Shown: one piece after another, positions 1-64,000 of the stretch
Layout of the letters: the number at the start of each line of letters is the position of its first letter
Numbering within the stretch: the stretch's first letter is position 1
Assembly: GCF_021044625.1 (NCBI RefSeq)
Contig: NZ_CP087999.1
Location: forward strand, 3,307,001-3,371,000
Direction of reading: 5' to 3'
Source of the DNA: Geomonas sp. RF6
GTDB lineage: Bacteria; Desulfobacterota; Desulfuromonadia; Geobacterales; Geobacteraceae
DNA: 64,000 nt
Position numbers and translations under genes: made by a program
Notes under the pieces: model-generated
What the model was told of the DNA's origin: nothing
What the model saw: the letters and a program-made list of their open reading frames with translations, nothing else
Databases searched by the model: none

Positions 1-254
1 GCTCACCACGTCTGCACCCGTACTTCTTTGCAAGAGTATCGACAGGTTCCTCGGTTTAGTACTTACGCGCATTCCAGAGCTTTCGTTTCAAAGAGCTTCT
101 TTTGATTTTATTGTATGCTTCCGTTTTGGAATCGTCAATAATTTCGAAAGGGCTCCTTGATACTGTTTTCATTCGGTTTTAAAGGAGCAACTCATCCATA
201 ACTTCATGCTAGACCCTCCGCAGGAAAAAATCAACATTTCTTGGAGGGGGAGAT
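1..254. other. Intergenic, no gene seen
   Basis: AT-richer stretch upstream of pcm. I see no open frame with a ribosome binding site, no tRNA-like fold and no recognisable repeat on either strand. The left edge may be the tail of a flanking intergenic region. Confidence 0.5.
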
Positions 255-284
255 TTTACGGTGACGATGGTAAAATTATATAGT
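255..284 (+). promoter_or_regulatory. Candidate sigma-70 promoter of pcm
   Basis: TTTACG (255-260) and TATAGT (279-284) are separated by 18 bases and lie just before the pcm ribosome binding region. The -10 is good and the -35 only fair. Confidence 0.45.
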
Positions 285-304
285 GTTTATGGGGGGATAA
301 GGAG

Positions 305-958
305 ATGTTCCAGAAAAGGGATCTGTCGGCCAAGAAGGAACTGATGATAGTGCAGCATCTGGTGGCGCGCGGCATCAGGGACGAGGCGGTGCTGCGGGCG
401 ATGCGGGAAGTGCCGAGGGAGGCGTTTGTCGCCGAGGGGATGGAGGCCTTCGCCTACGAGGACTCCCCGCTCCCCATACAGGAGGGGCAGACGATCTCGC
501 AGCCGTACATCGTGGCTTTCATGACCGAGGCGCTGGAGCTTTCCCCGAGCGACCGTGTGCTGGAGATAGGGACCGGCTCCGGGTACGCCGCCGCGATCCT
601 CAGCCGGGTTGTGGGGGAGGTCCACACGGTGGAGCGGATCGGCTTTCTGGCGCAGCAGGCGGCGGTGCGGCTGCGCGAACATCACTTCGACAACGTGATC
701 GTGCACGAGGGTGATGGCACCCTCGGATGGCCGGAGGCTGCGCCGTACGACGCGGTCGTGGTGACGGCGGGCGCCCCTGAGGTGCCGGAGTCGCTGATGC
801 GCCAGCTCGCGCTGAACGGGAGGCTGGTGATCCCGGTGGGGGACGCCCAGCATTACCAGACGCTGGTGCGGGTGCGCCGCGAGACGGAGACGAGGTTTTT
901 GCGGGAGGAGCTTTGCGCGGTGCGCTTTGTCCCTCTTATCGGGAGGGAGGGGTGGTAG
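305..958 (+). CDS. pcm: Protein-L-isoaspartate O-methyltransferase
   Basis: 217 aa, the normal length for this cytoplasmic repair enzyme, which uses S-adenosylmethionine to methylate L-isoaspartyl residues in damaged proteins. The SAM-binding loop EIGTGSGYAAA is near residue 81, the family QTISQPYIVAFM stretch lies before it, and the post-motif GDGTLGWPEAAPYDAVVV region follows. The start is the ATG after GGGGGGATAAGGAG; the AAGGAG is very close to the ATG, so the G-run may be the effective site. The 3' end runs 23 bases into the convergent pseudouridine synthase. In many bacteria pcm sits with surE, but surE is not seen here. Confidence 0.95.
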   Translation: MFQKRDLSAKKELMIVQHLVARGIRDEAVLRAMREVPREAFVAEGMEAFAYEDSPLPIQEGQTISQPYIVAFMTEALELSPSDRVLEIGTGSGYAAAILSRVVGEVHTVERIGFLAQQAAVRLREHHFDNVIVHEGDGTLGWPEAAPYDAVVVTAGAPEVPESLMRQLALNGRLVIPVGDAQHYQTLVRVRRETETRFLREELCAVRFVPLIGREGW

Positions 959-1853
959 CGCGCGGCGCGACCCTCTCCAGCGCCTCCATAAGGTGCGCCG
1001 GGTCTGCCGGGAGAAGCTCGCAACAGAGCGTCACCAGTGCCGCCGGAAGCGGTGCCAGTATTTCCAGCCCTTCCGTTGTCGCGGGGTGGGTGAGGGTGGT
1101 CTTCAGGGAATGGAGGGCGTGCCCGGTGAAGCCGGAGAGGGCCCTCCCGCCGTAGCGCTTGTCCCCGAGAATCGGGTGCTTCACGAGCTTGAAGTGCTGC
1201 CGTATCTGGTGCATCCTCCCTGTCACGGGGTAGACCGCCAGAAGAGCCACATCTTCCCCCTGCAGCAGACGCAGATAACGGGTCTGCGACTCCTTTCCGT
1301 CCAGCGGGGCGTCGATGACGTCCTCCTCCTTCACACTCCCTTCCACGAGGGCGAGATAGAGTTTCCCCAGACCCTCTTCCTTCACCATCCTGCCGAACAT
1401 CCCTGCTGCGACTGCGTTCTTGGCCATGATGATGGCGCCCGAAGTCCCCTTGTCGAGACGGTTTACCGGCCTAAGCTTTCCGGGTGCACCGTCCCGCTCG
1501 GCCAGAAACCGTTCGCCCGCCTCCACGAGGTTCGGCTCGCTGGAGTCCTCCGTGCGGTGCACCGAGAGCCCCGGAGCCTTGTTGAAGGAGACGATCCAGG
1601 TGTCCTCGAAGAGGATTTCCAAGGGCGGGGTCCGTGTGGCCAGGAAGGCAGCGGTCTTCGCGCTCTCCTTCAGCGTCACCACGTCGCCTGAGCGCACGGT
1701 ATATGCCGCGTCAGCCGGTGCGCCGTTGATCTTCAGGTGCCCGGCGGTGAGGAGCTTCTTGAGGTAGGAGTGGGGAGCCTTCGGCAGCAGGTTGCGCAGA
1801 AAGGAGTCGGCCCTGCGGAAATGGTCTTTCGTCTCGATCTGATAGGTAAGCAT
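936..1853 (-). CDS. RluA-family pseudouridine synthase
   Basis: 305 aa. An N-terminal S4-like RNA-binding segment (PHSYLKKLLTAGHLKINGAPA) is followed by the RluA catalytic domain with the family motif RPVNRLDKGTSGAIIMAK, whose Asp is the catalytic residue, and the GRMHQIRQHF block typical of RluC/RluD. It would convert specific uridines of rRNA to pseudouridine; the exact target cannot be told from sequence. I chose the ATG at 1853 (MLTYQIETKD). An upstream TTG would add 12 unlikely residues. It is convergent with pcm, the tails overlapping by 23 bases. Confidence 0.88.
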   Translation of the reverse strand: MLTYQIETKDHFRRADSFLRNLLPKAPHSYLKKLLTAGHLKINGAPADAAYTVRSGDVVTLKESAKTAAFLATRTPPLEILFEDTWIVSFNKAPGLSVHRTEDSSEPNLVEAGERFLAERDGAPGKLRPVNRLDKGTSGAIIMAKNAVAAGMFGRMVKEEGLGKLYLALVEGSVKEEDVIDAPLDGKESQTRYLRLLQGEDVALLAVYPVTGRMHQIRQHFKLVKHPILGDKRYGGRALSGFTGHALHSLKTTLTHPATTEGLEILAPLPAALVTLCCELLPADPAHLMEALERVAPRATTPPSR

Positions 1854-1967
1854 GGCAGGGAGTATACTCTCATGAAAGAGGGGGCGCAAGGTATGTTTCG
1901 ACGAGTGCCGTCCCTTTCCCTCCTCCGCGAAAAGGGGAGGGAAGGGGCGCGGGAGTGGAAGCGCCGG

Positions 1968-2132
1968 CTACAGCTTTACATCGCCGCCGTCGCCCAGATA
2001 GTCTATGTCGGGGAGCAGGACGATGTCGCAGACACGCCCGGGGTCCTTCGCCTTGGCGCCGCAGATGCCGCACTTTACCGTCGGCTCGACAGCGAGCTGG
2101 TGGACGAGCTCCTTCTCGCTGGTGCATGCCAT
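1968..2132 (-). CDS. Small CxxC protein, unknown function
   Basis: A 54-residue frame starting MACTSEKELVHQ and ending GDGGDVKL. The start is supported by a strong GGGAGGA nine bases upstream of the ATG. It carries one CGIC pair around residues 21-24 plus two further cysteines, which would suit a small metal site, but a zinc ribbon normally needs two CxxC knuckles, so metal binding is only a guess. No homologous family is recognised. It stands alone, upstream of the pseudouridine synthase and in the same direction. Confidence 0.6.
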   Translation of the reverse strand: MACTSEKELVHQLAVEPTVKCGICGAKAKDPGRVCDIVLLPDIDYLGDGGDVKL

Positions 2133-2254
2133 AGTCTTATGTCCTCCCTTGGCGGGAACGTTCACATTCCTCTTCAAGTATAGTGGGAAAAGGGGGGCAA
2201 TACACGGAGGTTTGTGCTGGCCGCGGCGGTGCGGGGGGGAAGTCACTCCTACCT

Positions 2255-2390
2255 CGTTCCCAAGGTCCACCTTGGGAACGCACTTGTGTGCCAAGCTCCA
2301 GCTTTGCCTCCGCGTCAGCGGTTACATGAAGCAGGGTGGGGAGGCGGAGCCTCCCGGGCAAGCGCGTTCCCAAGCTGGAGCTTGGGAACG
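2255..2390 (+). repeat. Multi-hairpin dispersed repeat, copy A
   Basis: Begins with the palindrome CGTTCCCAAGGTCcaCCTTGGGAACG type, contains inner hairpins CAAGCTCCAGCTTTG and GGCGGAGCCTCCCGGGC, and ends with CCCAAGCTGGAGCTTGGG. Same architecture and orientation as the copies at 27666, 34885 and 39042. No coding potential. Confidence 0.8.
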
Positions 2391-2424
2391 AGTGGTCTGG
2401 TTCTTTTCCGGTGGCCACAAAAAA

Positions 2425-2451
2425 AGGCGCGTCCCTTCCGGGCGCGCCTTT
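2425..2451 (-). terminator. Rho-independent terminator of the chemotaxis receptor gene
   Basis: On the minus strand AAAGGCGCGC...GCGCGCC-type hairpin (GGCGCG arms around CCCGGAAGGGA) followed by TTTTTTTG, starting about 25 bases after the receptor stop codon. Confidence 0.8.
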
Positions 2452-2473
2452 CTGAGTCGCCAATCGATCCGCC

Positions 2474-4099
2474 TCAGACCTTGAACTGCCCCACCAGCTG
2501 CTGCAGCTCTTCGCTCAGGCGGGAGAGCTGGTTTGCCGCGAGTGCCGATTCCTGCGCGCCCTGCGCCGTCTGCTGCACCCCGTCGGTGATCTGGTGCACG
2601 TTGGTGGAGATCTCGGTGCTGGTGGTGGTCTGCTGCTCCGCGGCAGTGGCGATCTGGCTCACCTGGGTGCTCACCGAGCCGACCTGCTCCAGTATTTCCT
2701 GGATCGCCGCTCCTGATTTGGCCGCTTCGTTCGTTCCTTCCTCCACCTGCTGCACCCCCTGCTCCATAGCTGCCACGGCGCCCTTCGTCTCCGTCTGGAT
2801 CGCCTTGATCATCTCCCCGATCTCCCGCGTCGCCTTCGTGGTCCGCTCGGCAAGAGCCCGCACCTCGTCCGCTACCACCGCAAAGCCGCGCCCCTGCTCC
2901 CCGGCGCGGGCCGCCTCGATCGCGGCGTTGAGGGCGAGGAGGTTCGTCTGGTCCGCGATGTCCTCGATCGTCCCGATTATCGTGCCGATCTGGTCGCTGC
3001 GGGCGCCGAGACTCTCGACGGTCTGCGCAGTTTCGCGCACCGTCGCCGCAATCCGCCCCATTACCTCCACAGTCTTGTCCATGACAAATGACCCCCTCTG
3101 CGCCGCTTCGTTCGCCTGCTGCGCCCCTTCGGCCGCCATCTGGCAGTTCTGTGCGATCTCGGCGGCGGTGGTTGCCATCTCCTCGCCGGCCGTGGCGACA
3201 GTACCTGTTTGCCCGGCAACGACCTCTATGCCGGTCGCCATCTGCTCGGAGGTGGAGTAAAGGGTGCTTGCGGCGTTGGCGACCTCCCGAGTCGTCTGCG
3301 ACACCCGGGTGATGGTGCCGTGCAAGGTCTCCAGGAAGGTGTTGAAGGCGGAGATCGCCTCTCCCAGTTCGTCCTGCCGTGACATTGTGATCGAGCGGGT
3401 CAGGTCCCCCTCGCCGGAGCTCATCTCCTTGAAGACGCGCACCATCTCCGCGATCGGCGCGGTTATGCTCCTGGTTATGAGGGCGCCGACGGCGCATGCG
3501 ACAACTATCGCGATAACTACAACGGCGAGTACGGCATTCCTGGCGTTGGCGTACGAATCCTCAGACTGGCGGAAGGAGAGCTCGGCCTGCTCTTTCTGGT
3601 ACGCGGACATCTCCTCGAACGCCTTGGCGACCGCGGCGTTGCGGCGGGCTCCCTCATCCTGGAGGAGTTGCAGGGCCTCCTCCCCCTTTCCTGCCCCGGC
3701 GAGTTGCACCGCCCTGTCGTTCGCTGCTGCCGCAGGGTGCAGCGCGGTGCGCATCTTCTGCAGGAGCTCGATCCCCTTCGGCCGCTTCTCCCCGCTCTCC
3801 AGCGCCTTCAGCGCCTCGCGGTACTTCGCCCGCGCCCCCTGTACCTTTTCCCGTTCGCGCAGCTGCGCCAGGTGGTCCGGCGCCTTCACGGCGGCATCCA
3901 CGCTCCTCAGTACGTTTTGCAGCTGCGCCATGGCGTCGCTTGCGGCCGCGACCCTGAGTGCGCTCGCCCTGACCGCGGTGCTCCCCGACTTCTGCACCGT
4001 CGCCAGCGCCGAGAGACATACCAGCGCCATGACCGCCAGGAGCAGTACCATCCCTCCGAATCCTGCAGCCAGCCTGAAACCTATACTCGCCTTTTTCAT
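2474..4099 (-). CDS. Methyl-accepting chemotaxis protein
   Basis: 541 aa inner-membrane receptor. A first membrane helix spans about residues 10-33, a roughly 150-residue helical periplasmic domain resembling a four-helix bundle follows, and the second helix lies near 190-210. A HAMP linker starts at ITRSITAPI. The cytoplasmic signalling hairpin has the conserved tip ([20 protein letters not shown], then [18 protein letters not shown]), which binds CheA/CheW. The C-terminus ends LVGQFKV, with no CheR-tethering pentapeptide. The ligand is unknown. A GGAGG site precedes the ATG and a FliA-type promoter lies upstream, so it is probably expressed with the motility regulon. Confidence 0.95.
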
Positions 4100-4136
4100 G
4101 TGACGATCCTCCCGCAGAGCGTTGACGAATTGCCGA

Positions 4137-4171
4137 TAGTACAGATATCGGCAGAGCCGGAAGATTCTTAA
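4137..4171 (-). promoter_or_regulatory. Sigma-28 (FliA)-type promoter of the chemotaxis receptor
   Basis: On the minus strand TTAA (4171-4168), 15 bases, then GCCGATAT (4152-4145). This matches the enterobacterial TAAA-N15-GCCGATAA pattern with one change in each box. The implied start is near 4137, giving a leader of about 38 bases that contains the GGAGG site. Confidence 0.65.
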
Positions 4172-4275
4172 GGTGAATTAATGATGCTGATGATTAGAAA
4201 ATGGAGCTGCGGATGAAGAAGCCAAAAAGGGGGGACGGGGAAAGCGGTGCAGCGGGGGAGGGGGTGCTATGATGT

Positions 4276-4305
4276 GCGGGAGCCCCCGGTGAACGGGGCT
4301 CCCGC
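4276..4305 (-). terminator. Hairpin downstream of enolase
   Basis: Perfect 11-bp stem GCGGGAGCCCC / GGGGCTCCCGC just after the enolase stop codon. There is no T-run, so it may stabilise the 3' end rather than terminate on its own. Confidence 0.55.
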
Positions 4306-4315
4306 GATGGAAAAG

Positions 4316-5698
<1,383 letters not shown>

Positions 5699-5782
5699 TT
5701 ATCGGTAAGGTTTCCTTAACGAGTAACGCCACGGGCGCAGGTCCCGTGACGGGGCGCACCCCGGCATTGTCATTGGTTTCCG

Positions 5783-5812
5783 TTGACAGTTCTTCCCGAA
5801 AAGGACTATATT
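5783..5812 (+). promoter_or_regulatory. Strong sigma-70 promoter of the pgpH operon
   Basis: Consensus TTGACA (5783-5788), 18-base spacer, TATATT (5807-5812). Predicted start near 5820, about 54 bases before the pgpH start codon. It likely drives at least pgpH-ybeY and perhaps the genes through lnt and prfB. Confidence 0.75.
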
Positions 5813-5873
5813 CTGCTCTTGTTTGCCCAATCTCCCAGCTACTGGTTAAATCCAGGGGAAACCATATACTCTA

Positions 5874-8243
5874 ATGCCCACCGAAAGCGGCGATAAACAA
5901 AAAAAACAAAAGAGCCCGCTTCTGAGGGTATGCGGCACCTGTCTCGATTCGATGGCGGCAGGTCTCTCCGCTGAGAGGAACCAGAAACGGACCCGCGTCC
6001 TGCTTCTCTTCTTCACCGCCGCATTCCTCGCCCTCCTCATCATTCCCAGCCCGCATTTCATGGCAGTGAGCTACCGGGAAGGGGACATTGCCACCTCCGA
6101 TATCCGTGCGACGCAAGACTACCTCATCGAGGACATGCTCCTCACCGAGAAGAAGCGTGCCGAGGCGGAGGGTGCGGCTCCCTACGTGTACACCCTCGAC
6201 GCCAACGCCGCGCTGGAGGTGCCGCGCCGCCTCGAGAAGGCGTTTGCGCAGGTGCAGGGGGGGGCGGGGCGCGACGTCGTCTCGAAGACCCTCGGGGTGG
6301 AACTGCGCGACCGTGAATTCCTCTCCTTGGCCCGGGTGAAGGAGCAGCGCGCCTTCCTCTCGGCGGTGAGCCAGAACCTCGCGCCCCTCTACCGGCAGCG
6401 CATCGTGGCGGACAGCGAGGACTTCGCGAAGGACCGCACCCACGGCATCCTCGTCATGAGCGCCGGAAGCAGGCAGGAACTCGCCGGAGGGGACTACTCC
6501 TCCGTCATCGGGGTTGCCGAGGCGAGAAAGGAGCTCTCCAGGGCACGGCTCCTGAACGCCGGAGCCAATCCGCGGGAGCTGGAGATCCTGAAGGGGGTCG
6601 TGGTGCGGATGATCACCCCGAGCCTGACGCTGGACCGTGACCGCACCGACGAAAAGAAGGTTGAGGCGCGCGATGCGGTGCGCCCGGTCCTTTTCAAGAT
6701 GCAGCGCGGCGAGATGATCGTCAGGGTAGGGGAGCGGATCTCCTCGGAGCAGGCGCTGAAGCTGGAAAAGATATTCACCTCCCGCTCATATTCGCCGCTG
6801 GTGACCTGGATCGGCATCTTCGGGCTCGTCCTCGTCCTGAGTTACCTCCCGTACCGCTTCGCGCGGAAAAATATCAGGAAATTCAACCCCTCCAACAAGG
6901 ACCTCCTCTTTCTGGCGGTCCTCAGCATGGCGAACTTTGCGGCGCTGAAGTTCGCCTTCGCCGTCTCCACGGTCCTCGGCGGGCTCTTCCCTGCGGTGGA
7001 GACCGCGGGATATTTCTACCTCTTCCCTTTCGCCGCGAGTGTCATCCTCGTGCGCATCATCATCAACTCGGAGGTCGCGCTCGTCTACTGCGCGGTGACC
7101 GCCCCTCTCATCGGGATCATGTTCAACGGCAGCGTGCAGGTCGTCGTGTACGCGCTTCTTGGGGGGATCGTCGGGGCCCACGGCGTGCGCCAGTGCAAGG
7201 AGCGCGGCACGATCTACACCGCGGGGCTGAAGGTGAGCGTGGTGAACGTGGCGGTGGCGCTCTGCTTCAACATCTACGGCGAGACCCCCATCTCCATGCA
7301 GGCGGTGTACTGCGTCGTCTTCGCCTTCGCCGGCGGCATCCTGAATGCCCTTTACGTCTCCGGGATGGTGCCGCTCGTGGAGACGGTCTTCCAGTACACC
7401 ACCGACGTGAAGCTCCTCGAGCTCTCGAACCTCAACTCGCCGCTCCTGCGCGAGCTCATGGTGCGCGCTCCGGGGACGTACCACCACTCCATGCTGGTGG
7501 GAAGCCTCGTGGAGGCGGGGGCCGAGGCGATCAACGCGAACCCGCTTCTGGCCCGCGTCGCCGCCTATTACCACGATGTTGGGAAGCTGAAAAAGCCGCT
7601 GTACTTCATCGAGAACATTCGCGCCGGCGACAACAAGCACGACAAGCTCTCCCCGAGCATGAGCGCCCTCATCCTCATCTCCCATGTGAAGGAAGGGGTG
7701 GAGCTCGCCCGGGAAAACAGGCTCGGCCTCCCCATCATCGACATCATCCGGCAGTCGCACGGCACCTCCCTCATCTCCTACTTCTACAAGAAGGCGAAGG
7801 GGCTGGAACACCCGGGGGCGCCGAGCTCGGTGGAGGAGCGTGACTTCCGCTACCCCGGGCCGAAGCCGCAGACCCGCGAGGCGGGGCTCGTGCTTCTCGC
7901 CGACTGCGTGGAGGCCGCCTCCCGCACCCTCACCGACCCGACGCCGGCGCGCATCCAGGGGATGGTGCAAAAGATCATCAACAACATCTTCATCGACGGC
8001 CAGCTCGACGAGTGCGAGCTGACGCTGAAGAACCTGCACGAGATCGCGAAGAGTTTCAACCAGATACTTGCCGGGATCTACCACCACCGGATCGACTATC
8101 CGGAGCCTGCCTACAAGGAGAAGTCAGTTGCCAAGAAGCCCGCAGAGGATCACGATAGCGAACCGGCAAAGGCGGAGGCCGGTGCCGTCGAGCCAGTTGC
8201 GAAAGGTGGCACAGAGGATATTAAGCGCCTTGGGATGTCCTGA
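5874..8243 (+). CDS. pgpH: 7TM-HD family phosphohydrolase, PgpH/YqfF type
   Basis: 789 aa. A first membrane helix at about residues 41-63 precedes a large extracytoplasmic 7TMR-HDED domain; seven membrane helices span about 300-480; and a cytoplasmic HD domain follows, with YHHSMLVGSLVEAGAEAI and YYHDVGKLKKPLYF (His567-Asp568). Family members characterised in Listeria and Bacillus hydrolyse cyclic di-AMP, so a c-di-AMP phosphodiesterase role is inferred, not shown; no c-di-AMP cyclase gene is in the window. It starts at the ATG at 5874, with only a weak AGGGGA upstream. The last 116 bases overlap ybeY. Confidence 0.9.
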   Translation: MPTESGDKQKKQKSPLLRVCGTCLDSMAAGLSAERNQKRTRVLLLFFTAAFLALLIIPSPHFMAVSYREGDIATSDIRATQDYLIEDMLLTEKKRAEAEGAAPYVYTLDANAALEVPRRLEKAFAQVQGGAGRDVVSKTLGVELRDREFLSLARVKEQRAFLSAVSQNLAPLYRQRIVADSEDFAKDRTHGILVMSAGSRQELAGGDYSSVIGVAEARKELSRARLLNAGANPRELEILKGVVVRMITPSLTLDRDRTDEKKVEARDAVRPVLFKMQRGEMIVRVGERISSEQALKLEKIFTSRSYSPLVTWIGIFGLVLVLSYLPYRFARKNIRKFNPSNKDLLFLAVLSMANFAALKFAFAVSTVLGGLFPAVETAGYFYLFPFAASVILVRIIINSEVALVYCAVTAPLIGIMFNGSVQVVVYALLGGIVGAHGVRQCKERGTIYTAGLKVSVVNVAVALCFNIYGETPISMQAVYCVVFAFAGGILNALYVSGMVPLVETVFQYTTDVKLLELSNLNSPLLRELMVRAPGTYHHSMLVGSLVEAGAEAINANPLLARVAAYYHDVGKLKKPLYFIENIRAGDNKHDKLSPSMSALILISHVKEGVELARENRLGLPIIDIIRQSHGTSLISYFYKKAKGLEHPGAPSSVEERDFRYPGPKPQTREAGLVLLADCVEAASRTLTDPTPARIQGMVQKIINNIFIDGQLDECELTLKNLHEIAKSFNQILAGIYHHRIDYPEPAYKEKSVAKKPAEDHDSEPAKAEAGAVEPVAKGGTEDIKRLGMS

Positions 8244-8595
8244 CGCGGAGCTCTCCGTGACCCTCACCGGGGACCGGGGGATCCGCATCCTGAACCGCGA
8301 GTACCTCGGCCGGGACAAGACCACCAACGTGATCTCCTTTGCCATGCAGGAAGGTGAGTTCGGCGCCGTGAACCCGGACGTGCTCGGGGACGTGATCATC
8401 TGCGTCGACACCGCCGCCCGCGAGGCGGAGGAGGCCGACGAGAGCTTCTTTGGGCGCGTCGCCTTTCTCCTTTTGCACGGCATCCTGCACATCACCGGCT
8501 ACGACCATGAGCGAAGCGGCGAGGCGGAGGCCGCCAGGATGGAGGAGGCGGAGGCCCGCATCTTCGGGATACTGAAGGAGGAAGGGCTTGTCTAG
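8128..8595 (+). CDS. ybeY: Endoribonuclease YbeY
   Basis: 155 aa zinc-dependent RNase involved in rRNA maturation and ribosome quality control. The C-terminal metal motif HGILHITGYDHE begins at His117, and the family segment GRDKTTNVISF precedes it. I place the start at TTG 8128, seven bases after a clear AAGGAG; this gives the usual length (MPRSPQRITIANRQ) and removes 20 out-of-family residues. The start lies inside pgpH, an overlap of 116 bases, and implies translational coupling. The pgpH-ybeY order is conserved in many bacteria. Confidence 0.93.
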   Translation: MPRSPQRITIANRQRRRPVPSSQLRKVAQRILSALGCPDAELSVTLTGDRGIRILNREYLGRDKTTNVISFAMQEGEFGAVNPDVLGDVIICVDTAAREAEEADESFFGRVAFLLLHGILHITGYDHERSGEAEAARMEEAEARIFGILKEEGLV

Positions 8596-8622
8596 TCCGC
8601 TGGCGGCACAGGAGAGGGGACG

Positions 8623-9330
8623 GTGAAGCCGACCCGCTTCATAGACTCGGTGAATTGCGCCATCGAGGGGATCCTCTACGCCGCGCGGACGCAGAAGCAC
8701 ATGCGCAAGCACTTCCTGACCGCGCTGGTGGTGCTCCTGGCCGCCCTTTTCCTGAAGGTCAGCGTCGCCGAGTTCACACTCCTTGCCCTCTCCGTCTCCT
8801 TCGTCCTCTTTGCCGAGCTGCTGAACACGGCGGTGGAGGTGGCGGTGGACATGATCTCGCCGGAGTACCACCCGATGGCGAAGATCGCCAAGGATGTGGC
8901 GGCCGGAGCGGTCCTCGTCGCCTCTTTCGGGACGGCGGTGACAGGGTACCTGATACTTTCGCGGTACATCTTTCCGATCTACAAGAGGTTTCTCGTCATG
9001 CTAGGACCGAGCTCCGACATCGCCACGCTCGTGGCGGTAATCCTCGTGCTGATCGCGGTGATCATCATGAAGGCGGTCACCGGGAAGGGGGAGCCGCTGA
9101 GAGGGGGGGTGCCGAGCGGGCACGCCGCGGTCGCCTTTTCCATCGCGACCGCCGTCTCCCTGAACACCGAGGACCCGCTGATATCCCTTCTGAGCATCAC
9201 GCTCGCGGTGATGGTGAGCCATTCCCGCCTCCTTCTGAACATCCACACCCTTCGGGAGGTGGTGTTCGGGGCGGCCACCGGGACGACCCTCACCCTCGCG
9301 GTGATCTTTCTTTTCCGCGCGGTGGAGTAA
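8623..9330 (+). CDS. Fused diacylglycerol/undecaprenol kinase and PAP2 phosphatase
   Basis: 235 aa membrane protein. Residues 1-115 are a DgkA-type lipid kinase: three helices with ELLNTAVEVAVD and the EYHPMAKIAKDVAAGAVL signature. The C-terminal half has all PAP2 phosphatase motifs: KAVTGKGEPLRGG, PSGH and SRLLLNIH. The two activities are opposite (phosphorylating a lipid alcohol, removing a phosphate), and in the undecaprenol cycle they could work together to recycle the cell-wall carrier lipid; that substrate is inferred. GTG start with GGAGAGGGG upstream. Part of the pgpH-to-prfB run. Confidence 0.85.
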   Translation: MKPTRFIDSVNCAIEGILYAARTQKHMRKHFLTALVVLLAALFLKVSVAEFTLLALSVSFVLFAELLNTAVEVAVDMISPEYHPMAKIAKDVAAGAVLVASFGTAVTGYLILSRYIFPIYKRFLVMLGPSSDIATLVAVILVLIAVIIMKAVTGKGEPLRGGVPSGHAAVAFSIATAVSLNTEDPLISLLSITLAVMVSHSRLLLNIHTLREVVFGAATGTTLTLAVIFLFRAVE

Positions 9331-9411
9331 CCGGAAGAACAATTCGCAGTCGGAGACACCGGCCGACCGCCTGAAAGGGGGGCGGACCGGAGATCTCGTC
9401 AGGAGAAAAGG

Positions 9412-10263
9412 TTGGAAGAGGAGACAGGTAAAAAGGGGCAAGGGCTCATCGAGGCGCTGGGGAGGTTTCTCTCCGGGAAGAGGCGCTTCACGGAGGCCGA
9501 GTTTCAGGAGATGATCGACGCCGGTGAAGAGGAGGGGGTCCTCAACGAGGAGGAGAACGCCATGATCCGCTCCATCCTCACCCTCGGCGACACCGTCGTG
9601 CGGGAGATCATGCTTTCGCGCACCGAGATGGCCTGCGTCTCGGTGGAGGCGGGGATCGGCGAGGCGATAGAGGCGATAAACGCCTGCGGCCACTCGCGCC
9701 TCCCGGTGTACCAGGGGACGGTGGACAACGTCGTCGGGATCCTCTATGCGAAGGACCTCCTGCGCTACTGGGGGGATTCCACGCTCGAGCTCAGAAAGAT
9801 CATGCGCTCCCCCTTCTTCGTCCCGGAGACGAAAAACCTGGAGGAGCTCCTGCACGACTTCAAGAAAAAGCGGGTGCACCTCGCCGTCGTCATCGACGAG
9901 TACGGCGGCACCTCCGGCCTCGTGACCATCGAGGATCTCCTGGAGCAGATCGTGGGGGACATCCAGGACGAGTACGACCTGGAGGAGGAGCGCCTCGTCC
10001 AGGAGTCGGAGAGCGCGGCCGTCGTCGACGGGCGCCTCCCCATAGAGGAACTGGAGGAGCACTTCGACGTCACGGTGGAGCGGGAGAAATTCGAGACGGT
10101 GGGTGGGCTCATCTTTCACCTTACCGGGCGCATTCCGGACGTCGGCGAGGTCGTGCAATGCGGCGTGCTGACCCTCACCGTGCTGGAGGCGGACGACCGC
10201 CGCATCGCCAAGGTGCGCATCGAGAAGCGCCCGGAGGCCGGTGAGGAGACGGAGTCCGCGTGA
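9412..10263 (+). CDS. HlyC/CorC-family CBS-domain protein
   Basis: 283 aa. An N-terminal acidic segment ([18 protein letters not shown]) precedes two CBS repeats (starting near [12 protein letters not shown] and [12 protein letters not shown], ending [23 protein letters not shown]) and a C-terminal CorC_HlyC transporter-associated domain (from [11 protein letters not shown]). It lacks the DUF21 membrane domain, as E. coli CorC/YbeX does. Members are linked to magnesium/cobalt efflux and ribosome homeostasis. TTG start after AGGAG. The stop overlaps the lnt start in GTGA, so translation is coupled; the ybeY-corC-lnt order matches the E. coli neighbourhood. Confidence 0.88.
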
Positions 10264-11828
10264 GCCAGCTGCGTTTCCCATCTTTCCCGGCGTCGCGGGG
10301 GTATCTCCTCGCGGCGGGAAGCGGGCTTGCCCTGGCGCTCTCCTTCCCGAGCCCCGGTCTTTCGCTCCTGGCGTGGTGCGCATTCGTCCCCCTCTTTGTG
10401 GCGGCGCGCGGCGCCTCTCCGGGAGGAGCCTTCCGCCTCGGGTTTGCCGGGGGCGTGGTCGCCTACGCGGGAATCCTCTACTGGCTGAACATCGTAATGG
10501 TCACCTACGGCAAGCTCCCCGCCGCCGTGAGCGTCGTCCTCTACCTCGTCCTTTGCTGCTACCTCGCCCTCTACCCGGCAACGGTCCTTTTCCTGACGCG
10601 CAAGTGGGAAGTCAGGGGGGTCTCCCCCCTCCTCTCCTTTCCGGTGCTGTGGGTCGCGGGTGAGCTCATCCGCTCCTACCTCCTCACCGGCTTCCCCTGG
10701 GCGAGCCTCGGCTACTCGCAGTACCGCACCCTGCCGCTGATCCAGATCAGCGATCTTGCGGGGGTGTACGGCGTGAGCTTTCTGCTCGCCTTCGCGAACG
10801 TGGTCCTGTACCAGGTGTGGCGCTTCTTCGCCGCGAAGGAGCGCTACCCGGTGCGCGGGATCGTGGTGCTGATCGTCCTTCTCGGGGGGACGCTCGCCTA
10901 CGGCATCAGCGCGCTCAATCGCGCCGAAGGGGGGAACCCGCAGAGGGTCCTCCTGGTGCAGGGGAATATTCCGCAGGACGTGAAGTGGAACCCGGCGTTC
11001 CAGGAGACGACGGTTGCCACCTACGAGAGACTTTCCCGCAACGGCTACCATCTCCCGGGGACGCTGGTGGTGTGGCCGGAGAGCGCGCTCCCCTTCTTTT
11101 TCCAGAGCGACCTCGCCTACGCCGGGAGAGTTCGGGCGCTGGCGACGCAGCTGCAGAGCGCCCTCCTGGTCGGCAGCCCCGCCTATGAAGGGGACGGCGA
11201 ACGGGTCCGCTACCTGAACAGCGCCTTCCTGATCTCCCGGGAGGGTGAGGTCGTGGGGCGCAGCGACAAGATGCACCTCGTCCCCTTCGGGGAGTACGTG
11301 CCGCTGGCCCAGCTCCTCCCCTTCGTGAGCAAGATGGTGGTGGGGATCGGGGACTTCACAGCTGGCGAAAAGGCGGTGCCGCTGCAGACGGGGGGGGGGA
11401 AGGTGGGGGTGCTCGTCTGCTTCGAGGGGATCTTCCCGGAGGTCTCCCGCGCCTATGTCGCGGCGGGAGCCCACATGCTGGTGAACATCACCAACGACGC
11501 CTGGTTCGGGAAGTCGAGCGCGCCGTACCAGCACCTGAGCATGACCGTCTTTCGCGCGGTGGAGAACCGGGTGCCGCTGGTGCGCGCCGCGAACACCGGC
11601 ATCTCCTGTATCATCGACAGCAAGGGGCACATCCGCGGTGTGACAGACCTCTTCCAGGAAGCGACCCTCTCGGGAAGCGTCCGCCTGGGGACGGGGGAGA
11701 GCACCTACACCCGCATCGGGGACGTCTTTGCCTATGCCTGCCTCGTCCTCTCCGGCGCCCTCGGCGTCAGGACATGGAGGCGCAGGGAGTCCCCGCTTCA
11801 GACCGATCCGGCTGGTGCGACAGAATAA
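10260..11828 (+). CDS. lnt: Apolipoprotein N-acyltransferase
   Basis: 522 aa inner-membrane enzyme that adds the third acyl chain to lipoproteins. About six membrane helices fill residues 10-210, then a nitrilase-like periplasmic domain with the catalytic triad in context: Glu in VWPESALPF, Lys in [13 protein letters not shown] and Cys in [14 protein letters not shown] final helix is near the C-terminus ([14 protein letters not shown]). GTG start overlapping the preceding stop. The substrate supply is evident in this window, which encodes many lipobox proteins. Confidence 0.95.
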
Positions 11829-11843
11829 AAAAGAGGAGCAACG

Positions 11844-12960
11844 ATGTTCAGAGAAGAAGTGGCAAAGATGGAAGGTCTCGCAGAGCGCATTACCAAGCTC
11901 CGGGGGTCTCTTTGACGTAGATCGCAAGCGGGAGGAGATCCAGGAGCTCGAGGAGAAGATGCTCGCCCCGAACTTCTGGGACGACGCCGATGGCGCCCAG
12001 AAGATCCTGAAGGCGCGCACCGCGCTGGAGAAGGACGTCTCCGAGTACGAGCGGCTGAGCCGCGAACTGGAGGAGGTGCGCGCCGTCGTCGAGCTCGGCA
12101 GCGAAGCGCAGGACGAGGAGCTCCTCGCCGAGGCGAATGCGCTGAACGCGGCGCTGGAGGGGGGAGTGGCCCAGGCGGAGTTCCGCAAGATGCTCTCCGG
12201 GACCCACGACGCAAGCTCCGCGTTCGTCTCCATAAATGCGGGGGCAGGCGGCACCGAGAGCCAGGACTGGGCCGAGATGCTCTTGCGCATGTATCTGCGT
12301 TACTGCGAGAAGAAGAGGTGGAAGACCGAGATCACCGACTTCCAGGCCGGCGACGAAGCGGGGGTGAAAGGGGTGACCTTCGCGGTAACCGGCGAATTCG
12401 CCTACGGCTATCTGAAGGCGGAAGCGGGGATCCACCGCCTGGTGCGCATCTCCCCCTTCGACAGCAACGCGCGTCGGCATACCTCTTTTGCCTCGGTATT
12501 CGTTTTCCCGGTGATCGAGGAGGGGGAGATCGACATAAAGATCGCCGACAGCGACCTGCGCGTCGACACCTACCGCTCCAGCGGCGCCGGCGGGCAGCAC
12601 GTCAACACCACCGACTCCGCGATCAGGATCACCCACATCCCCACCGGGATCGTGGTGGCCTGCCAGAGCGAGCGCAGCCAGCACATGAACAAGGCGACCG
12701 CGCTGAAGGTGCTCCGCTCGAAGCTGTACGAGATGGAACTGCGCGAGCGCGAGTCGAAGGCGAGCGAGATCGCGGGGGAAAAGAAGGAAATCGGCTGGGG
12801 GAGCCAGATCCGCTCCTACGTCCTCCACCCGTACAAGATGGTGAAGGACCTGCGCACCGGGGTGGAAAGCGGCAACCCCGACGCGGTCCTGGACGGCGAC
12901 CTGGAGGATTTCGTCATCGCCTTCCTGATGGGGGTCCGCAGAGAGACCGCGGATATTTGA
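11844..12960 (+). CDS. prfB: Peptide chain release factor 2, programmed +1 frameshift
   Basis: Translated as join(11844..11912, 11914..12960), 371 aa. The zero frame gives 23 codons (MFREEVAKMEGLA...RGSL) and then TGA at 11913-11915. The site CGGGGGTCTCTTTGAC has a Shine-Dalgarno-like G-run, a slippery CTT and TGA followed by C, as in the classic autoregulatory prfB site. After the shift the frame reads DVDRKREEIQEL to the end. RF2 features are the stop-codon-reading SPF tripeptide (VRISPFDSN) and the catalytic GGQ (GAGGQHVNTTDSA). RF2 recognises UGA and UAA, and low RF2 raises frameshifting. It starts at ATG 11844 behind AGAGGAG, 15 bases after lnt. Confidence 0.96.
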
Positions 12961-13024
12961 GCTTTGTCCGGAGATTCCGGGTAAGCGACTTGTATCGCAA
13001 TGAAGGAAAATGGCCTCTGTTCCT

Positions 13025-13215
13025 CTAGCAGAGCAGGAGCTCAGGCGTCCCCTCCCTTTCAAGGGGAGGGACAGGGTGGGGATGGGGTAGAGGCTGGTAC
13101 GTGCTGCCCCCCATCCCCCTCCTGTCCTCCCCCTTGAAAGGGGAGGAACGCGCTGCCAACGGCGTAGTTCTCATCCATCTCCTCCCCGAATTCCCGGATG
13201 AGCCATATTTGAGAA
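13025..13215. repeat. Palindromic MITE-like element, copy 1
   Basis: Left arm GTCCCCTCCCTTTCAAGGGG...GGGTGGGGATGGGG and right arm CCATCCCCCTCCTGTCCTCC...CTTGAAAGGGGAGG are complementary, so the whole can fold into a long hairpin. The flanks (TAGCAG.GCAGGAGCTCAGGCG on the left, ACGCGC.GCC.ACGGC.TAG on the right) recur in the copy at 22113. The outer edges are approximate. It fills most of the gap between prfB and the SPOR/NlpC gene. Confidence 0.7.
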
Positions 13216-13266
13216 GGGCCCCGGAGGGGCTTTGCGGGTGGCAGCACCCTGAAGGATTTGCAAAAG

Positions 13267-14070
13267 ATGCAGAGATTAGTGATTGTATGCGTGTTGGTTC
13301 TGGGGCTTCTCTCCCCTTTTGCCAGCGGTTGCGCGGCGCAGCGTGCCGGGATCAGGAGCCTCGGCTTCGCCATCCAGGTCGGCGCCTTCTCCGAGGTGAA
13401 AAACGCGGAGAGGCTCACCGCGAAGCTGCAGCAAAAGGGGATCGAGGCCTTCTACTTCAAGAGGGAAAACGGCATCTACGCGGTGCGCTTCGGCGACTTC
13501 CCCATGAAAGAGGAGGCGCGCCGCACCGCGCAGCGCCTCGTCTCTGACGGGATCATCTCCTCCTACTTCATCGCCGCCCCCCGCCCCGAAGGGGGTGAGG
13601 TCCGCGAGGTGACGATCGAGAAGGCGCCCGCCCCCTCCATCCAGTCACCCCCTCCGCGCAAAAAGAAGGAACTCCAGGAAACGCGCCGCGCCCCGAGCGA
13701 CATGGGTTCGGTGGCGGCGCGCACCGCAGAGCGGTTCGTAGGGATCCCGTACCGCTGGGGCGGGGACAACGTGGTGGAAGGGATGGACTGCAGCGGCTTT
13801 GTCCGCGCCGTCTTCAACCTGTGCGGCGTGAACATCCCCCGCACATCGCGCGAGCAGTACCGGGTCGGCGATCCGGTGGGGAAGGGGGAGCTGAAGGAAG
13901 GGGATCTCGTCTTCTTCGGCGGCTCTTCGGAGGAGATCACCCACGTGGGGATCTTCGTGGGGAACGGTCGCTTCGTGCATGCCCCGCGGCGTGGCGACGA
14001 CATCAAGCTCTCCTCCATCGAGGAGGGGTACTACCTGAAGAAGTTTGTGGGCGCAAAGAGATATTTCTAG
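13267..14070 (+). CDS. SPOR and NlpC/P60 domain lipoprotein, putative peptidoglycan endopeptidase
   Basis: 267 aa. A signal peptide ends in the lipobox-like FASGC. Residues about 30-105 are a SPOR domain (FAIQVGAFSEVKNAERL...), which binds denuded peptidoglycan at division sites. A proline/lysine-rich linker leads to an NlpC/P60 domain with catalytic Cys in GMDCSGFVRAVF and His in ITHVGIFVGNGRFVHAP. It would cut peptide stems in the cell wall, probably at the septum. I chose ATG 13267 because GAAGGA lies about ten bases upstream; the TTG three codons earlier is too close to it. Confidence 0.88.
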   Translation: MQRLVIVCVLVLGLLSPFASGCAAQRAGIRSLGFAIQVGAFSEVKNAERLTAKLQQKGIEAFYFKRENGIYAVRFGDFPMKEEARRTAQRLVSDGIISSYFIAAPRPEGGEVREVTIEKAPAPSIQSPPPRKKKELQETRRAPSDMGSVAARTAERFVGIPYRWGGDNVVEGMDCSGFVRAVFNLCGVNIPRTSREQYRVGDPVGKGELKEGDLVFFGGSSEEITHVGIFVGNGRFVHAPRRGDDIKLSSIEEGYYLKKFVGAKRYF

Positions 14071-14171
14071 GCGGGAGAGGTCGGGCCGGTTACAGCCGGG
14101 CCGACGATGGGTTACAGAGTCGCGCCGCCGCCAGCCGCGGCGGCGCCTGAAAAATCAGAAAAGAGGTACTA

Positions 14172-15413
14172 ATGGCATTTATAAAACCGTTCAAGGGGGT
14201 GCGTCCCAGGAAAGAGCTGGCGGAGAAGGTCGCGAGCCTCCCGTACGACGTGATGAACACGGAAGAAGCCGTCGCCATGGCGACGGGGAACCCGGTGAGC
14301 TTTCTGCACATCTCCCGCCCGGAGATCGACCTCCCGGCCGGAGCCGACAGCCACAGCGACGAGGCGTACGCCAAGGGGAACGAGAACCTCCAGTCGTTCC
14401 TCGCGGAGGGGGTGCTGGTCCAGGACGAGACTGAGCGCTACTACGTGTACCGCCAGAAGATGGGTGGGATCACCCAGACCGGTCTCGTGGTCTGCGCCGG
14501 CGTCGACGACTACCAGACCGGTGTCATCAAGAAGCACGAGCTCACCAGGGCTGACAAGGAAGAGGACCGGGTGCGCCACATCGACGAGCTGAACGCGAAC
14601 GACGAGCCGGTTTTCTACACCTACCGGCACGACGCGGAACTCACCGCCCTTATCGACGAGGCCACCTCTACGGAGCCGCTCTACGACTTCGTCACGGACG
14701 ACGGCGTCTCCCATGCGCTCTGGGCGGTGGCCGATCCTGCCGTCGTGCGGGAGCTGACCGGCAGGTTCGCGGCGATCCCCATCCTCTACGTCGCCGACGG
14801 CCACCACAGGAGTGCCGCCGCGAGCCGCGTGCGCGACCTGCGCCGGGCCCGCAACCCGCAGCACACCGGGGAAGAGGAGTACAACTACTTCCTGACCGTC
14901 ATCTTCCCGGACAACGAGATGACCATAATGCCGTACCACCGCGCGGTGCGAGACCTGAACGGCAGGAGTATCGCCGAGTTCATGGCGCGGGTCGCGGAGC
15001 AGTTCGAGGTCACCCCCCTTGCCCACGCCCTCACTCCGGTGCGGCGCCACCAGTTCGGCATGTATCTCGCCGGCACCTGGTACGAGCTCGTGCCGCGCGA
15101 GGGGAGCTTTACGGAGGAGGATGCCGTCGCCTCCATGGACGTCTCCATCCTGCAGGACAACCTCCTGAGCCCGGTCCTTGGGGTGCGCAACCCGCGCACC
15201 GACCAGCGCATCCACTTCGTGGGGGGGATCCGCGGGGTAGGGGAGCTGGAGAGGATCGTCGACTCCGGCGAGTACGAGGTCGCCTTCTCCCTCTATCCGA
15301 CCTCCATTCACGAGCTGATGGAGCTTGCCGACGAGGACAAGATCATGCCGCCAAAGTCGACCTGGTTCGAGCCGAAGCTCAGGAGCGGTCTCTTCGTGCA
15401 CCTTCTGGACTAG
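14172..15413 (+). CDS. DUF1015 family protein
   Basis: 413 aa soluble protein recognised by its start (FIKPFKGVRPRKELAEKVASLPYDVMN), the SFLHISRPEIDLP segment, KKHELTRADKEEDRVRHID and IPILYVADGHHRSAAASRV. The family is widespread in anaerobes, and its biochemical role is not settled to my knowledge; the conserved DGHHR looks like an active-site motif. It stands between the NlpC/P60 and FKBP genes in the same direction, with about 100 bases upstream that contain a GC-rich inverted repeat. Confidence 0.82.
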   Translation: MAFIKPFKGVRPRKELAEKVASLPYDVMNTEEAVAMATGNPVSFLHISRPEIDLPAGADSHSDEAYAKGNENLQSFLAEGVLVQDETERYYVYRQKMGGITQTGLVVCAGVDDYQTGVIKKHELTRADKEEDRVRHIDELNANDEPVFYTYRHDAELTALIDEATSTEPLYDFVTDDGVSHALWAVADPAVVRELTGRFAAIPILYVADGHHRSAAASRVRDLRRARNPQHTGEEEYNYFLTVIFPDNEMTIMPYHRAVRDLNGRSIAEFMARVAEQFEVTPLAHALTPVRRHQFGMYLAGTWYELVPREGSFTEEDAVASMDVSILQDNLLSPVLGVRNPRTDQRIHFVGGIRGVGELERIVDSGEYEVAFSLYPTSIHELMELADEDKIMPPKSTWFEPKLRSGLFVHLLD

Positions 15414-15458
15414 ATTATCTTTCTCCGGCGATCCGGAGTTTTCGTGGAGGAGTTGTTG

Positions 15459-15929
15459 ATGCGCATTGTAGAGAAGTTTATGGTAATGCTCCTTCTGGCG
15501 GCGGCGATTGCGATCCCCGCCTGTTCCCAGAAGGATGCCAAGAGCGGTACCGAGCCCGCCACTGCCGCGGCGCCCGCCGTACAGGGAGAGGTGAAGACCC
15601 CTTCCGGCCTCTCCTTTACCGATCTGGTGAAGGGAAGCGGCGCCGCGCCTGTTTCCGGGAAGTCGGTGACCGTGCACTACACAGGGTGGCTGGAGAACGG
15701 GCAGAAGTTCGACAGCTCCGTCGACCGCGGCGAGCCCCTTGTCTTTCGCATCGGGACCGGGCAGGTCATCCCCGGGTGGGATGAGGGGGTCATGGGGATG
15801 CGGGTCGGCGGGAAACGGAAACTGGTCATCCCGCCGCAACTCGGCTACGGCGCAAACGGAGCGGGGGGAGTCATCCCGCCGAACGCCACCCTCGTCTTCG
15901 AGGTCGAGCTCCTGGACGTGGAGAAGTAG
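15459..15929 (+). CDS. FKBP-type peptidyl-prolyl isomerase, lipoprotein
   Basis: 156 aa. A signal peptide ends in the lipobox AIPAC, followed by a 30-residue Ala/Thr/Pro-rich linker and one FKBP domain ([17 protein letters not shown]..., [58 protein letters not shown]). It should catalyse proline cis-trans isomerisation on envelope proteins from a membrane anchor, probably in the periplasm. ATG 15459 is chosen because GGAGGAG lies six bases upstream; the GTG five codons earlier overlaps that site. Confidence 0.9.
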
Positions 15930-16005
15930 CGCTTCCTTGCAAAAGCGGCGTCAGCCGGTACATTGATCCCTTGGAACCTGCCCCCGGTCGATTTCGAGGT
16001 GACCC

Positions 16006-16935
16006 ATGCGCCTGATGCCGCTTTTTCTCGTCCTGCTCCTTTCGTGCGAAGCCTTTGGCGAGCAGAGAACCGTCACCCTCTACCTCGACGGAGCAAAGGT
16101 CGAGGTGGAGGAGAAGGGCCGCGAAGGGTACCTGGAGTTTCCCCTCCCCGCGATCGTTCCCGGGTCGCTGCGGGTGAGCGCCCCCGGCGGGGCCGTCAAC
16201 CGGGTGGAGGTGGTCTCCCGCGCACTTGAGCGCCCCTCCGCGAAAGAGCGCGCACGGCTTCAGGCGCGCAGGGGGGAGGTGGAGGACCGACTGAAGGCGC
16301 TCGAGGTGCGGGAGGAGGTCTTCACCGCCGCCGCCCGCTCCCAGAGCGGCAAGAGCCTCAGGAAGACGAAGAACAATCCGGAGCCGCTCGCGGCGCTGCG
16401 CCAGGGGACCGAGTTCTGCCTCGGTCAGCTCGAGGGGGTGTACCGGGCGCGCAGGAAGTGCGAGGCCGAGCTGAAGGAGATCGACCGGGAACTTGCGGAG
16501 GGGCGCAGGGGAGGGGCGGTGGCGCAGGTCTGGCTGACCGGCAGGAAGGGGCGCATCTCCTATCTCACCCTTTCCCGGAAGTGGACCCCCGCCTACAGCT
16601 TCAGGGCGAGCGGCACCGGAAAAGCTGAGCTTCTCCTCCACGCGAAGCTCCCCCCGGCCGAGCAGGGGGTGCGCTATCTAGTAGCCCCCGGCACTCTCGC
16701 CGGCGTCTCGACCGGGCGGGAACTGGCCGGCGATTTTCCAGTCCTTGCCCGCTACGAGCTCCCCCTGGCGAAGGAGGAGTACCTCGAGCTTCCCTATCCG
16801 TACCTCTCCATCGCCTTCAGCGGCGGTGAGGGGTGGTGGCCTCCCGGTGAGGCCGCCGCTTTCTGGAAAGGGGCGTATGTGGGAGCCGGGCGTTTCGCCG
16901 GAGGGGGTGCGGGAGAGCTCGCCTTCGGGAAATAG
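16006..16935 (+). CDS. Secreted coiled-coil protein, weakly DUF4139-like
   Basis: 309 aa with an N-terminal signal peptide (LMPLFLVLLLSCEAFG). A small beta-rich domain resembling DUF4140 (RTVTLYLDGAKVEVEEKG...LPAIVPGSLRV) is followed by a charged coiled coil (about residues 75-165) and a segment beginning LTLSRKWTPAYSFRASGTGKAEL, reminiscent of the W..P.Y..R motif of DUF4139 proteins, but the long C-terminal barrel seems shortened. Function unknown. No strong ribosome binding site; GAGGTGACCC precedes the ATG. Confidence 0.6.
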   Translation: MRLMPLFLVLLLSCEAFGEQRTVTLYLDGAKVEVEEKGREGYLEFPLPAIVPGSLRVSAPGGAVNRVEVVSRALERPSAKERARLQARRGEVEDRLKALEVREEVFTAAARSQSGKSLRKTKNNPEPLAALRQGTEFCLGQLEGVYRARRKCEAELKEIDRELAEGRRGGAVAQVWLTGRKGRISYLTLSRKWTPAYSFRASGTGKAELLLHAKLPPAEQGVRYLVAPGTLAGVSTGRELAGDFPVLARYELPLAKEEYLELPYPYLSIAFSGGEGWWPPGEAAAFWKGAYVGAGRFAGGGAGELAFGK

Positions 16936-16946
16936 CGGCAGCTCCC

Positions 16947-16974
16947 TTGCCAACCTCTATTAGAATGTTATAAG
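16947..16974 (+). promoter_or_regulatory. Candidate sigma-70 promoter of the aldolase gene
   Basis: TTGCCA (16947-16952), 16-base spacer, TATAAG (16969-16974), about 50 bases before the start codon. Confidence 0.5.
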
Positions 16975-17023
16975 TATACCGTTTATGAAATGACCCCTCT
17001 TCATGAGGAAAAAGGAGGAAGAC

Positions 17024-18355
17024 ATGTCAGCAACAGGTGCGGAGTCCGTCAAGACGCTCGATTTCGAGCAGGGTTCGGTAGCAGATCAGGAGTACGTGAA
17101 GGCGCTCGAGATCGGCCGCCCCCCCAACATCGCGAAGCTTTTCCCCAACTCCAAGGCACTCATCGTGAGCGGCAAGGTCATCGACCGGGCCATGAGCGCC
17201 AAGGGCCATGCCATCTCCATCGCGGCCAACGCCCGCAATCACTTTGTGATCCGCGGCGTGCTCCAGGCGGCGCAGCGCGCCAATTCCGCCGTCATCATCG
17301 AGATCGCCAAGTCCGAGGGTGGGCAGAAGGCGTACTGCCCGGTGAACTACTGGAACATCGCCCGCCAGGTAGACGCCGTTGCCAACGAGCTCGGCATCAC
17401 CATCCCGATCGCCATTCACGCCGACCACTACGGCATCAAGGGTAAAGGGGACATCGACGCCGCGAAGGTGGAGATCCCCTCCATGTTCGACGCCGGCATC
17501 ACCTCCATCGCCATCGACGCCTCCCACCTCCCGGACGACCAGAACCTGGCCGCCAACCTGGAGCTCAACACGTACATCCCGGCCTGGGCAGGGCTGGAGA
17601 CCGAGGTCGGCGAGATCAAGGGGAAAGAGGGGCTCTCCACGGTGGAAGAGGCCGTCTTCCTCATCAAGGGGCTGAACGCACACGACATCTTCCCCGACTG
17701 GATCGCGCTGAACAACGGCACGACGCACGGGATCGAGGCGAGCGACGCCGGGATCCAGGTCGACCTGACCGCACAGATTCACGAGGCGTTGAAGCCGTTC
17801 GGCATAAACGGCGCCCAGCATGGCACCTCCGGCAACAGCTACGACAGGCTGCGCGACATCGCGAAAAGAACCCGCACCACGAAGGCGAACGTGGCCACCG
17901 CCCTGCAGTTCGTCTCCTGGGGGGTGGAAGTGAACGACTACGGCAACGCGAAGCTCGACGCCGAAGGTAAATTCGTGAAGGTGCCGGGGGAGGGGATGAC
18001 CGAAGAGCTCTGGGCCGAGATGGTGGCGTACGCCGAGTCGAAGGGGTGGAAGAAAGGGGACTTCAAGAACCTGAACCTGCCGTTCGAGAACAAGCTCCTC
18101 GCCCAGCCGAAGGAGGTCCGCGAGCGGATGGTGAAGCGGGTGGAGAACTTCACCTACAAGCTTCTCACCGAGGTCTTCAACGCACAGGACACCGCACCTC
18201 TGGCCATCAAGGCGATCCTGCAGGCGAACTCCTGCCAGCTCCCGCCGAAGGCGAAGCGCATCGAGGACCCGGCACAGTGGACCGCCGAGAAGTTCACCGA
18301 GCGGGCGAAGGGGCTGCACAAGGAGAAGGGGCCGCAGGGGAACTTCGACGACTGA
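17024..18355 (+). CDS. Class II fructose-bisphosphate aldolase family protein
   Basis: 443 aa, longer than the E. coli enzyme (about 359). Zinc-site features are visible: IAIHADHYGIK, LNNGTTHGIEAS and FGINGAQHGTSGNS. The class II enzyme condenses dihydroxyacetone phosphate with glyceraldehyde 3-phosphate; with enolase in the same window it fits gluconeogenesis in an acetate-using anaerobe. Substrate specificity among class II aldolases cannot be told from sequence alone. I start at the ATG at 17024 behind GGAGGA; the upstream in-frame codons are not needed. Confidence 0.78.
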   Translation: MSATGAESVKTLDFEQGSVADQEYVKALEIGRPPNIAKLFPNSKALIVSGKVIDRAMSAKGHAISIAANARNHFVIRGVLQAAQRANSAVIIEIAKSEGGQKAYCPVNYWNIARQVDAVANELGITIPIAIHADHYGIKGKGDIDAAKVEIPSMFDAGITSIAIDASHLPDDQNLAANLELNTYIPAWAGLETEVGEIKGKEGLSTVEEAVFLIKGLNAHDIFPDWIALNNGTTHGIEASDAGIQVDLTAQIHEALKPFGINGAQHGTSGNSYDRLRDIAKRTRTTKANVATALQFVSWGVEVNDYGNAKLDAEGKFVKVPGEGMTEELWAEMVAYAESKGWKKGDFKNLNLPFENKLLAQPKEVRERMVKRVENFTYKLLTEVFNAQDTAPLAIKAILQANSCQLPPKAKRIEDPAQWTAEKFTERAKGLHKEKGPQGNFDD

Positions 18356-18381
18356 TCCGGCGCGGCTGCCGCAAGAGTACG

Positions 18382-18405
18382 AAAAGGGGGCTACGGCCCC
18401 CTTTT
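18382..18405 (+). terminator. Rho-independent terminator of the aldolase gene
   Basis: AAAAGGGGGC, a UACG tetraloop, GCCCCC and TTTT. It lies about 27 bases after the stop codon. Confidence 0.85.
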
Positions 18406-18496
18406 CACGTGCAAGGGGTAAGGTTCCCATGGCCGGGGGATCTGAGGCACGAACGGTTGCAACTACCTGAACTACCATGAATTCGGAGGGACTGCT

Positions 18497-18871
18497 ATGG
18501 ATGAGAAGCGCAGTTTTTCACGGGTCGGCTTCAAGGTCAACGCACTCCTGCAGGGGGAGGGGGTGGCACTGAAGGGGGAAGTAAAGGACTTGAGCCTGCA
18601 CGGCGTGTTCGTGGAGACGGAGGGGGCCCTGCCGGTGGGGACCGACGTGGAGCTCACCGTCTACCTCTCCGCACCCCCCGATCCGGTGGTGATAAAGGTA
18701 ACGGGCTCCGTCGTGCGCTCGGGAGAAGGTGGGATCGGCTGCACTTTCGACAAGATCGACCTCGACTCCTTCGCGCACCTGAGGCGCATCATCTCGTACC
18801 AGATGGGGAGCGACGAGCAGGCGCTCTCCGAGTTGGCAGCATACGCGACACAGAGGGGATGTAATGACTGA
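18497..18871 (+). CDS. PilZ domain protein
   Basis: 124 aa single-domain protein. The N-terminal RSFSRVGFKV resembles the RxxxR part of the c-di-GMP site, although the spacing departs from strict RxxxR, and DLSLHGVFVET gives the D/NxSxxG half. It is probably a small c-di-GMP effector; with a degenerate RxxxR the binding is uncertain. It overlaps the HD-domain gene by eight bases, so the two are co-translated. The ATG is preceded by GGAGGG. Confidence 0.82.
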   Translation: MDEKRSFSRVGFKVNALLQGEGVALKGEVKDLSLHGVFVETEGALPVGTDVELTVYLSAPPDPVVIKVTGSVVRSGEGGIGCTFDKIDLDSFAHLRRIISYQMGSDEQALSELAAYATQRGCND

Positions 18872-19661
18872 TGAAGTACTGGAGAGGGATATTCTCTCCG
18901 TTTTTCGTACCTGGTTTTCTTCGTTTTGCGACTCGTACCGGGAGGATGATCCCGAGGCGCAGCGCAATCTGGATCTGAAGGAGCTTCACACGCTGAAGGT
19001 GTGCGAGGGGGCGCGTCTCATCGCTTCCGGCGGGAGCGCGAGGCGCCTTCTTTTAGCCGAGAGCGCCGCCCTCTTTCACGATCTCGGCCGCTTCCCGCAG
19101 TACCGGAAGTACCGCACCTTCAAGGACAGCGAGTCGGTAAACCACGCCCACCTCTCGGCGCAGATTCTTTCGGAGAGCGGCCTTCTGGAACGCCTCACCC
19201 CGGAGGAGGGTGAGAGCGTCCTGTGCGCGGTGCGCCTGCACAACGCCTACCTTGTCCCGGACGATCTCACCCCCCAGGCCGCCGATCTCCTGAAGATCGT
19301 GCGCGACGCCGACAAGCTGGACATCTGGCGGGTCTTCCAGGAGTACTATGAGGCTCCCGCGGACGAGAAGGCCTCCGCAGTCCCCCTCGGCTTCCCGGAC
19401 GAGCCGCGCTGCAGCGGCGAGGTGCTGGAGACGCTATCATCGGGGCGCATGGTGGCGCTCAGCCAGCTGAGGACGCTGAATGATTTCAAACTGCTGCAAC
19501 TGAGCTGGGTGTATGATATTAATTTCACTGCCACCCTTTCCCTGGTGCAGGAGCGCTCCCTTATCGACGGGGTCTCGGCGACACTTCCCCGCAAGGAAGG
19601 TGTTCTGGCGGCGGTCGAGAGGGTGAAGCGTTACGTCGAGGAGAGGGTGGCGGCAGGGTAA
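18864..19661 (+). CDS. HD domain protein, putative phosphohydrolase
   Basis: 265 aa soluble protein with HD metal ligands in order: His in LKELHTLKVCEGARLI, His-Asp in AALFHDLGRFPQ, a further HAHLSAQIL segment and Asp in VRDADKLDIW. The closest look is to stand-alone HD phosphohydrolases, not to HD-GYP enzymes (no GYP). Substrate unknown. Coupling to the PilZ gene hints at a shared signalling or regulatory process, but that is inference. Confidence 0.8.
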   Translation: MTDEVLERDILSVFRTWFSSFCDSYREDDPEAQRNLDLKELHTLKVCEGARLIASGGSARRLLLAESAALFHDLGRFPQYRKYRTFKDSESVNHAHLSAQILSESGLLERLTPEEGESVLCAVRLHNAYLVPDDLTPQAADLLKIVRDADKLDIWRVFQEYYEAPADEKASAVPLGFPDEPRCSGEVLETLSSGRMVALSQLRTLNDFKLLQLSWVYDINFTATLSLVQERSLIDGVSATLPRKEGVLAAVERVKRYVEERVAAG

Positions 19662-19694
19662 CGACAGGAAGATCACCGAGAGAGGAGAATTTTG

Positions 19695-20654
19695 ATGCAC
19701 AGAAGTGCGATGCGTATGGCCCTATTTTCAGTCGTTGTCACGATGATGGTGGCGCTCGTTGAGCAGGACGCGTTCGCCCGCGCCGGCGGAGGGAGATCGT
19801 TCGGGAGCAGGGGGAGCCGCAGCTACTCCCGCCCCATGTCCCCCCCCTCGCAGATGCCATCCCGGCAGTATGCACCGTCCCAGCCGTACCAGGGACCCGC
19901 GCAGGGCCCGTACCAGCAGCCGCGCAGGGGATTCGGCTTCGGCACCGGCCTCCTCGGCGGGCTCGCCGGCGGCCTCCTCGGCGGCATGCTCTTCAGGTCG
20001 CTCGGCTTTGGCGGCGGCTTCGGCGCCGGCGGGGGGATCGGCCTCTTCGACATCCTCCTTCTGGCGGGGATCGGCTACCTCCTCTTTCGCTTCATCAAGA
20101 AGAGGAGCGGCGGAGACCGCCCTGCCGGGGGGAGCGTGCTCCAGATGGGGGACTACCAGCGCCAGCCGTACGAGCAGACGAGCTTCGACGCACAGCAGGG
20201 GCCGGGGGACGTGGATGCCGGGCTTTCCCACATCCGGCAGATGGACCCCTCCTTCGACGAGAGGCGCTTCGGCGACGACGTCATGGACCTCTTCTTCCGC
20301 ATCCAGGGGGCGTGGATGAATCGCGACCTGTCGGGTGTGAGGTCGCTCCTGACCGACGAGATGAGGGGGATCCTGCAGCAGGACGTGGACAGGCTGGTCA
20401 GCGAGCACCAGGTAAACCGCCTGGAAAACATCGCGGTGCGCAAGGTCGAGGTGAGCGAGGCGTGGCAGGAGGGGGGGCAGGACTTCGTCACCGCCCTCAT
20501 CTACGCGAACCTCCTCGACTACACGACCGACGACCGCACCGGTGCCGTGATCTCCGGGAGCAAGAGCGAACCGGTGAAGTTCGAGGAGTACTGGACCTTC
20601 ACGAGGCCGGTGGGGAATAACCCCTGGAGGCTCAGTGCGATCAGCCAGAAGTAA
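19695..20654 (+). CDS. Tim44-like domain membrane protein
   Basis: 319 aa. A signal peptide or first helix (MALFSVVVTMMVALVEQ) leads to an Arg/Ser/Gly/Pro/Gln-rich low-complexity region (about residues 30-80), a glycine-rich hydrophobic segment with at least one membrane helix (FDILLLAGIGYLLFRFIKK), and a C-terminal Tim44-like domain (from about 170: DDVMDLFFRIQGAWMNRDLSGVRS...). Bacterial Tim44-like proteins have been studied in Caulobacter, but their role here is not known. ATG 19695 is used rather than TTG 19692 because AGGAG lies seven bases upstream. Confidence 0.8.
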   Translation: MHRSAMRMALFSVVVTMMVALVEQDAFARAGGGRSFGSRGSRSYSRPMSPPSQMPSRQYAPSQPYQGPAQGPYQQPRRGFGFGTGLLGGLAGGLLGGMLFRSLGFGGGFGAGGGIGLFDILLLAGIGYLLFRFIKKRSGGDRPAGGSVLQMGDYQRQPYEQTSFDAQQGPGDVDAGLSHIRQMDPSFDERRFGDDVMDLFFRIQGAWMNRDLSGVRSLLTDEMRGILQQDVDRLVSEHQVNRLENIAVRKVEVSEAWQEGGQDFVTALIYANLLDYTTDDRTGAVISGSKSEPVKFEEYWTFTRPVGNNPWRLSAISQK

Positions 20655-20744
20655 CGATGTGCAGGGGGGCGCTCTGTGCGCGCCCCCCGCTTGCATTTGC
20701 ACCGGCCCCGAATCGGGGTGCGGTGTCTCACTGGAGGGAGTTCC

Positions 20745-21977
20745 ATGCGTTTTCTTTCTTTCAGACATGTCTTCACTGCCTGCGCCATCCTGTCCATGAC
20801 CGCCTGCTGCACCGCCGCCAAAAAACCGATGGGGAATGCCGAACACCCGTATCCGCTCCCGTCCCCGCCGAAGGTCGGTGACATCGCCCATCTCCCCACC
20901 GGGATCGTGGTGACCCCGGAGCAGATGCTCAATGTGGCCGCCGACGCGCGCATCGTCTATCTTGGGGAGACCCACGACAACCCTGCCTCGCACCGCCTCG
21001 AGCTTGAGCTCCTGAAGGGGCTCTCCGAGCGGCACCCGGGTATGCAGGCGCTGGGGATGGAAATGTTTTCTCCCTCCCAGCAGCCGGTCCTGGACCGCTG
21101 GGTGGCGGGGGAGTTGGACGAGAAGGCATTCCTCAAGGAGTCCCACTGGTTTGATCAGTGGAAGATGGATTTCGAGTACTACCGCGACCTCCTTGTCTAC
21201 GCCCGCGACCACAAGGTACCGGTAATCGGGCTGAACGCGGAGAAGAGCGAGATGGCGGCGCTGCGCGGCAAGAAGGACGAGGAACTGACCGCGCAGGAGA
21301 AGGAGGCGCTCTCAAAGCTCGACTTCAAGGACCCGTACCAGCGGGCAATGGTGCAGGCCGTCTACGGCGGGCACATGCACGGCGCCATGGGGCTCGACTC
21401 CTTCGTGCGTGCGCAGACCATATGGGACGAGACGATGGCGGAGTCGATCGTGAACTACCTCAATTCCCCTGCGGGAAAAGGGAAGAGGATGCTGGTCATC
21501 GCCGGCGGCAATCACATAAGCTACGGTTTCGGCATCCCGCGCCGCGCCTTCCGGCGCCTCCCTGCCTCTTACGTCCTCGTTGGGGGGGAGGAATTGCACG
21601 TCGGGGCGGAGAAGCAGGATCGCATGATGGACGTCCAGTTCCCCGAGTTCCCCATGGTCCCCTACGACTTCCTCGCCTACCTTTCATATGAGGATCTGCC
21701 GAAGAAGGTGAAGCTCGGGGTGCAGATCGAGAAACCGGAGGCGGGCGCCGGGGTCCTGGTGCAGGACGTGGTTACCGGCTCCAGCGCGGAAGCCGCGGGG
21801 ATAAAGAAGGGTGACCGGATCCTCTCCATCGACGGCGAGACCGTCTCCGAGAGCTTCGACCTCGTCTACGCGGTGCAGCACAAGCGCCCGGGCGAGCACG
21901 CCGTACTGGAAATCGACCGGGGAGGGGAGCGCAAGAAGCTCGACGTCACCCTCAAGGAACCGGGCGCCGCCCCGTAG
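20745..21977 (+). CDS. ChaN-family lipoprotein with C-terminal PDZ domain
   Basis: 410 aa. A lipobox signal (ILSMTAC) and a proline-rich linker lead to a ChaN/DUF399 domain (RIVYLGETHDNPASHRLELELL, MEMFSPSQQPVLDRWVAG, GGNHISYGFGIPRR), whose Campylobacter relative binds haem. Residues about 325-400 form a PDZ domain (GVLVQDVVTGSSAEAAGIKKGDRILSI). In an organism rich in c-type cytochromes a haem-related envelope role is plausible but inferred. The start is ATG 20745 behind GGAGGGAG; the longer frame upstream lacks a signal peptide. Confidence 0.83.
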   Translation: MRFLSFRHVFTACAILSMTACCTAAKKPMGNAEHPYPLPSPPKVGDIAHLPTGIVVTPEQMLNVAADARIVYLGETHDNPASHRLELELLKGLSERHPGMQALGMEMFSPSQQPVLDRWVAGELDEKAFLKESHWFDQWKMDFEYYRDLLVYARDHKVPVIGLNAEKSEMAALRGKKDEELTAQEKEALSKLDFKDPYQRAMVQAVYGGHMHGAMGLDSFVRAQTIWDETMAESIVNYLNSPAGKGKRMLVIAGGNHISYGFGIPRRAFRRLPASYVLVGGEELHVGAEKQDRMMDVQFPEFPMVPYDFLAYLSYEDLPKKVKLGVQIEKPEAGAGVLVQDVVTGSSAEAAGIKKGDRILSIDGETVSESFDLVYAVQHKRPGEHAVLEIDRGGERKKLDVTLKEPGAAP

Positions 21978-22492
21978 CGCCACAAAAGGTTCCTGCGCGT
22001 TTCAGGGGCAAGGGACGTGTAACAGATTTAATGGACGAAATGCGAAGAAAATAATGGATTGAAGCCTCTTTTAGTGGGAGAGGGGGCGTAAGTAACTTGG
22101 CCCGTCTTCCTTTAGCAGCGCAGGAGCTCAGGCGTCCCCTCCCTTTCAAGGGGAGGGACAGGGTGGGGATGGGGTAGAAGTTGGAGACCGCGCGTGAGCT
22201 AACCCCATCCCCCTCCTGTCCTCCCCCTTGAAAGGGGAGGGACGCGCCGCCCACGGCTTAGCTCCCATTCGGCTCCCCTGAGCCCGATTTAGATGTCCTA
22301 CCTGAAGGCCCGTCGGCACCCTGCCGCGGGCCTTCTTCGCGTCCACCCACGCCGCGCCCCCAGTCCCCGGTTTCCCTCTTTCCGCCATTTCTCAATTCTT
22401 GACCTACGTCACAATCCTTCCCTCGTAATGTTGCTATTTTTCTACCATCCAATGCTCTACTATCCACTGTCCAACATATCGGGGAGGCCGTA
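21978..22492. other. Intergenic, MITE-like element and leader
   Basis: 515 bases with no convincing gene. The middle holds copy 2 of the palindromic element. The last 100 bases before the radical SAM gene are AT-rich and may carry its promoter, but the best TTGACC/TAATGT pair has a 21-base spacer, so I do not call one. Confidence 0.6.
22113..22290. repeat. Palindromic MITE-like element, copy 2
   Basis: Nearly identical over its arms to the element at 13025: shared left flank TAGCAGCGCAGGAGCTCAGG, central complementary arms, and shared right flank ACGCGCCGCCCACGGCTTAG. The loop between the arms differs between copies. Ends approximate. Confidence 0.7.
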
Positions 22493-23881
22493 ATGTCCGC
22501 TCAAAACTCAGCGCTCAAGATGATCCAGGATTATGTATCGCCACAAGAAAGGGAGGTGTTCGAGGTCCCGGCACCGCCGCCGGAGCATCCGGCGCTGCGG
22601 GAATACCCGTCCCGGCTCTTCGTGGAAACGACGACCCGCTGCAACCTGAAGTGCCGCATGTGCGTCAAGCAGACGGAAGGAAACTGCATCGCCGAAGGTG
22701 ACATGGCGCCGGAAACCTTTGCAGCCCTCGAACCGGCGCTCCCCCACACGGAGACGCTGGTCCTGAACGGCATCGGCGAGCCGCTGCTGCACCGCGGGCT
22801 GGAGAATTTCATCCGCCGCGCGAAGGAGTTGATGCCGCACGGATCGTGGGTCGGGTTCCAGAGCAACGCCCTCCTCCTGCACGAGGCGCGCGCCCTCTCA
22901 CTCGCCGAGGCGGGGGTCGACCGGATCTGCCTCTCCATGGACGGCGTGAACCCCGACACCTTCCGCGAGATCAGGGAAGGAGGGGAGGTAGCGGACCTGG
23001 AAAGGGCACTCCTGGCACTTGAGAAGGCGAAGTCGGCGACCGGGTCGGCCCTTCGCGTCGGGATCGAGTTCGTGGTCATGCGCGAGAACGCCCGGGAGCT
23101 TCCGGATGTGCTGCGCTGGGCTGCGGCGAAGGGGGTGAGCTTTGCGATCGTCTCCCATCTCCTCCCGTACGAGTCGGAGCATATGGGGAGTGTCGCCTTT
23201 GATGCCAACAGCGACGAAGCGGTGGAATTCTTCAAGCCGTGGCAGGAGCGTGCCCGTCGCGAGGGGCTGGACCTGCGGCGCTATTTCAAGATCCTGGTGA
23301 AGTATCTTCGCGCCCGCACCGCGGAGGAGCAGAAGATCGTCGACCTGGTGCAGGCGATGAAGGACGAGGCGCGCAAGCGCGACATCTTCATTCACTGGGA
23401 CAACCTGCTCGCCAGGGACGAAGGGTGGATCGAGGAGCTTGGCGCGATCTTCGCGGAGGCGCAGGCGGTGGCGGACGAGGCCGGGCTCGAGCTGCAGCTG
23501 CCGGCGATCATGCCGCGCAGCGAGAGAAACTGCGAGTTCGTGGACAACGGCTCCGCCTTCATCTCGTGGGACGGAGGGGTTCACAACTGCTACTTCCTCT
23601 GGCACCGGTTCAGCTGCTATTCATCCAACAGCAAGAAGTATGTGCAGCCGAAGGTATTCGGGAATGTAGCGGAGCAGGGGATCAAGGAGATCTGGAACAG
23701 CACGGAGTTCCGGTCGTACCGCACGCAGGTGCTCGGGAAGGATTACCCGATCTGCTCCAACTGCAACCTCGTGCCGTGCGAGTACCTGTACACCGAGAAC
23801 TTCGAGCAGGACTGCTACGCCAACACCGTCGCCTGCGGCGACTGCTACTGGTGCATGGGGCTGTACCGCTGCTTGCAGTAG
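22493..23881 (+). CDS. Radical SAM/SPASM protein, putative metalloenzyme maturase
   Basis: 462 aa. The radical SAM cluster motif is CNLKCRMC at about residues 50-57, followed by the GIGEPLLH SAM-binding stretch. The C-terminal part has a SPASM-like cysteine set (GGVHNCYFLWHRFSCY, then CSNCNLVPC) and an unusual extra cysteine tail ACGDCYWCMGLYRC ending almost at the C-terminus. This layout resembles a Geobacter group annotated as putative metalloenzyme radical SAM/SPASM maturase; I recall that annotation but cannot check it, and no target is known. GGGGAGG lies six bases before the ATG. No partner gene or precursor peptide is adjacent on the same strand. Confidence 0.82.
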   Translation: MSAQNSALKMIQDYVSPQEREVFEVPAPPPEHPALREYPSRLFVETTTRCNLKCRMCVKQTEGNCIAEGDMAPETFAALEPALPHTETLVLNGIGEPLLHRGLENFIRRAKELMPHGSWVGFQSNALLLHEARALSLAEAGVDRICLSMDGVNPDTFREIREGGEVADLERALLALEKAKSATGSALRVGIEFVVMRENARELPDVLRWAAAKGVSFAIVSHLLPYESEHMGSVAFDANSDEAVEFFKPWQERARREGLDLRRYFKILVKYLRARTAEEQKIVDLVQAMKDEARKRDIFIHWDNLLARDEGWIEELGAIFAEAQAVADEAGLELQLPAIMPRSERNCEFVDNGSAFISWDGGVHNCYFLWHRFSCYSSNSKKYVQPKVFGNVAEQGIKEIWNSTEFRSYRTQVLGKDYPICSNCNLVPCEYLYTENFEQDCYANTVACGDCYWCMGLYRCLQ

Positions 23882-23896
23882 GGTGGCGAGGTGAAA

Positions 23897-23985
23897 TGTA
23901 GGCGGAATAAGCGCAGCGTTTCCGGCGATACATCTTGCGGCCGACGACCGATGCCGGGAACGCCTCCGGCTTATCCCGGCCTACA
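23897..23985. repeat. REP/BIME-like palindrome
   Basis: TGTAGGCGGAATAAGCG...CGTTTCCGGC facing GCCGGGAACGCC...GGCTTATCCCGGCCTACA. Same family as 35828 and 38940. Resembles REP elements in having a GTAGGCCGG edge, in inverted pairs. Confidence 0.7.
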
Positions 23986-24016
23986 TAGAGGACATTTTCA
24001 CGAAGCACTGGACCTC

Positions 24017-24060
24017 GCGTTCCCCCCTTTGCGAAGGGGGGACAGGGGGGATTTGCCTCG
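24017..24060. repeat. Short GC-hairpin repeat
   Basis: CGTTCCCCCCTTTGCGAAGG...GGACAGGGGGGATTTGCCT; the same unit appears at 34828-34870. The CCCCCTTTGCGAAGGGGG core is palindromic. Confidence 0.6.
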
Positions 24061-24089
24061 CTTCCCGCAACTCCCCGATATACCCAATA

Positions 24090-24124
24090 AAAACGCCCCG
24101 CCGAAAGATCCGGCGGGGCGTTTT
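24090..24124. terminator. Bidirectional terminator between radical SAM and M6 protease genes
   Basis: AAAACGCCCCGCCG, loop AAAGATC, CGGCGGGGCGTTTT. It has T-runs on both strands and lies about 20 bases after the M6 stop codon, so it chiefly serves the minus-strand protease and can also stop read-through from the left. Confidence 0.85.
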
Positions 24125-24144
24125 CCATTCCATTTGCAGGAGCG

Positions 24145-26850
24145 CTACCGCACCGTCCACGTCACCTTCGTCGGCACCGTCGACCACACCCCATAGGTGC
24201 TCTTGGCGTACACCGCGAGGGTGTGGGTGCCGGACCGCACGTTTGTCAGCACGATCTTCTGACTCACCGGCGTCTCCGCACTCAAGGCACCTCCATCGAG
24301 GGAGTACTTGTACGCCACCACATTCGTGCCGCTTACCGTGAAGGTATAGCTGTTCGTCACTGTCGATGTCCCGGTGCCGGTCGGAACGGTGTTGCCGGCG
24401 ATGACGTAGCTGCTCGTTTTCACCGCCTCCACATTCCCCGCTGCGTCGACTGCAAAATATTTCAGCGTCGTGCTCGCAGGCACAGCTATGGGGCTCGCGT
24501 ACCTCGCACTGGCTGTCGTCGGCGTAGTGCCGTTGGTAGTGTAGTAGATCGTCGCGCTTTCATTTGCCACCAGCGTCACTGTCTGTGCCGCGGCGTACGA
24601 TCCGCCCGGCGGGGTCGCCGTTGTTGTGGGGGCCACCGTGTCTATGGTCCATTTCACAGTTGTCGGTGAGGCACTCGATTGCCAGTTCCCGGCGGCGTCA
24701 CCGGCAATTGCATACAGGGTGTGGACGCCGTTGGTTAGCCCCGACAGGGCGGTGACGGTCCCCGCGGCGACGTTTCCGGACCACGCGGCGCTGTCGAGTT
24801 TGTAGCGGTAGACGGTGACTCCGGCATTGTTGACCGTGAAGCTCACCGAGGTGTTGCGGGTGACTCCTCCGTTCGATGCGTTGGCGAGTGTGATCGCCGC
24901 CATCGGGGCAGAGGTGTCGAGCGTAATGGTATCGCTGGCGACAGGGGAGACGGTTCCGGATGCGTCGCGGAATCGAGCCGAGACGGTACGCGTTCCGTCC
25001 GCACCGGCAGCAAGCACCCAGGCTTTCGTGGTCGCGTACGCCTGCCAGCCGCTCCAGTTGGTCCCGTCGTTGCTGAAGGACATCTGCTGCACTGTCGCCG
25101 GTGCCGGGGCGATGGCTGAAACGCCGAGGGTGACCGAAACGGTATTGGTGTACTGGGCGGTGCCGTTGATGGTGATCGTGCCGGTGAGGGTCGATGCGGG
25201 CTGGCTGAACGCGACCGTCATGCTGCTGCCCGGCACCGAGATGCTGTTGAGCCAGCGGTAGCTCGGCCCCCCATAGAAGGCAGAAGACGGGGTGCTGGTG
25301 GCATTGAAGCTCGTGTTGTTCCCGCTGTAAAATAAGGTCTGCTGCCGCCCGTAGCAGGTCGGTGTGGTCATCATGTCGCACGGCTTCGCCGCTTGTGCAA
25401 TGACCACACCCTGGTGCGCCGCCGCTCCCGACTGGTTCGTTCCCATCGCGTTGTCGACGTGCTCGACGAGAAGCCCTCCGCTCCAGCTCCCAAGGAGGCT
25501 GGTCATGCCGAGATCCCACCCCTGCGGCCTCCTGTTTTCCACTAGGTAATACTCGGTGGCGCTCAGTGTGGTGTTGGTCATCTTCAGGGTGTTGCCGGCT
25601 GCCGCCAGCGGCACACCGAGAGTGACAGAGGAATTTCCGGCCGGCACCAGCGGGGTGGACCAGCCGGTATACTCGCGGCTCCAGGCATCGAGGCCGACGG
25701 GGGTCGTTCCGGCGCTTTCCCCGGGCGCCGCGCCCCAACTCCCCGCCGCCATGAGAGAAAAGGCGCCGAGGCCGGCGTTTCTCTGGGCGGTGTCGTAGAG
25801 GTCCGGGAGTCCCACGAGCTGGTGCCCGAGCTCATGCGCGATGACGCCGATGCCGTGCTGCACGGAGGAGTTGTTGAGCTCGCCGCTGCGTGCCCATACC
25901 GGGAAGTAGATTCCTGCCGCGCTGAGCCCGCCGGATGAGTACGATGCCGCATGTGCCCAAACGCTGGGGATCCTGGAGCTCCCGGACTGCTCATACCCCG
26001 CGACCACGAAATAGACCACCGCCTCGTTACGCTCCAGGAGCCGGTCGCCATCGGTGTCCAGCGTGGAGAAGCGGACATACTGGTCCGCCTGGTTCAGCGC
26101 CGCCGCCACCCACTTCTCCTCGGAGGTGCCGTTGTACTCGTGCGGCATCGCCAGGTTTACCGTTACCACGCCGGCAGGTTTGCCGCTTTGGGTGTGGGGA
26201 ACGGGGGTGATGGCGAGCTTGCCGAAGGAGTTGTCCTTGTAGTAGTTGGCGACCGATTTGACCCCCGCCGTCGTGCTGAACACCGCGTCGTACCACTGCT
26301 GGGGCGTGGTCACCATCGTCCGGTCGCTGAAGTTCACCAGCACGATGAGCAGCTTCTTCGAGCCGGAGACCGGAGAGACGGTCCATCCGGAGGAGGGGGA
26401 GATGGAGGAAGATGCCGTGGCCGTCGTGCCGGCAGCTTTCTGAACGGAGCGCACAGCCGCTCCTGTTTCCTTCAGGCGCTGCTGGTACATCTTGTTGATT
26501 CCCTCCAGATGCCGCTTTTCACGCTCCGTATCGCGCCGGGGCTTGACCCCCGCAGGGATGAAACTCGGGGCGTTCCTCCCGCCCGGGACGACCTTGATGT
26601 TGCTCGTCTGCAGGGTGCCGTCGGGAGCCTGCTCGGCATACTCCCACACGCCGCTCCTGGGGTTGCGCAACACGGTATGCCCGGTCTCCGTCGATTCCAG
26701 CCAGTGCTGGAATTCGTCACCGCGCGGCTTTGCCTTGAAGCTCGTGCCGTCCGGTTGGCGCACCTCCGTCGTTTCGGGTACAGCGGGACCGGCAAAGGCT
26801 GAGCTCGCCGCCACGAGGAGGCGCGCAGCTGTCAGTATCGATTTTTTCAT
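24145..26850 (-). CDS. Secreted M6-family metalloprotease
   Basis: 901 aa. Signal peptide to about residue 20, a propeptide-like region to about 150, then an M6 peptidase domain with the zinc motif HELGHQLVGLPD (His339, Glu340, His343, Asp350). InhA-like M6 enzymes are secreted proteases. The C-terminal half (about 530-901) consists of Ig-like/chitobiase-C-type modules, including TIYYTTNGTTPTTASARY and two related beta-sandwich repeats ending in VKWTID and VTWTV, likely for binding surface polymer. AAAAGGAG precedes the ATG. Convergent with the radical SAM gene; no obvious operon partner. Confidence 0.88.
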   Translation of the reverse strand: MKKSILTAARLLVAASSAFAGPAVPETTEVRQPDGTSFKAKPRGDEFQHWLESTETGHTVLRNPRSGVWEYAEQAPDGTLQTSNIKVVPGGRNAPSFIPAGVKPRRDTEREKRHLEGINKMYQQRLKETGAAVRSVQKAAGTTATASSSISPSSGWTVSPVSGSKKLLIVLVNFSDRTMVTTPQQWYDAVFSTTAGVKSVANYYKDNSFGKLAITPVPHTQSGKPAGVVTVNLAMPHEYNGTSEEKWVAAALNQADQYVRFSTLDTDGDRLLERNEAVVYFVVAGYEQSGSSRIPSVWAHAASYSSGGLSAAGIYFPVWARSGELNNSSVQHGIGVIAHELGHQLVGLPDLYDTAQRNAGLGAFSLMAAGSWGAAPGESAGTTPVGLDAWSREYTGWSTPLVPAGNSSVTLGVPLAAAGNTLKMTNTTLSATEYYLVENRRPQGWDLGMTSLLGSWSGGLLVEHVDNAMGTNQSGAAAHQGVVIAQAAKPCDMMTTPTCYGRQQTLFYSGNNTSFNATSTPSSAFYGGPSYRWLNSISVPGSSMTVAFSQPASTLTGTITINGTAQYTNTVSVTLGVSAIAPAPATVQQMSFSNDGTNWSGWQAYATTKAWVLAAGADGTRTVSARFRDASGTVSPVASDTITLDTSAPMAAITLANASNGGVTRNTSVSFTVNNAGVTVYRYKLDSAAWSGNVAAGTVTALSGLTNGVHTLYAIAGDAAGNWQSSASPTTVKWTIDTVAPTTTATPPGGSYAAAQTVTLVANESATIYYTTNGTTPTTASARYASPIAVPASTTLKYFAVDAAGNVEAVKTSSYVIAGNTVPTGTGTSTVTNSYTFTVSGTNVVAYKYSLDGGALSAETPVSQKIVLTNVRSGTHTLAVYAKSTYGVWSTVPTKVTWTVR

Positions 26851-27106
26851 TGTGGAGCTCCTTTTCCTGCCGGGGTAGGGACCGGGGAAGTCCGGAGGGC
26901 ATCACGGCCCGGCGCTCCGGTAAAGCATCATTTGTGCCGCAGGAAAAGGGGCTTGAACCTGTGTGACGTGGCCGGGGATCGTCGTGCGGAGCGGGACCAG
27001 TGGCGGGTCGAGACGGCGGTGGGGGCGGTGGCGGGGAAGGTGGAAAGGGGAAACGAAAGTGCAGCTGTGCATGCGGAACACAGCTGCTGTTCAATCCGTT
27101 GACAGG

Positions 27107-27577
27107 CTAGCCCTCTTCCAGGGCGCCGGTCTGGCGCAGCGCCTCGTAAAGGATGATGCCGGTAGCGGTGGAGAGATTGAGGCTGCGGACCTTGCCGAGG
27201 ATGGGGATGCGCACCGAGTGGTCCGGATTCTCCGCGATGAGGTGCTCGGGAAGCCCCTGGGTTTCCTTCCCAAAGACGATGAAGTCCCCTTTCTCATACT
27301 GCATGTGGTGGTAGCTCTGGCGCGCCTTCGTGCTGGTGTAGATGAAGCGCGCGTCGGGGAAGGCGGCGCCCAGCGCCTCCAGGGAGTCCCAGTAGCGGAT
27401 GTCCACCTCGCTCCAGTAGTCGAGGCCGGCCCTCTTGAGGTACCGGTCGTCGGTGGAGAAGCCGAGTTCACCCACCAGGTGCAACACGGTGCGGGTGGCG
27501 CCGCAGAGCCTGGCGATATTGCCGGTGTTGGGGGGGATCTGCGGTTCTACGAGTACTATGTGAAAGGGGATGTCCAT
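27107..27577 (-). CDS. trmL: tRNA (cytidine(34)-2'-O)-methyltransferase
   Basis: 156 aa SPOUT-class methyltransferase that 2'-O-methylates the wobble base of tRNA-Leu isoacceptors in E. coli. Motifs run in order: VLVEPQIPPNTGNIARLC at the N-terminus, FGKETQGLPEHLI and IPILGKVRSLNLSTATGIILYEAL at the C-terminus, which form the knotted SAM site. The ATG at 27577 follows GGAGG; the longer frame adds residues from the repeat region. Monocistronic, facing the repeat cluster before trpB. Confidence 0.93.
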   Translation of the reverse strand: MDIPFHIVLVEPQIPPNTGNIARLCGATRTVLHLVGELGFSTDDRYLKRAGLDYWSEVDIRYWDSLEALGAAFPDARFIYTSTKARQSYHHMQYEKGDFIVFGKETQGLPEHLIAENPDHSVRIPILGKVRSLNLSTATGIILYEALRQTGALEEG

Positions 27578-27589
27578 GTGGCCTCCGGA

Positions 27590-27656
27590 AAAAGCAAAAG
27601 CGTTGAACCGCAAAGACGCAAAAGACGCAAAGGGAAAACCATCGAAAGGGGAAGGT
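27590..27656 (+). repeat. Left direct repeat with CGCAAAGACGCAAAAGACGC core
   Basis: 67 bases almost identical to 27817-27884 (AAAAGCAAAAGCRTTGAACC, then GCAAAGGGAAAACCATC, AAAGGGGAAGGT). The pair brackets multi-hairpin copy B. The CGCAAAG periodicity recurs inverted at 27945-27975 and at 34735 and 36473-36598. Confidence 0.8.
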
Positions 27657-27665
27657 CTCGATGCT

Positions 27666-27807
27666 CGTTCCCAAGGTCATCTTGGGAACGTCCTTGAGTG
27701 CAAAGCTCCGGCTTTGCATCCGCGTCAGCGGATTAATTTAATTGTTGCGCGAGTGGCGAGGCTGAGCCTCGCGGGCAATTGCGTCCCCAAGCTGGATCTT
27801 GGGAACG
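27666..27807 (+). repeat. Multi-hairpin dispersed repeat, copy B
   Basis: Opens with CGTTCCCAAGGTCATCTTGG, contains GCAAAGCTCCGGCTTTGC and GGCGAGGCTGAGCCTCGC hairpins, and ends CCCAAGCTGGATCTTGGGAA. Bracketed by the 67/68-base direct repeats. Confidence 0.85.
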
Positions 27808-27816
27808 AGTCGGCAG

Positions 27817-27884
27817 AAAAGCAAAAGCATTGAACCGCAAAGACGCAAAGGACGCAAAGGGAAAACCATCAAAAGGGGAAGGTG
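27817..27884 (+). repeat. Right direct repeat with CGCAAAGACGCAAAGGACGC core
   Basis: Second copy of the unit at 27590-27656. From 27885 to 28117 no gene is seen; an inverted CTTTGCGCTCTTTGCGTC lies at about 27950-27970, and the 28088-28103 palindrome CCGGTTCATAAACCGG sits just before the trpB ribosome binding site. Confidence 0.8.
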
Positions 27885-28117
27885 GAACAGGTTGACCTGT
27901 GAGGGGCGCGCAAGAAGGTGTGGCTATCTACTTACGGTTCTCTTTGCGCTCTTTGCGTCTTTGCGGTAAGCAGGTTTTAGTTTTTTAAGGCTTTTCCTTT
28001 TACAGCAAAAGGCGCAGCAAAGGCAAGAGAATCGCCTGCGCGGGGCGGCGCGAGCTTGCAATTTCAAAACGGCGGGTCTATTATGAGCCGGTTCATAAAC
28101 CGGTACCGGAGGGGATT

Positions 28118-29308
28118 TTGAAGCAGCCTGACAGCAGTGGACATTTCGGCAACTTTGGCGGCAGGTACGTATCCGAGACCTTGATGCCCGCCCTTTTTGA
28201 GCTAGAAGAAGCGTACAACCATTACCGCGACGACAAGGAATTCAAAGAGGAGTTCGCCTACTACCTGCGCCAGTACGTCGGGCGCCCCAATCCGCTCTAC
28301 TTCGCTGCAAAACTTACCGAAAAGCTCGGCGGCGCAAAGATCTACCTGAAGCGCGAGGATCTGAACCACACCGGCGCCCACAAGGTAAATAACACCATCG
28401 GGCAGGCGCTCCTCGCCAAAAGGATGGGGAAAAAGCGCGTCATCGCCGAGACCGGCGCCGGTCAGCACGGCGTCGCCACCGCCACCGTTGCCGCTCTCTT
28501 CGGCATGGGGTGCCAAGTCTTCATGGGTGAGGAGGACATCAGGAGGCAGTCCCTCAACGTCTTCCGCATGAAGCTCCTGGGAGCAACCGTCACCTCCGTC
28601 ACCTCCGGCACCGCGACGCTGAAGGACGCCATGAACGAGGCGCTGCGCCACTGGGTCACCTATGTGGAGGACACCTTCTACATCATCGGCACCGTGGCGG
28701 GGCCTCACCCGTATCCTCTCATGGTGCGCGACTTCCAGGCCATCATCGGCGACGAGGCAAGGGCGCAGCACCTGGAGGTGGAAGGGAAGCTTCCCGACTA
28801 CCTCGTCGCTGCCGTCGGCGGCGGGAGTAACGCCATCGGCCTCTTCCACGCCTTCCAGGACGACACCTCCGTGAAGATGGTGGGAGTCGAGGCTGCCGGC
28901 TTCGGCATCGACACAGGCCGTCACGCCGCGCCGCTGTGCGCCGGGAGCGTCGGCGTGCTGCACGGCAACAAGACGTACCTGCTGCAGGACGAGTTCGGGC
29001 AGATCGCCCACGCCCATTCCATCTCCGCCGGCCTCGATTACCCCGGTGTGGGACCGGAGCACGCCTGGCTCAAGGACAGCGGGCGCGCGAGCTATGTCTC
29101 CGTCACCGATGATGAGGCGATCGAGGCATTCCAGCTCCTCACCAGGGAGGAAGGGATTATCCCCGCTCTGGAGTCGTCTCACGCGGTGGCCCACGTCATG
29201 CGTTTGGCGCCGACCCTGCCAAAGGATGCCAGTATCGTCGTCTGCCTCTCCGGCAGGGGTGACAAGGATATCCACACCGTGGCCGACATCATGGGGGTCC
29301 AGTTGTAG
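28118..29308 (+). CDS. trpB: Tryptophan synthase beta subunit
   Basis: 396 aa pyridoxal-phosphate enzyme that makes tryptophan from indole and serine, normally in complex with TrpA. Landmarks: [19 protein letters not shown] at the N-terminus, the PLP lysine in [37 protein letters not shown], the phosphate loop [13 protein letters not shown] and CLSGRGDKD. It is the TrpB1 type. TTG start behind GGAGGGG. The gene stands alone: no trpA, trpC or trpF lies nearby, so the partner must be encoded elsewhere. It has its own terminator. Confidence 0.97.
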
Positions 29309-29340
29309 CGGAAAACGCCTCAGTTACAGTGGTTTGTGTG

Positions 29341-29378
29341 GGGGTGCGCTGTTAATTTCAGCGCGGCCCCTTTTTTTT
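29341..29378 (+). terminator. Rho-independent terminator of trpB
   Basis: GGGGTGCGCTG TTAATTT CAGCGCGGCCCC followed by eight T, about 33 bases after the stop codon. Confidence 0.88.
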
Positions 29379-29405
29379 ATGTCAAAAAAGTTTACAAAAT
29401 ACTCA

Positions 29406-29435
29406 TTGACTCTTGCAAACATGTCGGGATAGGCT
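29406..29435 (+). promoter_or_regulatory. Candidate promoter of the lytic transglycosylase transcript
   Basis: TTGACT (29406-29411) and TAGGCT about 18 bases downstream. The -35 is good and the -10 weak. It would start an approximately 120-base leader. Confidence 0.4.
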
Positions 29436-29445
29436 ACACTCTCCG

Positions 29446-29538
29446 CGGGGCTGACTTCAAAATCAGCCCCAAAAATTTCTTAGAAAGGAGATGATTGGCG
29501 CGGGCTTTACCGACACATTGAAGTTCAAGGCCGGCTAA
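29446..29538 (+). promoter_or_regulatory. Structured leader with possible short leader ORF
   Basis: A perfect hairpin GGGGCTGA CTTCAAAA TCAGCCCC is followed by AAAAATTTCTT, then AGAAAGGAG and ATG at 29491 opening a 15-codon frame (MIGAGFTDTLKFKAG, stop at 29538). A TTG at 29495 in another frame has better spacing from AAGGAG and gives eight codons. The downstream gene itself has no clear ribosome binding site. Function unproven. Confidence 0.4.
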
Positions 29539-29556
29539 GCCAAACAAACTCAGTCT

Positions 29557-30273
29557 ATGAAAAAAGAGATCCTGTTGCTTGTAGCGGTGGTTTTCTCCAC
29601 CACGTCGTGCGACCAGAGCCATCTGCAACAGGCACACGCTCCTGCGGCCCCCATTTCGCCGGTCCTCGTCAGGGAGCTGCAAGCGTTGCCTGGTCCTGCA
29701 GAGACCACACCGTTACCCGCCGCTGTGGAGCAGAAGGCTCAACCGAAAGACCTGGCTCTCGAGGAAAGAAAGAAGCAGGTATCTGCAATATCTGCGGCAT
29801 TTGCCCGCCGGACCACACCAAGAAGAGCTCGCTGGCTTGCTGAGCTCTGCTACCAGAAGACAGAAGGCACCCTTTTGACACCGATGGACCTGGCCGAGAT
29901 AGCACTCGCCGAGACAGGCGGGCACAAGCTCTCCTCCAGGGCTGTCTCCAGCAGGGGTGCCCTCGGGGTCTGGCAACTGATGCCTGACAGGGCCATCAGC
30001 CACGGCTTTCGCCCGCACGAAATGCGCGACGACGAGAAGTGTGCCGAAGCTGCTGTCCGCGAGCTTTATGTGAAGCTGCGCGACGCCAAAGGAAACTTAA
30101 ACAGGGCCAAAAGGCTCTATTGCGGCAGCGGACCGGCTGCCCGGGTGTACGAAGTGAAGCGCAGGCTATTCCGTCAGGAGCTTCTTCGTGAACTGGACGA
30201 CATAAAGGTCCGTCACGAGATGGTCCGGGAAATGCAGGAGGCGGGTGGCATGGACCTGGCGCCGCGCGGATAG
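29557..30273 (+). CDS. Lytic transglycosylase-like lipoprotein
   Basis: 238 aa. Signal peptide with a lipobox-like FSTTSC, a proline/alanine-rich linker, then an SLT-type domain from about residue 95. The likely catalytic glutamate is in LAEIALAETGGHKLSS, followed by the conserved SSRGALGVWQLMPDRAISHG and LYCGSG segments. It would cleave peptidoglycan glycan strands from the inner face of the outer membrane. The ATG has no recognisable Shine-Dalgarno sequence; a strong one lies about 70 bases upstream before a mini-ORF. The domain is somewhat divergent, so the enzymatic call is moderate. Confidence 0.75.
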   Translation: MKKEILLLVAVVFSTTSCDQSHLQQAHAPAAPISPVLVRELQALPGPAETTPLPAAVEQKAQPKDLALEERKKQVSAISAAFARRTTPRRARWLAELCYQKTEGTLLTPMDLAEIALAETGGHKLSSRAVSSRGALGVWQLMPDRAISHGFRPHEMRDDEKCAEAAVRELYVKLRDAKGNLNRAKRLYCGSGPAARVYEVKRRLFRQELLRELDDIKVRHEMVREMQEAGGMDLAPRG

Positions 30274-30300
30274 TCTTTGAGCTTCATTCGGGGTGTGTGT

Positions 30301-30347
30301 TATAGTGGGCGGGTTGCCGAAAAGGCGCCCGCCCACTATACGTTTTT
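30301..30347 (+). terminator. Terminator hairpin abutting the next ribosome binding site
   Basis: A 13-bp perfect stem TATAGTGGGCGGG / CCCGCCCACTATA with a 14-base loop, then CGTTTTT. The T-run is followed at once by GGAGG of the LEA-type lipoprotein gene. It can end the transglycosylase transcript, or act as an attenuator for the downstream gene. Confidence 0.8.
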
Positions 30348-30357
30348 GGAGGCGAAG

Positions 30358-30861
30358 TTGAAAAAACTGTTCTGTCTGCTGCTCGTGCTATTTCTTTTTA
30401 CCGGAGGGTGCACGGCCTTCTTCAAGGATCCCACGGTCACTGTCAAGGATTTGAATGTCGTCTCGCTCGATGGAGCCGGTGCCGGCATGGAGCTGTACCT
30501 CACCGTTGAGAACAAAAACAGCTTCGACGTGAAGCTTCAGGGGTACAACTACGACCTGAGGGTCATGGCCTTGCCTGTCGCCAAGGGGGGCGCCCGCGAA
30601 GAGATAAGCTTCCCCGCCAAGGAGGTCACGGACGTGCGCATTCCCGTGCGGGTGGCGTTCAGCGACATGTGGGAGATCCTGAAGAGAAAGCCCGATCCGG
30701 ACGGCGTGCCGTACGACCTGAAGGCGGGGCTCGAGCTCGACACGCCGATGGGGCTGATGACCGTACCTGTGTTGAAAAAAGGAAGCTACGTGGTTCCCCA
30801 GAAGTACCGCCCGGCCTTTCTGTTCGGGAAGCTTACGGACTTTTTGCAGATCGGGAACTAG
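30358..30861 (+). CDS. LEA type 2 family lipoprotein
   Basis: 167 aa. A lipobox signal peptide (LFLFTGGC) precedes a single LEA14/WHy-type beta-sandwich domain (VTVKDLNVVSLDGAGAGMEL, ENKNSFDVKLQGYNYDLRV, VRIPVRVAFSDMW). Such domains are found in desiccation- and stress-linked proteins and in bacterial outer-membrane lipoproteins of unknown role. I start it at TTG 30358 six bases after GGAGG; the long upstream frame crosses the terminator hairpin and is not credible. Confidence 0.72.
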   Translation: MKKLFCLLLVLFLFTGGCTAFFKDPTVTVKDLNVVSLDGAGAGMELYLTVENKNSFDVKLQGYNYDLRVMALPVAKGGAREEISFPAKEVTDVRIPVRVAFSDMWEILKRKPDPDGVPYDLKAGLELDTPMGLMTVPVLKKGSYVVPQKYRPAFLFGKLTDFLQIGN

Positions 30862-30933
30862 GATTTCCTTCTGCTGCCCGACCGGCCGATCGCCTGATCC
30901 CTCCAGAGCAACTCATTCCCAAACGGAGTACCC

Positions 30934-32829
30934 ATGAACGTAGTAGATGTCTCCGGACTCTCCAAGAGCTTCGGTTCGCGCGAGCTTCTCAATAATGTCA
31001 CCTTCGCCATCGGCGAGGACGAGCGGGTGGGGCTGATCGGTGCCAACGGCGCCGGAAAGTCGACGCTCCTTACCATCCTCGGCGGCGTGGAGGACCGCGA
31101 CAGCGGCGCCATTGTCATGAAGCGCGGCGCATCGGTCGGGTATCTTAGCCAGGAGCCGGTGCTCGACGAGGATTCCACTGTCGCCGCCGAGATCGAGGGT
31201 GGTCTCACCGAGATCCGCCGCGCCATCGCCGCCTTCCACGAGCTGTCGGAGAAGATGGGGAAGAGTCCCGCGGACATGGAGCGCCTTCTGGAGCGCCAGG
31301 GTGAGCTTTCCGTCTGGATCGAGCATCACGGCGGGTGGAACACCGATCACCGCGTGCGCGAGATGATGACCCACCTGAACCTCCCCGATCCGGCGCAACG
31401 CATCGGCACACTCTCGGGGGGTACGAAGCGCCGCGTCGCGCTGGCAAGGCTCCTTTTGCAGGCCCCTGAGCTCCTGCTCCTGGACGAGCCGACGAACCAC
31501 CTCGATGCGGACACCACGCAGTGGCTTCAGGATCATCTGAAGGGATACCCGGGCGCGGTGGTGCTGATCACCCACGACCGCTACTTCCTCGACGAAGTCG
31601 TCACCAGGATGCTGGAGCTGGAGGATGGCGCCGTCACTTCCTACCCCGGCGGATACACCCTGTACCTCGAGCAGCGCGAGGAGCGGCTCCAGAACGAGGC
31701 GAAGACGCGCTCGCGCCTCCTGAACCTCCTGAGGATCGAGACCGCCTGGATGCGTCGCGGCCCGAAGGCGCGCAGCACGAAGCAGAAGGCGCGCATCGGC
31801 CGCTACGAGGATCTGCAGGAGGCCACGGCGGGGGGGGCACGCCGGGAGCTGAAGATAGGCTTCTCCACCGAGGAGGGACTCGGCGGCACCATCCTGGAGC
31901 TGGACGGCGTTGTGAAGGGGTTCGGCGAGAGGAACCTCATCAGCGGGGTCACCTTCGGGATGAAGCGGGGCGACAGGGTCGGCGTCATCGGGCCGAACGG
32001 CTGCGGCAAGACAACTCTCATCCGCATGATCATGGGGGAGGAAACCCCGGACAACGGGCAGGTGACGGTGGGGAAAAAGACGCGCATCTCCTACTTCGAC
32101 CAGCTCCGCGAGGTCATCGACCCGGCGCAGACGGTGTACGACTTCTTTGGCGACGGCGACTACGTGAGCTGCCGCGGCGAGAAGCGGCACAAGATCGGTT
32201 ACCTGGAGGAATTCCTCTTTTCCCCGGAGGACCGCAGGCGCCCGATCGGCAGTCTCTCCGGAGGGGAGAAGAGCCGGCTCATCCTGGCAAGGCTCATGCT
32301 GCAGGACTCGAACCTCCTCATCCTGGACGAGCCGACGAACGACCTCGATATCCCGACGCTGCAGCTTCTCGACGCCTCGCTTGCCTCCTTCCCCGGCTGC
32401 GTCCTCATGGTGACGCACGACCGGTTCTTCCTCGACAAGGTCGCCACCGGCGTCCTTGCCTTCGAAGGGGAAGGGGTGGTGACCTTCCACGAGGGGAACT
32501 ACTCCAACTACCGCGAGCGCAGGGAGGCGCTGCGCATCGCCGCGAGCGAGAGCCGCAACGAAAAGAAGGATGTCCCGGCGAAAAAGGTGGAAAAGCCGAA
32601 GAAGGGACTGACCTTTGCGGAGCGAAACGAGCTGGAGCGGGTTGAGGAGCGGATCGGCGTTCTGGAACAGGAGCTCGGCGAGGTGGAGGCGATGCTGGCG
32701 GACCCTGCCTCGTACGCAACTGTCGAGGGTGGGATAGGGGCGATCTCCGCGCGCTACAGCGCGGTCGAGGCGGAGCTTGCTGCGAGCTACGCACGGTGGG
32801 AAGAGCTGGAGCTTAAAAAGGCCGGGTAA
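30934..32829 (+). CDS. uup: ABC-F ATPase, Uup subfamily
   Basis: 631 aa soluble protein with two ABC ATPase domains and no membrane segments. NBD1: GANGAGKST and LSGGTKRRVALA, LLLDEPTNHLD. NBD2: GPNGCGKTT, LSGGEKSRLILA, LILDEPTNDLD. The linker RIETAWMRRGPKARSTKQKA is characteristic of Uup. The C-terminal charged coiled coil (about 540-630) is the Uup DNA-binding-type extension. Uup is linked to ribosome function and to suppression of precise transposon excision in E. coli. A GC-rich hairpin at 32851-32872 follows the stop. Confidence 0.9.
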   Translation: MNVVDVSGLSKSFGSRELLNNVTFAIGEDERVGLIGANGAGKSTLLTILGGVEDRDSGAIVMKRGASVGYLSQEPVLDEDSTVAAEIEGGLTEIRRAIAAFHELSEKMGKSPADMERLLERQGELSVWIEHHGGWNTDHRVREMMTHLNLPDPAQRIGTLSGGTKRRVALARLLLQAPELLLLDEPTNHLDADTTQWLQDHLKGYPGAVVLITHDRYFLDEVVTRMLELEDGAVTSYPGGYTLYLEQREERLQNEAKTRSRLLNLLRIETAWMRRGPKARSTKQKARIGRYEDLQEATAGGARRELKIGFSTEEGLGGTILELDGVVKGFGERNLISGVTFGMKRGDRVGVIGPNGCGKTTLIRMIMGEETPDNGQVTVGKKTRISYFDQLREVIDPAQTVYDFFGDGDYVSCRGEKRHKIGYLEEFLFSPEDRRRPIGSLSGGEKSRLILARLMLQDSNLLILDEPTNDLDIPTLQLLDASLASFPGCVLMVTHDRFFLDKVATGVLAFEGEGVVTFHEGNYSNYRERREALRIAASESRNEKKDVPAKKVEKPKKGLTFAERNELERVEERIGVLEQELGEVEAMLADPASYATVEGGIGAISARYSAVEAELAASYARWEELELKKAG

Positions 32830-32850
32830 TGTAAAGCAGAAGAGTAGGTG

Positions 32851-32872
32851 AGGGAGGGCTCGGTCCCTCCCT
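32851..32872 (+). terminator. Hairpin after uup
   Basis: AGGGAGGG CTCGGT CCCTCCCT with only a weak T-rich stretch (TTGCCGTTT). Moderate terminator candidate between convergent uup and hda. Confidence 0.5.
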
Positions 32873-32899
32873 TGCCGTTTCAGAGATTCCCGAATCAGG

Positions 32900-33601
32900 T
32901 CAGGCGGGGAGCCCCAGCGCTTCCTTCGCCAGGCGCAGCCCCACTTTCCTCTTCGTGGCGATGGCATGGCGGTTGATCGACTCCAGCGCGTATATGAGGG
33001 AAGGGACGTCACGGCGCACCCGCAGCAGTATCTCTTCGCTCACCTCCTCAGGAAGGACCATCTGGCGGTCCTTGGCAAGCTTTTGAAGAATCATCCGGCG
33101 CGAACTGTCGCTCGACACATCCATCGCCGCCACCAATCCCCACAGCAGCCTGCTGGTCAGATGGCCGTCGAGGTGCGGAAGCTCCTTCGGCGGCGTCAGC
33201 CCTGAGATGGCAATCTTTCTCCCCGACGTATAGAAGGCGTTGAAGAGCTCCCATATCTCCACCCGCAGGTCCTGGCTGTCCGGAAGGAGATGCAGGTCGT
33301 CCAGCACGAGCGCTTTTGCTTCACTGAAGGTGTCGGTGAGGGTCGGTCCCTCCTCGCCTCGGGCACTCCAGACCGGCTTCTCAGCGAAGGAAAGGTACTC
33401 GCCGTCGATGGCGCCGCAAAGGGCGGTGAGGAGGTGCGTCTTTCCGGAACCTTGCGGGCCGTACAGGTAGAGGAGATTTTCCGTGCCGTCGCCGAAGGCG
33501 AGCTTTTCGGCAAAGCGGTAGGCGGCCTTGTTGCCATCGCAGACGACAAAGTTCTCAAAGCTGTAGCGCGGGGTGACGGGAAAATCGAAGATGAGCTGCA
33601 T
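32900..33601 (-). CDS. DnaA-related ATPase, Hda-like
   Basis: 233 aa AAA+ domain with YGPQGSGKTHLL (Walker A), ALVLDDLHLL (Walker B) and the DnaA-like sensor region LTSRLLWGLVAAMDV. It lacks the DnaA C-terminal helix-turn-helix. Starts with QLIFDFPVTPRYSFENFVVCDGN, like Hda, which carries a clamp-binding QL.F motif at its N-terminus; Hda helps convert DnaA-ATP to DnaA-ADP. It begins three bases after the ruvB stop codon with a weak ribosome site, so it is probably coupled to ruvB. Hda role is inferred from layout. Confidence 0.82.
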   Translation of the reverse strand: MQLIFDFPVTPRYSFENFVVCDGNKAAYRFAEKLAFGDGTENLLYLYGPQGSGKTHLLTALCGAIDGEYLSFAEKPVWSARGEEGPTLTDTFSEAKALVLDDLHLLPDSQDLRVEIWELFNAFYTSGRKIAISGLTPPKELPHLDGHLTSRLLWGLVAAMDVSSDSSRRMILQKLAKDRQMVLPEEVSEEILLRVRRDVPSLIYALESINRHAIATKRKVGLRLAKEALGLPA

Positions 33602-33604
33602 GAC

Positions 33605-34618
33605 CTAAAAGAGCCTGCCCTGCGGTGATTCCGGTGCGATCCTGCCAAAGTGGTGGTAGGCCGCAGCAGTCGCGACGCGCCCGCGGGGGGTGCGGTTGAG
33701 AAATCCGTTCTGGATGAGGAACGGCTCGTACACGTCCTCGATGGTGTCGCTCTCCTCGCTGATGGCGGCCGCCACCGTGTCGAGTCCCACCGGCCCGCCG
33801 CCGAACTTGTCGATGATGGTGAGGAGAATCATGCGGTCCATCTGGTCGAACCCCATGTCGTCGATCTCCAGAAGGGAGAGCGCCTGATCCGCAACCTCGC
33901 GGGTGATGACGCCGTCCGCACGGACCTGTGCGAAGTCCCGCACCCGTCTCAAGAGGCGGTTGGCGATCCTCGGCGTGCCGCGGCTTCGGCGCGCGAGCTC
34001 CATCGCCCCCTCCGGCTCGATACCCATGCCGAGAATGCGTGCAGACCGTGTGACGATGAAGGCGAGCTCCTCGTCGGTGTAGAACTCGAGGCGCGAGATG
34101 ACACCGAAACGATCCCTGAGGGGGGAGGAGAGGAGGCCGGCGCGGGTGGTGGCCCCGACGAGGGTGAATTTCGGGAGATCGAGCTTGATGGTACGGGCGC
34201 TCGGCCCCTGGCCGATGATGATATCGAGCTGGAAGTCCTCCATGGCGGGGTAGAGGATCTCCTCCACCACATGGGAGAGACGGTGGATCTCGTCGATGAA
34301 GAGGACGTCGTGCTGCTCCAGGTTCGTAAGGATCGCGGCGAGGTCGCCGGGACGCTCGATAACGGGGCCCGAGGTGGACTTGATGTTGACCCCCATCTCG
34401 CAGGCGATGATGTTTGCCAGCGTGGTCTTCCCGAGCCCGGGAGGGCCGTAGAGGAGGACGTGGTCGAGCGCCTCGCTCCTGCCGCGTGCCGCGTCGATGA
34501 AGAGGGCGAGGTTTGACTTTGCCTTCTCCTGCCCCACGTAATCGTTCAGCGCCCGCGGTCTGAGGCTTGATTCGAAGAGGTCTTCTTCAGTTTTGTGGGG
34601 GGAAATGGTGCGGGTCAT
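33605..34618 (-). CDS. ruvB: Holliday junction branch-migration ATPase RuvB
   Basis: 337 aa hexameric AAA+ motor. Visible features are [18 protein letters not shown], Walker [17 protein letters not shown], Walker [12 protein letters not shown], the sensor region [20 protein letters not shown] and the C-terminal winged-helix segment ([17 protein letters not shown]). It drives branch migration with RuvA and precedes resolution by RuvC. GGAG precedes the ATG. Between ruvA and ruvB lie about 440 bases with repeat elements, so ruvB may have its own promoter; followed tightly by hda. Confidence 0.97.
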
Positions 34619-34734
34619 ACATCTCCAAGGTGCGGTTGCGATGCTGCGGACGACGTAAGGTATAACAGTTGGCGGGAAAGGTCAAGCGGCGAGCGGAGAC
34701 GCAAGGTGCGCGAAAAAGCGTCGGAATCGGGGGG

Positions 34735-34762
34735 GCGCAAAGACGCAAAGGGCGCAAAGGAG
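34735..34762. repeat. CGCAAAGACGCAAAG-type repeat
   Basis: GCGCAAAGACGCAAAGGGCG followed by CAAAGG, the same unit seen around 27600 and 27840. Lies in the ruvB-ruvA gap. Confidence 0.6.
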
Positions 34763-34827
34763 GGGTTCTTGTAGGAATTGCGAAGAACCAACAGAATGTG
34801 CCGCTCCAAGGCGGACGCGAAGCTGGT

Positions 34828-34870
34828 ACGTTCCCCCTTTGCGAAGGGGGGACCAGGGGGATTTGCCTTG
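34828..34870. repeat. Short GC-hairpin repeat
   Basis: ACGTTCCCCCTTTGCGAAGG...GGACCAGGGGGATTTGCCTT; second copy of the unit at 24017-24060. Confidence 0.6.
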
Positions 34871-34884
34871 GATGCTCGGATGCT

Positions 34885-35024
34885 CGTTCCCAAGGTCATC
34901 TTCGGAACGCACTTTGGGGCAAAGCTCCAGCTTTGCATCCGCGCCAGCGGCTGATCAAGGTTCGCGCGGGTGGCGAGGCTGAGCCTGGCGGGCAATGGCG
35001 TCCCCAAGCTGGAGCTTGGGAACG
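34885..35024 (+). repeat. Multi-hairpin dispersed repeat, copy C
   Basis: CGTTCCCAAGGTCATCTTCG start, GCAAAGCTCCAGCTTTGC and GGCGAGGCTGAGCCTGGC inner hairpins, and CCCAAGCTGGAGCTTGGG end. It fills the ruvA-ruvB gap. Confidence 0.85.
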
Positions 35025-35062
35025 AGTCAAACTCTGCTTGAGACCAAGGGGGTGTGCCGGGG

Positions 35063-35662
35063 CTACTTCATTAGGATTTTGAGCGCGGCCTTCAGCGTTC
35101 CTTCCACGGTTGCATCGGAGCCGATCTTCAGCTCCGCGAGGGCTTTTTGTACCACTGCCTCTTTGTAGCCGAGATTGATGAGGGCGGAGACCACGTCGTC
35201 GCGCACTTCCTGCGATGCCGCCACCGGCGCCGCCTCCTGGTGCGGAGCGGCAAAGCCGAGCTTCTTGATCTTCTCCTTCAGCTCCAGAACGAGTCGCTCC
35301 GCCGTCTTCTTTCCGATACCGGGGATAGCGGAGAGTCGCGCCAGATCGCCCCGCACGAGGCTCTCCGCGAGCTCCGCAGGTTCACTGTTGGAGAGGATGC
35401 CATTTGCCAGCTTCGGCCCGACCCCGGAGACGCCGATGAGGAGCTGAAAGAGCTCCTTCTCCTCCTGGGTGCGGAAGCCGTACAGGTTTATCGCATCTTC
35501 CTTCACGGAGGTGTGGATCTGCAACGACACGGCGCCCCCCTCGGCAGGGAGAGCGTAGTAGGTGGAGAAGGGGATCTGCACCCGGTACCCGACACCGTTG
35601 ACGTCGAGGATGATGAAGTCCGGAGACTTGTGGGCTATTTTGCCGGTGAGCAGAGCGATCAT
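35063..35662 (-). CDS. ruvA: Holliday junction-binding protein RuvA
   Basis: 199 aa, the family length. OB-fold N-terminus (MIALLTGKIAHKSPDFIILDVNGVGYRV), two helix-hairpin-helix motifs (LIGVSGVGPKLANGIL and LSAIPGIGKKTAERLVLELKEK), an Ala/Pro-rich linker and a C-terminal UBA-like domain III that contacts RuvB (VVSALINLGYKEAVVQKAL). The tetramer holds the four-way junction for RuvB. ATG at 35662 behind AAGGAG. The longer reading upstream passes through repeat DNA and is rejected. Confidence 0.97.
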   Translation of the reverse strand: MIALLTGKIAHKSPDFIILDVNGVGYRVQIPFSTYYALPAEGGAVSLQIHTSVKEDAINLYGFRTQEEKELFQLLIGVSGVGPKLANGILSNSEPAELAESLVRGDLARLSAIPGIGKKTAERLVLELKEKIKKLGFAAPHQEAAPVAASQEVRDDVVSALINLGYKEAVVQKALAELKIGSDATVEGTLKAALKILMK

Positions 35663-35771
35663 GACTGCTTCTCCTTGTTGCGAGATGCGTGGTCCAACTT
35701 CGGCATGCCGAAGCGGATGTGCGGGTAAGTTCGGCATGCAGAAGTCGCCGATTTCTTCGGAACCCGCAGCC

Positions 35772-35815
35772 ATACCTCCCCTCCGTTTCAAGGGACAGGG
35801 TGGGGATAGGGTTGA
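35772..35815. repeat. Partial MITE-like arm
   Basis: CCTCCCCTCCGTTTCAAGGG ACAGGGTGGGGATAGGGTT matches one arm of the elements at 13025 and 22113 with deletions; a short CGGTGGGGATGGGGTG piece follows at 35930. Confidence 0.5.
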
Positions 35816-35827
35816 GCCGGGCGTCAA

Positions 35828-35926
35828 TGTAGGCCGGGATAAGCCGCCAGGCGTTCCCGGCGGTCCACCACAGCCGCAGCCAAGCACCAGCGAATGCCGG
35901 AAACGCTACGCTTATTCCGGCCTACA
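35828..35926. repeat. REP/BIME-like palindrome
   Basis: TGTAGGCCGGGATAAGCCGC...GCGTTCCCGGC and GCCGGAAACGC...GCTTATTCCGGCCTACA in inverted arrangement. It separates ruvC from ruvA. Confidence 0.75.
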
Positions 35927-35950
35927 ACGGCACGGTGGGGATGGGGTGCA

Positions 35951-36442
35951 TCAAGCTCTCATCCTGATCGCATTCATCGCCGAGGAGTGCGCGTGGCAGA
36001 TCGCAACGGCCAGGGAGTCCGAGGCGTCCTCCTGGGCGATCTCCGGGAGGTTCAGGAGCGCCTTGATCATCTGCTGCACCTGTACCTTCTCGGCCCGCCC
36101 GGTTCCCACCACCGCCTGCTTTACCTGGAGGGCAGTATATTCAAAGACCGGCAGCCCCGCCGATACGGCCGCGACGATCGCTGCCCCCCGCGCCTGCCCG
36201 AGCTTGAGGGCGCTCTGCGCGTTCTTCGCCAGAAAAACGTTTTCCACCGCGACCGCGTCCGGCTTGAACTCATCGATGATGACGCTGAGCCCGCTGTAGA
36301 TCTTCGCCAAGCGCTCCGGGAACTCCTTCGCACTCTGGGTGAAGATGGCGCCGTTGTCCAGATGGATCAGGCGGTTCCCCTGCTTGGAGATGAGGCCGTA
36401 ACCGGTGATCCGGGAGCCGGGATCAATTCCTAAAATTATCAA
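35951..36442 (-). CDS. ruvC: Crossover junction endodeoxyribonuclease RuvC
   Basis: 163 aa Holliday junction resolvase. Catalytic acidic residues lie in the usual contexts: Asp in [14 protein letters not shown], Glu in [20 protein letters not shown], and the C-terminal acidic pair in [16 protein letters not shown]. Start chosen at TTG 36442 ([10 protein letters not shown]) behind AGGGGGG, giving the standard N-terminus; the longer frame adds 23 unrelated residues. Follows yebC in the same direction, the order usual in many bacteria. Confidence 0.95.
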
Positions 36443-36472
36443 TGTGCCCCCCTGACGGAAAGAAGTAGAAAT

Positions 36473-36598
36473 GCAAAAGGCGCAAAGAGTGCCAGCGGGC
36501 CAATGCGGCACGAAAAGCTGAGGAGGCGCCGTTGCCGCCGCCCGAGACTGCCGTCGTGCCTTGATCCGTCTGGTTCTTTGCGCCTTTGCGGCTCACGC
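36473..36598. repeat. Inverted CGCAAAG-type repeat pair
   Basis: GCAAAAGGCGCAAAGAG at the left and CTTTGCGCCTTTGCGGCTC at the right, inverted to each other, enclosing about 90 bases between yebC and ruvC. Confidence 0.5.
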
Positions 36599-36609
36599 TC
36601 TTTCTCTGG

Positions 36610-37353
36610 CTACATCAGTTTTTCCATTTCCTCTTCGGCGATGTCGAAGTTCGCGTAGACGTTTTGTACGTCGTCGCAGTCTTCCATGCGCTCCATGAGT
36701 TTCAGCATGTTCTCCGCCTGCTTTCCTTCCAGCTTTACCTGAGTCTGCGGGATCATGGTAACTTCTGCGGACTCCGGCTTGAAGCCTGCCTTCTCCAGCG
36801 CTTCCTTCACAGCGTTGAAAGAGGAGGGGTCGGTGAGGACCTCGATCTGGTCCCCTTCGTCGGTGACGTCGTCGGCGCCTGCCTCGATGGCGGCTTCGAA
36901 GAGCTTGTCAAAGTCGGTCCCTTCCGGGAAGATCATGAGGCCTTTCTTGTCGAAGAGCCAGGCGACGCAGCCGGCCTCCCCCATGTTGCCGTTGCACTTG
37001 GTGAAGATACTCCTGACTTCGGAAACGGTGCGGTTGCGGTTGTCGGTCATGACCTCCACCAGAACCGCGGTACCGCCGGGGCCGTACCCTTCGTAGGTCG
37101 TCTCCTCGTAGTTGGTGCCCTCGAGCCCGCCCACACCTTTCTTGATGGCGCGCTCGACGTTGTCCTTCGGCATGTTTTCGGCCTTCGCCTTGTCGATGGC
37201 GGTCCTGAGACGCGGGTTGCCGTCCGGGTCCCCACCTCCGATTTTCGCTGCGACGGTGATCTCCTTGATGATTTTGGTGAAGATCTTCCCTCTTTTGGCG
37301 TCAGCAGCTCCCTTCTTATGTTTGATGGTGCTCCATTTATTATGACCTGACAT
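36610..37353 (-). CDS. YebC/PmpR-family protein
   Basis: 247 aa, starting with the invariant [20 protein letters not shown] and containing [12 protein letters not shown] and [23 protein letters not shown]. Long annotated as a DNA-binding regulator; more recent work ties members to translation of proline-rich stretches. Its position before ruvC is conserved. The start is ATG 37353 with AAGGAAG; the longer frame upstream is not credible. Confidence 0.93.
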
Positions 37354-37391
37354 AAGCGACTTCCTTTCGAGAGGTTTTGTGAAAACGGGGA

Positions 37392-37421
37392 ATACTAGCA
37401 TGGCCAAAGAAGAGTTGTAAA
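37392..37421 (-). promoter_or_regulatory. Sigma-70 promoter of yebC-ruv
   Basis: On the minus strand TTTACA (37421-37416), 18-base spacer, TAGTAT (37397-37392), about 40 bases before the yebC start. Confidence 0.6.
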
Positions 37422-37490
37422 GTGGGAAAATGGTGGCTAAACTGTAGCGGAATTCAGGACTGGGGCGGCTTTAGCCCCTCGGGAGACGAA

Positions 37491-37862
37491 ATGAGCGCTA
37501 CCGGGAACGGGTGGAAAATCATGAGGTTCTTCTTGCTATCTCTGTGCACTTTGCTGCTCGCCGCGGGGTGCTCGACGGCTCCCGTGGCCAAGAAGGAGCT
37601 GCCCCCCATCCTCACCCAGGAGGAACTCCTGCGCCCTTGGCAAAAGCTCGGGGTGCTGGAGGTTCACCGAAAACGGTACGGTTCCTCTTCCGATGTAAGC
37701 CCGGAAGATTATGCGTGGGTGTACGAGTCCCTGCGCCAGGAGGCGGCCCGCATTAGCGCCGACGCCGTTATTTTCCCGGAGGTGCGGGTGGAGATGGACA
37801 GCTACTACCTCTTTCCGACCAGCGAGATGTACGGCAAAGGGGTCGCCATCAAGTTTCAATGA
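37491..37862 (+). CDS. Small lipoprotein, unknown function
   Basis: 123 aa (or 113 if it starts at ATG 37521). A lipobox LLLAAGC leads to a compact domain with YAWVYESLRQEAARISADAVIFPEVRVEMDSYYLFPTSEM; the pattern of an alternating strand after 'ADAVI' resembles small YbjQ/LPXTG-free envelope lipoproteins but no family is claimed. GGGAG lies five bases before ATG 37491. About 80 bases upstream of the oxidoreductase gene, possibly co-transcribed. Confidence 0.7.
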   Translation: MSATGNGWKIMRFFLLSLCTLLLAAGCSTAPVAKKELPPILTQEELLRPWQKLGVLEVHRKRYGSSSDVSPEDYAWVYESLRQEAARISADAVIFPEVRVEMDSYYLFPTSEMYGKGVAIKFQ

Positions 37863-37944
37863 ACGCGTTGTTTGATCGAGCTGCAGACCGCCCACTTCGG
37901 CCGGCTGTGAGTAATGTGTTATTGCTGCTATCAAGGAGGGTGCG

Positions 37945-38928
37945 ATGAAGGCTGTGCTGATGGAGGGATTTGGCGGCAGGGAAGTGCTGAGGGTAGGGGA
38001 TGCGCCGAAACCGGCTCCGAAGGAGAATCAGGTTCTGGTGCGGGTGATGGCAACCTCGGTGAACCGGCCGGACCTGGTGCAGCGGGAAGGGAAGTACCCT
38101 CCGCCGCCGGGGGAGTCGGAGATTCTCGGGCTGGAGGTGGCCGGCATCGTCGAAGAGGTCGGCCCCGGCGTCAGCGCGTGGCAGCCGGGGGACCGGGTGA
38201 TGTCACTCGTCGGCGGAGGGGGGTATGCGGAATATGCCACCCCCTATGCGAATCACCTGATGCGGATTCCCGAGACCATGAGCTTCGAGGAAGCCGCCTG
38301 CGTCTGCGAGACCTATATCACTGCTTTTCTAAACGTCCTCGTTCTCGGCGCGCTGAAAGAGGGGGAGACAGCCCTCCTGCATGGAGGCGGAGGCGGAGTC
38401 AACACGGCCGCTATCCAGCTCTGCCGAGCGCTCGTTCCCTCCAGCAGGCTCATTGTGACCGCTTCCCCCGGGAAGGTGGAGCGGGTAAAAGAGCTCGGCG
38501 CCGACCTGGTGATCAACTACCGTGAAAGCGATTTTGCGGAGGTCATAAAGGAGTACACCGGGAAGAAGGGGGTAGATGTCATCCTCGACCACATCGGGGC
38601 GAAATACTTCTCGTCAAACATGAATTCGCTGGCCGTGAAGGGGCGACTGGTGGTGATAGGGGTGACGTCGGGGATAACGGGGGAGCTCAATCTGGCAATG
38701 ATGATGGTGAAGAGGCAGCAGATCATCGGGAGCGTGCTGCGGGCGCGGCCAGTAGCCGAGAAGGGGGATATAGTGGCGCTCTTTGCCGAGCGGGCGCTTC
38801 CGAAGCTGGCGGATCGCACCGTGGTGCCGATAGTCCACCAGGTCTTTCCGCTGGAGCAGGTGAGAGAGGCGCACGCCCTCATGGAGGAGAGCGGGCACTT
38901 CGGAAAGATCGTGCTGCGGGTGGCGTAG
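37945..38928 (+). CDS. Zinc-independent quinone oxidoreductase-like MDR protein
   Basis: 327 aa of the medium-chain dehydrogenase superfamily. N-terminal GroES-like domain (MKAVLMEGFGGREVLRVGD, SVNRPDLVQREGKYPPPPG, LGLEVAGIVEEVGPGV), then an NAD(P)-binding domain (LLHGGGGGVNTAAIQL, DVILDHIGAKYFSSN). Resembles the PIG3/TP53I3 quinone reductase group, with NADPH the probable cofactor; no structural zinc cysteines are seen. Substrate unknown. A GGAGG lies upstream of the ATG. Confidence 0.85.
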   Translation: MKAVLMEGFGGREVLRVGDAPKPAPKENQVLVRVMATSVNRPDLVQREGKYPPPPGESEILGLEVAGIVEEVGPGVSAWQPGDRVMSLVGGGGYAEYATPYANHLMRIPETMSFEEAACVCETYITAFLNVLVLGALKEGETALLHGGGGGVNTAAIQLCRALVPSSRLIVTASPGKVERVKELGADLVINYRESDFAEVIKEYTGKKGVDVILDHIGAKYFSSNMNSLAVKGRLVVIGVTSGITGELNLAMMMVKRQQIIGSVLRARPVAEKGDIVALFAERALPKLADRTVVPIVHQVFPLEQVREAHALMEESGHFGKIVLRVA

Positions 38929-38939
38929 CGGGAAGAGTC

Positions 38940-39030
38940 TGCCGGAAACGCTTCGCTTATTCCGGCCTACATGGTCGCATGGTGATAGGTGATGTAATGT
39001 AGGCCGGGATAAGTCGCAGACATTCCCGGC
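38940..39030. repeat. REP/BIME-like palindrome
   Basis: GCCGGAAACGCTTCGCTTATTCC GGCCTACA and, after about 27 bases, TGTAGGCCGGGATAAGTCGC...CATTCCCGGC. Compared with the other two copies the two halves are in the reverse order. Confidence 0.7.
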
Positions 39031-39041
39031 ATTTTGAATCT

Positions 39042-39170
39042 CGTTCCCAAGGTCACCTTGGGAACGGGCTTGGGCGCAAAGCTCCAGCTTTGCATCCGCG
39101 CCGGCAATCCCCGTCTTGGCGAGGCAGAACCTCGCGGGCACATGCATTCCCAAGCTGGAGCTTGGGAACG
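39042..39170 (+). repeat. Multi-hairpin dispersed repeat, copy D
   Basis: Starts CGTTCCCAAGGTCACCTTGG, contains GCAAAGCTCCAGCTTTGC and GGCGAGGCAGAACCTCGC, and ends CCCAAGCTGGAGCTTGGG. Lies directly after the REP-like element. Confidence 0.85.
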
Positions 39171-39187
39171 AGGTATCACACAAAAGA

Positions 39188-39235
39188 AAGGGCGCAGAGG
39201 AAATTATTTCCCCTGCGCCCTTTTTGCGTAGCTAC
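39188..39235. terminator. Bidirectional terminator between the oxidoreductase and ABC-F genes
   Basis: AAGGGCGCAGAGG AAATTATT CCCCTGCGCCCTTTTT on the plus strand; the minus strand also ends in a T-rich run. It serves the ABC-F gene, whose stop lies eleven bases away. Confidence 0.85.
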
Positions 39236-39245
39236 CACTGAGACC

Positions 39246-40883
39246 CTACAGGCTCAACTCCGCGTGTCCCTCGCACAGCGCCTCGCGTGCGGCCACTACT
39301 TCGGCGCTCTCCAGGTAGTCGTCAAAGCCCATGATCCGGTCGATGATCCCCTTGGGCGTGATCTCCACGATCCTGTTTGCCACCGTCGAGACGAACTCGT
39401 GGTCGTGGGAGGCGAAGAGAACCACTTCATTGAAGGCGATCAGCCCGTTGTTGAGCGCGGTGATCGATTCAAGATCGAGGTGGTTCGTCGGCTCGTCGAG
39501 GATCAGCGCGTTCGCGCCGGTCAGCATCATCCTCGAAAGCATGCAGCGAACCCGCTCTCCACCGGAAAGAACGCTCGTCTTCTTCATCGCCTCTTCCCCG
39601 GAAAAGAGCATGCGCCCCAGGAAGCCGCGGGCGAAGCTCTCCCCTTCGGTCGGGGGGGAGTACTGGCCGAGCCACTCGATGAGGTTGAGGTCATTCTTGA
39701 AGTACTCGCCGTTCTCCTTAGGGAAGTAGGCGTTGGTGATGGTGACCCCCCAGCGGAAGGTACCGGCGTCCGGCTCCAGCTCTCCTGCGAGGATCTGGAA
39801 AAGGGTGGTCTTGGCAAGGGAGTTCCCGCCGATGAAGGCGATCTTGTCCCCTTTCCTGACGGTAAGGTCGAGGTCCTTGAAGAGCTGCACACCCTCGACT
39901 TCCTTGCTGAGCCCCTTCACTTCAAGGATGATGTCGCCGCAGGGACGCTCCGGCTTGAACACCACGTACGGGTACTTGCGGGAGGAGACCGGCATGTCTT
40001 CCAGGGTGAGCTTCTCCAGAAGCTTCTTCCTCGAGGTCGCCTGCTTTGCCTTCGAGGCGTTGGAGCTGAAGCGCTGGATGAACTCCTTCAGTTCGTTCGC
40101 CTTGTCCGTTACCTTCCGGTTTTCGTCCTGGCGCTGCTTCAGCTGTAGCTGGCTCGCCTGGTACCAGAAGTCGTAGTTCCCCACGTACACTTGGATGCGG
40201 CTGAAGTCGATGTCGGCGATGTGGGTGCAGACCTGGTTCAGGAAGTGGCGGTCGTGGGAGACCACGATGACCGTGTTCTGGAAGCGGTACAGGAACTCCT
40301 CCAGCCAGGCGATCGACTTCAGGTCGAGGTGGTTGGTAGGCTCGTCCAGAAGAAGGACGTCTGGGTTGCCGAAGAGGGCCTGGGCCAGAAGCACCCGCAC
40401 CTTTTCGCCACCTTCCAGCTCCTTCATCTTCTTTGTGCGCATCTCCTCGGTGATGCCGAGGCCGTTCAGGAGGACGGCGGCTTCGGATTCCGCCTCGTAG
40501 CCGTTCATCTCGGCGAATTCCGCCTCGAGCTCGGCGGAGCGGATGCCGTCTTCTTCGGTAAACTCCTCCTTGGAGTAGATCGCGTCGCGCTCGGTCATGA
40601 TCTGGTGCAGCTTCGCGTGCCCCATGATGACGGTGTCGAAAACGGTATACTCGTCAAAGGCGAACTGGTCCTGCTTGAGGACGGCGATCCTCTCGCGCGG
40701 CCCGACGATGATCTCTCCCTTGTCCGCTTCGATCTCGCCGGAAAGGATCTTCAGAAAGGTCGACTTGCCGGCGCCGTTGGCGCCGATGAGCCCGTAGCAG
40801 TTCCCGGGCAGAAACTTTATATTGACGTCCTTAAAGAGCACCCTTTTGCCGTAGGCGAGGGTGACGTTCGATGCGCTGATCAT
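39246..40883 (-). CDS. ABC-F ATPase, YkpA/YbiT-like
   Basis: 545 aa, two ABC domains, no membrane helices. NBD1 has GANGAGKST and LLLDEPTNHLD with a variant signature LEGGEKVRV. NBD2 has LSGGERVRCML and LILDEPTNHLD but its Walker A is GGNSLAKTT, with Ala where the canonical Gly before the Lys should be. The linker VSSRKYPYVVFKPERPCG resembles YkpA/YbiT-type ABC-F proteins. These act on the ribosome E site as translation factors, and some relatives give antibiotic resistance. An intrinsic-terminator hairpin lies in its leader. AAGGAG lies about a dozen bases before the ATG. Confidence 0.9.
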   Translation of the reverse strand: MISASNVTLAYGKRVLFKDVNIKFLPGNCYGLIGANGAGKSTFLKILSGEIEADKGEIIVGPRERIAVLKQDQFAFDEYTVFDTVIMGHAKLHQIMTERDAIYSKEEFTEEDGIRSAELEAEFAEMNGYEAESEAAVLLNGLGITEEMRTKKMKELEGGEKVRVLLAQALFGNPDVLLLDEPTNHLDLKSIAWLEEFLYRFQNTVIVVSHDRHFLNQVCTHIADIDFSRIQVYVGNYDFWYQASQLQLKQRQDENRKVTDKANELKEFIQRFSSNASKAKQATSRKKLLEKLTLEDMPVSSRKYPYVVFKPERPCGDIILEVKGLSKEVEGVQLFKDLDLTVRKGDKIAFIGGNSLAKTTLFQILAGELEPDAGTFRWGVTITNAYFPKENGEYFKNDLNLIEWLGQYSPPTEGESFARGFLGRMLFSGEEAMKKTSVLSGGERVRCMLSRMMLTGANALILDEPTNHLDLESITALNNGLIAFNEVVLFASHDHEFVSTVANRIVEITPKGIIDRIMGFDDYLESAEVVAAREALCEGHAELSL

Positions 40884-40901
40884 CCTGTGCTTTGTCTCCT
40901 T

Positions 40902-40942
40902 CTGAAAAAATGAAAAACCACAGGGAGGGGTCCCTGTGGTTT
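40902..40942 (-). terminator. Intrinsic terminator in the leader of the ABC-F gene
   Basis: On the minus strand AAACCACAGGGA, CCCC loop, TCCCTGTGGTTT (12-bp perfect stem), then TTCATTTTTTC. It ends about 20 bases before the ABC-F start codon. No minus-strand gene lies upstream, so it is in the 5' leader, consistent with transcription attenuation. Confidence 0.75.
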
Positions 40943-41153
40943 CAAGGCGCTTCTTTTATACCATCTTTGCCGCCGGCGCGGCAATCCCTTTTTCCGCCTG
41001 CGACGGCGGGGTAATTTCTGTACGGATTCTACGGCTGCGTGCTAAAAAAAGTTTATTTTCGGGTGTTGTTATGGCATTGTGTATACCGTTCGCGCGCAGG
41101 GTGGAGCCGACATGTCGGTGCCTTCTCCGCCGATATTGTTCTGGAGGTTTTCG

Positions 41154-42059
41154 ATGAGGATCATCGACAAGATAAATGAGGGCAAGCAGTTCTTTTCCCT
41201 GGAGTTTTTCCCGCCGAAGGAGCGCGCCGACTGGCCGGCTTTCTTCGAGGTCGCCGACAGGCTTTCACGCCTCGAGCCGCTCTTTGCCTCCGTCACCTAC
41301 GGGGCAGGGGGGAGCACCCAGCGCGACACGCTGGAGATCGTGACCCGCCTCAAGAAGGAGCACGGCCTGGAGACGATGGCGCACCTTACCTGCATCGGTG
41401 CGTATCGCGGCGCACTGGAGAAGTTCCTCGACGATCTTGCCGAGGCAGAGGTGTACAACGTCCTCGCCATGCGCGGCGACCGCCCTAAGGACGCGCCCCC
41501 CGAGTTCTCCGTCTGTCGCACGCTGCTGCACGCCTCCGATCTCACCGCCTTTATCCGTGCCTCCCGTCCCGACTTCTGCATCGGCGTCGCCGGCTACCCC
41601 GAAACGCACCCGGAGGCCGAGAGCGCCGCGAAAGACCTGGAGTACCTGAAGCTGAAGCTCGATGAGGGGGGGGACTTCGTGATCACCCAGCTCTTCTTCG
41701 ACAACTCCCTCTACTTCGATTTCGTCAAACGTGCGCGCGCCATCGGTATCACCAAGCCGATCGTCCCCGGGATACTCCCGGTGGTGAGCCTGAAGGTAGT
41801 CCAGCGCATCGCATCGCTCTGCGGGTCCACCATTCCCGCGGAGTTCATGGCCCAGCTCGAGGAGGCTGATCGGCGCGGCGGCGCGGACGCAGTCCTGGAG
41901 GTCGGCGTGGCACACGCAAGGAAGCAGGCTCAGGACCTCCTTGCTGCCGGGGTGCCGGGGGTGCATCTCTATACGCTGAACCGCGCAGACGCTATTATTA
42001 ATATAGTGGATGGGCTGATGGAAGAGCCGGGGCGGGAAGCGTTGCAGGCGAAAGGGTAG
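41154..42059 (+). CDS. metF: Methylenetetrahydrofolate reductase
   Basis: 301 aa FAD enzyme that reduces 5,10-methylene-THF to 5-methyl-THF for methionine synthesis and, in acetogen-like routes, one-carbon metabolism. Landmarks: FSLEFFPPKERADWPAFF, ASVTYGAGGSTQRDTLEIV, AHLTCIGAYRGALE, NVLAMRGDRPKD, GVAGYPETHPEAES and GADFVITQLFFDN-type (here GGDFVITQLFFDN). Start at ATG 41154 behind GGAGG; the longer upstream frame is rejected. Divergent from the ABC-F gene. Confidence 0.96.
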   Translation: MRIIDKINEGKQFFSLEFFPPKERADWPAFFEVADRLSRLEPLFASVTYGAGGSTQRDTLEIVTRLKKEHGLETMAHLTCIGAYRGALEKFLDDLAEAEVYNVLAMRGDRPKDAPPEFSVCRTLLHASDLTAFIRASRPDFCIGVAGYPETHPEAESAAKDLEYLKLKLDEGGDFVITQLFFDNSLYFDFVKRARAIGITKPIVPGILPVVSLKVVQRIASLCGSTIPAEFMAQLEEADRRGGADAVLEVGVAHARKQAQDLLAAGVPGVHLYTLNRADAIINIVDGLMEEPGREALQAKG

Positions 42060-42106
42060 GAATCCTTTCTCCGGCCCGGCCGGTCCTGAAACAATCAATG
42101 GTCCAC

Positions 42107-42135
42107 CCGTTCGCACTGAGCCTGCCGAAAGGCGC
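42107..42135. repeat. Fragment of a widespread palindromic repeat
   Basis: CCCGTTCGCACTGAGCCTGC CGAAAGGCG resembles a short repeat (GTTCGCACTGAGCCTGTCGA type) found in many proteobacterial genomes. Confidence 0.35.
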
Positions 42136-42178
42136 GATTGGTTTCGCACCCTGCGGATCAGCGGTAGAGGAATCGGCT

Positions 42179-43126
42179 ATGGATACGGTTATAAAGGTCG
42201 GCATCAGCACCTGTCTTTTAGGGGAGCGCGTACGCTACGATGGTGGCCACAAGCGCGATCCGTATCTCACCGACATCCTTGGCCGCTTCTTCACCTTTGT
42301 CCCGGTCTGTCCGGAGGTGGAGTGCGGCATGCCGATTCCGCGCGAGGCGATGCGGCTGGAAGGGGATCCCGCCTCTCCGCGCCTGATGACGCAACGCACC
42401 AGGGTGGACAAGACGGAGCAGATGACCTCCTTCTGCGACGACAAGATCCGCCTGCTGGCCCGGGAGGAGCTCTGCGGCTTCATCTTCAAAAAGGATTCAC
42501 CAAGCTCCGGACTCCACCGCGTGAAGGTGTACAACAGCGGCATGCCCAGCAAGAACGGCCGCGGACTCTTTGCAGCTGCCGTGGTGAAGGCATTTCCCCT
42601 CCTGCCGGTCGAGGAGGAGGGGCGGCTCAATGACCCCGACCTGCGCGAGAATTTCATCGAGAGCGTTTTCACCTACTCGCGCTGGAAGACCTTTCTGAAA
42701 AGCAGACCCACCTTTGGCGGCCTGGTCGAATTCCATTCCAACCACAAGCTGCTCATCATGGCGCACAGCCCGAGCATCTACCGCGAGATGGGGAGTCTCG
42801 TGGCGACCGGCAAGGGGATCGAGCAGCCGGAGCTCTTCCGGCGCTACGAGGAGCTCCTCATGTCCGCCATGGCCCATCAGGCGACGGTGCCAAAAAACAC
42901 GAACGTCCTTTCCCACATCATGGGATATTTCAAGAAGGAGCTGAGCGCCATGGAAAAGGCTGAGCTCCTCGAGATAATCAGGCAGTATCATGAAAAGCTG
43001 GTGCCGCTGATCGTCCCCATCACCCTTTTGAAGCATTACTGCCTCAAGTACGACCAGAGCTATCTCTTGCGTCAGTACTACCTCTCCCCGCACCCCTCGG
43101 AGCTGGCCCTGCGAAACCACGCGTAG
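42179..43126 (+). CDS. DUF523-DUF1722 protein, YbgA-like
   Basis: 315 aa. The N-terminal DUF523 domain has KVGISTCLLGERVRYDGGHKR, CPEVECGMPIPREAMRLEG and FIFKKDSPSSGL; related single-domain proteins desulfurise thiouracil using an iron-sulfur cluster bound by conserved cysteines such as those seen here. The C-terminal DUF1722 domain (FHSNHKLLIMAHSPSIYREMGSLVA...) is the YbgA part, often found beside photolyase genes. No photolyase is here. Start ATG 42179; GAGGAA precedes it. Confidence 0.85.
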   Translation: MDTVIKVGISTCLLGERVRYDGGHKRDPYLTDILGRFFTFVPVCPEVECGMPIPREAMRLEGDPASPRLMTQRTRVDKTEQMTSFCDDKIRLLAREELCGFIFKKDSPSSGLHRVKVYNSGMPSKNGRGLFAAAVVKAFPLLPVEEEGRLNDPDLRENFIESVFTYSRWKTFLKSRPTFGGLVEFHSNHKLLIMAHSPSIYREMGSLVATGKGIEQPELFRRYEELLMSAMAHQATVPKNTNVLSHIMGYFKKELSAMEKAELLEIIRQYHEKLVPLIVPITLLKHYCLKYDQSYLLRQYYLSPHPSELALRNHA

Positions 43127-43425
43127 GTTCCATCGTCTGATTTCTTGTCGGCTCGCTGATCAGCTCCGCACTGCCGGAATTTCGTACCCGAATGCTTCCT
43201 GACCTTGTAGGCGCATCACGACCAGGTGGCGGATAAGGTGTCGGAATTCTTTACAGTGTGGACGCATTGTTGCGTCTGTTCTGTCTGATTACTTTACAGT
43301 CCCTAAAAGGATGCCACATGATGTGGTCTGAAAATGCATTTATTTCGGTGTATTAAGTTCGAAAATCCACCTCGGCATAAATTGTGCTTATGCAGAGCCA
43401 TTAAACAACCCCTTGGAGGTGGACA
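43127..43425. other. Intergenic, PEP-CTERM gene upstream region
   Basis: About 300 bases with no gene. It holds the palindrome GACGCATTGTTGCGTC at 43261-43276 (possible activator site) and the sigma-54 promoter below. AT-richer than the neighbouring genes. Confidence 0.6.
43373..43388 (+). promoter_or_regulatory. Sigma-54-type promoter of PEP-CTERM gene 1
   Basis: CGGCAT-AAATT-GTGCT: GG at -24 and GC at -12 with correct spacing to TGGCAC-N5-TTGCT. The predicted start is about 27 bases before the ATG at 43426, leaving room for GGAGG. Confidence 0.65.
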
Positions 43426-43977
43426 ATGAAATGGTCAAAGAGCAAACTCAGGAGCGTCATAGTCATTGCTGTTGCATTACTGGCGTTGGCTGGTATAGCT
43501 AACGCATCCCCGACCCAATGGACGGCATCGTTTGGGAGCCCCGTTTGGGACACTCATTACAGTCTGGATCTCACAAATCTTGTACCGAACTACGTACCAG
43601 GCGTAGACTCACTCACTTCAGCATTTTTCTCACTCGACTATACCAACAGTGGGAACAACAATAATGGAACTGCAACTTTTGAAGTCTTCGTGAACAACGT
43701 CATTACTGGAACGGTTAATTTTTCCAAGCCGAGTGAAAACGTCCTGTTACCTTTGCCAGCAGCTACACTTTCGGATTTAAGTACAAATGGCATGATAGAT
43801 TTTTACTTCCATCGGGCGCCAGGCAGCCACGAATTTGATATCCAAACCGCTGTCTTCGTTGTAAATGGTTCGCACGAAGAGTCGGCTCCCGTCCCGGAAC
43901 CAGGAACCATGATGCTGCTCGGAGCAGGATTTCTCGGCCTCGCGGTCTGTGGAAAACGCCGCAGAAATAATGCGTAA
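43426..43977 (+). CDS. PEP-CTERM sorting domain protein 1
   Basis: 183 aa. Signal peptide to about residue 27 (ALLALAGIANA), a short beta-rich, Asn/Thr/Ser-rich body, and a C-terminal sorting tail VPEPGTMMLLGAGFLGLA followed by CGKRRRNNA (PEP motif, membrane helix, basic end). Such proteins are cleaved by an exosortase and reach the surface or exopolysaccharide matrix. GGAGGTGG precedes the ATG. The gene is AT-richer than its neighbours. Its promoter is of sigma-54 type. The body is not recognised. Confidence 0.88.
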   Translation: MKWSKSKLRSVIVIAVALLALAGIANASPTQWTASFGSPVWDTHYSLDLTNLVPNYVPGVDSLTSAFFSLDYTNSGNNNNGTATFEVFVNNVITGTVNFSKPSENVLLPLPAATLSDLSTNGMIDFYFHRAPGSHEFDIQTAVFVVNGSHEESAPVPEPGTMMLLGAGFLGLAVCGKRRRNNA

Positions 43978-44055
43978 TCCGTTTCCGTTCCTCGAAACCT
44001 AGTTGTGGTGAAAGATGTTGGGCGATCGACGGTTGTCGTAGAGTTTGAAGAGGAA

Positions 44056-44093
44056 CAGGAAGGGGCGGGCCAGCAAGGCGCCGCCCCTTCCTG
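44056..44093 (+). terminator. Terminator of PEP-CTERM gene 1
   Basis: CAGGAAGGGGCGG, 12-base loop, CCGCCCCTTCCTG (13-bp perfect stem), then CGTTTAG. It has a modest T-run. Confidence 0.7.
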
Positions 44094-44361
44094 CGTTTAG
44101 GGGCCAACAACCCGAACTGGCGCAGACCTGGCGGATCCGCAGGTCGATGGACCTAGGCGGATCGATAGGGGGCTCGCCAAATGCCTCACATGACGTGCTT
44201 CTTTGATGGTTGGGGCGGCATGGGCGACTGTTCAGGAAAAGGTCGTCAGGGTGGGGCCGGAACTGAGACGTCAGGATTCTCTGCAGCGTAAACTTTTGGC
44301 GGAGAATGTTGAAGTCCGGCGAGGTGGCCGATGGCAGATTGGTATAACGTGGCGCTGAAGT
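44094..44361. other. Intergenic, nothing recognised
   Basis: GC-mixed DNA between the PEP-CTERM terminator and the CPBP protease gene. No gene or repeat is supported. Confidence 0.5.
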
Positions 44362-45078
44362 CTACCAAAGCCACCAGTTATGGGTCAGGAGCACGTAGCC
44401 GGCGAGGGCGAGGTTTGTGACGGCGTGGGCGAGGACGCATTGGGCGAGGCTGCGGGTTTTGTACAGGAGGACGTTGTAAATTATTCCAGCAGTGACACCG
44501 GCAACGAAAAGGTGGTGCTCCAGCCCGAAGAGAAGGCTGGAGACTGCAAAGGACGTCCAGGTGAAGCGGCCGATGGGGACGGACTCGAAGTCGGGGTCGA
44601 CAATGTACCGGAGCAGGAAAGAGCGCCAGAAGAGCTCTTCCATGACAGGTACCACGAGGACTGCGCCTGCCACGCGTACCGCAGTCATCGCAAACCGGAT
44701 CGCGCCTTCCGGCAGGAGTGCCGGATCGAATCCCGCGGGACCTCCGACCACGGAGACGGTCCAGTCGAGGTAAATCCAGAGGATGAAGGTGACAACCCCG
44801 ACGATGCAGGAGGCCAGCGACACGCGCCTGTCGAGGAGATCTCTGAGGCGCAACTCAGGGTAGTGATTCCGGTATAGATAGAGAAGTGCCGCGACGGAAA
44901 ATGCCTTGAGCGGGTAGAGGTAGTACAGTGTCCCAGGAGGAAGGCTGAGCCACCCGTGGCTGCCGGTAAAGCGCACGCTCTCATCGACGGCGATGAAAGC
45001 CATGAAGAGGGCGAAGGGGAGGGTGCGAGATATGATCGCGTAGTTGAAGCCGGATACTCTGGCGGCTGTTTTAGTCAT
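44362..45078 (-). CDS. CPBP/CAAX-type intramembrane protease, PEP-CTERM-associated
   Basis: 238 aa with about seven hydrophobic helices. Protease motifs are present: EE..R in MEELFWRSFLLRY, FGLEHHLF and the final HAVTN. These are the metal/catalytic residues of CPBP glutamic proteases. A CAAX-protease-related family has been defined in exosortase/PEP-CTERM loci, and its position between two PEP-CTERM genes fits that. The role in surface sorting is not established. The start has no clear ribosome binding site. Confidence 0.82.
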   Translation of the reverse strand: MTKTAARVSGFNYAIISRTLPFALFMAFIAVDESVRFTGSHGWLSLPPGTLYYLYPLKAFSVAALLYLYRNHYPELRLRDLLDRRVSLASCIVGVVTFILWIYLDWTVSVVGGPAGFDPALLPEGAIRFAMTAVRVAGAVLVVPVMEELFWRSFLLRYIVDPDFESVPIGRFTWTSFAVSSLLFGLEHHLFVAGVTAGIIYNVLLYKTRSLAQCVLAHAVTNLALAGYVLLTHNWWLW

Positions 45079-45148
45079 AAAGTGTTAGTAGCACATCATT
45101 TGCGTCCCGTCGAGCGGGCGGCGCGGACAACTGGGAAATCGATGAAAA

Positions 45149-45181
45149 AAAAGGGCGACACGAGGCGGTGTCGCCCTTTCT
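45149..45181 (-). terminator. Terminator of PEP-CTERM gene 2
   Basis: AAAGGGCGACAC ... GTGTCGCCCTTT followed on the minus strand by a run of T (about eight). Lies about 25 bases after the stop. Confidence 0.85.
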
Positions 45182-45204
45182 TGTTATTATTCTATGCGAT
45201 CAGC

Positions 45205-45984
45205 CTAGGCATTCTTGCGGCGCTTCCCGTAGATGGCAAGGCCGAGGAACCCCGCGCCCAGCAGCATCATGGTGCCCGGCTCCGGAACTGCGGAGATGTC
45301 CTTCATCAGGAAGACTGTGTCGTTGTAGTCATAGTCGCCGTACGGGTGATCTTCAAATGCGATGATCCAGTCATCGCCGCCGTCCATCGGCTCTGTCGTC
45401 GTGCCGGATTTAGTCATACGTGTAACCGAAGAGCCGTCCAGCAGTTGATAGGTCAGAGCCCTCACAGAGGAAAGAGCGGGGGTGGTGTTCTTGTCGTCTT
45501 CGGTGTACGACTTAAATTGTTCGACGGTATCGAGCCAGAAAAAGCCAAAGACGTTGCCAAAGTTTGGCACCAGAACGTTGTCGTCTGTGTCGCAGAGGTC
45601 TCCGTTCACAATGGAGAAGGTTGCGGCGGTACCAGGACTTGCCTGGCTACGGTCGATCAGGAAATGCTCCTGCCCGTTCTGGGAGTAGATGCCGAGCTTG
45701 CCATTGGAATGCGCGGTGTAGAGGCTTACCAGAAAGGTGGAACTGTTGGCGTCCACACTCTTCCAGAGAGCGGCCGTCGACTGGCTAGTTACCGCATTAT
45801 AGAAGTTCTCGGTATTGTTGGGGCCCTTGACCTTGGCGTTCAGAATCTGCTGGAGGGAAAGTTCACCACCCGCAGAAGATGCACCGGGAACCACATCCCC
45901 GGGCCTGTCGTTGTATGGCAACGCGAACGCGCTGCCAGCGGTGAGAGTTGTAACAAGTGCCATCAATGCCAGTGTCCTTTTCAT
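45205..45984 (-). CDS. PEP-CTERM sorting domain protein 2, DUF4114-like
   Basis: 259 aa. Signal peptide to about residue 21 (TLTAGSAFA), a globular body with the DUF4114-like motif WIIAFEDHPYGDYDYNDTVFLM, and the sorting tail VPEPGTMMLLGAGFLGLA followed by IYGKRRKNA. The tail is identical to that of the gene at 43426 over its core, so both are likely handled by the same exosortase. GGAGGA precedes the ATG. Its -24/-12 promoter at 46041-46056 is near-consensus. Confidence 0.9.
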   Translation of the reverse strand: MKRTLALMALVTTLTAGSAFALPYNDRPGDVVPGASSAGGELSLQQILNAKVKGPNNTENFYNAVTSQSTAALWKSVDANSSTFLVSLYTAHSNGKLGIYSQNGQEHFLIDRSQASPGTAATFSIVNGDLCDTDDNVLVPNFGNVFGFFWLDTVEQFKSYTEDDKNTTPALSSVRALTYQLLDGSSVTRMTKSGTTTEPMDGGDDWIIAFEDHPYGDYDYNDTVFLMKDISAVPEPGTMMLLGAGFLGLAIYGKRRKNA

Positions 45985-46040
45985 CTCTTCCTCCTTTTGT
46001 ATTTAAAAAATGCATGGAACAAAAAGTTATTTCCCCTTAA

Positions 46041-46056
46041 TGCAACCGCCGTGCCT
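46041..46056 (-). promoter_or_regulatory. Sigma-54-type promoter of PEP-CTERM gene 2
   Basis: On the minus strand AGGCAC-GGCGG-TTGCA, almost the full TGGCAC-N5-TTGCA consensus. The predicted start is about 45 bases before the gene. An inverted repeat GCGAC-N9-GTCGC lies just upstream on the transcript (46077-46095) and could bind an activator such as PrsR. Confidence 0.8.
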
Positions 46057-46473
46057 GTTCTGTAACAGGCCGAAGTGGCGACGAACTGCTTGTCGCAGCC
46101 AGAGAGTGTGTAATGAAATCCGACACGCGAAAGATGCGCCACTCCGTCTGCCACCTCATGAGGGCGAGTATCTGGACCAACAGCCCTCACAACACGTCGG
46201 TCAGCCTGAGTCTCTATCCCGAAGGAGAAAGTGGGTTCAGACAGCACGACATTACCGCATTGAATGCGGTGTAAAAAAAATCGACAGTGAGACAACGAAA
46301 TAAGAGAGCTAAGGGGGAGATTATTAATTTCGAGTGACCTGGGCCTGTACTAGATTCACCGCCTGCGGCTCCCGACCCTTCCTGGGAGCTGTATCGGAGA
46401 GGAACGGTGGCTCCAAATAGCCGCCATTCTGCATTAAATGGTACCTTTCATAAGAGCTAGTTGAATATTTGTG
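46057..46473. other. Intergenic regulatory region between PEP-CTERM gene 2 and prsT
   Basis: About 420 bases with no gene. It contains the GCGAC-N9-GTCGC inverted repeat, and at about 46370-46400 a GGCTCCC...GGGAGCT hairpin. Confidence 0.55.
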
Positions 46474-46502
46474 TTGAAAATTAGAAAGCGTTCTGTTAAG
46501 AA
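46474..46502 (+). promoter_or_regulatory. Candidate sigma-70 promoter of prsT and the EPS operon
   Basis: TTGAAA (46474-46479), 17-base spacer, TAAGAA (46497-46502). No sigma-54 site was found here. Confidence 0.5.
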
Positions 46503-46581
46503 ATCCGACATCAACATTAATGTCAAATTATTCACTGTTGGCTGTTGGCCCTGTTCCGTTATCGCCAAGGGGGGACCCGCG

Positions 46582-49227
46582 ATGAAGTTCCTTACGATAA
46601 TGCTGCTCATCTTGCTGACCTGCACCGCTTGCGGAAGCAAGACCAAAGAGGCGCTGTACGCAGAAGGGGTAAAAAAGCTCAAGGAATCGAACCCGGCCGC
46701 TGCGGTGGTGTTCTTCAAGAACGCGCTGGAAAAGGACGCGAACTTCAGCGATGCCCGCTTCGAACTGGGAAAGGCGTACGCGGCGCTCGGCAAAAACGAG
46801 CAGGCGGAAAAGGAGTTCCAGAAGGTCCTGAGCCAGAACCCCTCCCGCGACGACGTCCTGCTTGAACTCGCGCGGGTGAAGAATGCGTCGGGAAAGGGTG
46901 ACGAGGCGGCTGCCCTCGCGGAGCAGTACCTCGCCAAGCACCCGGGGAATGTCGAGGGGCTCGAGGCGCTCGGCATCTCCTGCGCGGTGCGCAAGAAGTA
47001 TCCGGAAGCGCAAAACTACCTCCTGCAGGCGCTGGCCGCCGATCCGAAACGGAGCACCACCAAGCTAGAGCTCGCTTCTGTCACCTTCGCCGCGGGAGAT
47101 GCGGCAAAAGCGAAATCCCTCCTCACCGAAGTCCTCCAGTCCGAGCCGCGCAACTTCAAGGCTCTCTACCTCATGGCTACGCTCGAGAAGCGGCTCGGTA
47201 ACAGCGACGCCGCGGCTGCCATCTATCAGAAAATAGTGCAGCTGGACGAGAACCAGATCAATGCACAGTACAAGCTCGGTCTCCTGAACCTGGAAAAACG
47301 GGACCTCGCCAAGGCCGATGCCGCGGCTGACGACATGATCAAGAAGTACCCCAAGAAGGGGGACGGCTACCGCCTGAAGGGGCTCGTCAGTTTCTACCGC
47401 AAAAACTACACGGAGGCGATGGCCTCCCTGCAGCAGTCCCTCAAGCTCTCCCCGACCCTCGAGGGGTACCACTTCCTCGGGCTTTGCTACTACAACAAGG
47501 GGGAGCTGGAAAACGCCCTCAGCCAGTTCAGGATCATCCTCGACCGGGTCCCCACCTCGCGCCAGGCGAGGCTCATGACAGCAGAAACCCTCCTTGCCCA
47601 GAAAAGGACGGAAGACGCCATCACGGAAATCAAGAGGGTCATCGCCGCCGACGATTCCGATGCAGTCGCCCACAACCTGCTCGGCACAGCCTACATGTCC
47701 CAGGGGATGTTCAACGAGGCGATGCGCGAGCTGAACCGTGCCACGCAGCTCGATCCGAAGCTCGTCACCGCGCATCTTAAAAAAGGGTACTTCTACTTCA
47801 GCAGAGGGAAGAATGAAGAGGGGGAAACGGAGCTTGCCACAGCCGTGCAGGCGGCACCGAACGTCCTCAACACCCGTCTCCTCCTGGCCTCCTACTACCA
47901 GAGGCAGGGGAAGAGCGCGAAGGCGCTCTCGGTGCTGCAGGCAGGGCTGAACGGCGGGAAGGGGGATGCGCCCCTTTACAACGCCGTTGCCGCACTCCAG
48001 TTTTCTGGCGGACAGAAGGCCGAGGGGGTGAAGGCGCTGGAGAATGCCAAGCGGGTCGACCCCTCCTTTCCTGCCTCCTACCACAACCTTGCCGGCTACT
48101 ACGCCGCCTCCGGCGATTACCCGCGCGCCATCGCCGAACTGGGCGAGCTTCTGAAGAAAGATCCGAAAAACATGCGGGGTCTCCTCGGCATCGCGACTCT
48201 CAGCGAGGTCAGCGGCAAGGACGCCGAGGCCCTGCGCTATTATCAGAAAGCTGCGGAGACAAACGCTCCGGAAGGGATCCTCGCCCTCGCGGGTTACCAT
48301 CAGAAGAAGGGGGCTCCGCAAAAGGCGCTCTCGGCCATCGATGACGCACTGAAGCAGAACAACCGGGTGGTACCTCTCCTGGAGGCGAAAGGGCGGATAC
48401 TTCTCTCCCAGAAGGAGACGAGCAAGGCTATTAAAGTATTCGACGAGGTGGAAGCCCTCGACCAGGAGAAAGGTATAGCACTGAAGATTTCCGCCTATGT
48501 CGCTGCCCGCAACGGAGCAAAAGCGATCGACGAGGCAGGGAGACTGATCGCCAAACACCCGGGGGGAGCGCAAGGGTATCTCCTTCTTGCTTCGGTGTAC
48601 CAGGGGGTGAACGATCTGAACTCCGCCATAGCAGAGGCGAACAAGGCGGTAAAGGCGGATCCGAAGAGTGTGGAGGCGCGCCTCATGCTCGGGAGGCTTC
48701 ATCAGGCGAAGAAGGATTTCACGTCGGCGGCCGCCTACTATCAGGAGGCTCTGAAGGTAAAACCGGACTCGGTTCCCGCGCAATTTGCCGTCGCGTCACT
48801 TCTGGACGCCACCGGAAAGAAGAAGGAGGCGGTGGCGAGGTATCGGGCGATCGTGGATCACGGCGAGAGCTATGTTCCGGCGCTCAACAATCTCGCCTAC
48901 CTCTACGCCGACGGATACGGCAAGAAGGAAGAAGCGCTCCGGCTGGCGATCACCGCTTTCAAGCTGCAGCCGGGAGATGCGGGGGTGCTCGACACCCTTG
49001 GTTATGCACTTCTGAAAAACGGCCGCTACCCCGACTCCATAAAGGCCCTCGAGCGTGCGGCGACCCTCATGCCCTCCGATCCGACCGTGAAATACCACCT
49101 GGGGCTCGCCTACCATCAGAGCGGCAACAAAGCGAAGGCGCAGCAGGCGCTGGCGCAGTGCCTCTCCCTTGGGGAGTGCGCCGACACACCCGCTGCCCGG
49201 ACGTTACTGGCACAGGTAAAGAAGTAG
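46582..49227 (+). CDS. prsT: PrsT, PEP-CTERM system TPR-repeat lipoprotein
   Basis: 881 aa. A lipobox-like signal (LLTCTAC) leads to some two dozen TPR-like helical repeats covering nearly the whole protein, e.g. AAVVFFKNALEKDANFSDAR, KKEAVARYRAIVDHGESYVP and PDSIKALERAATLMPSDP. The length and the position match the PrsT family of XrtA/PEP-CTERM loci. It is likely a scaffold that holds the polysaccharide or sorting machinery together. ATG 46582 is preceded by GGGGGG; the 37-residue upstream extension is not credible. Confidence 0.9.
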   Translation: MKFLTIMLLILLTCTACGSKTKEALYAEGVKKLKESNPAAAVVFFKNALEKDANFSDARFELGKAYAALGKNEQAEKEFQKVLSQNPSRDDVLLELARVKNASGKGDEAAALAEQYLAKHPGNVEGLEALGISCAVRKKYPEAQNYLLQALAADPKRSTTKLELASVTFAAGDAAKAKSLLTEVLQSEPRNFKALYLMATLEKRLGNSDAAAAIYQKIVQLDENQINAQYKLGLLNLEKRDLAKADAAADDMIKKYPKKGDGYRLKGLVSFYRKNYTEAMASLQQSLKLSPTLEGYHFLGLCYYNKGELENALSQFRIILDRVPTSRQARLMTAETLLAQKRTEDAITEIKRVIAADDSDAVAHNLLGTAYMSQGMFNEAMRELNRATQLDPKLVTAHLKKGYFYFSRGKNEEGETELATAVQAAPNVLNTRLLLASYYQRQGKSAKALSVLQAGLNGGKGDAPLYNAVAALQFSGGQKAEGVKALENAKRVDPSFPASYHNLAGYYAASGDYPRAIAELGELLKKDPKNMRGLLGIATLSEVSGKDAEALRYYQKAAETNAPEGILALAGYHQKKGAPQKALSAIDDALKQNNRVVPLLEAKGRILLSQKETSKAIKVFDEVEALDQEKGIALKISAYVAARNGAKAIDEAGRLIAKHPGGAQGYLLLASVYQGVNDLNSAIAEANKAVKADPKSVEARLMLGRLHQAKKDFTSAAAYYQEALKVKPDSVPAQFAVASLLDATGKKKEAVARYRAIVDHGESYVPALNNLAYLYADGYGKKEEALRLAITAFKLQPGDAGVLDTLGYALLKNGRYPDSIKALERAATLMPSDPTVKYHLGLAYHQSGNKAKAQQALAQCLSLGECADTPAARTLLAQVKK

Positions 49228-49279
49228 CGCTCTTGCGCAGGCGGGCGCGAGGCTCGTCTACTGGAGGGAGTAACCGCTC

Positions 49280-50665
49280 ATGGATCTGCGCTTTGCCCTG
49301 ATGTTGCTGTCTGACGCGCTTCTTGCCATTGCCGCCCTAATGGCGGCGCTGGTGCTGCGCTTTGGCACCCTGGCCATGCCCGAGGAGTGGCAGGCCGATC
49401 ACGGCATCAAGGCCTGCGGCATTTTTGTAACCGTCGTGCTTCTTTCGTCGCACCTCATGGAGGTCTACAACCTCCCGAGGGAAAGCCGCAAGAGGGAGAT
49501 CTTCATCGCCTCCCTGCAAGGAGGGGGCGCCGCCTTCTTCCTCCTTTCGGTGGTGTACTACCTCGACCCTTCCGTCATGCTCGGCAGGGGGCTCCTCTTT
49601 TTTGCACTGGCGCTTTTTATCATCTTTCAGTTCGTGTGGCATGCCATCTCCGATTCGGAGGCGCGCCGCTCCCCCTTCGCACAGCGCGTCCTCATTCTCG
49701 GGACCGGGGATCTCGCCTGCCAGCTCGGGGGGCTCCTAACCTCCCAGTGCGGCGCCTTCGCCCTCGCCGGCTTTCTTGAGTGCCGGGAGAAGGAACACCC
49801 GGAGGAGACGGTGCACCAGCCCCACCTCTTCCAGGCGCAGATCATCAGAAAGGAAGGGGACCTCCTGGAGACGGCGCGCAAGCACAAGGTCGGCATGATC
49901 GTCGTCGCCCTGGCGGAGAAGCGGGGGGTCCTGCCGCTGCAGGAGATGATGCGCTGCAAGCTGAACGGGATAGAGGTGGTCGACGCCCCCACCTTTTACG
50001 AGATCGTGCAGGGGAAGCTCCTTCTGGAGCAGATGACGCCGAGCTGGATCATCTTCTCCAGCGGCTTTCGCAGGACCGCCCTCATAGCGATTTACAAGCG
50101 CTGCTTCGACATCTTCCTCTCTCTGATAGGAATCGTGCTGAGCGCGCCTCTCTTCCCCTTCATCGCCTTGGCCATAAAGCTCGACTCCCGCGGTCCCGTC
50201 TTTTTCCAGCAGGTGAGGGTGGGGAGTGGCGAAAAGCCCTTCATGCTGTACAAATTCAGGAGCATGACCCAGGACGCGGAGAGAAACGGCGCGGTATGGG
50301 CGTCAAAGAACGACGCGCGGGTGACCCGGGTCGGGCGCATCCTCAGGAACTCCCGCATAGACGAACTGCCCCAGCTCTACAACGTCCTCAGGGGGGACAT
50401 GAGCTTCATCGGGCCGCGTCCGGAGCGGCCGGAGTTTGTGGAATCCCTGAAGAAGGAGATTTTTTACTACTCCAAACGGCACAGCATAAAGCCGGGGCTG
50501 ACCGGCTGGGCGCAGGTGCGCTACCCCTACGGAGCGACCGTGGAAGACGCGGTGGAGAAACTGCGCTACGACCTCTACTACATAAAGAACCTTTCGCTGC
50601 TGCTCGACTCGCAGATCATATTCGAGACGGTAAAGGTGGTGCTCTTCGGGCGCGGCGGCAGGTGA
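49280..50665 (+). CDS. EpsB-type polyprenyl glycosylphosphotransferase, PEP-CTERM-associated
   Basis: 461 aa. Five hydrophobic helices in the N-terminal half with an intervening nucleotide-binding-like fold (RVLILGTGDLACQLGGLL), then the bacterial sugar transferase domain from about 265: KRCFDIFLSLIGIV, GPVFFQQVRVGSGEKPFMLYKFRSM, LRNSRIDELPQLYNVLRGDMSFIGPRPERPEF, and KPGLTGWAQV. It primes polysaccharide synthesis by placing a sugar phosphate on undecaprenyl phosphate. Follows prsT by about 50 bases, GGAGGGAG before the ATG. Confidence 0.93.
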   Translation: MDLRFALMLLSDALLAIAALMAALVLRFGTLAMPEEWQADHGIKACGIFVTVVLLSSHLMEVYNLPRESRKREIFIASLQGGGAAFFLLSVVYYLDPSVMLGRGLLFFALALFIIFQFVWHAISDSEARRSPFAQRVLILGTGDLACQLGGLLTSQCGAFALAGFLECREKEHPEETVHQPHLFQAQIIRKEGDLLETARKHKVGMIVVALAEKRGVLPLQEMMRCKLNGIEVVDAPTFYEIVQGKLLLEQMTPSWIIFSSGFRRTALIAIYKRCFDIFLSLIGIVLSAPLFPFIALAIKLDSRGPVFFQQVRVGSGEKPFMLYKFRSMTQDAERNGAVWASKNDARVTRVGRILRNSRIDELPQLYNVLRGDMSFIGPRPERPEFVESLKKEIFYYSKRHSIKPGLTGWAQVRYPYGATVEDAVEKLRYDLYYIKNLSLLLDSQIIFETVKVVLFGRGGR

Positions 50666-50674
50666 TCGCCCCGT

Positions 50675-50772
50675 GGGGGGACTGAGTTGGGGGGACTGGC
50701 TCCTTCGTTAGAAGGTGCCTGTCCCCTTGCGCAAACTTGTCCCCTTCCGCACGCTGTCCCCTTCCGCAAACG
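50675..50772. repeat. TGTCCCCTT-type tandem repeat
   Basis: Three near-identical units, TGTCCCCTTGCGCAAAC, TGTCCCCTTCCGCACGC and TGTCCCCTTCCGCAAACG (50720-50772), after a GGGGGGACT run that could pair with them. Sits between the EpsB-type gene and the export gene. Also lies within a spurious N-terminal extension of the export reading frame. Confidence 0.6.
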
Positions 50773-50806
50773 ACGCGACGCTCTTTTTTCGAAGAAGGAG
50801 AAGGCC

Positions 50807-51613
50807 ATGAAGCTGAAACTGATGCTGGCGATCCTGGTGATTTTTCTGATGGTACCGGCCGCTTCCTTTGCCGTCGACTACGTCATCGGCGAGGGTGACA
50901 GTCTGGACATCTCCGTATGGGGGGTGAAGGAGCTCAACTTCGCGGTGAAGGTCCGCCCCGACGGAAAGATCACCGTCCCCGGGCTCGGCGAGGTCGTCGC
51001 CAGCGGCATGACCCCGAGCAAGCTGCAGACCTCACTCGCGGACAGGCTGAAGGAGCTCGTGAAGAACCCGATAGTGACGGTCACCGTGAAGGAGATAACG
51101 AACAGCAAGGTGTACATCTTTGGCGGCGGCGTGAAGTCCACAGTGTACGAGCTTTCCCGGCGCACCTCGCTCCTGCAGCTTCTGTGCATCCTCTCCGACC
51201 TGAAGGGGGCGGATCTGAACCGCGCCTACCTTTTGCGAAACGGGCAGAAGGTGAAGAGCAACCTGCAGAAACTCTTCGTCGGCGGCGACGTGCAGGAGGA
51301 TCTCCTTCTCGAGACCGGCGACGCCCTCTTTCTCCCGGTCCTTCTGGACAAGAGCGTCTACGTTCTCGGCGCCGTGAATGCCCCGAAGGCGATCGAGTAC
51401 CGCGAGGGTATGAAGGTGATGGAGGCGATCCTCGAGGCGGGGGGCTTCACCAAGTTCGCCGACCAAAACGACGTGCAGGTAAAGAGAAAGAGCGGAAAGG
51501 ACGCCCTCTCCTTCGACGTAAAGGCAAAGCGCCTCTTCAAGGAAGGGGATCTCAGCCAGAACATCGAGCTGAAGGCGGGGGATTACGTGATGGTGAAGGA
51601 GAGTTTCTTCTAG
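50807..51613 (+). CDS. Polysaccharide export protein, Wza-like, PEP-CTERM-associated
   Basis: 268 aa. Signal peptide to about residue 22 (VPAASFA), a Poly_export domain (DYVIGEGDSLDISVWGVKELN, VRPDGKITVPGLGEVVASG), then two SLBB-like beta-grasp domains (VYIFGGGVKSTVYELSRRT, SVYVLGAVNAPKAIEYREG). Forms the outer-membrane export channel with no obvious lipobox. The start is ATG 50807 behind AAGGAG; the frame upstream runs through the TGTCCCC repeats. Confidence 0.93.
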   Translation: MKLKLMLAILVIFLMVPAASFAVDYVIGEGDSLDISVWGVKELNFAVKVRPDGKITVPGLGEVVASGMTPSKLQTSLADRLKELVKNPIVTVTVKEITNSKVYIFGGGVKSTVYELSRRTSLLQLLCILSDLKGADLNRAYLLRNGQKVKSNLQKLFVGGDVQEDLLLETGDALFLPVLLDKSVYVLGAVNAPKAIEYREGMKVMEAILEAGGFTKFADQNDVQVKRKSGKDALSFDVKAKRLFKEGDLSQNIELKAGDYVMVKESFF

Positions 51614-51693
51614 AAACGGCGGAGGGTGCGCCCTCCGGAACGTTCATGAGCTGGAAAACGTACAGAGATAGCGGTTCCTCCACGAGGTGTCCC

Positions 51694-53169
51694 ATGCAGT
51701 CTTCCGAAATGGACTACAAAAAGTACCTGCAGCTGGTACTAAACCACAAAGAGCGGTTCGTGGTCGTCGCGCTTCTCATCATGACGCTCGCGTTTGCGGT
51801 GAGCTTCGTCCTCCCGAGGAAGTACCAGGCGACGAGCACCGTATTCATCGAGAAGAACGTGATCAGCGAGCTGGTGAAGGGGATCACCGTGACCCCCTCC
51901 ATGGAAGACACCATCAACGTCCTTACCTATGCAATCACCAGCCGCACCCTTCTCACGAAGGTCATCGACAGTCTGGACATGAACCTCAGCAAGAACCAGA
52001 CGGAGATGGAAGCGCTCATCAAGACGCTGCAGAAAAACACCACGGTGAAGGTAAAAGACAAGAATCTCTTCACCATCTCCTTTCTGGACCAGAACCCCCG
52101 AGTGGCCAGGGACTTCGTGAACACCCTCGTGCGCCTCTACATCGAGGAGAACATCTCCTCCAAGCGCGGCGAGTCGTACGACGCCACGAAGTTCCTCTCG
52201 GAGCAGATCGACACCTTCAACGAGAAGCTGGAGAAGGCCGAGGCAGAGGTTAACGCCTACAAAAGGGACAACGGCGGCATCATTTCCATCGACGAGGGGA
52301 AGCTCTTCGAGGAGATCAACACCGCCCAGCAAAAGCTCTATGACCTGCAGCTCAGGCGCCGCCAGTTGGAAGGGATGCGCCAGGTGACGAGAAAATCGAA
52401 CGACCCCCTGCAGGCGAAGCTCTCCGCCCTGCAAAAACGCCTCGATGATCTGCGGGTGCAGTACACCGACAGCTACCCCGAGGTCGTCAGCGTACGGAGC
52501 GACATCGAGACGGTAAGGGAGCAGCTGAGGGCTCGCAAGGGAGCGGAGGCGCAGCCTCTGGAACCGCAGGAACTCGCGAAGATAGAGTCGGAGATAGATG
52601 CGATAAAGGTGACCGAGGAAGGGCTCAGGCGCTACGTGGCGAACAACAGGAGGATCCTGCAGTCGATACCGACGGCGAAAGCGGGGCTGGAAAAGCTCGA
52701 GCTGGAAAAGAAGAACCAGAAGGCGATCTACGACCAGCTCTTCTCCCGCCACGGCCAGTCGGAGGTCTCGAAGCAGATGGAGGTGCAGGACAAGTCCACC
52801 ACCTTCCGCGTCGTCGATCCGGCAGTCCTCCCGGTGAAGCCGTCCAGCCCGGATCGCCTGAAGATCATGCTGCTGGGGATGATTGGGGGGCTTGCCGGGA
52901 GCTTCGGCATCCTCTTCCTCCTCGACCAGCTCGACACCTCCGCAAAAGACGTGGAGTTCGTGAAAGAGCTCGGCTTGCCGGTCCTCGCGGTGATCCCCCG
53001 CATGACCGACCCGGTGCAGGTTGCGGCAAGGAAGAAGCGCAGCCGCCGCATCTTCTGCCTCGCGGGGGTCTACTTCATGCTGATGCTCGTCTTCCCGGCG
53101 ATGGAGGTACTGAATCTTACCTACATGGACCGGGCACTGGACAAGGTTTACGCCGGCGGGTCGCATTAG
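51694..53169 (+). CDS. Chain-length determinant (Wzz-type), PEP-CTERM-associated
   Basis: 491 aa. N-terminal Wzz domain with a first membrane helix (FVVVALLIMTLAFAVSFVL), a long periplasmic coiled coil (about residues 165-375), and a second helix region at 385-405 (IMLLGMIGGLAGSFGILFL), plus a further C-terminal helix (CLAGVYFMLMLVFPAM). It sets polymer chain length and works with the tyrosine kinase next door. ATG 51694 chosen (GAGGTG upstream); a 259-residue longer frame covers the export gene antisense-free overlap and is not real. Confidence 0.9.
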   Translation: MQSSEMDYKKYLQLVLNHKERFVVVALLIMTLAFAVSFVLPRKYQATSTVFIEKNVISELVKGITVTPSMEDTINVLTYAITSRTLLTKVIDSLDMNLSKNQTEMEALIKTLQKNTTVKVKDKNLFTISFLDQNPRVARDFVNTLVRLYIEENISSKRGESYDATKFLSEQIDTFNEKLEKAEAEVNAYKRDNGGIISIDEGKLFEEINTAQQKLYDLQLRRRQLEGMRQVTRKSNDPLQAKLSALQKRLDDLRVQYTDSYPEVVSVRSDIETVREQLRARKGAEAQPLEPQELAKIESEIDAIKVTEEGLRRYVANNRRILQSIPTAKAGLEKLELEKKNQKAIYDQLFSRHGQSEVSKQMEVQDKSTTFRVVDPAVLPVKPSSPDRLKIMLLGMIGGLAGSFGILFLLDQLDTSAKDVEFVKELGLPVLAVIPRMTDPVQVAARKKRSRRIFCLAGVYFMLMLVFPAMEVLNLTYMDRALDKVYAGGSH

Positions 53170-53193
53170 GCGGCCGCCAGATGTGAGGTAGCT

Positions 53194-54030
53194 ATGAGCA
53201 GAATCGAAGTGGCGATGGAAAAGGCTGCCCGGCTCCGGCAGGAGCGGGAGGTGGCGGGCGAGCCGGCTGCAGCGCCTCACCCCGCAGCGGCTCCACCGAA
53301 GAGACCTGCGGCAGCGTCAGCGCAATACGGGGTACTGTCGCCGACGGACCCGTTCCTCGTGAACCTGCACGACCCGCACTCGGCAACGGCCGAGGAATAC
53401 CGGAAGCTCAAGTCGGCGCTGGTGAAGATGACCACCGGCGAGGTGTTCCGCAACACGATCATGGTGACGAGCTCCGTGCCGTGCGAGGGGAAAAGCCTCA
53501 CCGCGCTCAATCTCGCCGTCAGCCTCTCCCAGGAGCTCGATCACACGGTGCTCCTGGTGGACGCGGACCTGCGCCGCCCCTCGGTGCACCGCTACCTCAA
53601 CGTGGAGCAGGGGGTGGGGCTTGCCGACGTCCTGACCGGCAAGGCGCAGATCGGGGAGACGATCGTTCCCACGGGGATCGGGAAGCTCTCCGTCATCAGG
53701 GCGGGGTCGCAGGTGGACAACCCGGCGGAGCTCTTTTCGTCGCAGCACAACAAGGCGGTCATCGCGGAGCTGAAGAACCGCTATCCGGACCGCTACATAA
53801 TAATCGACACCCCGCCGGTACTCCCCTTTGCGGAGTCGCGCTCGCTGGCGCATCTCGTGGACGGGGTTCTCTTCGTTGTCATGGAGCGCCTGGCCTCGCA
53901 GGCAAACATCAGGGAGGCGGTGGAGTCCCTGAAGGGATGCCCGATCCTCGGGACGGTGTACAACGCGGCCGCCGTCGACGGCACCGACAGCCGTTACTCG
54001 TACTATCAGGGGTACGAGCGCACCGAGTGA
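53194..54030 (+). CDS. Tyrosine autokinase, XrtA/PEP-CTERM-associated
   Basis: 278 aa. N-terminal coiled-coil/Ala-Pro linker, then the BY-kinase domain: Walker A-type SSVPCEGKSLTALNLAVSL, A' motif LLVDADLRRPSVHRYL, Walker B RYIIIDTPPVLPF. The C-terminal tail has the tyrosine cluster YSYYQGY, the usual autophosphorylation site. It partners with the chain-length protein to control polymerisation and export. Encoded 25 bases after it. Confidence 0.92.
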   Translation: MSRIEVAMEKAARLRQEREVAGEPAAAPHPAAAPPKRPAAASAQYGVLSPTDPFLVNLHDPHSATAEEYRKLKSALVKMTTGEVFRNTIMVTSSVPCEGKSLTALNLAVSLSQELDHTVLLVDADLRRPSVHRYLNVEQGVGLADVLTGKAQIGETIVPTGIGKLSVIRAGSQVDNPAELFSSQHNKAVIAELKNRYPDRYIIIDTPPVLPFAESRSLAHLVDGVLFVVMERLASQANIREAVESLKGCPILGTVYNAAAVDGTDSRYSYYQGYERTE

Positions 54031-54113
54031 CCTTGTTGTAGCAAGGCGGGGATCGCGTGCGAGCTTCCGGCGCACAGACTCTTCCGCTCCTTTCCCGTAA
54101 TGCAGGAGTTCCC

Positions 54114-55223
54114 ATGTACGAGGCATTCTTCGGCCTGCGAAAAAAACCGTTCGAACTGGTGCCCGACCCGGAGTTCATCTACCTGAGCCGCTCGCACCGC
54201 AAGGCTCTTATCTATCTCGATTACGGCATCAGGGAGCGGGCCGGGTTCATTCTCCTCACCGGCGACGTCGGGTCAGGGAAGACCACCCTCATCCGAGACA
54301 TCCTGAACAAGGGGTACGCCAACGTCACCCTTTCGAAGATATTCAACACGCGCGTGACCGCGGAGCAGCTCCTTGCGATGATAAACGACGACTTCGGCCT
54401 TCCGGTGGCGGGGAAGGACAGGGTGTCGCTCATGCGCGACCTGAACGATTTCCTCCTGGAGCAGTATGCCGCTGGGCACCAGCCGATCCTCATCATCGAC
54501 GAGGCGCAGAATCTCGAGGCGGATCTTCTGGAAGACATCCGCATGCTCTCGAACCTGGAGAGCGCCCATGGAAAGCTCCTGCAGATCGTCCTGGTGGGGC
54601 AGCCCGAGTTGCGCGAGACGCTCGCGGCGCCCGAGCTTTTGCAGCTGAGGCAGCGGATCAGCATCAACTGCCACCTGAAGGCGCTCGGCCGCGAGGAGAT
54701 GACAGAGTACGTCCTGCACCGCATGGAGGTCGCGGGGAACCGCGAGGCGCTGATCTTTCCGCGGGAGACGCTCGATCTCGTGTACCAGTACAGCAGGGGG
54801 ATCCCGAGGCTCATCAACATCATCTGCGACTTCCTCATGCTCTCCGCTTTTGCGGAGGAGGTGCGGGAAATCACCCTGGAGATGGCGCGCGACGTGGTGG
54901 GGGATCTCGATTTCGAGCAGCACTTCTGGGGGGGAGGTGAAGGGGAAGGGCCTTCGACCCACTCCGCCGTCGTCGCCGCAACCGGCGTCACGGCGCAAGG
55001 CGGCGAGATCGTGGCGGCGCTGGGCGAACTCGCCGGGCTCCTCGCCCTCCTGCGGGACGATTTCAACGCCCACGTGGAGAAGGATGAACGGGCGATATCG
55101 GAGCTCGGGGCGAATCTGGCGAGGCTGAATGGGGCGCTGGCGCAGCTTGAGGTCCAGACTAACCTGCGTCAGCCTGAGGTGGGGCTGGTGAGAAGGCTCT
55201 TCGGGGCGACCGAGAAGCCATGA
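54114..55223 (+). CDS. ExeA/GspA-like ATPase, XrtA/PEP-CTERM-associated
   Basis: 369 aa. AAA-type ATPase starting MYEAFFGLRKKPFELVPDPE with Walker A LLTGDVGSGKTTL, Walker B PILIIDEAQNLEADLLE and the sensor-like RQRISINCHLKAL. A helical, Gln/Ala-rich C-terminus (about 290-369) follows. This is the ATPase regularly found in XrtA loci; its exact role in export is not known. AGGAG precedes ATG 54114. Its stop overlaps the next gene (ATGA). Confidence 0.9.
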   Translation: MYEAFFGLRKKPFELVPDPEFIYLSRSHRKALIYLDYGIRERAGFILLTGDVGSGKTTLIRDILNKGYANVTLSKIFNTRVTAEQLLAMINDDFGLPVAGKDRVSLMRDLNDFLLEQYAAGHQPILIIDEAQNLEADLLEDIRMLSNLESAHGKLLQIVLVGQPELRETLAAPELLQLRQRISINCHLKALGREEMTEYVLHRMEVAGNREALIFPRETLDLVYQYSRGIPRLINIICDFLMLSAFAEEVREITLEMARDVVGDLDFEQHFWGGGEGEGPSTHSAVVAATGVTAQGGEIVAALGELAGLLALLRDDFNAHVEKDERAISELGANLARLNGALAQLEVQTNLRQPEVGLVRRLFGATEKP

Positions 55224-56506
55224 GAGGAGCTGGCGTGAAAAGAGCGGCAGCCGCACTCTGTGCTTTCGGAGCAGCATGGTCCTGTGGCACTGCGCTCGCC
55301 GCCGAGTTCGAGTTCCACCCCTCCCTCGGGTTGAGCGAAGAGTACAGCGATAACATCCTGGAGACCTCCACGGGGAGAAAGAGCGACTTCGTGACCCGCG
55401 TGCTCCCGGGCGCCTCCCTTCTCTACCGGAGCGGGTCGCTCAGCGCCGACGCGCGGTACACCTTCGAGTACAGGCACTTCGCGAAAGGGTGGAAAGAGGA
55501 CGAGGAGGTCCACACCCTGGCTCTCGGCGGACACGCCGCGCTCTTTGAGAATTTCCTCTTTGTCGATGTGAGCGACTCCCTGAGCCGCAGGTCCCTCGAC
55601 GTGACCCGCGACACCACGACAGAGAGCCTCTTTTCCGACCAGACCGACGAAAACCGCGCCACCGTCTCCCCCTATCTTCTCTGGCGGCTGGCGGAAAAGA
55701 TAACGCTGAAGACAGGGTACCGGTACACCGACGTGCGCTACTGGGAAGCTTCGGGCGCGACGGAGAGTTCGGGATCGACCTCCGCCATAGACAGGCGGGA
55801 GCACAGGGGGTATGCGGACCTGACCCATGAGCTGACCGCGCGCCTGTCGCTCAACGCCTCCTACTCCTACGGCTCGGTAAATACCGACATCGCCGACTAC
55901 ACGGAGCACAACGTATCAGGCGGAGCCCGCTTCGAGTATGCAGACAAGTGCTTTGTCTATGGCAGTATCGGCAACAGCTGGCAGGACTTCGATAACGGAA
56001 GGGACGCCAGCAACTTTTTCTGGAACGCCGGAGTCACCCACGACTTCGTCGTCTTCACCGGAACGCTGGAGGGGCTGGTGCGCTACTCCGACGACCCGCT
56101 CACCGTCTCCACGAAAGAGACGAGGTACAGTGCGACGCTTGAAAAGCGGATGGACAGCGGGACGATGGGGTTCTCCGTAGTGAGGTCCGAGTTCGATGCA
56201 GAGGAGACGCTCTCCCTTGCAGCCGAGTCGGACAGGAAAGTCACCGCCATAAACCTGTTCACCCGTCAGGAGCTTTCGTCCAGGCTCGCAGTCGCACTGG
56301 CACTGACCGGTGACAAGGTGACCCGCGACGAAGGGACAGGATACCCGTACCACTTCAGCGGCAGCGCAAGCGTAACCTACAGCTTCCCGTACGAAATCAG
56401 CACCGCGCTGACGTACACGCACACGGAGTACCGCTACGAAATCGAGGAGTCGGCAGGGGGACGCCAGACAAACAGGGTGATCCTTGATGTGAGGAAGGTT
56501 TTCTAG
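55220..56506 (+). CDS. PEP-CTERM-associated outer-membrane beta-barrel protein
   Basis: 428 aa. Signal peptide to about residue 28, then an alternating beta pattern over the rest of the chain, e.g. LSADARYTFEYRHFAKG, RLSLNASYSYGSVNTD, ISTALTYTHTEYRYEI, and an aromatic C-terminal residue (DVRKVF), fitting an outer-membrane barrel of about 16-20 strands. Barrel proteins of this type occur in XrtA loci and are of unknown function; it may form part of the secretion path. Coupled to the ATPase through ATGA. Confidence 0.85.
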   Translation: MRGAGVKRAAAALCAFGAAWSCGTALAAEFEFHPSLGLSEEYSDNILETSTGRKSDFVTRVLPGASLLYRSGSLSADARYTFEYRHFAKGWKEDEEVHTLALGGHAALFENFLFVDVSDSLSRRSLDVTRDTTTESLFSDQTDENRATVSPYLLWRLAEKITLKTGYRYTDVRYWEASGATESSGSTSAIDRREHRGYADLTHELTARLSLNASYSYGSVNTDIADYTEHNVSGGARFEYADKCFVYGSIGNSWQDFDNGRDASNFFWNAGVTHDFVVFTGTLEGLVRYSDDPLTVSTKETRYSATLEKRMDSGTMGFSVVRSEFDAEETLSLAAESDRKVTAINLFTRQELSSRLAVALALTGDKVTRDEGTGYPYHFSGSASVTYSFPYEISTALTYTHTEYRYEIEESAGGRQTNRVILDVRKVF

Positions 56507-56545
56507 ATACATGCTATGAACATTGTCATGTAGAAAGGCTTTGCT

Positions 56546-57688
56546 TTGGTATTTCTCTTTTGGATCAGTTTCGCCTTCGTATTCTACACCTACCTTGGCT
56601 ATCCGCTGTGCCTCGCGGTTCTCAAGAAGGTAAGGCCGCGTCCTGTCAAAAAAGTGGAATTCTTCCCTCTTGTCTCTGTTGTCATCGCAGCGTGCAATGA
56701 AGAGCAGAACATCATGAGGCGGCTGGAGAACCTGCTGGCCCAGGACTATCCATCGGACCGGCTGGAGATCATCCTCGTCTCCGATGGCTCTGAGGACCGC
56801 ACCGTCGAACACGCGCTGCGTGTCGCTGGCGAGAAGGTGAGGATCGTGGAGTTGCCGTCTAGACAGGGGAAGGCGGAGGCGTTGAACGCGGGGGTCCCTT
56901 GGGCCATCGGGGACATCATCGTCTTCTGTGACGCCCGTCAGACCTTCGAGGAGGATGCTATCCGCCAGTTGGTGGCGAACTTCTGGGACGAGACGGTCGG
57001 TTGCGTCAGCGGTGAGTTGATGCTGCACAAGACCACCTCGAGCGGTATCCAGGTGGAAATGGGGGCGTACTGGCAGTATGAGAAATGGATCAGGAAGGCC
57101 GAGAGCAGCTGCGGTTCGGTTGTCGGGGCGACGGGCGCAATTTACGCGATCCGGCGGTCGTTGTACCGCACCCTGCCGCAGGGGACCCTCCTTGACGACG
57201 TGATGATCCCGATGCAGGTGGTGCTGCAGGGGTACCGCACCATCTTTGACGGGAGCGCCAAGGCCCACGACATCGTCTCCGGTCAGATGACACAGGAGTG
57301 GGTGCGCAAGGTAAGGACCCTTGGTGGGAACTGGCAGCTCATGGGACTTCTCCCCTCTTTACTCTGCCCCTGGAAGAACCGCTGCTGCTGGCGCTTCGTT
57401 TCCCACAAGATGGGGCGGCTTCTGGTGCCTGTGGCGCTGCTGATGCTCGCCGGCTTAGGACCTCTGATCGAGGGATCGCTATACCTTTTCGCTACCTCTT
57501 TGCAAGTCGTCTTCTACGCACTGGCCGCCGTCGGTGCAGCACTTCCTGCGACCCGCAGCAGTAGGATGGTGCAAATGAGCTACTTTTTCGTGGTCATGAA
57601 CCTGGCGGCCCTAGCGGGGTTCTGGCGCTGGCTCAGAGGGGACAGCTCCACGCTGTGGCGTCCCGCGTATCTCGAGGGAGGAAACTAG
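56546..57688 (+). CDS. Membrane glycosyltransferase, family 2
   Basis: 380 aa. One N-terminal helix, then a GT2 domain: VSVVIAACNEEQNIMRRLEN, VSDGSEDRT, KAEALNAGV, VFCDARQTFEEDAI and GATGAIYAIRR with TLLDDVMIPMQVVLQGYR and a QEWVRKVRTLGGNWQLM tail (Q..RW-like). Two to three C-terminal helices follow. Resembles processive polysaccharide synthases. TTG start; AAAGG upstream is weak. It begins the glycan-building part of the locus. Confidence 0.85.
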   Translation: MVFLFWISFAFVFYTYLGYPLCLAVLKKVRPRPVKKVEFFPLVSVVIAACNEEQNIMRRLENLLAQDYPSDRLEIILVSDGSEDRTVEHALRVAGEKVRIVELPSRQGKAEALNAGVPWAIGDIIVFCDARQTFEEDAIRQLVANFWDETVGCVSGELMLHKTTSSGIQVEMGAYWQYEKWIRKAESSCGSVVGATGAIYAIRRSLYRTLPQGTLLDDVMIPMQVVLQGYRTIFDGSAKAHDIVSGQMTQEWVRKVRTLGGNWQLMGLLPSLLCPWKNRCCWRFVSHKMGRLLVPVALLMLAGLGPLIEGSLYLFATSLQVVFYALAAVGAALPATRSSRMVQMSYFFVVMNLAALAGFWRWLRGDSSTLWRPAYLEGGN

Positions 57689-58522
57689 GTGGTCGCGGTG
57701 CCGGTGCTCATGTACCACGCTCTCGAGGCTCCCGGGCACGCCTCCGGGATAGACGACCCGGGAGAGGGGGTGTATCTGCTGCAGGCAGAAGAGTTCCGCG
57801 CCCAGATGGACTTCCTGAAGAGGGAAGGTTACCACACTCTCCTTCTGGACGAGGTCCTCTCCGAGAACCTTCCCTTTGGCAAGGCAGTGGTGTTGACCTT
57901 TGACGACGGGCATGACTCCAACTATCACCTGGCCCTCCCCATCCTTCAGGAGTACGGTTTCCGGGCCGAGTTTTTCATCACCACGGACTGGATCGGCACC
58001 CCACACTACCTCACCATGGCGCAGGTGAGAGCGCTTGGGCGGGGGGGGATGGGGATTGGCAGCCACGCCGCCAGCCACCGACTCCTGAGCGATCTCCCGG
58101 CCGTGGAACAGGAACGGGAGCTGGGACATTCGAAGCGGGTGCTGGAGGAGATCCTTGATCGCGAAATCCTCTTCTTCTCCGCCCCGGGGGGCAGGTTCGA
58201 TGCCGGCAGCGCGGCCCGCGCGGAGAAGGCGGGTTATCGGGGCTTCTGCACCTCCCGCCCCTTTTTGTGGCACCGGCGGGGGGAGGGCACCATCCCCCGT
58301 TTTGCGGTACGAGGCGGTGACACCGCACTAGTCAAGGATGTGGTGCGACAAAGGGGGAGGACCCTGCTTGAGGTGGGAGTCACCTATCAACTCCTTAATG
58401 GCGTTAAAAGGCTGATGGGTAACGGTCTCTACAATCGGTTGCGCAGTATGGCCCTTGCGGTGCGCCCAACTCTCGCGACAGGGGAAGCGCAAAGCAATCC
58501 AGAAGGTACAGGTGCCGAGTGA
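57689..58522 (+). CDS. Polysaccharide deacetylase
   Basis: 277 aa. Carbohydrate-esterase-4 NodB domain with VVLTFDDGHDSNY (Asp-Asp motif), GIGSHAASHRLLSDL (metal His pair) and FFSAPGGRFD. It removes N-acetyl groups from a polysaccharide, probably the polymer made here. No signal peptide is clear, so it may act in the cytoplasm or on a lipid-linked intermediate. GTG start directly after the preceding gene (1 base). GTGA overlap with the next gene. Confidence 0.88.
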   Translation: MVAVPVLMYHALEAPGHASGIDDPGEGVYLLQAEEFRAQMDFLKREGYHTLLLDEVLSENLPFGKAVVLTFDDGHDSNYHLALPILQEYGFRAEFFITTDWIGTPHYLTMAQVRALGRGGMGIGSHAASHRLLSDLPAVEQERELGHSKRVLEEILDREILFFSAPGGRFDAGSAARAEKAGYRGFCTSRPFLWHRRGEGTIPRFAVRGGDTALVKDVVRQRGRTLLEVGVTYQLLNGVKRLMGNGLYNRLRSMALAVRPTLATGEAQSNPEGTGAE

Positions 58523-59676
58523 AGTGTGGTTCGTTCATAATATTCTCCTCCGATGACTGGGGGTGGAAGACCAGCAAATACCAGGTCTCCATCCGACTGG
58601 CACGTGACAACACCGTCCTTTTCATCTCGTCGGTAGGCTTTCGTCCCCCTACCGCCTCGCGCGGGGACCTCGGGCGCATCTTTCGCAAGGTAAAGGATTT
58701 CCTGCGGGGGGTGAGGCAGGTGGAGCCGAACCTCTATGTGCTCACCCCTTTGATCATTCCCTTTTGGCGCGGCGGCTACGTGGAGAGGCTGAACGTCGGG
58801 CTGCTTGCTGTGCAGATCGCCTGGGCGCGGGTGAGGCTCAAGATCGCTGACCCCTATCTCCTCGTCTTCTCCCAGAACTGGCACGATCTGGTGGTGCGGC
58901 AAAAACGTCGCAAGCTGGTGTATTACTGCGTGGACGACCACTCGGGGTTCAGCGGCCTCAATGCCCAGTCCTTTCAAAAAAAGGACGAGGCCCTGACACA
59001 AGTCGCCGACCTGGTGCTCTGCTCCTCCCGGTTGCTCTACGAACGGAAGAGGGAGGTGTGCGGCCGGGTCGAGTATCTGCCGCACGGCGTCGACTACCAT
59101 CATTTCTCCAGGGCTGTCCTCGACCCGGCGCTGCAGCCCCCCCCGGAGACGGCGCCATTGAAAAGGCCGGTGGTGGGCTTTTTCGGACATATCTCCTACG
59201 ATTGGGTGGATGTGGATCTTTTGAAGCGTCTCGCGAAATCGCGCCCTTCCTGGACCGTGCTCCTCATCGGACGCTATTCCATCGCCGAAGACGAGTTCGC
59301 CTCCTTCCCCAACGTCGTATATGTCGGCGAAAAGGACTTTGCGGAGCTCCCCGCGTACTGCAAGGCAATGGATGTGGGGCTGATCCCCTTTCTGAAGTCG
59401 CGCCTCACCGATCATTGCAACCCTCTGAAGCTTTACGAGTACCTTGCCGCCGGTCTTCCCGTCGTTTCTACCGACATCCCGGAGGTGTCTTACTTCAAGG
59501 ACCGCGTCCGGATCGCTGGTGACGCCGAACTCTTCATTGACGCCTGCGACGCGGCCGTAGCCGAGGGGGAGGTGCCCAGAAAGGCTCGTAGCGTCGCCAT
59601 GGCCGGCTTCAGCTGGGACCGGCGGGTGGAGACAATCTGCATGTTGCTGAGGGAGGGAAACCGTGTCTCTGCGTAG
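58519..59676 (+). CDS. Glycosyltransferase, family 1-like (GT-B)
   Basis: 385 aa soluble GT-B fold. The C-terminal half has VVGFFGHISYDWVDVDLL, VYVGEKDFAELPAYCKAMDVGLIPF and NPLKLYEYLAAGLPVVSTDIPEV, the nucleotide-sugar-binding E-x7-E-type region. Sugar donor and acceptor unknown. GTG start overlapping the deacetylase stop (GTGA). Confidence 0.85.
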   Translation: MKCGSFIIFSSDDWGWKTSKYQVSIRLARDNTVLFISSVGFRPPTASRGDLGRIFRKVKDFLRGVRQVEPNLYVLTPLIIPFWRGGYVERLNVGLLAVQIAWARVRLKIADPYLLVFSQNWHDLVVRQKRRKLVYYCVDDHSGFSGLNAQSFQKKDEALTQVADLVLCSSRLLYERKREVCGRVEYLPHGVDYHHFSRAVLDPALQPPPETAPLKRPVVGFFGHISYDWVDVDLLKRLAKSRPSWTVLLIGRYSIAEDEFASFPNVVYVGEKDFAELPAYCKAMDVGLIPFLKSRLTDHCNPLKLYEYLAAGLPVVSTDIPEVSYFKDRVRIAGDAELFIDACDAAVAEGEVPRKARSVAMAGFSWDRRVETICMLLREGNRVSA

Positions 59677-61108
59677 AACGACCGCCCTCGGGATAGGGTA
59701 CAACGCCCTCATCAGGGTTATGATGTTCGGCTGCCAGGGGGTCACCAGCATCATCCTGGCCCGCAGCCTGAAACCGAGCGACTACGGCATAGTGGGGTTC
59801 TCCCTGATCTTCGTCAATTTCTTTCGTAGTTTCAGCGATATGGGGCTGAATAACGCCTTAGTAAAGAATAAGACACTGGACGACCTGGAGGCGGGGACCG
59901 CCTTTGTGCTGCGGATTATACTCGGGATGACCGCGTGCCTCGTCGCTTACCTCGTTTCCATTCCGGCAGGATGGCTCTTCAGCAGCCCGCAGGTGGTACC
60001 GGCCATCCGTGCCCTCTCCGTCAACTTCCTCATCTCCGCCTTCGCGCTCCTCCCGGTCGCCTTCCTGAAACGAGAGCTGAACTACCGGCGCCTATCAATT
60101 TATGAACTGAGCATCACCGTGGTATCGTCCGTTGCCTCGATAGTCGCCGCCCTTCTAGGGTACGGCTTCTGGAGCATCGTCGCCGGCAACCTCCTGGCGA
60201 CCGCCCTGTCGACAGTGCTGGTCAACCTCTTGCGGCCGACGCGCATCCTCCTTGCCTTTGACCGGAAGATCGCCAGGATCTTTCTCTCCTACGGAAGCCA
60301 CATCTTCGTCTCCGGGTTGGTGGTCTACCTCATGCTCAACACGGACAACTTCATCGTCGGTGCTGCTTCGGGAACAGCGCTTCTCGGGTGCTACACCATC
60401 GCTTTCAACTGGGGCTCGATGGTGTGCACAATTTTGCAGGGGGTAGTGCTAAACGTCCTGTTTCCTACCTTCTCCCGCCTGGTACGCGAGGGGAAAAAGA
60501 TCGAGAAACAGTATCTTGACGTGGTGGAGTACGTGGCATTTCTGGCTGTCGCCACCAACCTTACCTTGTTCATCGCCTCCCATGATTTCCTCCTTTACTT
60601 TCTCGGCAAAGGAGACCCGAAGTGGCTGCCGGCCCTGCCCGCCCTAAGGATCTTGTGCCTGTACGGCATCATCAGGGCGATCCTCGAGCCCATGGGACAG
60701 GTCATGCTGGCTCTGGGGAAGAGCGAGCTGATATCACGGGCCACGCTCATCGCCGCAGTGGTGGAGATCGTCGCCATCTATCCCGCCCTCAAGATCGGCG
60801 GCCTTGTGGGAGCCGCCGTCGTAGTGACGGTTGCATACGTCCTCCAATATTTTTACTACCTGCGTGTGCTCGCGGGGATCGTCGACCTCAAGGCCAGCGC
60901 CATCGGGCGGCGGGTACTGCCGGCATTGCTCGCCGCCCCGGCGGCTTGTGTCGGCCTCTTCGGACCAGGGACCGCTTCCCCCGGTCTGGTCGGTCTTTTT
61001 GTGAAGGTTATTCTGGCCGTGCTCTGTTATCTGGTCGCTTACGGCTTACTGACCCGATGGAAATTTTACCGTGAGATGCGCACCCTTATTCCCGCTCCCG
61101 CTCGCTGA
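59663..61108 (+). CDS. Wzx-type flippase (polysaccharide biosynthesis)
   Basis: 481 aa with about twelve to fourteen hydrophobic helices and no large soluble domain; starts SLRRTTALGIGYNALIRVMM and contains SLKPSDYGIVGFSLIFVNFF, typical of the MOP/Polysacc_synt flippase family. It would flip lipid-linked oligosaccharide repeat units across the inner membrane. GTG start behind GGGAGGG. The reading frame overlaps the preceding gene by 14 bases. Confidence 0.88.
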   Translation: MSLRRTTALGIGYNALIRVMMFGCQGVTSIILARSLKPSDYGIVGFSLIFVNFFRSFSDMGLNNALVKNKTLDDLEAGTAFVLRIILGMTACLVAYLVSIPAGWLFSSPQVVPAIRALSVNFLISAFALLPVAFLKRELNYRRLSIYELSITVVSSVASIVAALLGYGFWSIVAGNLLATALSTVLVNLLRPTRILLAFDRKIARIFLSYGSHIFVSGLVVYLMLNTDNFIVGAASGTALLGCYTIAFNWGSMVCTILQGVVLNVLFPTFSRLVREGKKIEKQYLDVVEYVAFLAVATNLTLFIASHDFLLYFLGKGDPKWLPALPALRILCLYGIIRAILEPMGQVMLALGKSELISRATLIAAVVEIVAIYPALKIGGLVGAAVVVTVAYVLQYFYYLRVLAGIVDLKASAIGRRVLPALLAAPAACVGLFGPGTASPGLVGLFVKVILAVLCYLVAYGLLTRWKFYREMRTLIPAPAR

Positions 61109-61115
61109 GGAATTT

Positions 61116-62192
61116 ATGAGGAAAAAAGTACGCGCCATTGCCTTCTATCTCCCCCAGTTCCATCCCGTTCCTGAAAACGACGCGTGGTGGGGACCCGGCT
61201 TCACCGAGTGGACCAATACCGCCAAGGCGAAACCGCTGTTCCGGGGGCATTACCAGCCCCACGTCCCCGCCGATCTCGGTTTCTACGACCTGCGCCTACC
61301 CGAGGCGCGCGTGGCGCAGGCGGCGATGGCCCGCGAATACGGCATCGAGGGGTTTTGCTATTACCATTACTGGTTCGGTGGCAAGCGCATCCTGGAGCGC
61401 CCCTTCGAGGAGGTGCTGGAAAGCGGCAAGCCGGACTTCCCTTTTTGCCTGTGCTGGGCAAACGAGACGTGGACGGGAGTGTGGCACGGGCTTGAAAAGC
61501 AGATCCTCATCGAGCAGACCTACCCGGAAGGGGAGGACCTGCGCCAGCACATCGAGTACCTGGTCAGGGCCTTTTGCGACCCGCGTTACATGAAGATAGA
61601 GGGAAAGCCCATTTTCCTGGTGTACCGGCCTCTGGACATCCCCATTTTGCAGAAGTTCGTCGGCGACCTGCGCCGCGCAGCAGAGAAGGCGGGGCTGAGC
61701 GGGGTGCACCTGGTAGGCGTCGTGACGCCGAGGAACTGGCAGCCCGATTCATCGGGGTTTGACGCCTCGGCGCGCCCCCTTTTGTCCCGCCGTAACTGGG
61801 TGTCGTTGCGTCACCCCGTCAAGTGGCTGCGTCATCGCTATCGCAAGCTATCCGGCAAGCCGATCATCCGCGACTACCGCACAGTGCTGCCGGAGCTCCT
61901 CCCCCCCCGGGTGCCCGGGATCACAGAGTATCCCTGCGTCTTTCCCAACTGGGACAATACGCCTCGCTGCGGCAGTAACGGCATCGTGCTTCACGGCTCC
62001 ACTCCCGAGCTATTCCGCCTCCATTTGCGCCAAGCTCTGGATCTTACCGACGGGGTTCCCCCCGAAGGGAACCTTCTCTTCATCAAGTCCTGGAATGAAT
62101 GGGCGGAGGGGAACCACCTCGAGCCCGATCTCAGGTATGGAAGGGCGTATCTGGAGGTGTTGCACGAAGAGCTGATCGGTGCCGGAGCATGA
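61116..62192 (+). CDS. WbsX-family glycan biosynthesis enzyme
   Basis: 358 aa. Characteristic start VRAIAFYLPQFHPVPENDAWWGPGFTEW, then YQPHVPADLGFYDLR, FCYYHYWFGGKRILERPF, CLCWANETWT and near the end FIKSWNEWAEGNHLEPDLRYG. This family occurs in O-antigen/EPS clusters; members are annotated as glycosyltransferases. ATG at 61116 behind GAGGAA. Overlaps the next gene (ATGA). Confidence 0.87.
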   Translation: MRKKVRAIAFYLPQFHPVPENDAWWGPGFTEWTNTAKAKPLFRGHYQPHVPADLGFYDLRLPEARVAQAAMAREYGIEGFCYYHYWFGGKRILERPFEEVLESGKPDFPFCLCWANETWTGVWHGLEKQILIEQTYPEGEDLRQHIEYLVRAFCDPRYMKIEGKPIFLVYRPLDIPILQKFVGDLRRAAEKAGLSGVHLVGVVTPRNWQPDSSGFDASARPLLSRRNWVSLRHPVKWLRHRYRKLSGKPIIRDYRTVLPELLPPRVPGITEYPCVFPNWDNTPRCGSNGIVLHGSTPELFRLHLRQALDLTDGVPPEGNLLFIKSWNEWAEGNHLEPDLRYGRAYLEVLHEELIGAGA

Positions 62193-63094
62193 GCCGCATT
62201 TCGGTGATCATACCGGCCTACAATGCCGCAGCAACCATTGCAAGGGCGGTGCACTCCGTGCTGCGGCAGGAACTCGCGCCGTACGAAGTGATCGTGGTGG
62301 ATGACGGCTCGCAGGACGGCACCTCACGCCTCGTCGAGGAGCGCTTCGCCGACCGGGTGAGGCTGGTGCGTCAGGCCAATGCCGGCCCTGCTGCCGCACG
62401 CAACCGCGGCATTAAGGAGGCTACTGCAGAGTATATAGCCTTTCTCGATGCGGACGACGAGTGGCATCCGGGAAAGCTGCAGATTCAACTTGCTGCATTT
62501 TCGGCCAACCCGGCGGCGGGACTGTGTTTCACGGACATGTCTCACTGGGAAAATGACGAAGAAGTTCACGTTTCGTACCTACACGAGCGTGGCTTCCGAC
62601 ACGTATCAGGGGGAGCTATCTACGAAAACCTGCTGCACGAATGCTTCGTGTTCACGCCTTCGGTCGTGATCCCGCGAGTTATTCTGGAGAGGGTTGGCGG
62701 CTTTAACGAGTGTCTGCGCATCGCCGAGGACTACGATCTCTGGTTGCGCATCGCGCACGACTACAACTTTATCTTCATCGACCAACCATTGTTGCGCAGA
62801 CACCGAAACGCTCAAAACATAACGAACAACCTGTTGCTCTATGCTGAGGACTCCCTTTCGATGATGGAACAGCTCCTTACTCGACAAAAGGGGAATGCCC
62901 GCCATGAGGCCATCATTCGAAAGAGATTGTCGATAATGCATAATGACGCCGGATACCACTGCCGGCGTAAGGGAATGATGTCCCTTGCTCGACAGCACTA
63001 CCTAAAAAGCCTGTCTCGTTGCCTCAACCTGATTTCCGCGAGGGGACTGCTGGCTACAATCTATCACGATATATTCTGGAAGAGCAGGTCCTAA
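62189..63094 (+). CDS. Glycosyltransferase, family 2
   Basis: 301 aa GT-A enzyme: ISVIIPAYNAAATIARAVHSV, VIVVDDGSQDGT, NAGPAAARNRGIK and the metal-binding AFLDADDEW. The C-terminal part contains ECLRIAEDYDLWLRIAHDY. Cytoplasmic; donor sugar unknown. It uses the ATG at 62189, overlapping the WbsX stop. Confidence 0.9.
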   Translation: MSRISVIIPAYNAAATIARAVHSVLRQELAPYEVIVVDDGSQDGTSRLVEERFADRVRLVRQANAGPAAARNRGIKEATAEYIAFLDADDEWHPGKLQIQLAAFSANPAAGLCFTDMSHWENDEEVHVSYLHERGFRHVSGGAIYENLLHECFVFTPSVVIPRVILERVGGFNECLRIAEDYDLWLRIAHDYNFIFIDQPLLRRHRNAQNITNNLLLYAEDSLSMMEQLLTRQKGNARHEAIIRKRLSIMHNDAGYHCRRKGMMSLARQHYLKSLSRCLNLISARGLLATIYHDIFWKSRS

Positions 63095-63119
63095 TACCGT
63101 TCTGCGTCGGAGGTAACTC

Positions 63120-64000
63120 TTGAACCCGGTTGTTTCGGTAGTGATACCTACGTACAACTCTGCATCAACCCTCCGCGACTGTGTCACATCGGTCCTTGCT
63201 CAGACTCACAAGTCGCTGGAGGTGATCATCGTCGATGACGGATCGTCGGACGACACTGTCACGATTGCGCGCTCTTTTGGCGGCCCCGTGGTGGTCCTGA
63301 CGAAGGAAAATGGCGGTCCGGCCAGTGCCCGCAATTTGGGGATCAGGAAGTGTAGTGGTGAGTTCATCGCTTTTATGGACTCAGACGATCTCTGGCTTCC
63401 CACGAAGGTAGAGCGACAAGTCGCTGTCGCCCGCTCAGCTAAGAAACCGGCACTGGTCTTCACGGGCGTGCAAAGGACTTTGGGGCCGGGTATGATACCC
63501 CCTTCTCCGCAATATAAACTCTACAGCGGTGAAAATCCACTCACTTACGCGACTCTTTGGGCGAAGAACTGGATTACCACATCGAGTGTTCTGGCACACC
63601 GTCTGGTGTTTGAGGACCTGCTCTTTGACGAGGATCCCCTCATTGAAGGGGCAGAGGACTTCGACCTATGGCTGCGCATTGCGAACCGGCACCCGATCTG
63701 GTATCTCGACGAGGTGCTCACCATCTACCTCGTGTCGGGCGGCGGACACAGTCGCAGCAACATGGAGCGGACGTATCTGGCGCTTAATAGGATGTATGAC
63801 AAGCTCGCTCCGCTGTCGGAACGCCACCATCTATCCGCACGAGATCTCAATTGGAAGAGGTTCGAACTAAACAAAATCTTCGGAATTCGTTTCTTTCAAT
63901 GCGGGAATATATCTGTGGCAAAAAGCTACCTCCGGAACGCTCGGTCCGCCTCTTGGTATGACTTATCGCTCATGTATTTCTCCCTTCTAACGTTTCTTCC
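63120..64000 (+). CDS. Glycosyltransferase, family 2 (3' end outside window)
   Basis: The frame opens at TTG 63120 behind GGAGGT and stays open to the window edge, at least 293 codons. It reads MNPVVSVVIPTYNSASTL..., VIIVDDGSSDDT, NGGPASARNLGIR and FIAFMDSDDLWLP, then EGAEDFDLWLRIANRHP. It is a near-paralogue in layout of the enzyme just upstream. The true end lies beyond 64000. Confidence 0.88.
   Translation, partial: MNPVVSVVIPTYNSASTLRDCVTSVLAQTHKSLEVIIVDDGSSDDTVTIARSFGGPVVVLTKENGGPASARNLGIRKCSGEFIAFMDSDDLWLPTKVERQVAVARSAKKPALVFTGVQRTLGPGMIPPSPQYKLYSGENPLTYATLWAKNWITTSSVLAHRLVFEDLLFDEDPLIEGAEDFDLWLRIANRHPIWYLDEVLTIYLVSGGGHSRSNMERTYLALNRMYDKLAPLSERHHLSARDLNWKRFELNKIFGIRFFQCGNISVAKSYLRNARSASWYDLSLMYFSLLTFL

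Follow-up and report, generated by a model that had tools for sequence, protein, structure and literature searches.

A TIGR04311-family radical SAM/SPASM protein of Geomonas sp. RF6 and its possible part in the maturation of one aldehyde:ferredoxin oxidoreductase subfamily

The locus and its gene product

The window analysed was a stretch of 64 000 nucleotides from Geomonas sp. RF6 (contig NZ_CP087999.1, forward-strand positions 3 307 001 to 3 371 000), whose genome of 5.26 Mb is designated G000. On the plus strand, an open reading frame at 22493-23881 starts with ATG, stays open throughout and encodes a protein of 462 residues, P0001, which was assigned by profile matches and an AlphaFold2 model. 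P0001 was matched by the NCBIfam model TIGR04311 at 631.3 bits (curated cut-off 400), with profile positions 1-423 of 423 aligned to residues 38-461, the C-terminal cysteine region included. The model bears the name 'radical SAM/SPASM family putative metalloenzyme maturase' and is the very Geobacter family with which the original prediction had associated the gene; in membership P0001 shows no difference from it, the tail being part of the whole-profile match. The second-best NCBIfam model was TIGR04317 (W_rSAM_matur) at 245.6 bits, under its cut-off of 380; the better of two matched stretches paired residues 40-242 with profile positions 4-203 of 349. Both models were matched at E ≤ 1e-30 by 72/72 of the aligned sequences described below. 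Pfam domains Radical_SAM (PF04055; 56 bits, residues 44-210) and SPASM (PF13186; 57.3 bits, residues 347-425) were both over their cut-offs, and the radical SAM CX3CX2C motif reads CNLKCRMC at residues 50-57 (22640-22663, plus strand), which bears out the radical SAM/SPASM identity first proposed. The nearest solved chains by sequence were remote (BtrN, E 3e-10; MoaA, 2e-4), and no close kinship to a characterized radical SAM/SPASM enzyme was found. P0001 is thus an unremarkable, intact protein of a family that has a name but no proven substrate; in searches of open-licence papers, no function was assigned to TIGR04311 among the matches listed.

Upstream on the same strand, at 20676-21977, lies a gene for a protein with a ChaN domain (PF04187; haem-binding uptake) and a PDZ domain, a possible partner. 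The gap between the two genes contains a G+C-rich inverted repeat with 44-nt arms (22132-22245), probably not part of the system, of which 36 nt are found again, letter for letter, at 13053-13088. The convergent neighbour at 24145-26850 (minus strand) encodes a Peptidase_M6 domain (39 bits), as had been predicted. Between the convergent genes, at 24088-24126, an A-run, a GC-stem and a T-run resemble by eye a two-way terminator, which the scan did not call; the promoter/terminator scan and Rfam gave no matches over the P0001 locus. The description of the locus as an orphan held in that neither a conserved small open reading frame within 1 kb (compared with 22 clade-A relatives) nor an enzyme partner was found, and has to be amended for the ChaN and PDZ gene upstream.

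Cysteine content and predicted fold

Cysteines were compared in an alignment of 72 sequences, comprising P0001 and 71 proteins from 70/80 loci (the best 80 of 173 relatives); the remaining ten, which were fragments, had broken frames or carried an insertion, were excluded, and L039, a further copy in the window genome with several cysteines gone, was also outside the alignment. Positions C50, C54, C57, C146, C347, C366, C421, C424, C429, C441, C448, C451 and C460 were cysteine in 72/72 sequences and C375 in 69/72. These include the three residues of the radical SAM cluster motif (C50, C54, C57) and four of the SPASM domain (C347, C366, C421, C424; residues 347-425, 23531-23767, plus strand). 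The C-terminal extension (residues 429-460, 23777-23872, plus strand) holds the invariant C429, C441, C448, C451 and C460 together with C454, which was cysteine in 58/72 (S in 7, G in 3, N in 3 and A in 1). The tail itself reads ACGDCYWCMGLYRC, with C448, C451, C454 and C460. Judged on the alignment, C448, C451 and C460 are a family trait and C454 is not.

The canonical SPASM cysteines follow the pattern CX9-15GX4C-gap-CX2CX5CX3C-gap-C. The first half of P0001 fits this spacing (C347-X13-G361-X4-C366), as does the CX2C, whereas the spacing after C424 differs (C424-X4-C429, then no cysteine four residues on). Past residue 340, after the barrel, nine cysteines are invariant, or 11 if C375 and C454 are counted; the threshold set for a third complete auxiliary [4Fe-4S] cluster was 12 or more conserved ligand cysteines in this region. 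Since eight of the nine invariant residues would fill two [4Fe-4S] clusters, the count fits two auxiliary clusters plus one residue. A third metal cluster in the tail is unsupported by these counts, which leave room for a smaller site or one with non-cysteine ligands. The extra C-terminal cysteine group noticed in the original prediction is therefore present and, save for C454, conserved, but because the tail belongs to the TIGR04311 profile, the idea that it forms a further metal site peculiar to P0001 is unsupported.

An AlphaFold2 model of P0001 built with the 72 sequences was confident (mean pLDDT 89, pTM 0.87) and consisted of a barrel beginning near residue 40, a helical insert at residues 228-306 and a SPASM-like part; residues 1-24 were below pLDDT 50. 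By predicted secondary structure, the insert (23174-23410, plus strand) lies between the sixth strand of the barrel and the SPASM part, and across the 72 aligned sequences the length of the stretch 223-306 stays within 80-87 residues. High-ranking solved fold matches were BlsE, DesII, SkfB, SuiB and anSME (Z 21-24, 13-22% identity). BlsE, SkfB, SuiB, anSMEcpe and PqqE have a barrel and a C-terminal cluster domain as in P0001 (VIA-align Z 20-24), from which P0001 differs by its 13-22% identity, its helical insert and its cysteine-rich tail.

Family tree and copies in the window genome

The tree comprised 115 proteins out of 145 candidates after removal of duplicates. The 10 rows that include P0001 form a supported group (SH-aLRT 98) nested in clade A, to which 35 rows were assigned by hand; clades B and C had 38 and 15 rows, and the titles of the records in further TIGR04311 clades name Deferrisomatales, Syntrophaceae, Nitrospirae, Spirochaetes, Desulfobulbaceae and other groups. 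Three members are carried by G000: P0001 and L038, both of clade A and not sisters in the tree, and L039 of clade C. The last (L039:8447-9862, plus strand; G000:C1 about 3483446-3484861) is the copy that lies in the aldehyde:ferredoxin oxidoreductase (AOR) cluster of G000. It is without C421, C424, C441 and C460, keeps the radical SAM motif, shows no frameshift and sits on a long branch.

In one close relative of the window gene, an in-frame TGA stands at the C424 position (CSN-TGA, L079:9039-9041). A selenocysteine reading was tried and rejected, as no stem after the TGA beat shuffled sequences (z 0.3 and 0.8), and the TGA is read as nonsense, error or decay.

Co-distribution with aldehyde:ferredoxin oxidoreductases

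AORs were searched for in 112 genomes of the order with the AOR of G000 itself as query. Two close types were defined against it, beta at ≥65% identity and gamma at about 51-56%, and were assigned from a list of matches that reached down to about 209 bits, lower than either type requires. The 60 family-positive genomes were collated by hand and include G069 and G074 with their partial matches; 58 were over the TIGR04311 cut-off. A close AOR (beta or gamma) was present in 57/60 family-positive and 7/52 family-negative genomes, so that 57 genomes had both, three the family only, seven the AOR only and 45 neither (Fisher's test, 4.8e-20). Within the six informative genera the association persisted (CMH p 9e-8). 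A control radical SAM family, TIGR04303, compared with the same AORs showed no association (18 genomes with both, 11 with the family only, 46 with the AOR only and 37 with neither; p 0.66). Phylogenetic profiling across the order, which had been proposed as a check on the gene, thus shows co-occurrence of TIGR04311 with one AOR subfamily.

The association was also resolved by clade. Clade C accompanied AOR-beta in 24/24 genomes and clade B accompanied AOR-gamma in 27/31. For clade A (11 genomes), AOR-beta was complete in 10 and in fragments in the 11th, with gamma in none; none of the four genera to which these 11 genomes belong has a family-negative member, which leaves the within-genus test mute on clade A.

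None of the three genomes scored as family-only is a strong exception: AOR-beta fragments lie at contig ends in G051, the TIGR04311 gene of G074 stops after about residue 217, and that of G082 lies on a 3.4-kb contig. A close AOR without TIGR04311 was found in seven genomes (G030, G036, G054, G055, G062, G096 and G097). The AOR cluster is otherwise kept in G030 and G036 with TIGR04311 gone, and in G096 the radical SAM gene was seen as a remnant only. As the AOR persists where TIGR04311 has been lost, the gene is not strictly needed. The number of AFOR_N genes per genome (mean 5.5 in family-positive against 1.9 in family-negative genomes, kinship ignored) was dropped as a measure since kinship was uncorrected, and was replaced by the AOR-subtype test.

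AOR clusters, mycofactocin and the modification site

The clade-C cluster contains an AOR, an Fe-alcohol dehydrogenase, MoaD-like and MoeB-like proteins (named from sequence, without a family search), a MoaA equivalog and electron-transfer proteins. Its AOR matched the solved AORs 9mqx (E 3e-93), 1aor (7e-82) and 8c0z, the last titled tungsten-containing (3e-73), and by homology these AORs are probably tungsten enzymes. Pelobacter carbinolicus is a related bacterium. Proteomics identified two of its acetaldehyde dehydrogenases, which carry a tungsten-dependent annotation and respond to tungstate by induction (PMC4275255). An AOR of at least 49% identity lay within the same locus (flanks up to 10 kb) in 15/80 loci, the best 80 of 173 relatives, and the 15 include records from Syntrophaceae (Syntrophus), Nitrospirae and Spirochaetes.

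G000 carries four AOR-beta genes, 80-100% identical to the query, the nearest of them about 150 kb from P0001. Among the clade-A loci examined, no clade-A gene was in an operon with an AOR; 5/33 clade-A genes (4 loci) had one at a distance of up to 12 kb, where 0.87 would be expected, which is only suggestive, the 33 leaving out the small pieces G050:C73, G051:C52 and G100:C219.

Clade-B genes adjoin iron-sulfur and flavin electron-transfer genes, not an AOR. In both loci examined (L313 and L315, from G083 and G011), AOR-gamma is inside a mycofactocin cluster, as judged by MftC (351 bits against a cut-off of 265, G083) and MftF (389 against 280, G011); these clusters also hold a mycofactocin-system OYE oxidoreductase. 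The link of clade B may therefore partly be a link with mycofactocin, and its reading as a purely AOR association is weakened. The TIGR04311 loci themselves yielded no MftC apart from a match of 26% identity in L076/L138. Many further MftC-like matches share contigs with AOR-gamma.

To look for a modification site on the AOR, 34 close AORs from family-positive genomes were compared with 10 from family-negative genomes, and no column was changed in all ten of the latter. Columns 115, 119, 121 and 455 differed only in G030 and G036, which belong to the same genus, column 285 only in the four gamma rows, and for columns 326, 381, 525 and 587 the change was confined to two or three rows. No AOR residue emerged as a candidate site.

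Proposed role in AOR maturation

The reading that we tentatively prefer, at somewhat under an even chance, is that TIGR04311 serves the maturation of one AOR subfamily and that P0001 most likely acts in trans in G000. By its motif, P0001 would bind SAM on the [4Fe-4S] cluster held by C50, C54 and C57 and yield a 5'-deoxyadenosyl radical. Homology and the invariance of the cysteines suggest two auxiliary clusters in an extended SPASM domain, for which the cysteine tail would give the last ligands. The enzyme may act on the tungstopterin cofactor or on the AOR protein: the co-occurrence shows the association with the AORs, and the act is what we infer from it. Since L039 has lost auxiliary cysteines and G000 has four AOR-beta genes, P0001 and L038 may act in trans; P0001, as a clade gene outside the AOR cluster, would then serve four closely related AORs and stand in for the cluster-borne L039, which is short of auxiliary-cluster cysteines.

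A fuller version, which we regard as possible though doubtful, makes TIGR04311 a dedicated maturase with its clades matched to AOR subtypes (clade B to gamma, clades C and A to beta). In G000, L039 would be losing its auxiliary clusters and the unlinked clade-A copies, P0001 included, would have replaced it in trans, and the copies in arsenic operons would be a second use of the chemistry. The original prediction had called the target of the enzyme unknown. The substrate is indeed unproven; the matter is not wholly open, because the distribution and the neighbourhoods point to the AOR pathway, with arsenic operons as a second context.

Arsenic operons and other explanations

Clade A might instead handle arsenic or another metalloid by modifying a metalloid-binding protein or a metalloid compound, with P0001 as an unlinked copy. 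Arsenic genes (ArsR, ArsC, Acr3 or ArsA relatives) were just upstream or in the operon in 11/80 loci, the best 80 of 173 relatives (L106, L108, L109, L110, L111, L114, L125, L127, L169, L170 and L175); L041 shares this context, and L157 and L159, with an ArsR match about 2 and 6 kb away, were outside the count. The TIGR04311 genes concerned are spread over several separate clades of the tree, clade-A sister groups among them. The L175 operon of Desulfobulbus runs ArsR, permease, ArsE-family thioredoxin, radical SAM gene, with 9-12 bases between neighbours, and Geobacter GAC1 (L108) shows the same arrangement; the L175 permease is SaoE/CuZnOut-like, below both cut-offs, and the thioredoxin is over the TIGR00412 cut-off. 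The double-zinc-ribbon gene of the arsenic operons was matched in 8/112 genomes, all of them clade-A genomes, with two matches containing an internal stop and one a piece of 26 residues. G000 carries one Acr3, but its locus is without a TIGR04311 gene and the double zinc ribbon was not found in this genome. Around the genes of the 10-row subclade of P0001 itself, no arsenic gene of the searched set was nearby, and elsewhere TIGR04311 is largely tied to AOR. We consider this explanation unlikely.

At L312:6471-8690 (plus strand; G000:C1 about 35470-37690), the gene for the Acr3 arsenite transporter of the same genome has hgcA behind it, which encodes the mercury methylation corrinoid protein (440 bits; cut-off 275).

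The upstream neighbour of P0001 raises the question of whether the clade-A enzymes of G000 act on or with adjacent ChaN/TIKI-superfamily haem- or metal-binding proteins. Only four ChaN genes were found in the 5.26 Mb of G000, and two of them adjoin its two clade-A genes and share their strand: one is upstream of P0001, the other (at L038:7048-8400, minus strand) downstream of the clade-A gene of L038. As these two ChaN domains share only 30% identity and P0001 and L038 are not sisters, the pairing does not go back to one recent duplication, and with ChaN genes beside both clade-A copies it is not certain that nothing relevant lies beside P0001. Against such a partnership, none of the other 10 clade-A genomes has a ChaN gene, tblastn found none in the other TIGR04311 loci compared, and the family occurs in 55/112 genomes, many of them without clade A; the distance from the ChaN gene to that of P0001 is about 515 bp and holds the repeat, and the pairing was noticed post hoc among many gene families. 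We consider this explanation improbable.

Equally improbable is that P0001 is a dispensable or decaying leftover with no current job. Decay of TIGR04311 is seen elsewhere, in the lost cysteines of L039, the remnant in G096, the shortened gene of G074 and the in-frame TGA of L079, but P0001 is full length, has kept all 13 alignment-invariant cysteines and gives a confident model.

That P0001 matures a peptide (RiPP) from a distant precursor gene is, in our view, very improbable. In favour of it, the nearest folds include the peptide maturases SkfB, SuiB and ChlB and the sactipeptide enzyme 5wgg. Against it, the same fold list contains BlsE, DesII and MoaA, which act on small molecules; no conserved open reading frame of 20-120 residues was found within 1 kb of the P0001 gene (against 22 clade-A relatives, 23 loci); and the model has no folded N-terminal extension.

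Discussion

The closest known parallel to the maturation role preferred here is TIGR04317, the tungsten cofactor oxidoreductase radical SAM maturase. TIGR04317 genes sit beside that of a tungsten oxidoreductase, and the 'cmo' cofactor-modifying gene beside aor in Pyrococcus is presumably the archaeal counterpart. The AOR context is common to TIGR04317 and to other TIGR04311 clades, whereas P0001 falls below the 380-bit cut-off of the former and is not beside an AOR; the TIGR04317 profile is also shorter (349 positions) and would leave little room for a helical insert of the P0001 type. To our knowledge, the finishing of the cofactor in tungsten enzymes of the AOR family is poorly known. Two recent tungsten-enzyme papers (PMC13328260 and PMC12096430) do not mention 'radical SAM', and PMC13328260 names WorX as a presumed pterin-processing protein.

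New here are the co-distribution of TIGR04311 with an AOR subfamily, the recurrent arsenic-operon context and, in G000, a degenerate cluster copy alongside intact unlinked copies; these three points were not found among the literature matches listed from open-licence papers. The copies in arsenic operons raise a second, unexplained use of TIGR04311. Across the order the family tracks one AOR subfamily, and the natural losses and the degenerate in-cluster copy make this link genetically testable.

Follow-up and report, generated by a model that had tools for sequence, protein, structure and literature searches.

Two PEP-CTERM genes of Geomonas sp. RF6 share a motif 1 and sigma-54 promoter module of the kind predicted for PrsK/PrsR control

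Which regulator controls two PEP-CTERM genes of Geomonas sp. RF6 that have matched C-terminal tails, and through which upstream site does it act? The question arose from a sequence-only reading of the window, by which we mean the whole stretch of 64,000 nt analysed here (3,307,001-3,371,000 of the 5.26-Mb single-contig genome; five-digit positions below refer to the window, longer ones and those in kb to the genome). Our analysis indicates that both genes are very probably targets of PrsK/PrsR acting through sigma-54, as Haft et al. predicted in general terms in 2006. The case is read from DNA and protein sequence, namely from the predicted promoter elements, a common motif 1, their spacing, the conservation in relatives and the genes of the machinery.

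Gene 1 (43426..43977, plus strand) encodes a protein of 183 aa with an N-terminal signal and the tail VPEPGTMMLLGAGFLGLAVCGKRRRN. Gene 2 (45205..45984, minus strand) encodes a protein of 259 aa with a weak DUF4114-like stretch and the same tail. Both proteins have the C-terminal PEP motif, hydrophobic stretch and basic end that characterise TIGR02595, with scores of 20.4 bits for gene 1 and 21.2 bits for gene 2 (cut-off 16), and both were also recognised by PF07589 (31.8 and 31.3 bits). The string VPEPGTMMLLGAGFLGLA is identical in the two tails and the BLASTP alignment of the two proteins is confined to the last ~46 residues, which bears out the earlier view of PEP-CTERM genes with a common tail and unrelated bodies. 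Neither body reached the cut-off of 80 for the PepA flocculation protein NF033554 (34.6 and 16 bits). Between gene 2 and the neighbouring CPBP gene we found a 12-bp hairpin with A/T runs on both sides (45150..45179), which is likely the terminator of gene 2, judging the direction towards gene 2 from its sequence. Because of this likely terminator, gene 2 would form a single-gene unit.

A -24/-12 sigma-54 promoter is predicted before each gene. The element of gene 1 lies at 43373..43388 on the plus strand (CGGCATAAATTGTGCT; CGGCAT-AAATT-GTGC at 43373-43387) and that of gene 2 at 46041..46056 on the minus strand (AGGCACGGCGGTTGCA; AGGCAC-GGCGG-TTGCA, 46056-46041), with distances to the ATG of 37 nt and 56 nt, respectively. 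Using a simple weighted score of our own making (maximum 19.7), we obtained 16.8 for gene 1 and 18.7 for gene 2, so both elements noticed in the sequence-only reading hold up. The chance of meeting a score of 16.8 in a 40-nt stretch of the genome is ~0.005, and that of a score of 18.5 is ~0.0004. Per base, such scores occurred at a rate of 1.4e-4 (gene 1) and about 1e-5 (gene 2) in 474 kb of both-strand genome sequence. We noticed that CTGTTACAG-N-ACAGGCA, extending over the -24 box, is common to gene 2 and a gene at 177 kb, and that several promoters of relatives have GTTAC near the same place.

Regarding the activator site, Haft et al. 2006 (PMC1569441) described a motif 1 of 17 nt with TTTACA at its end, in some cases present in more than one copy, which precedes a sigma-54 motif 2 at a spacing of 62.8 +/- 10.6 nt (range 32-92). 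The module stood before 99/167 proteobacterial PEP-CTERM genes and tracked PrsK, PrsR and PrsT. Upstream of the sigma-54 promoters of genes 1 and 2 we found a common 17-mer, TGTCGGA(A/T)TTCNTTACA, which had not been noticed in the earlier note; we equate it with motif 1 of Haft et al. by its length, its TTTACA end and its spacing. The motif has the consensus TGTCGGAWTTCNTTACA and lies about 50-75 nt before the -24/-12 element. Gene 1 has a distal copy without mismatches (TGTCGGAATTCTTTACA, 43239..43255, plus strand) and a proximal copy with two mismatches (TGTCTGATTACTTTACA, 43282..43298, plus strand), both predicted as PrsR sites. The proximal copy is located 74 nt before the -24 element and 43 nt from the distal one, which at 117 nt is beyond Haft's range. 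Gene 2 has one copy without mismatches (TGTCGGATTTCATTACA, 46109..46125, minus strand), 52 nt before its -24 element, and a weak motif-1-like copy with three mismatches was seen further off (TGTCGATTTTTTTTACA, 46270..46286, minus strand). The comparison of upstream regions for a common activator motif, proposed together with the earlier reading, thus yielded an element with 0 mismatches before both genes. As motif 1 precedes both of them, the question whether the genes have the same activator site is settled in the sense that the site is of one kind in the two promoters. Searching the whole genome for motif 1 with at most one mismatch gave seven matches, versus none for the reversed control. 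One perfect copy, at 4,943,491, had no sigma-54 site that we could find within 350 nt on either strand.

To search for the complete module, we aligned 15 modules of related genomes (motif 1, a spacer of 50-72 nt and the sigma-54 element), built a sequence-only covariance model from them with the genome under study excluded, and ran it over all 5.26 Mb. The promoter of gene 2 ranked first (E 5.9e-4) and that of a PEP-CTERM gene at 3,383.8 kb second (E 6.8e-4), followed by the gene at 177 kb (E 0.033), a partial match before xrtA/crp (E 0.046) and, at rank 5, the promoter of gene 1 (E 0.058), all of these E-values being rough according to the tool itself. All 11 matches of the model were motif-1 sites. 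Five were matches to the full module, and PEP-CTERM genes lay downstream in three of the five, for which P is about 1.6e-7 with five random promoters when ~4,700 genes are assumed; without genes 1 and 2, the same enrichment has a P of 0.007 on the same assumed gene number. The promoter of gene 1 appeared weaker throughout (score 16.8, proximal motif 1 with two mismatches, E 0.058).

The genome contains about 13 PEP-CTERM genes over the TIGR02595 cut-off, one of which (L013) is doubtful as no start codon was found. Motif 1 occurs within 450 nt of only 3/13, namely genes 1 and 2 and the PEP-CTERM gene at 3,383.8 kb, and the module is absent from the other 10/13 PEP-CTERM genes of the genome. Three further PEP-CTERM genes have sigma-54-like sites scoring 17.4-18.5 without motif 1. 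Looking before other PEP-CTERM genes, as had been suggested for the -24/-12 element, therefore revealed strong enrichment of the module but no generality, and since only 3/13 carry it, the module-bearing genes represent a subset regulon.

We also searched 58 related genomes, in which motif 1 with at most one mismatch occurred 102 times, versus five times for the reversed pattern. It was present in 23/38 PrsR-positive genomes versus 3/20 PrsR-negative ones (Fisher P 0.001, which is too optimistic because the genomes are related), and 98/102 sites fell in PrsR-positive genomes. Many of the retrieved sites of relatives are followed by a sigma-54 element together with an ORF of the PEP-CTERM type. 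The gene neighbourhood is conserved as well: in four genomes (G022, G027, G030 and G032), as in the window, prsT and a PEP-CTERM gene carrying a sigma-54 element diverge from each other, and in G030 a CPBP gene also follows. The PEP-CTERM bodies in the compared slots of these relatives are not alike.

Components of the presumed machinery were identified in the genome. PrsR (TIGR02915) is encoded at 3,432.8 kb (618.4 bits, cut-off 502.6) in tandem with PrsK at 3,430.7 kb (517 bits, above cut-off), whose match ends 109 nt upstream of PrsR, and RpoN is encoded at 2,821.4 kb (454 bits, above cut-off). The exosortase XrtA at 3,427.8 kb scored 212.7 bits (cut-off 208). The genome encodes another exosortase at 3,026 kb, nearest to XrtV/XrtB but below their cut-offs, and a weak third match was found at 1,375 kb. 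In the window, prsT, coding for the TPR lipoprotein of the XrtA/PEP-CTERM system (TIGR02917; 46582..49227, plus strand; 612.8 bits, cut-off 312), is followed by the system's glycosyltransferase gene (TIGR03013; 49280..50665, plus strand; 524 bits) at the start of the polysaccharide locus. Genes for the XrtA-associated tyrosine autokinase (TIGR03018) and the XrtA system ATPase (TIGR03015) were recognised by family matches at 53194..55223, plus strand. The protease gene already seen between genes 1 and 2 (44362..45078, minus strand) indeed encodes a CPBP/CAAX-type intramembrane protease, more exactly one of the exosortase-associated family TIGR03008 (267.9 bits, cut-off 81.05). It is a clear member in which we saw no difference from the family, and we know of no tested function for that family.

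The PrsK/PrsR-RpoN control suggested earlier agrees in outline with these data, as PrsR, PrsK, RpoN, PrsT and XrtA are all encoded and the model built from relatives alone finds both promoters; its palindromic activator site and its generality do not stand. Motif 1 could still be real and be bound by another NtrC-type regulator, with PrsR acting elsewhere. The genome has about 25 strong PrsR-like matches, that is, many other sigma-54 activators, and motif 1 at up to one mismatch is absent from 15/38 PrsR-positive genomes. We nevertheless consider this very unlikely, as motif 1 tracks PrsR among the 58 genomes and is found also just after prsR (3,434,220), beside prsT and in the crp-xrtA intergenic region, and as in-vitro binding to PEP-CTERM promoters is on record for the PrsR homologue DVUA0057 (PMC3333781).

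The inverted repeats to which the sequence-only reading had pointed do exist upstream of the -24/-12 elements of both genes, GACGCA-N4-TGCGTC at 43261-43276 and GCGAC-N9-GTCGC at 46078-46096, the latter one position away from where it had been placed. If they were the activator sites, each gene would have a different one and a different activator. A 300-bp region is expected to contain by chance 0.8-0.9 six-base and 3.8-3.9 five-base inverted repeats (gaps up to 12), so such repeats are uninformative by themselves. The two palindromes moreover differ from each other, whereas both genes share a perfect motif 1 that recurs before PEP-CTERM genes of relatives and tracks PrsR. With a chance-level frequency and no sequence common to both genes, the palindromes were rejected as activator sites, their role there being highly improbable, and motif 1 takes their place as the common element. 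There is just as little reason to believe that the genes are expressed mainly from sigma-70 promoters and that the -24/-12 elements are chance matches, since the imperfect element of gene 1 (CGGCAT-N5-GTGC) and two sites from a sigma-70-type scan of the region are set against a scan at chance level (2 found vs 2.0 expected) and elements that keep the relatives' spacing within a module recovered by the held-out model.

Under the preferred reading, control by PrsK/PrsR through sigma-54, PrsK would phosphorylate PrsR, and PrsR, as an NtrC-type enhancer-binding protein, would bind TGTCGGAWTTCNTTACA upstream of the promoter, at a distance of 52 nt in the case of gene 2 and of 74 nt in that of gene 1, gene 1 offering a second predicted copy 43 nt further upstream. 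PrsR would then drive open-complex formation by RpoN-RNA polymerase. The PEP-CTERM tail would mark both secreted proteins for exosortase XrtA, and they may be sorted in step with the exopolysaccharide from the adjacent locus. The transcription start sites, the binding of PrsR and its phosphorylation are proposed here by analogy, from the 2006 prediction, the rpoN1 data of Aquincola and the pull-down in D. vulgaris.

Some motif-1 sites lie outside PEP-CTERM genes, and Haft et al. 2006 (PMC1569441) mentioned, in general terms, sites before genes without a PEP-CTERM tail. In the genome under study, the full module precedes the gene at 177 kb, which encodes a FlgT_N-domain protein (spacing 64 nt), and a gene at 958 kb for a HYR/PKD-domain secreted protein (spacing 62 nt), both without a PEP-CTERM tail. 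An inverted motif 1 at 3,427,499 has the sigma-54 element GGGCACTTTTTTTGCT (GGGCAC-N5-TTGCT, score 18.2) 72 nt away, and by position we assigned this site to the divergent Crp/Fnr-family gene (3,426,617-3,427,348, minus strand). We also considered it as a sigma-54 site for xrtA, but none was found, as the promoter faces the opposite way, towards the crp gene. In G020, a gene with the module has a product that, judged from its sequence, resembles a Crp/Fnr regulator. The copy after prsR at 3,434,220 has only a poor sigma-54 element, with a GSU3473-family gene downstream. A further copy (TGTCGGATTTCTTAACA, 46494..46510, minus strand) is located 72 nt before the ATG of prsT. The identical 17-mer occurs in G030, 64 nt before prsT, in poorly conserved intergenic DNA, and a similar copy in G034 lies 76 nt before prsT. 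No sigma-54 element suited to prsT fits at this upstream site, and by eye the motif overlaps a possible sigma-70 promoter. Tentatively, PrsR of this lineage might reach beyond PEP-CTERM genes, driving also the Crp/Fnr regulator and the tail-less secreted proteins and touching prsT, so that the system would feed back on its own machinery; we put this forward as a possibility rather than as our expectation.

Among known systems, pepA of Aquincola tertiaricarbonis RN12 offers an experimental parallel, with a -24/-12 element at the start site, a need for RpoN1 in expression and a role in floc formation (PMC9850573). Like the window, it combines a PEP-CTERM gene under a -24/-12 promoter, mapped in Aquincola, with a neighbouring prsT and a predicted upstream enhancer (PMC9850573). 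The differences are that pepA is located upstream of prsT while gene 2 is divergent from it, and that the bodies of genes 1 and 2 are not PepA by the NF033554 cut-off. In D. vulgaris, all five of the PEP-CTERM targets that had been predicted were recovered in an in-vitro pull-down with DVUA0057, and no motif was validated for it in that study (PMC3333781). It resembles PrsR as an NtrC-type regulator beside an exopolysaccharide/exosortase locus, in another organism (PMC3333781).

The closest likeness is to the module of Haft et al. itself. The 17-nt motif ends in TTTACA (gene 1) or, one base off, in ATTACA (gene 2), the spacers of 74 and 52 nt fall within 32-92, and the distance from -24(GG)/-12(GC) to the start codon (37 and 56 nt) lies within 23-221 nt. 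The units are of single genes, and prsT, prsK, prsR and the exosortase gene lie in the same genome region. PrsK, PrsR and PrsT are all encoded in the genome, and the motif co-occurs with PrsR across genomes (23/38 vs 3/20). What departs is the share of PEP-CTERM genes with the module, 3/13 here vs 99/167 in 2006, besides the sites at genes without a PEP-CTERM tail, and we regard neither as a real difference. The finding is true and already known in kind, as the module was first described in 2006, and its new part is the corrected activator site. One more genome thereby confirms the 2006 prediction, by a held-out whole-genome test, and the practical yield is a defined motif together with a few predicted targets of PrsR, some of them not PEP-CTERM genes.

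Complete modules, with motif 1 and a sigma-54 -24/-12 element, were identified ahead of two genes in the genome whose products both lack the PEP-CTERM tail, namely a FlgT_N-domain protein (L065, genome ~177.3 kb) and a HYR/PKD-domain secreted protein (L062, genome ~958.9 kb). The Crp/Fnr-family gene divergent from xrtA has the sigma-54 site GGGCACTTTTTTTGCT, with motif 1 inverted and 72 nt distant (L059, genome 3,427,411-3,427,515). The module is likewise present in the related genome G020 (L084), where the product of the gene behind it resembles Crp/Fnr regulators. Two promoters share the stretch CTGTTACAG-N-ACAGGCA, at window 46051-46068 (-) and genome ~177.2 kb (-), overlapping the -24 element. 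We noticed GTTAC near this position again in the modules of several relatives.

Motif 1 also occurs with a poor sigma-54 element or none. The copy at genome 3,434,220 (L060), located immediately after prsR and ahead of a 73-aa GSU3473-family protein, has a poor sequence, TGGTGTGATTTTTGAA at 62 nt, as its sole -24/-12 element. At another locus (L061, genome 4,943,491) motif 1 is perfect, and we found no sigma-54 element in 350 nt on either strand. The copy 72 nt ahead of prsT (window 46494-46510, (-)) is not accompanied by any -24/-12 element serving this gene and may overlap a sigma-70 promoter. Its 17-mer is identical in the related genome G030 (L083/L135), and a similar one is found in G034 (L136).

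Regarding the prsT genes of five other relatives, G021, G033, G016, G029 and G007 (L112, L113, L114, L115 and L117), a strong sigma-54 element, with TGGCATNNNNNTTGCT as the prevailing sequence, is directed at prsT from 385-497 nt upstream, and no motif 1 with up to 3 mismatches accompanies these elements. A PEP-CTERM gene pair of Geomonas sp. RF6 (L010, genome ~4,433.2 kb) has the strong -24/-12 element TGGCACCCTTATTGCC where motif 1 is absent, which suggests that this pair is served by a different sigma-54 activator.
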